11,226 nt of DNA from positions 1 through 11,226 of the forward strand of contig JALRDW010000006.1 in assembly GCA_023262065.1 (NCBI GenBank). Direction: 5' to 3'. Shown here piece by piece: positions 1-11,226 of this stretch. The notes below the pieces were generated by a model. The model was not told where the DNA came from and searched no databases. It saw only the letters and a list, made by a program, of their open reading frames with translations. Numbering within the stretch: position 1 is the first letter of the stretch; each line of letters begins with the position of its first letter. This DNA is from Acidimicrobiia bacterium. GTDB taxonomy: Bacteria > Actinomycetota > Acidimicrobiia > IMCC26256. The translations under genes and the position numbers were made by a program.

Positions 1-1
1 C

Positions 2-148
2 GACTGCACCGCGGCGACCGAGGTCGCGTGGCTGGAGCCGTCGAGTCAGGTCGTGCCGTACCTGAACCGGCTCGCCGATCTCGTGTGGACGATGGCGCGC
101 TGGCAGGAGGGCGCGTACCGTCCGGCCCGCGCCGGCTCCGACGACTGA
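2..148 (+). CDS. PduO-type ATP:cob(I)alamin adenosyltransferase, C-terminal fragment
   Basis: Reading from base 2, an open frame runs in from the left edge and ends at TGA 146-148, giving 48 residues. The segment VPYLNRLADLVWTMARW matches the conserved C-terminal helix of PduO/MMAB-type corrinoid adenosyltransferases, usually YLNRLSDLLFVLAR followed by a short tail. These enzymes transfer the adenosyl group of ATP to cob(I)alamin to make adenosylcobalamin, in the cytoplasm. The ATP-binding N-terminal motifs lie outside the window, so activity cannot be judged. The fragment ends with a short acidic tail, as in the family. A candidate hairpin follows 14 bases after the stop. At the other end of the window lies an adenosylcobalamin-dependent mutase, the main consumer of this cofactor, which supports the call. 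The identification rests on one motif and is fairly but not fully secure. Confidence 0.72.
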   Translation, partial: DCTAATEVAWLEPSSQVVPYLNRLADLVWTMARWQEGAYRPARAGSDD

Positions 149-162
149 TCCGCCGTCCCACC

Positions 163-184
163 CGGGTCGGTGGCCGCCGACCCG
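163..184 (+). terminator. Hairpin after the adenosyltransferase fragment
   Basis: Bases 163-170 (CGGGTCGG) pair perfectly with 177-184 (CCGACCCG) around a 6-base loop. It lies 14 bases after the preceding stop. There is no T-run after it, which is common for terminators in high-GC actinobacteria. It ends exactly where the candidate pepA -10 hexamer begins, so it could equally be an operator. Confidence 0.4.
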
Positions 185-190
185 TAGACT
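185..190 (+). promoter_or_regulatory. Candidate -10 box for pepA
   Basis: TAGACT fits the actinobacterial TAnnnT -10 pattern and lies 40 bases before the GTG start. This leaves room for a leader carrying the Shine-Dalgarno AGGAG at 221-225. I see no recognisable -35 box at 16-18 bases upstream. Confidence 0.4.
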
Positions 191-230
191 CCGCGGCGCT
201 CGCCTCCGTCCCGTCCCGAGAGGAGACCCC

Positions 231-1736
231 GTGACCATCGCGTTCCGCGTCAGCGCTGCGGCCCCGGCCACGACCCGCACCGACCTGCTCGCCGTCCCGG
301 TGTTCGCCGGACGGGCGCTCGGCCCCGGGGCCGAGGTGGTGGACGACGCCCTCGGCGGCGCGCTCGGGGCCTTCCTCGCTGAGGCGGGGTTCGAGGGCAA
401 GGTCGGCGACGCCGTGCTCGTCCCGGCCGGCGAGGACCTCGCGGCGCGCTCGGTGCTCGTGCTCGGACTCGGTGAGCGCAGCGCCCTCACCCTCGAGACC
501 CTCCGTCGGGCCGGCGCGCTCCTCGCCCAGCGTGCGACCCGGGTCACGAATGCGGCGACCACGCTCCTCGACGCGATCCCCGACTCGATGGACCGCACCG
601 ACGCAGCCCAGGCGATCGCCGAGGGCGTGGTGCTCGGTGGCTACCAGTTCCTCGACTACACCTCGAAGCGCAAGGCCTCGAAGCTCGCCCGGGTCACCCT
701 GCTCGGCGGCGGTGGGGCCGGCGTGGGTCGGGCTGCGGGCCGCGGCGTGCTCATCGCCGAGGCGACCTGCTGGGCGCGTGACATCATCAACACCCCCTCG
801 AACGACAAGGCCCCCGAGGTGTTCGCGAAGGCGGCGCAGTCGTTCCTGCGCGGACGGGGCGTGCGGGTCCAGGTGCTCGGGCCGGAGGAGATCCGGCGGG
901 CCCGGATGGGCGGGGTGCTCGGGGTCGCCCAGGGTTCGGCCCGGCGGCCGCGCTTCGTGAAGGTCACTTACACGCCGACCGGCGCACGCGGCCCGGCCCT
1001 CGCGCTCGTGGGGAAGGGCGTCGTGTTCGACACCGGCGGGATCTCGATCAAGCCGGCGGCGGGCATGGAGACCATGAAGACCGACATGTCGGGTGCCGCC
1101 GCGGTCCTCGCCACGATGGCGGTGCTCAAGGACCTCGGGGTGAAGCAGCGGGTGGTGGCCTACGCCCCGTTGGTCGAGAACATGCCGAGCGGCACCGCGA
1201 TCCGGCCGGGCGACGTGCTCAAGCACCGCAATGGCGTCACGACCGAGGTGCTCAACACCGACGCGGAGGGACGCCTCATCCTCGCCGATGCGCTGGCTCT
1301 GGCCGTCGATGACGGCGCGGGCGCGATCGTCGACGTGGCGACGCTCACCGGCGCATGCATGGTGGCCCTCGGTGACCGCATCGCCGGCCTCATGGGGAAC
1401 GATGAGGGGTGGCGGGACACCGTGCGGGCGGCGGCCGACCGGGTCGGCGAATCGGTGTGGCCCCTGCCGCTCCCGGAGGAGTACCGACCGCTGCTCGAGT
1501 CCGAGGTCGCCGACCTCCGGAACATCAGCACCGGCGGGTACGGCGGCGCGTTGACCGCCGGCCTCTTCCTCGAGGCGTTCGTCGATGGGGTGCCCTGGGT
1601 GCACCTCGACATCGCGGGCCCGTCCCGGGCGGCGACCGGCTACGGCTACATGCCGAAGGGCGGCACGGGCTTCGCGACGCGCACCCTCATCGAACTGGCC
1701 CGGACCTACACCCCGCCGAGGCGCACGAAGGGCTGA
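231..1736 (+). CDS. pepA: Leucyl aminopeptidase, peptidase family M17
   Basis: Cytosolic metallo-exopeptidase that removes N-terminal residues, preferring leucine, from peptides; it usually works as a hexamer with two metal ions per active site. The 501-residue length is normal for the family. The N-terminal macro-like domain covers about residues 1-165 and the catalytic domain 170-495. The metal and catalytic residues are all present: K262 and D267 (in VGKGVVFDTGG), K274, D285, D344, E346 and R348 (in NTDAEGR). Each sits exactly 8 positions before its counterpart in E. coli PepA (K270, D275, K282, D293, D352, E354, R356). The GTG start at 231 is chosen because AGGAG lies 5 bases before it and the protein then begins just where family members do. 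The next gene on this strand starts 78 bases later with its own likely promoter, so pepA is probably monocistronic. No signal peptide. The call is secure; in vivo substrate is not. Confidence 0.96.
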   Translation: MTIAFRVSAAAPATTRTDLLAVPVFAGRALGPGAEVVDDALGGALGAFLAEAGFEGKVGDAVLVPAGEDLAARSVLVLGLGERSALTLETLRRAGALLAQRATRVTNAATTLLDAIPDSMDRTDAAQAIAEGVVLGGYQFLDYTSKRKASKLARVTLLGGGGAGVGRAAGRGVLIAEATCWARDIINTPSNDKAPEVFAKAAQSFLRGRGVRVQVLGPEEIRRARMGGVLGVAQGSARRPRFVKVTYTPTGARGPALALVGKGVVFDTGGISIKPAAGMETMKTDMSGAAAVLATMAVLKDLGVKQRVVAYAPLVENMPSGTAIRPGDVLKHRNGVTTEVLNTDAEGRLILADALALAVDDGAGAIVDVATLTGACMVALGDRIAGLMGNDEGWRDTVRAAADRVGESVWPLPLPEEYRPLLESEVADLRNISTGGYGGALTAGLFLEAFVDGVPWVHLDIAGPSRAATGYGYMPKGGTGFATRTLIELARTYTPPRRTKG

Positions 1737-1760
1737 GCGCGCCACGACCTCCCGCCGCGT

Positions 1761-1774
1761 CCGACCGCGGTCGG
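1761..1774. promoter_or_regulatory. 14-base perfect palindrome upstream of the cupredoxin gene
   Basis: CCGACCGCGGTCGG is a perfect palindrome one base before the candidate -10 hexamer, in the -35/-10 spacer where repressors commonly bind. With no loop it is a poor terminator but a plausible dimeric operator. A palindrome of this size is also expected by chance once or more in an 11 kb window this GC-rich, so the position is the main argument. Confidence 0.3.
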
Positions 1775-1775
1775 C

Positions 1776-1781
1776 TAGAAC
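1776..1781 (+). promoter_or_regulatory. Candidate -10 box for the cupredoxin/beta-helix gene
   Basis: TAGAAC lies 33 bases before the ATG. It matches TAG at the 5' end but not the final T of TAnnnT, so it is weaker than the other candidates here. The gene has a separate Shine-Dalgarno (GAGGGGGA, 1804-1811), consistent with a leadered transcript. Confidence 0.3.
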
Positions 1782-1814
1782 ATCGCCGACGTCCGGACGA
1801 CGCGAGGGGGACCG

Positions 1815-3512
1815 ATGGTTGGTCACGGGAGTCTGCGCCGCATCGCGGCGGTGGTGGCGGCGGGTGCCGTCGGGTTCGCCGGGATGACGGCGATCGCGGC
1901 GCCGATCGGGGCCGCGGCCGCCGCGGATCGCCCCGCCGTGGCCAACGCGGCCCCGCGCCCGGGGGCGGCGTACAACGAGCTGACCGTCACGATGGTCGAC
2001 AACGTGAACGCGCCCCGCACCGCGACGATCAACCCCGGGACCACGATCCACTGGGCGAACGAGGGACGCAACGAGCACAACGTCAAGCCGAACAAGGCCG
2101 GTGCCGGGTTCGGTGACGACCTCATCGGGGTGGGCGAGGAGTACCAGCACACGTTCGAGACCCCCGGCGTGTTCGGCTACTACTGCTCGTTCCACGGCAC
2201 TCCGGGCAAGGGCATGTACGGCACCGTGATCGTGCGCAACGCGGACGGCAGCCTGCCCGCGGGGGCCGAGAAGGTGGACAAGGGCCGTTCCGGGCCGGCG
2301 GCTCGTGGCAAGCCCATCACGATCCGGGTACCCGCCGACGTCAAGACGATCCAGGGTGCGGTCGACCGGGCGAAGCCGGGTGACCTGGTGCTCGTCTCCC
2401 CGGGCGTGTACCACGAGGCCGTGGTCATCACGACCGACCGGATCGTGCTGCGCGGGCTCGACCGCAACAAGGTCATCCTCGACGGTCGCTACCAGCTCGA
2501 GAACGGGGTCAAGGTGATCGATGCCGATGGGGTCGCGGTCGAGAACATGACCGCGCGCAAGTACGAGCGCAACGGCTTCTTCTGGACGGGGGCCAAGGGG
2601 TACCGGGGCTCGTACCTCACCTCGACCCGCACCGGCGACTACGGCATCTACGCGTTCGACTCGGTGGACGGCTGGTTCGACCACGACTACGGCGCGGGAT
2701 CGCCGGACGCGGGCTTCTACATCGGCCAGTGCTATCCGTGCAACGCGATGATCACGCACTCCATCTCCGAGTACAACGGGCTCGGCTACTCGGGGACGAA
2801 CGCAGGTGGTGATCTCGTCATCACGAACTCCCTGTGGCGGTTCAACCGGGCGGGGATCGTTCCGAACAGTGGGGACGGCGAGGCGAACCCACCCGAGCGC
2901 GAGACCACGGTGATCGGCAACGTGGTCTACGACAACAACAACGGACAGACCCCGGCGATCGACGCGGCGAAGCTCGCGCAGGGCAACGGCATCCTGGTCG
3001 CCGGCGGCGAGGACAACCTCATCACGAAGAACCTCGTGTTCGACCACGACATCGGTGGCATCGTGACCGTCCTGAACCCCGAGAAGAACGTGTGGTTCCC
3101 GAACAACAACACCACGATCGACAACACCGTGCGGGACTCGGGGGAGGCGGATCTCGCGACCTTCGGCGGCGAGGGCAACTGCTTCGCCGACAACCGGTTC
3201 GCGACGAGCAAGCCGTCGAACATCGAACAGACGAACCCGTGCCCGTCCGGCACGAAGGGCATCGAGCCGACGGACCAGCTCGACCTGCAGAAGTACATCG
3301 ACGCCACGAAGCCGCCCACGGTCGACTACAAGATCGCCAAGACGCCGAAGCCGCCGAAGCTGGCGAGCATGCCGAACGCCGCGTCCGCGAAGGCCGCCCC
3401 GGCGGTGGGCATCGCGAAGCGCGTCAAGCGGTGGATCGCCCAGGAGCAGGCGAAGGTCCGTACCCCCAGGACGCCGAAGGACCTGAGGACCACCCGCGTG
3501 CCGGTGCCCTAG
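1815..3512 (+). CDS. Secreted cupredoxin / right-handed beta-helix fusion protein
   Basis: A 565-residue exported protein. Residues 1-37 form a signal peptide (RR, hydrophobic stretch about 11-29, Ala-rich cleavage zone). Residues about 52-141 are a plastocyanin-like cupredoxin with a full type 1 copper set: H88 in NEHNV, C124 and H127 in CSFH, and probably M134. Residues about 168-460 look like a NosD/CASH-type parallel beta-helix, starting with an ITIRVPADVKTIQGAV-like motif and holding many short repeats rich in Asn, Gly and hydrophobics. C306 and C309 form a CYPC pair; C456 and C476 may form a disulfide. The last ~60 residues are Lys/Pro-rich and basic, with no LPXTG anchor. Cupredoxins carry electrons or bind copper, and beta-helices bind or cleave polysaccharides; how the two cooperate is unknown and I do not assign a reaction. 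Start chosen from the Shine-Dalgarno and signal peptide. It is transcribed alone and ends in a strong hairpin. Confidence 0.88.
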   Translation: MVGHGSLRRIAAVVAAGAVGFAGMTAIAAPIGAAAAADRPAVANAAPRPGAAYNELTVTMVDNVNAPRTATINPGTTIHWANEGRNEHNVKPNKAGAGFGDDLIGVGEEYQHTFETPGVFGYYCSFHGTPGKGMYGTVIVRNADGSLPAGAEKVDKGRSGPAARGKPITIRVPADVKTIQGAVDRAKPGDLVLVSPGVYHEAVVITTDRIVLRGLDRNKVILDGRYQLENGVKVIDADGVAVENMTARKYERNGFFWTGAKGYRGSYLTSTRTGDYGIYAFDSVDGWFDHDYGAGSPDAGFYIGQCYPCNAMITHSISEYNGLGYSGTNAGGDLVITNSLWRFNRAGIVPNSGDGEANPPERETTVIGNVVYDNNNGQTPAIDAAKLAQGNGILVAGGEDNLITKNLVFDHDIGGIVTVLNPEKNVWFPNNNTTIDNTVRDSGEADLATFGGEGNCFADNRFATSKPSNIEQTNPCPSGTKGIEPTDQLDLQKYIDATKPPTVDYKIAKTPKPPKLASMPNAASAKAAPAVGIAKRVKRWIAQEQAKVRTPRTPKDLRTTRVPVP

Positions 3513-3533
3513 TGCCCTCGTCCCCGGGAACGC

Positions 3534-3563
3534 ACGAGGCCCCGGCGTCCGCCGGGGCCTCGT
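3534..3563. terminator. Bidirectional hairpin terminator between convergent genes
   Basis: A 13-base-pair perfect stem (ACGAGGCCCCGGC at 3534-3546 with 3551-3563) closes a 4-base GTCC loop. It lies 21 bases after the stop of the beta-helix gene and 37 bases after the stop of the convergent rhodanese-MoeB gene, so it can serve both. There is no T-run on either side, as is usual in high-GC actinobacteria. Confidence 0.82.
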
Positions 3564-3600
3564 CGCGTGATCCGGCGGGTCGCCGGACGCCGGGCGCCGA

Positions 3601-4785
3601 TCAGTGGGACAGCGTCGAGCCGTCGGCCAGCACGGCGTGCGGGAGGCAGTGCTGGTCGTACTCGGCGATGACGATCTCGCCCGCGTCCTCGCCGCAGGCG
3701 GGGCAGCGCGGATCGCGACGCACCTTGAAGGTGCGGAACGACTGCTCGAGCGCGTCGTAGGCGAGGAGGCGACCGCGCAGCGGGTCACCGAGGCCGAGGA
3801 GGATCTTGATGGTCTCGAGGGCCTGGATCGACCCGACGATGCCGGGAAGCACGCCGAGCACGCCGGCCTCGGCGCAGGATGGCGCGAGCTCCGGCGGCGG
3901 CGGCTCGGGCAGGAGGCAGCGGTAGCAGGGCCCGTTGTACGGGTCGAACACCGTGACCTGCCCCTCGAACCGGAAGATCGAGCCATGCACGACCGGGACG
4001 TGCTTGAGCAGCGATGCGTCGTTGAGCAGGTACCGGGTGGGGAAGTTGTCGGTGCCGTCGACCACGACGTCGTAGCCATCGATGATGTCGAGCACGTTGT
4101 CGGCCCCGAAGCGGACGTCGTAGCCCACGACGTTCACGTCCGGATTGAGTGCGGTGAGCGTCTTCTTGGCCGAGTCGACCTTGCGCTCGCCGACCCGGTC
4201 GATGTTGTGGAGGATCTGCCGCTGGAGGTTGGACTGGTCGACGACGTCCATGTCGACCACGCCGAGGGTACCGACGCCTGCGGCGGCGAGGTACAGCGCG
4301 GCGGGGGACCCGAGGCCGCCCGCGCCGAGCAGCAGCACCTTCGACTCGAGGAGCTTCTGCTGACCCTCCTCGCCGACCTCCGGGAGCAGCAGGTGCCGCT
4401 TGTAGCGGTCGCGCTGCTCGGTGGAGAGCACGGCGGGGGTGATCCAGGTGCGGCCCTCGTTCTTCCACTGGCCGTACCCGCCGGCCATGGACACGACGTT
4501 GGTGTACCCCATCTCGACGAGCGTCCTCACCGCGAAGGCCGAGCGCACGCCGCCAGCGCAGTAGACGACGAGTTCGGCGTCGCGATCGGTGACCCGACTC
4601 TCGACCTGGCTCTCGAGGAACCCGCGGGCGATGTGGACGGCGCCCGGGATCGTGCCTGCGTCGTACTCGTCCTGCTCACGGACGTCGAGGACGGTGACCG
4701 ACCCGAGGCGCGCCTCGGCCTCCTCGGGGCTGATCTCGGTGATCTCGCTCTTCGTGCGGGCGAGGAGCTCGCGGAAGCTCGCCAT
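3601..4785 (-). CDS. Rhodanese-ThiF/MoeB fusion, sulfur-carrier adenylyltransferase/sulfurtransferase
   Basis: A 394-residue cytosolic enzyme expected to adenylate the C-terminal Gly-Gly of a ubiquitin-like sulfur carrier (MoaD, ThiS or CysO) and load sulfur on it for molybdopterin, thiamine or cysteine synthesis. Residues about 14-115 are a rhodanese domain with active-site C76 in CAGGVRS. Residues about 122-375 are a ThiF/MoeB E1-like domain: nucleotide loop GAGGLG 154-159, D246 in TDN matching the catalytic Asp of MoeB, zinc cysteines C287/C290 (CYRC) and C361/C364 (CPAC), and a possible acceptor C304. The rhodanese comes first, the reverse of mycobacterial MoeZ, where it is C-terminal. 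ATG chosen because GAGGGG lies 7 bases upstream and a -35/-10 pair stands further up. No carrier-protein gene lies in the window, so the partner is unknown. It resembles MoeZ in function, but I leave out the symbol because of the swapped order. Confidence 0.93.
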   Translation of the reverse strand: MASFRELLARTKSEITEISPEEAEARLGSVTVLDVREQDEYDAGTIPGAVHIARGFLESQVESRVTDRDAELVVYCAGGVRSAFAVRTLVEMGYTNVVSMAGGYGQWKNEGRTWITPAVLSTEQRDRYKRHLLLPEVGEEGQQKLLESKVLLLGAGGLGSPAALYLAAAGVGTLGVVDMDVVDQSNLQRQILHNIDRVGERKVDSAKKTLTALNPDVNVVGYDVRFGADNVLDIIDGYDVVVDGTDNFPTRYLLNDASLLKHVPVVHGSIFRFEGQVTVFDPYNGPCYRCLLPEPPPPELAPSCAEAGVLGVLPGIVGSIQALETIKILLGLGDPLRGRLLAYDALEQSFRTFKVRRDPRCPACGEDAGEIVIAEYDQHCLPHAVLADGSTLSH

Positions 4786-4826
4786 GGTGGGACCCCTCGG
4801 GGACGGGACGGGTGGCAGGGACGTAA

Positions 4827-4855
4827 ATCCTACTCAAGGGGTCAGGTATTCCCAA
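4827..4855 (-). promoter_or_regulatory. Sigma-70-type promoter of the rhodanese-MoeB gene
   Basis: Read on the minus strand, TTGGGA (4855-4850), a 17-base spacer, then TAGGAT (4832-4827), followed 41 bases later by the ATG. It is the only promoter in the window with a recognisable -35 box at ideal spacing. Confidence 0.6.
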
Positions 4856-4891
4856 CCCCGGTCCCGTCGCACCGGTCCGGTCGCCCGACCA

Positions 4892-4909
4892 GGGGGTCCC
4901 GGGACCCCC
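4892..4909 (-). terminator. Terminator hairpin after the alpha/beta hydrolase
   Basis: GGGGGTCCCGGGACCCCC is an 18-base perfect palindrome that can fold as a 7-pair GC stem with a CCGG loop. It starts 4 bases past the hydrolase stop codon on the minus strand. No T-run follows. It would isolate the hydrolase transcript from the downstream rhodanese-MoeB gene. Confidence 0.65.
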
Positions 4910-4913
4910 GGGA

Positions 4914-5819
4914 TCAGCGCCGATGCGGGTCCGAGTGGTCCCAGTCCGCCAGGAGGGTCCGGATCGCGGTGAGGAGGATGAGCGGCTGGTCGAGCATGGC
5001 GTGGTGGCCGGCCTCCGGCAGTTCGACGACCGGGGCCACCCGCCCGAGCCGCTCGTACATGGCCTCGCCGATCTCGCGGGTCACGATGCCGCGCTCGGAG
5101 CGAAGCAGCGCGAACCGGCAGGTGAGCTGGGTGAGGTACGGGAGTGCGACGGCGCGGACCCCGCCGGTGAACTGGGCGAAGATCGTGCGGTCGAACTTCC
5201 ACCGGAACCCGTCGTCCACCGGCCGGAGGGACCGGCGGGCGACATGGTCCATGACGTAGGGCAGGTAGTGGTCCTGGGGCGGCACGGTCCGGAAGCGCGC
5301 GAGCGCCTCGGCCTCGGTCGCGTAGGTCCGCTCGCGTCCGAACGCGTCGCGCACGTGGTACTCGCCGATCTCCGGATCGGGTTCGGTCACCGGTGAGTCG
5401 CAGATGATGACGCCGGTGAGCCGGTCGGGGTGGAGCGCCGCGGTGGCGATCGTCACGAACCCGCCCATGGAGTGGCCGACGACGACCGGCCGCCCGACGA
5501 TGCCGCCGGCCTCCGCGACCGCGATCACCTCGTCGGTCCAGTCCTCGAAGCGGTAGGCGTCGCGGTGCTCGCTGTCGCCGTGGCCCGAGAGGTCGACCGC
5601 GAGGACCCGGAAGTCCGCGGCGAAGTGTGCGGCGACGTGGGTCCACCAGTGCGCGTTCGCGCCGCCGCCGTGCACGAACACGAGGCCGCGCCCTCCCGGT
5701 GCCCCCCAGGCGAGGTAGTGCACGCGGCGTCCGTCGACCTCGACCTGCTCGTCGGTGAACGGCACCGCGAGCGCGCGTCGGAACCACTCGGGGGCGCCGT
5801 CGGCCGGCTCGATCACCAT
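4914..5819 (-). CDS. Alpha/beta-fold hydrolase
   Basis: A 301-residue soluble hydrolase with no signal peptide. The N-terminal strand region leads to the oxyanion motif HGGGAN (50-55). The nucleophile elbow is GHSMGG with S117, and the catalytic His is probably H272 in AGHHAMLDQP. The acid is less clear: E242 in LLRSERGIV sits where the family's acid after strand 7 usually lies, and D141 after strand 6 is an alternative. The lid region is about residues 140-225. Family members include esterases, lactonases, C-C bond hydrolases and dehalogenases; nothing here fixes the substrate. The ATG at 5819 has no Shine-Dalgarno, but TAGGCT lies 6 bases before it, suggesting a leaderless start. The acyltransferase upstream ends only 9 bases away, so read-through from that gene is also possible. 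A hairpin follows the stop. Confidence 0.9.
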   Translation of the reverse strand: MVIEPADGAPEWFRRALAVPFTDEQVEVDGRRVHYLAWGAPGGRGLVFVHGGGANAHWWTHVAAHFAADFRVLAVDLSGHGDSEHRDAYRFEDWTDEVIAVAEAGGIVGRPVVVGHSMGGFVTIATAALHPDRLTGVIICDSPVTEPDPEIGEYHVRDAFGRERTYATEAEALARFRTVPPQDHYLPYVMDHVARRSLRPVDDGFRWKFDRTIFAQFTGGVRAVALPYLTQLTCRFALLRSERGIVTREIGEAMYERLGRVAPVVELPEAGHHAMLDQPLILLTAIRTLLADWDHSDPHRR

Positions 5820-5825
5820 GCGGCG

Positions 5826-5831
5826 AGCCTA
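5826..5831 (-). promoter_or_regulatory. Candidate leaderless -10 box for the hydrolase
   Basis: TAGGCT on the minus strand (within CGGTAGGCT) ends 6 bases before the ATG. Its first three bases are also the stop codon of the acyltransferase. The 10 bases CCATCGGTAG are identical to those at 7230-7239 before the rhamnosidase. Confidence 0.45.
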
Positions 5832-7190
5832 CCGATGGGTGGGGATCGGTCGTTCCGCCGGCGCAGCGCCACCGACGCGCGCGAGCAGCACGCCGGAGAG
5901 CAGCACGCCGAGTGCGATCGCCGGGGTCCACGGGATGCCGACGTACTCGCGCACGCGGTTCGGGAATCCCTGCATCCCGGTGAGCGAGATGACGAGGAAC
6001 CCGATCGCGAGCACCGGCACCGAGACGACGGCGACCGCGTCGCGCCACCCGCCGTCGCCCGTGGTCGGTCGCTCGAGCCAGGGGATCGGCCGGTGCTCGA
6101 GCGGGGCGGCGAGGAGCACGACGACCACGGTGAGACCGAGGAACACCGCGACGTGGACCGCGGTCGCCGGCCAGAACCAGGGGTCCTGCGGTGCGGGGCG
6201 GTCGAGGCCGAGGACGTGCTCGAGGACCGTCAGCAGGATGAGCGCGGTGAGGTGCCACAGGTAGACCGTCATCGCGAGTCCGCCCATGAGGCAGGTGGCG
6301 ACCCACGCCCGGGGTCGATGGCACCACCGGTCGAGGCGCGGCCACGCCCACCCGATGAGCGCGACCAGCCACACCGAGTGGAGCGCGAGCACGAGCGTGG
6401 GCGGCGCCATGTTCGAGATCGGTTCCCCGGGCATGCCGACGAGCGAGAGCGGGTACGGACCGATGCGTACGACGAGCGCGTTCGCGACGAGGGCGGCCAG
6501 CGCGACGAGGAGGAGGCGGGGCGAACCGGCCCGCGCCCGGACGATCGGCCCGAGGGTGGCGGCGAGCACCCAGACGAGGAGGAAGTTGAGGACGCCGATC
6601 CCCCCGGTCACGTGGAACCGCCCGAGGTCGACGACCGTGATGACCGCGAGCAGCCCCAACACTGCGACCCAGCCGCGCGCGGCCATGCGGCCGATCGGTC
6701 CGGTGAGCGCGACCACGAGCACGTACACGCCGAGGAACCAGAGCAACTGGGTCGACAGTCGCGCGAGCGGGCCCGCGGCGCGGGGCAGGGCCGCCTCGAG
6801 ACCGAGCGCGATGGGGATCCAGATCGCGAGGTAGTAGAGCGCCGGGCGGGCGAGGCGGCGGATACGACCCCAGTACCAGACCCGCCACGGGCTCCCGGCG
6901 GTCTGGCTCGCGGCGTACGAGCCCGCGTTCGCGATCTGGCCCGCGGCGAAGAAGAGGGGCATGACCTGCAGGAGCCAGGTGAGGATCTTGAGCGCGGGCA
7001 GTTCGGCGAGCAGGTTGCCGAGTCGCGGGCGTCCGTCGTTCCAGGTCACGGAGGCCATGAGCACGTGGCCGAGCACGACGACGAGCAGCGAACCGGCGCG
7101 CAGGGCGTCCACGACGCGGTCGCGGGTCGGTGGGGTGGCCTCCGCCGCGGCCCGGGCGAGGGCGAGGGGTCCGACCCGGCCTTCGGTCAT
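5829..7190 (-). CDS. Membrane acyltransferase, AT3 (acyltransferase 3) family
   Basis: A 453-residue integral membrane protein with roughly 11-12 predicted membrane segments (about 33-50, 68-87, 115-133, 148-165, 173-190, 200-215, 226-243, 264-283, 300-325, 340-362, 385-405, 421-440). The first helix has the AT3 signature R-x10-H (R31, H42; the same spacing as R14/H25 of OafA), and RIRRLARPA at 109-117 matches the family's basic loop motif. AT3 proteins move acetyl or other acyl groups from the cytoplasm onto sugars, lipopolysaccharide, antibiotics or peptidoglycan. No SGNH domain is fused. The frame stays open far upstream, but that part is antisense to the rhamnosidase; the ATG at 7190 is chosen because the membrane domain begins just after it and TAACGT lies 7 bases before it. 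The hydrolase follows after 9 bases. The divergent rhamnosidase hints at a glycan substrate, which is inference. Confidence 0.88.
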   Translation of the reverse strand: MTEGRVGPLALARAAAEATPPTRDRVVDALRAGSLLVVVLGHVLMASVTWNDGRPRLGNLLAELPALKILTWLLQVMPLFFAAGQIANAGSYAASQTAGSPWRVWYWGRIRRLARPALYYLAIWIPIALGLEAALPRAAGPLARLSTQLLWFLGVYVLVVALTGPIGRMAARGWVAVLGLLAVITVVDLGRFHVTGGIGVLNFLLVWVLAATLGPIVRARAGSPRLLLVALAALVANALVVRIGPYPLSLVGMPGEPISNMAPPTLVLALHSVWLVALIGWAWPRLDRWCHRPRAWVATCLMGGLAMTVYLWHLTALILLTVLEHVLGLDRPAPQDPWFWPATAVHVAVFLGLTVVVVLLAAPLEHRPIPWLERPTTGDGGWRDAVAVVSVPVLAIGFLVISLTGMQGFPNRVREYVGIPWTPAIALGVLLSGVLLARVGGAAPAERPIPTHR

Positions 7191-7197
7191 GGCCGCG

Positions 7198-7203
7198 ACG
7201 TTA
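7198..7203 (-). promoter_or_regulatory. Candidate leaderless -10 box for the acyltransferase
   Basis: TAACGT on the minus strand ends 7 bases before the ATG at 7190, with no Shine-Dalgarno between. It fits TAnnnT but lacks the CGG extension seen at four other starts. Confidence 0.38.
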
Positions 7204-7236
7204 GGCGTCCCGTGGGTCCGGCGGGGTCGCCATCGG

Positions 7237-7242
7237 TAGCCT
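7237..7242 (+). promoter_or_regulatory. Candidate leaderless -10 box for the rhamnosidase
   Basis: TAGCCT (within CGGTAGCCT) ends 8 bases before the GTG at 7251, and no Shine-Dalgarno is present. Together with the minus-strand box at 7203-7198 it makes a compact divergent promoter within a 60-base gap. Confidence 0.48.
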
Positions 7243-7250
7243 CCCGACCC

Positions 7251-9632
7251 GTGAGACTCGAGCACCCCGCACCATTCACCGCGCGCTGGCGATCGGTGTG
7301 GATCTGGGATCGGATCCCCGGCATCGTCGCCGAGACCGCGACCCGCCCGGTCCTCACCGACCCGACGGACCACGTGGCCCTGCTGCGACGCACCGTCGAG
7401 GTCACGTCGGTGCCGCTCACCGCCGCGGCGCGCATCTGGGTCGACGGTCGGTACACCCTGCGCGTCAACGGGGCCGAGGTCGCGCGTGGTCCCGTTCGTT
7501 CCGATCCGCGCCGTTCGCACTACGACGTCGTCGATCTCGCGCCGTACCTGCGGACCGGCGAGAACGTGCTCGCGATCACGGCGCGTCACTTCGGGGTCGC
7601 GACATCGTGGTGGATGCCGGTGCCGCCGACCTACGCGCTCGGGGGTGGGTGCGTCGCCGTCGAGGCCCTCATCGGCGACGACTGGATCGTCGGCGATCCG
7701 TCGTGGCGGGTGCACTCCGGTTCGGCGTGGAGTCCCGTCTCGGTGCCGGGTGATGTCGCGTGCCTGCCGCTCGAGTCCTTCGACGCGCGCATCCATCCGT
7801 GGGGCTGGGATCTCCCGGGATTCGACGACTCGGGCTGGGCGCCCGCGGTGCAGGTCACGCCGGTCCACACGGGCGGGCGCATGGATCCGCACCCGCCGAG
7901 CGAACCGTTCGGCATGCTGCGCCCGCCGGTGCGGATGGGGTACCCGGACGGTGCGACCCACCGGGCGACCGAACGGGCGCGACGCACCGTCGTCGGTGCG
8001 CCGCTCGGGCCGGACCCGGTCGCGCAGGTCCTCGCGGACGAGGGGACCGCGGAGGGCGGCGCGGTGACCCTCGTGTCCCTCGACCTCGGCCACATCGCCG
8101 CCGGCACGGTGGTGCTCGAGGTGTCGGGTGCCGTGCCGGGCACGACCATCGACCTCGCGGCCTCCGAGCACCTCGACCACGACGGTCACCTCGCGCCGCT
8201 GGGGCAGCACGCCGGGCTCCGCTACGTCTGTGCGGGGGGTGATGAACACTTCGAGTCGCTCGAGTCGATCGGCACGCGCTACCTCACGGCCTCGGTGCGC
8301 GTCCCCGACGGTGGTGCGGTGCCCGCCTGCTCGGTCTCGATCCACGACCGGCACCGGCCCCGGCCCGCCGGCGCCTCGTTCGCGTGCTCCGATCCGCTGC
8401 TCGAGCGCATCCACGCGGTGGGGCTCCGGACCGTCGACCTCAGCGCGCTCGACGCGTACGTCGACTGCCCGACCCGCGAGCAGCGGGCCTGGACCGGCGA
8501 CTCCGTGGTGCACCAGCAGGTCGACCTCACGAACAACCCGGACTGGTCGATGGCGATCTGGCACCCGCAACTCGCGGCGCAGCCGCGCTTCGACGGCATG
8601 CTCGCGATGGCGGTCGCCTCCGACTTCCAGGCCGACGACCGCACGATCGTGCCGGACTGGTCGCTCCACTGGGTGCGATCGGTGCACAACCTCTGGATGT
8701 ACACCGGTGATCGTGAGGTGGTCACCGAGCTGCTCCCGGTGGCGGAGCGCACGCTGCGCTGGTTCGAGTCGTTCCTCGCCGATGACGGCCTGCTCCACGA
8801 CGTGACCGGGTGGCTGCTCGTGGACTGGGCCTCCTGCTACACGACGGGGTGCTCATCGACGGTGAACGCGCTCTGGGCCCGTGCGCTCGAGGACTACGCG
8901 GCCATGGCCGATTGGGTGGGGAACGCAGGGTCCGCGGCCTGGGCCCGCGAGCGCTACGAGGGGGTGCGGGCCGGGTTCGAGGTGTTCTGGGACGAGGCCC
9001 GGGGTGTCTACATCGATCACATCGACCGCGGGGTGGCGGGGCGGGCCGCCGCCCAGCACCCGGGCGCCGCGGCCCTCGCGGCCGGCATCGTGCCGGCCGC
9101 GCGTGTCGCGCGCGTCGTCGCCGGGATCACCGACCGGTCGCGGCTCATCAAGCACGCGTGGGTCATGGACAAGGTCACGGTCGAGGGCGGCGGGGCCGGA
9201 TACGTCTACATGGTCATGGGCTACCCGGAACCGGAGTGGGACGCGGAGACCCGTATGGTCGAGGCCGAACCGTTCTTCCGCTACGTGGTGCACGACGGAC
9301 TCGCCCGGGCCGGCCGCGCCGACCTCGTCGCCGATCGGTGCCGGGACTGGTCGCACTTCCTCGACCGGGGTGAGACGACCTGGCCCGAGGACTGGAACGG
9401 GGGGACCCGGTGCCACGGGTGGTCCGCCACCCCCACCCGGGACCTCATCGTGCACACGCTCGGCATCGCCCCGGCCGAGCCGGGGTACGCATCGGTGCGG
9501 GTGGCGCCGGCGCTCGGCGATCTCGAGTGGGCCCGTGCCGTCGTGCCCACCCCGCACGGTCCGATCACGGTCGAGGCCCACGCGGATGGTCGGGTCGAGG
9601 TGGACTCACCGGTCCCGGTGGTGCAGGGCTGA
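7251..9632 (+). CDS. Alpha-L-rhamnosidase, glycoside hydrolase family 78
   Basis: A 793-residue enzyme expected to cleave terminal alpha-L-rhamnose from glycans or glycosides by inversion. N-terminal beta-sandwich domains cover about residues 1-205 (including VDGRYTLRVNG) and 270-355 (the usual SLDLGHIAAGTVVLEVSG strand pair). The (alpha/alpha)6 catalytic barrel spans about 375-730, and a C-terminal beta-sandwich ends the protein (WARAVVPTPHGPI). The GH78 hallmark DCPTREQRAWTGD gives D405, E410 and D417, with the same spacing as D567, E572 and D579 of Bacillus RhaB; E713 in TTWPEDW matches the base E841, and H722 lies in CHGWSATP. Shorter than many GH78 enzymes (900 or more). No signal peptide, so it likely acts on imported sugars. 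The longer upstream frame is antisense to the acyltransferase; GTG at 7251 is chosen from the promoter and domain start. Family secure, exact substrate not. Confidence 0.92.
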   Translation: MRLEHPAPFTARWRSVWIWDRIPGIVAETATRPVLTDPTDHVALLRRTVEVTSVPLTAAARIWVDGRYTLRVNGAEVARGPVRSDPRRSHYDVVDLAPYLRTGENVLAITARHFGVATSWWMPVPPTYALGGGCVAVEALIGDDWIVGDPSWRVHSGSAWSPVSVPGDVACLPLESFDARIHPWGWDLPGFDDSGWAPAVQVTPVHTGGRMDPHPPSEPFGMLRPPVRMGYPDGATHRATERARRTVVGAPLGPDPVAQVLADEGTAEGGAVTLVSLDLGHIAAGTVVLEVSGAVPGTTIDLAASEHLDHDGHLAPLGQHAGLRYVCAGGDEHFESLESIGTRYLTASVRVPDGGAVPACSVSIHDRHRPRPAGASFACSDPLLERIHAVGLRTVDLSALDAYVDCPTREQRAWTGDSVVHQQVDLTNNPDWSMAIWHPQLAAQPRFDGMLAMAVASDFQADDRTIVPDWSLHWVRSVHNLWMYTGDREVVTELLPVAERTLRWFESFLADDGLLHDVTGWLLVDWASCYTTGCSSTVNALWARALEDYAAMADWVGNAGSAAWARERYEGVRAGFEVFWDEARGVYIDHIDRGVAGRAAAQHPGAAALAAGIVPAARVARVVAGITDRSRLIKHAWVMDKVTVEGGGAGYVYMVMGYPEPEWDAETRMVEAEPFFRYVVHDGLARAGRADLVADRCRDWSHFLDRGETTWPEDWNGGTRCHGWSATPTRDLIVHTLGIAPAEPGYASVRVAPALGDLEWARAVVPTPHGPITVEAHADGRVEVDSPVPVVQG

Positions 9633-9651
9633 CCGACGCGTCGGTTCAGCC
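9627..9651. terminator. Bidirectional terminator overlapping both stop codons
   Basis: GGCTGA (9627-9632) pairs with TCAGCC (9646-9651), and CCGA with TCGG inside it, around a CGCG loop with a single bulged T at 9645. The stem contains the TGA of the rhamnosidase and the TGA of the convergent Sir2 gene, which are only 13 bases apart. No T-run on either side. Confidence 0.6.
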
Positions 9652-10434
9652 GGCTCGCAGCGCGTCGACGAGGGCGGGGAGCACCTCGCCGAGCGGGTCC
9701 CGCGCGATCGCCGCGGCCACGCCGTCGTAGGGCGTCGGCTGCGCGTTGGCGATGACGATGGTGGCACCGGCGCCGTGCGCGAGGGCGGGCATCCGGGCGA
9801 TCGGGTACACGCCGAGCGAGGTGCCGAGCGCGAGGAACACGTCGGCCGATGCCGCCGCCGCGAACGCGCGCTCGAGGTCGGCGTCGTCGAGCGATTCGCC
9901 GAAGGACACGGTCGCGCTCTTGAGGATGTACCCGCAGTCCGGGCACGCCGGATCATCCTCGCCGGCGCGCACGCGGGCGAGCGCGGCCTCCATGGGCGCA
10001 CGGTACGAGCAGCGCAGGCACTTGACCCGATGCGTCGTGCCGTGGATCTCGACGAGCCGATCCGGATCCGACCCGGCGACGTGGTGGAGCCCGTCGACGT
10101 TCTGGGTCACGAGCAGCGTCACGCTCGTGAGGTCCGCGAGGTCGACGAGTGCGCGGTGGCCGGCGTTGGGCTCGACGTCCCACATGCCGTTGGTGGCCCG
10201 GGCGTGCCAGTTGCGTCGCCGAAGTTCGGGGTCGGCGAGGTAGTACCGGATGTTCGAGGCCTTCTCGGCGTCCGGGTTCCTCGTCCAGAGGCCCTGGGGC
10301 CCGCGGAAGTCGGGGATGCCCGACTCCGTGGAGATGCCGGCCCCGGTGAGGATCACGATCGAGCGGGCCCCCCGCAGCCACCCGGCGATCTCGTCGAGTG
10401 GGATCGGGTCGAAGGGGGAGCGGGCGTCGTCCAC
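9646..10434 (-). CDS. Sir2-family NAD-dependent protein deacylase
   Basis: A 262-residue cytosolic sirtuin that removes acyl groups from lysines using NAD+, yielding nicotinamide and O-acyl-ADP-ribose. The Rossmann motifs are intact: GAGIS 31-35, D42-F43-R44, TQNVDG 110-115 with N112 and D114, catalytic H131 in IHGTTH, GTS 204-206 and NAQPTPYD 230-237. Four zinc cysteines are C139, C142, C164 and C167. The [12 protein letters not shown] segment after the zinc ribbon resembles SIRT6/7-like or unclassified bacterial sirtuins more than CobB or SIRT5; I see no clear Tyr/Arg pair typical of desuccinylases. GTG at 10434 is the start in frame; TACCCT ends 8 bases before it and no Shine-Dalgarno is seen. 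It is divergent from the mutase gene across 98 bases. Known bacterial sirtuin targets include acyl-CoA synthetases; a link to propionyl-CoA metabolism here is only inferred from position. Confidence 0.93.
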
Positions 10435-10442
10435 GGCATCGG

Positions 10443-10448
10443 AGGGTA
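10443..10448 (-). promoter_or_regulatory. Candidate leaderless -10 box for the Sir2 gene
   Basis: TACCCT on the minus strand (within CCGGTACCCT) ends 8 bases before the GTG at 10434. It has the same CGGTAnnCT form and the same 8-base spacing as the boxes before the rhamnosidase and the mutase. Confidence 0.45.
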
Positions 10449-10518
10449 CCGGCGCACCGCCGCCGGACCGCGCCGTGCCGACGGGCCCACGAACGGAAGG
10501 CGGGACCGGGGCCGCCGG

Positions 10519-10524
10519 TAGTCT
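10519..10524 (+). promoter_or_regulatory. Candidate leaderless -10 box for the mutase gene
   Basis: TAGTCT (within CGGTAGTCT) ends 8 bases before the ATG at 10533, with no Shine-Dalgarno. It shares the 98-base divergent gap with the Sir2 box. Confidence 0.48.
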
Positions 10525-10532
10525 GCGCCGCC

Positions 10533-11111
10533 ATGGCCACCGATGACACCCGCCGCACCGATTCCGGCATCGAGATCAAGCCGGTCTACACCGAGGCCGA
10601 TCTCGCGGGCTTCGACCCGACGAGCGCGCTCGGCGAGCCGGGGGCCGCCCCGTACACGCGGGGCGTGTACCGGGAGATGTACCGCACCCGCCCGTGGACG
10701 ATGCGCCAGTACTCCGGCTTCGGCACCGCGGCGGAGACGAACCAGCGGTTCCACTTCCTGCTCGGGGCGGGCCAGACCGGCCTGTCCTGCGCCTTCGACC
10801 TGCCCACGCAGATGGGTTACGACTCCGACCACCCGCGGGCCGAGGGCGAGGTCGGCAAGGTCGGCGTCGCGATCGACTCGCTCGAGGACATGGAGATCCT
10901 CCTGCAGGGTCTGCCCCTCGACGAGGTCTCGACCTCGATGACGATCAACTCGACCGCGGCGATCCTGCTCCTGCTCTACCAACTCGTCGCCGAGGGCCAG
11001 GGTGTCGACCCGGCACGGATCAGCGGCACGATCCAGAACGATCTGCTCAAGGAGTACGTGGCCCGGGGGACCTACATCTACCCGCCGCGCCCGTCGATGC
11101 GGCTCATCACT
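10533..11111 (+). CDS. Methylmalonyl-CoA mutase-type large subunit, N-terminal part, cut by a chimeric join
   Basis: The first 193 residues of an adenosylcobalamin-dependent acyl-CoA mutase that interconverts methylmalonyl-CoA and succinyl-CoA in propionate and odd-chain or branched substrate breakdown. The N-terminal TIM-barrel region is unmistakable: [14 protein letters not shown] (53-66), [50 protein letters not shown] and [10 protein letters not shown]. It resembles the shorter large-subunit type that pairs with a separate B12-binding subunit, but that end is missing. Y60 matches Y89 of Propionibacterium MutB; isobutyryl-CoA and 2-hydroxyisobutyryl-CoA mutases have Phe or Ile there, so methylmalonyl-CoA is the likely substrate. 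The second specificity residue (R207 in MutB) is not covered. After MRLIT the expected D-I-F-x-Y is replaced by unrelated residues. The reading frame happens to stay open to base 11226, so automatic calls will give a false C-terminus. ATG chosen from the 8-base leaderless spacing and family start. Confidence 0.92.
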
Positions 11112-11226
11112 CGCCGAGTTCGAGATCGAGTACGCGGACAAGACCTCGCCCACGGTGGACGTGGCCTTCCTGGCACAGGACCTTGCCGCCGTGGCCAAGG
11201 CCTTCGGCGTGCCCGCGCTGGAGCAA
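11107..11226 (+). CDS. ileS: Isoleucyl-tRNA synthetase internal fragment, probably joined by misassembly
   Basis: From base 11107 a frame different from the mutase encodes 40 residues to the window edge, including [20 protein letters not shown]. It aligns without gaps to a stretch of the catalytic part of bacterial IleRS; from memory E. coli has [21 protein letters not shown] followed by a similarly spaced helix ending in KAKF, here AKAF. The version looks proteobacterial, possibly betaproteobacterial. Codons CTT, GCA and CAA appear here while the neighbouring genes almost avoid A or T at third positions. It has no start, no ATP site and no relation to the mutase, so it is most simply foreign sequence attached at a contig end. 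Confidence 0.75.

Follow-up and report, generated by a model that had tools for sequence, protein, structure and literature searches.

The closest described counterparts of the locus reported here are the inter-genome chimeric contigs of short-read metagenomes. Such contigs (PMC7299287) combine two sources that meet at a short shared word, carry the foreign part at a contig end, and present a plausible open frame across the junction. The locus analyzed here has the same properties, but it differs in that both sides of one break appear to be chimeric, with different partners, and in that the foreign tail falls short of a single k-word at the inferred k. A second parallel is provided by the microhomology-induced chimeric library reads of MicroSEC (PMC8674242), where fragments are likewise joined at a short identical stretch; the samples there were formalin-fixed and human, unlike the metagenome sample behind our contig. 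Of the two protein families involved, the large subunit of methylmalonyl-CoA mutase (TIGR00641/PF01642) is represented by an ordinary sequence at 10533-11110, cut after about one-third of the domain, and betaproteobacterial isoleucyl-tRNA synthetase (IleRS, encoded by ileS) by a tail that shares a stretch of residues with it over 43 codons only, with neither start nor end.

Results

The mutase gene up to and beyond the join

The window, the whole stretch of DNA that was analyzed, comprises 11,226 nucleotides and is the entire contig C246, one of 300 in a draft genome that totals 2,102,117 bases and is 79% complete; the join between mutase and IleRS therefore sits at a true contig end. Features are collected in Table 1.

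Table 1. Features of the window that bear on the join between mutase and ileS sequence
Feature	Position	Strand	Remarks
Terminal overlap of 141 bases	1-141	.	Exact match to the suffix of C211 (6976 bases), same genome
Native 5' part of the methylmalonyl-CoA mutase large subunit gene	10533-11110	+	TIGR00641, PF01642; 192 complete codons
30-base word exactly common to C246 and C140	11081-11110	+	Equals C140 184-213
Zone of the join	11098-11110	+	Up to 13 bases of microhomology; either gene can account for the sequence
Foreign piece of betaproteobacterial ileS	11111-11226	+	Frame from 11110, or from 11098 counting the microhomology; DNA matches L031 and L030

An earlier examination of the same DNA, here called the sequence-only reading, had described the mutase frame as sound up to the join. 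Profile searches agree: the 192 residues encoded by 10533-11109 match NCBIfam TIGR00641 over positions 2 to 188 of 528 (E 2.7e-82) and Pfam PF01642 (E 4.8e-75). The TIGR00641 score, 276.7 bits, does not reach the cut-off set for whole proteins (303.8), which is normal for a truncated piece in which the N-terminal catalytic domain is matched. The piece is 85.4% identical at the protein level to its ortholog from G003, a same-genus genome consisting of one contig, and the gene order pepA, cupredoxin/beta-helix-like, moeB-like, sir2-like, mutase is common to both (all names but that of the mutase were read from the translations, without family searches). Between its moeB-like and sir2-like genes, the window carries hydrolase-like, acyltransferase-like, and large rhamnosidase-like frames at 4786-9645, again named from translations; in G003 the two flanking genes adjoin, with matches ending and starting at 4652 and 4832 in locus L046, and no counterpart of the block turned up in the 13-kb stretch of G003 examined.

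Past the join, the frame of the mutase (10398-11225) remains open as far as the edge of the contig, as the sequence-only reading had stated, and matched no family in NCBIfam or Pfam profile searches. The residues that a mutase should have at this point are indeed missing. In 14/14 loci from other genomes (L014 to L027, the best DNA matches, paralogs among them), the protein runs on as ITDIFAYC...PRWNTISISGYH or a close form, and the genome's own mutase copies on contigs C140 and C9 also run past this position. Together with a copy on C243, which departs earlier and was not counted, these make up the 17 mutase loci examined. A DNA search of 60 relatives gave 50 with some match to the query from the window. 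Among the matches listed, 10 reach query positions 138-144 and another two, at 179-217 and at 188-223, fall within the tail; the rest end at 45-112. The 10 long matches are mutases that continue beyond the join in gapped alignments, and the gene is unbroken in all of these relatives' loci (10/10); the two inside the tail have no IleRS motif and were taken as chance.

The copy on C243 (L045; position 1 to about 75, minus strand) is a mutase paralog that seems to leave its frame within the last 50 to 75 bases, where another frame reads WLMGLAYPDTVTARGARQFYRDDD. No donor was found for this end (best E 0.4), so that a chimera there is a suspicion; the genome may possibly have a further contig end of chimeric origin in C243.

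A piece of ileS at the contig end

The last 120 or so bases had been read as IleRS in a shifted frame, an assignment that both DNA and protein comparisons uphold. Bases 11098-11226 are identical to two betaproteobacterial metagenome-assembled genomes (MAGs) at 116/129 positions (L031) and 115/129 positions (L030); the highest of 2000 shuffles of the tail reached 54/129. In the closer MAG, 11 of the 13 differences fall at third codon positions, and 3 of the 43 codons alter the residue. A degenerate pattern of 18 codons had two hits in the genome collection, one in a record titled Burkholderiales bacterium and the other in one titled uncultured beta proteobacterium. When the frame at 11110-11226 was compared with a plasmid collection by tblastn, 22 records were recovered, all from gamma- or betaproteobacteria as judged by genus, and among the 20 listed, 11 are annotated as ileS and 9 have no feature listed; the fragment is thus homologous to genes that carry an ileS annotation. 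The top match was to Xanthomonas vasicola (72.7%, E 6e-7). Extending the query to the 43 residues from 11098 gave 26 plasmid records with a best E of 2e-9, one of them from Listeria at E 0.7. Among the genomes around the betaproteobacterial MAG, 125 of 198 (the MAG included) show some match, many of the weaker ones short and unchecked. The best 30 loci were tried, each located by a looser motif consisting of the first 9 residues, and 29 could be read, L060 being dropped because it had no match to the search motif; a 12-residue IleRS stretch of the tail is present in 29/29.

One record in the plasmid collection, L029 (NZ_CP034650.1, a 29-kb Xanthomonas vasicola "plasmid"), has its ileS-like match upstream of lspA. 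The genes ileS and lspA are a usual chromosomal pair, and the record may be a misfiled chromosome piece.

Profile models recognized the tail weakly. Models for ileS gave E values of 0.0026 and 0.016 on 11002-11226 and no match on 11110-11226, and on the IleRS frame Pfam returned no more than two sub-threshold matches. Against the curated TIGR00392 cut-off of 621.4 bits, the frame at 11002-11226, with its piece of about 43 codons, scored 13.4. A like-sized piece of the betaproteobacterial MAG's own IleRS scored 18.4 bits, with no TIGR00392 match at E 0.01, and since it scores similarly weakly, we attribute the result for the tail to its short length. A blastn search of plasmids with 11100-11226 gave 120 records, and in no case did the match extend over 80% of the query; among the 20 listed, one (H6) lies within an ileS gene.

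Other sources for the tail were considered. As protein, it matched 0/60 relatives of the window's genome, and a DNA search of that genome returned the window itself as the only match. The genome's own IleRS, on contig C92 (1089 amino acids), is 31% identical to the betaproteobacterial IleRS over 526 columns; this value and the DNA search rule out C92, or any other contig of the genome, as the source. A viral source found no support in viral contigs, where a 14-codon pattern had no hit; in the "phages" collection, 10 records match, 3 of them annotated as isoleucyl-tRNA synthetase. The exact donor was not found in these collections, the best match being 90% at the DNA level. The different codon use that the sequence-only reading had ascribed to the tail was not demonstrated, its G+C content being 68%, against 72% before it.

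Position of the join

Across 11098-11110, both genes may read TGCGGCTCATCAC. The limits of this stretch are set by single bases on either side. At base 11097 the window has A, and the IleRS loci read have C or T (29/29), which assigns this base to the mutase, and base 11111 is T in the window and C in the genome's own C140, which fits IleRS. In codons, the window reads ..CGA TGC GGC TCA TCA CTC GCC GAG, the two best IleRS matches read ..GAC TGC GGC TCG TCG CTG GCC GAG, and the mutase on C140 reads ..CGATGCGGCTCATCACCGAC. The motif TCATCA at the join occurs in 0/29 of the IleRS loci read, so that the shared stretch may amount to only 8 bases (TGCGGCTC). The join had been placed at 11107-11112; that placement was near the mark but too narrow, as the join may lie anywhere in 11098-11110. 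When 58 genomes of the order were searched with a junction pattern allowing up to 3 mismatches, the window was the one hit, and the pattern was absent from the 57 other genomes.

These results bear on whether the window encodes a functional fusion, or a frameshifted two-domain protein, of mutase and IleRS. The open mutase frame, which reaches the contig edge, would allow such a protein to be proposed, but the IleRS sequence is in a different frame and amounts to about 43 internal codons, and the mutase match goes no further than position 188 of the 528 in the profile. A real gene fusion is ruled out by frame and truncation, by taxonomy, and by its absence from the genomes searched; we regard its probability as negligible and do not expect such a protein to exist.

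Contig C140, the probable continuation of the mutase gene

The first bases of contig C140 already lie within a mutase gene. The 30-base word that it has in common with the window (Table 1) is the longest exact run between window positions 10500-11226 and C140 positions 1-1300, the next longest being 14 bases, and it ends where C246 leaves the mutase. Over codons 1 to 60, C140 agrees with the G003 ortholog at 104/180 bases and 31/60 residues, compared with 136/180 bases and 50/60 residues for C246 across those codons. Beginning with codon 61, the next three 30-codon blocks of C140 have base identities to G003 of 0.81, 0.80, and 0.89. Later blocks are 61 to 83% identical, with codons 301 to 360 at 0.61 and 0.68, and because of this dip the low values at the start are by themselves no proof of foreign origin. 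The G+C content of C140 is 57.9% in 1-183 versus 69.3% in 214-1222. Its downstream genes, which we call DnaQ/BRCT-like and NifS-like, are syntenic with G003 (65.7% over 397 residues and 62.4% over 125 residues, respectively).

No donor of C140 1-183 was found among the 60 relatives or the 81 genomes around the betaproteobacterial donor. The best match by E-value is 75% over 165 bases, from the window's class; G002, of the same genus, gives 76% over 154 bases, and the 81 genomes give 72% over 182 bases. In G003, the start of C140 matches the other mutase paralog, so that an exchange with a native paralog is possible for this contig. From these comparisons, C140 most likely carries, from about position 184, the genuine 3' part of the mutase gene that begins on C246, and the opening stretch of C140, some 180 bases, resembles a piece of a foreign or paralogous mutase, joined in frame at the 30-base word. 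With the end of C246 and the start of C140 both looking foreign, both sides of one break appear to be chimeric. Profile searches still class C140 as a mutase, as they do the fused frame of C246.

Assembly context

At its other end, the window overlaps C211 (Table 1); this is the sole overlap of at least 15 bases among the 5 contigs compared, and from it the two contigs are presumably neighbors in the assembly graph. An exact overlap of this length suggests a de Bruijn assembly at k = 141, a reading based on one overlap; we take 141 to be the largest default k of MEGAHIT. By its coordinates, the final 141-base word of the window, 11086-11226, still includes 12 bases that belong to the mutase only. 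The contig thus contains no purely IleRS word of that length, and the tail is shorter than one such k-word. MEGAHIT may take in less supported reads when extending well-supported contigs, according to a review of metagenome assembly (PMC7299287), and this tolerance fits a tail that came from one or a few chimeric reads.

Alternatively, no chimeric molecule need have existed, and the assembler could have passed from one gene into the other, at low k, by way of a short word common to both. Such a graph error is a variant of the explanation that we prefer, differing in the step that calls for chimeric reads, and we think it unlikely. The join to IleRS shares at most 13 bases, base 11097 being A against C or T in 29/29 IleRS loci, and this is below 21, which we take to be the usual smallest assembly k. 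A word of 13 bases or fewer is too short for a node at k of at least 21, which makes a chimeric molecule the likelier origin here. In favor of a graph error, C140 meets the window in a 30-base word, which would suffice for k of 21 to 29, and graphs linked by shared words can give chimeric contigs from several genomes (PMC7299287).

Discussion

We conclude, with a probability of about 0.96, that the end of C246 is chimeric and arose in the library or during assembly. Its two parts come from two organisms, the tail leading to betaproteobacterial MAGs and the mutase to the syntenic gene of the same-genus genome G003. The sequence-only reading had judged the contig end most likely to be a chimera out of a mixed sample, and the differing taxonomy, the unbroken mutases read in relatives, and the absence of the junction from 57 other genomes of the order all support it. 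So does the contig context, with the tail occupying the last bases and the rest of the gene most likely carried by C140. Three elements go beyond what had been noted before: a microhomology that may span as many as 13 bases, the overlap of 141 bases with C211, and contig C140.

Native mutase extends to 11097-11110 and is followed by a 116- to 129-base piece of IleRS from an uncultured betaproteobacterium, presumably of the same sample. The events behind this arrangement may have been as follows. An assembler resembling MEGAHIT would have run up to k = 141, and native coverage would have failed at the conserved mutase stretch 11081-11110, whose 30-base word is also in C140. A single chimeric read or a small number of them, with little support and with a join at 8 to 13 bases of microhomology, would then have extended the contig into IleRS, and C140 would most likely hold the true 3' part behind a 5' start from some other mutase.

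Illegitimate recombination in vivo, in which a fragment of betaproteobacterial ileS disrupted the mutase gene in some cells, would also leave 8 to 13 bases of microhomology. It needs, however, an event between distant taxa that falls exactly at a contig end and leaves a piece shorter than one k-word, and it has against it that C140 most likely continues the same gene and that the junction is absent from 57 other genomes of the order. We consider it highly improbable.

On the preferred explanation, that of a chimeric contig end, the join between mutase and IleRS is not a real feature of the organism, and no new biology follows from it. Its significance lies in data quality: a foreign tail shorter than one inferred k-word sits in an open frame that gene-calling programs will let through, and C140, most likely the other half of the gene, also opens with an apparently different foreign piece, in frame.
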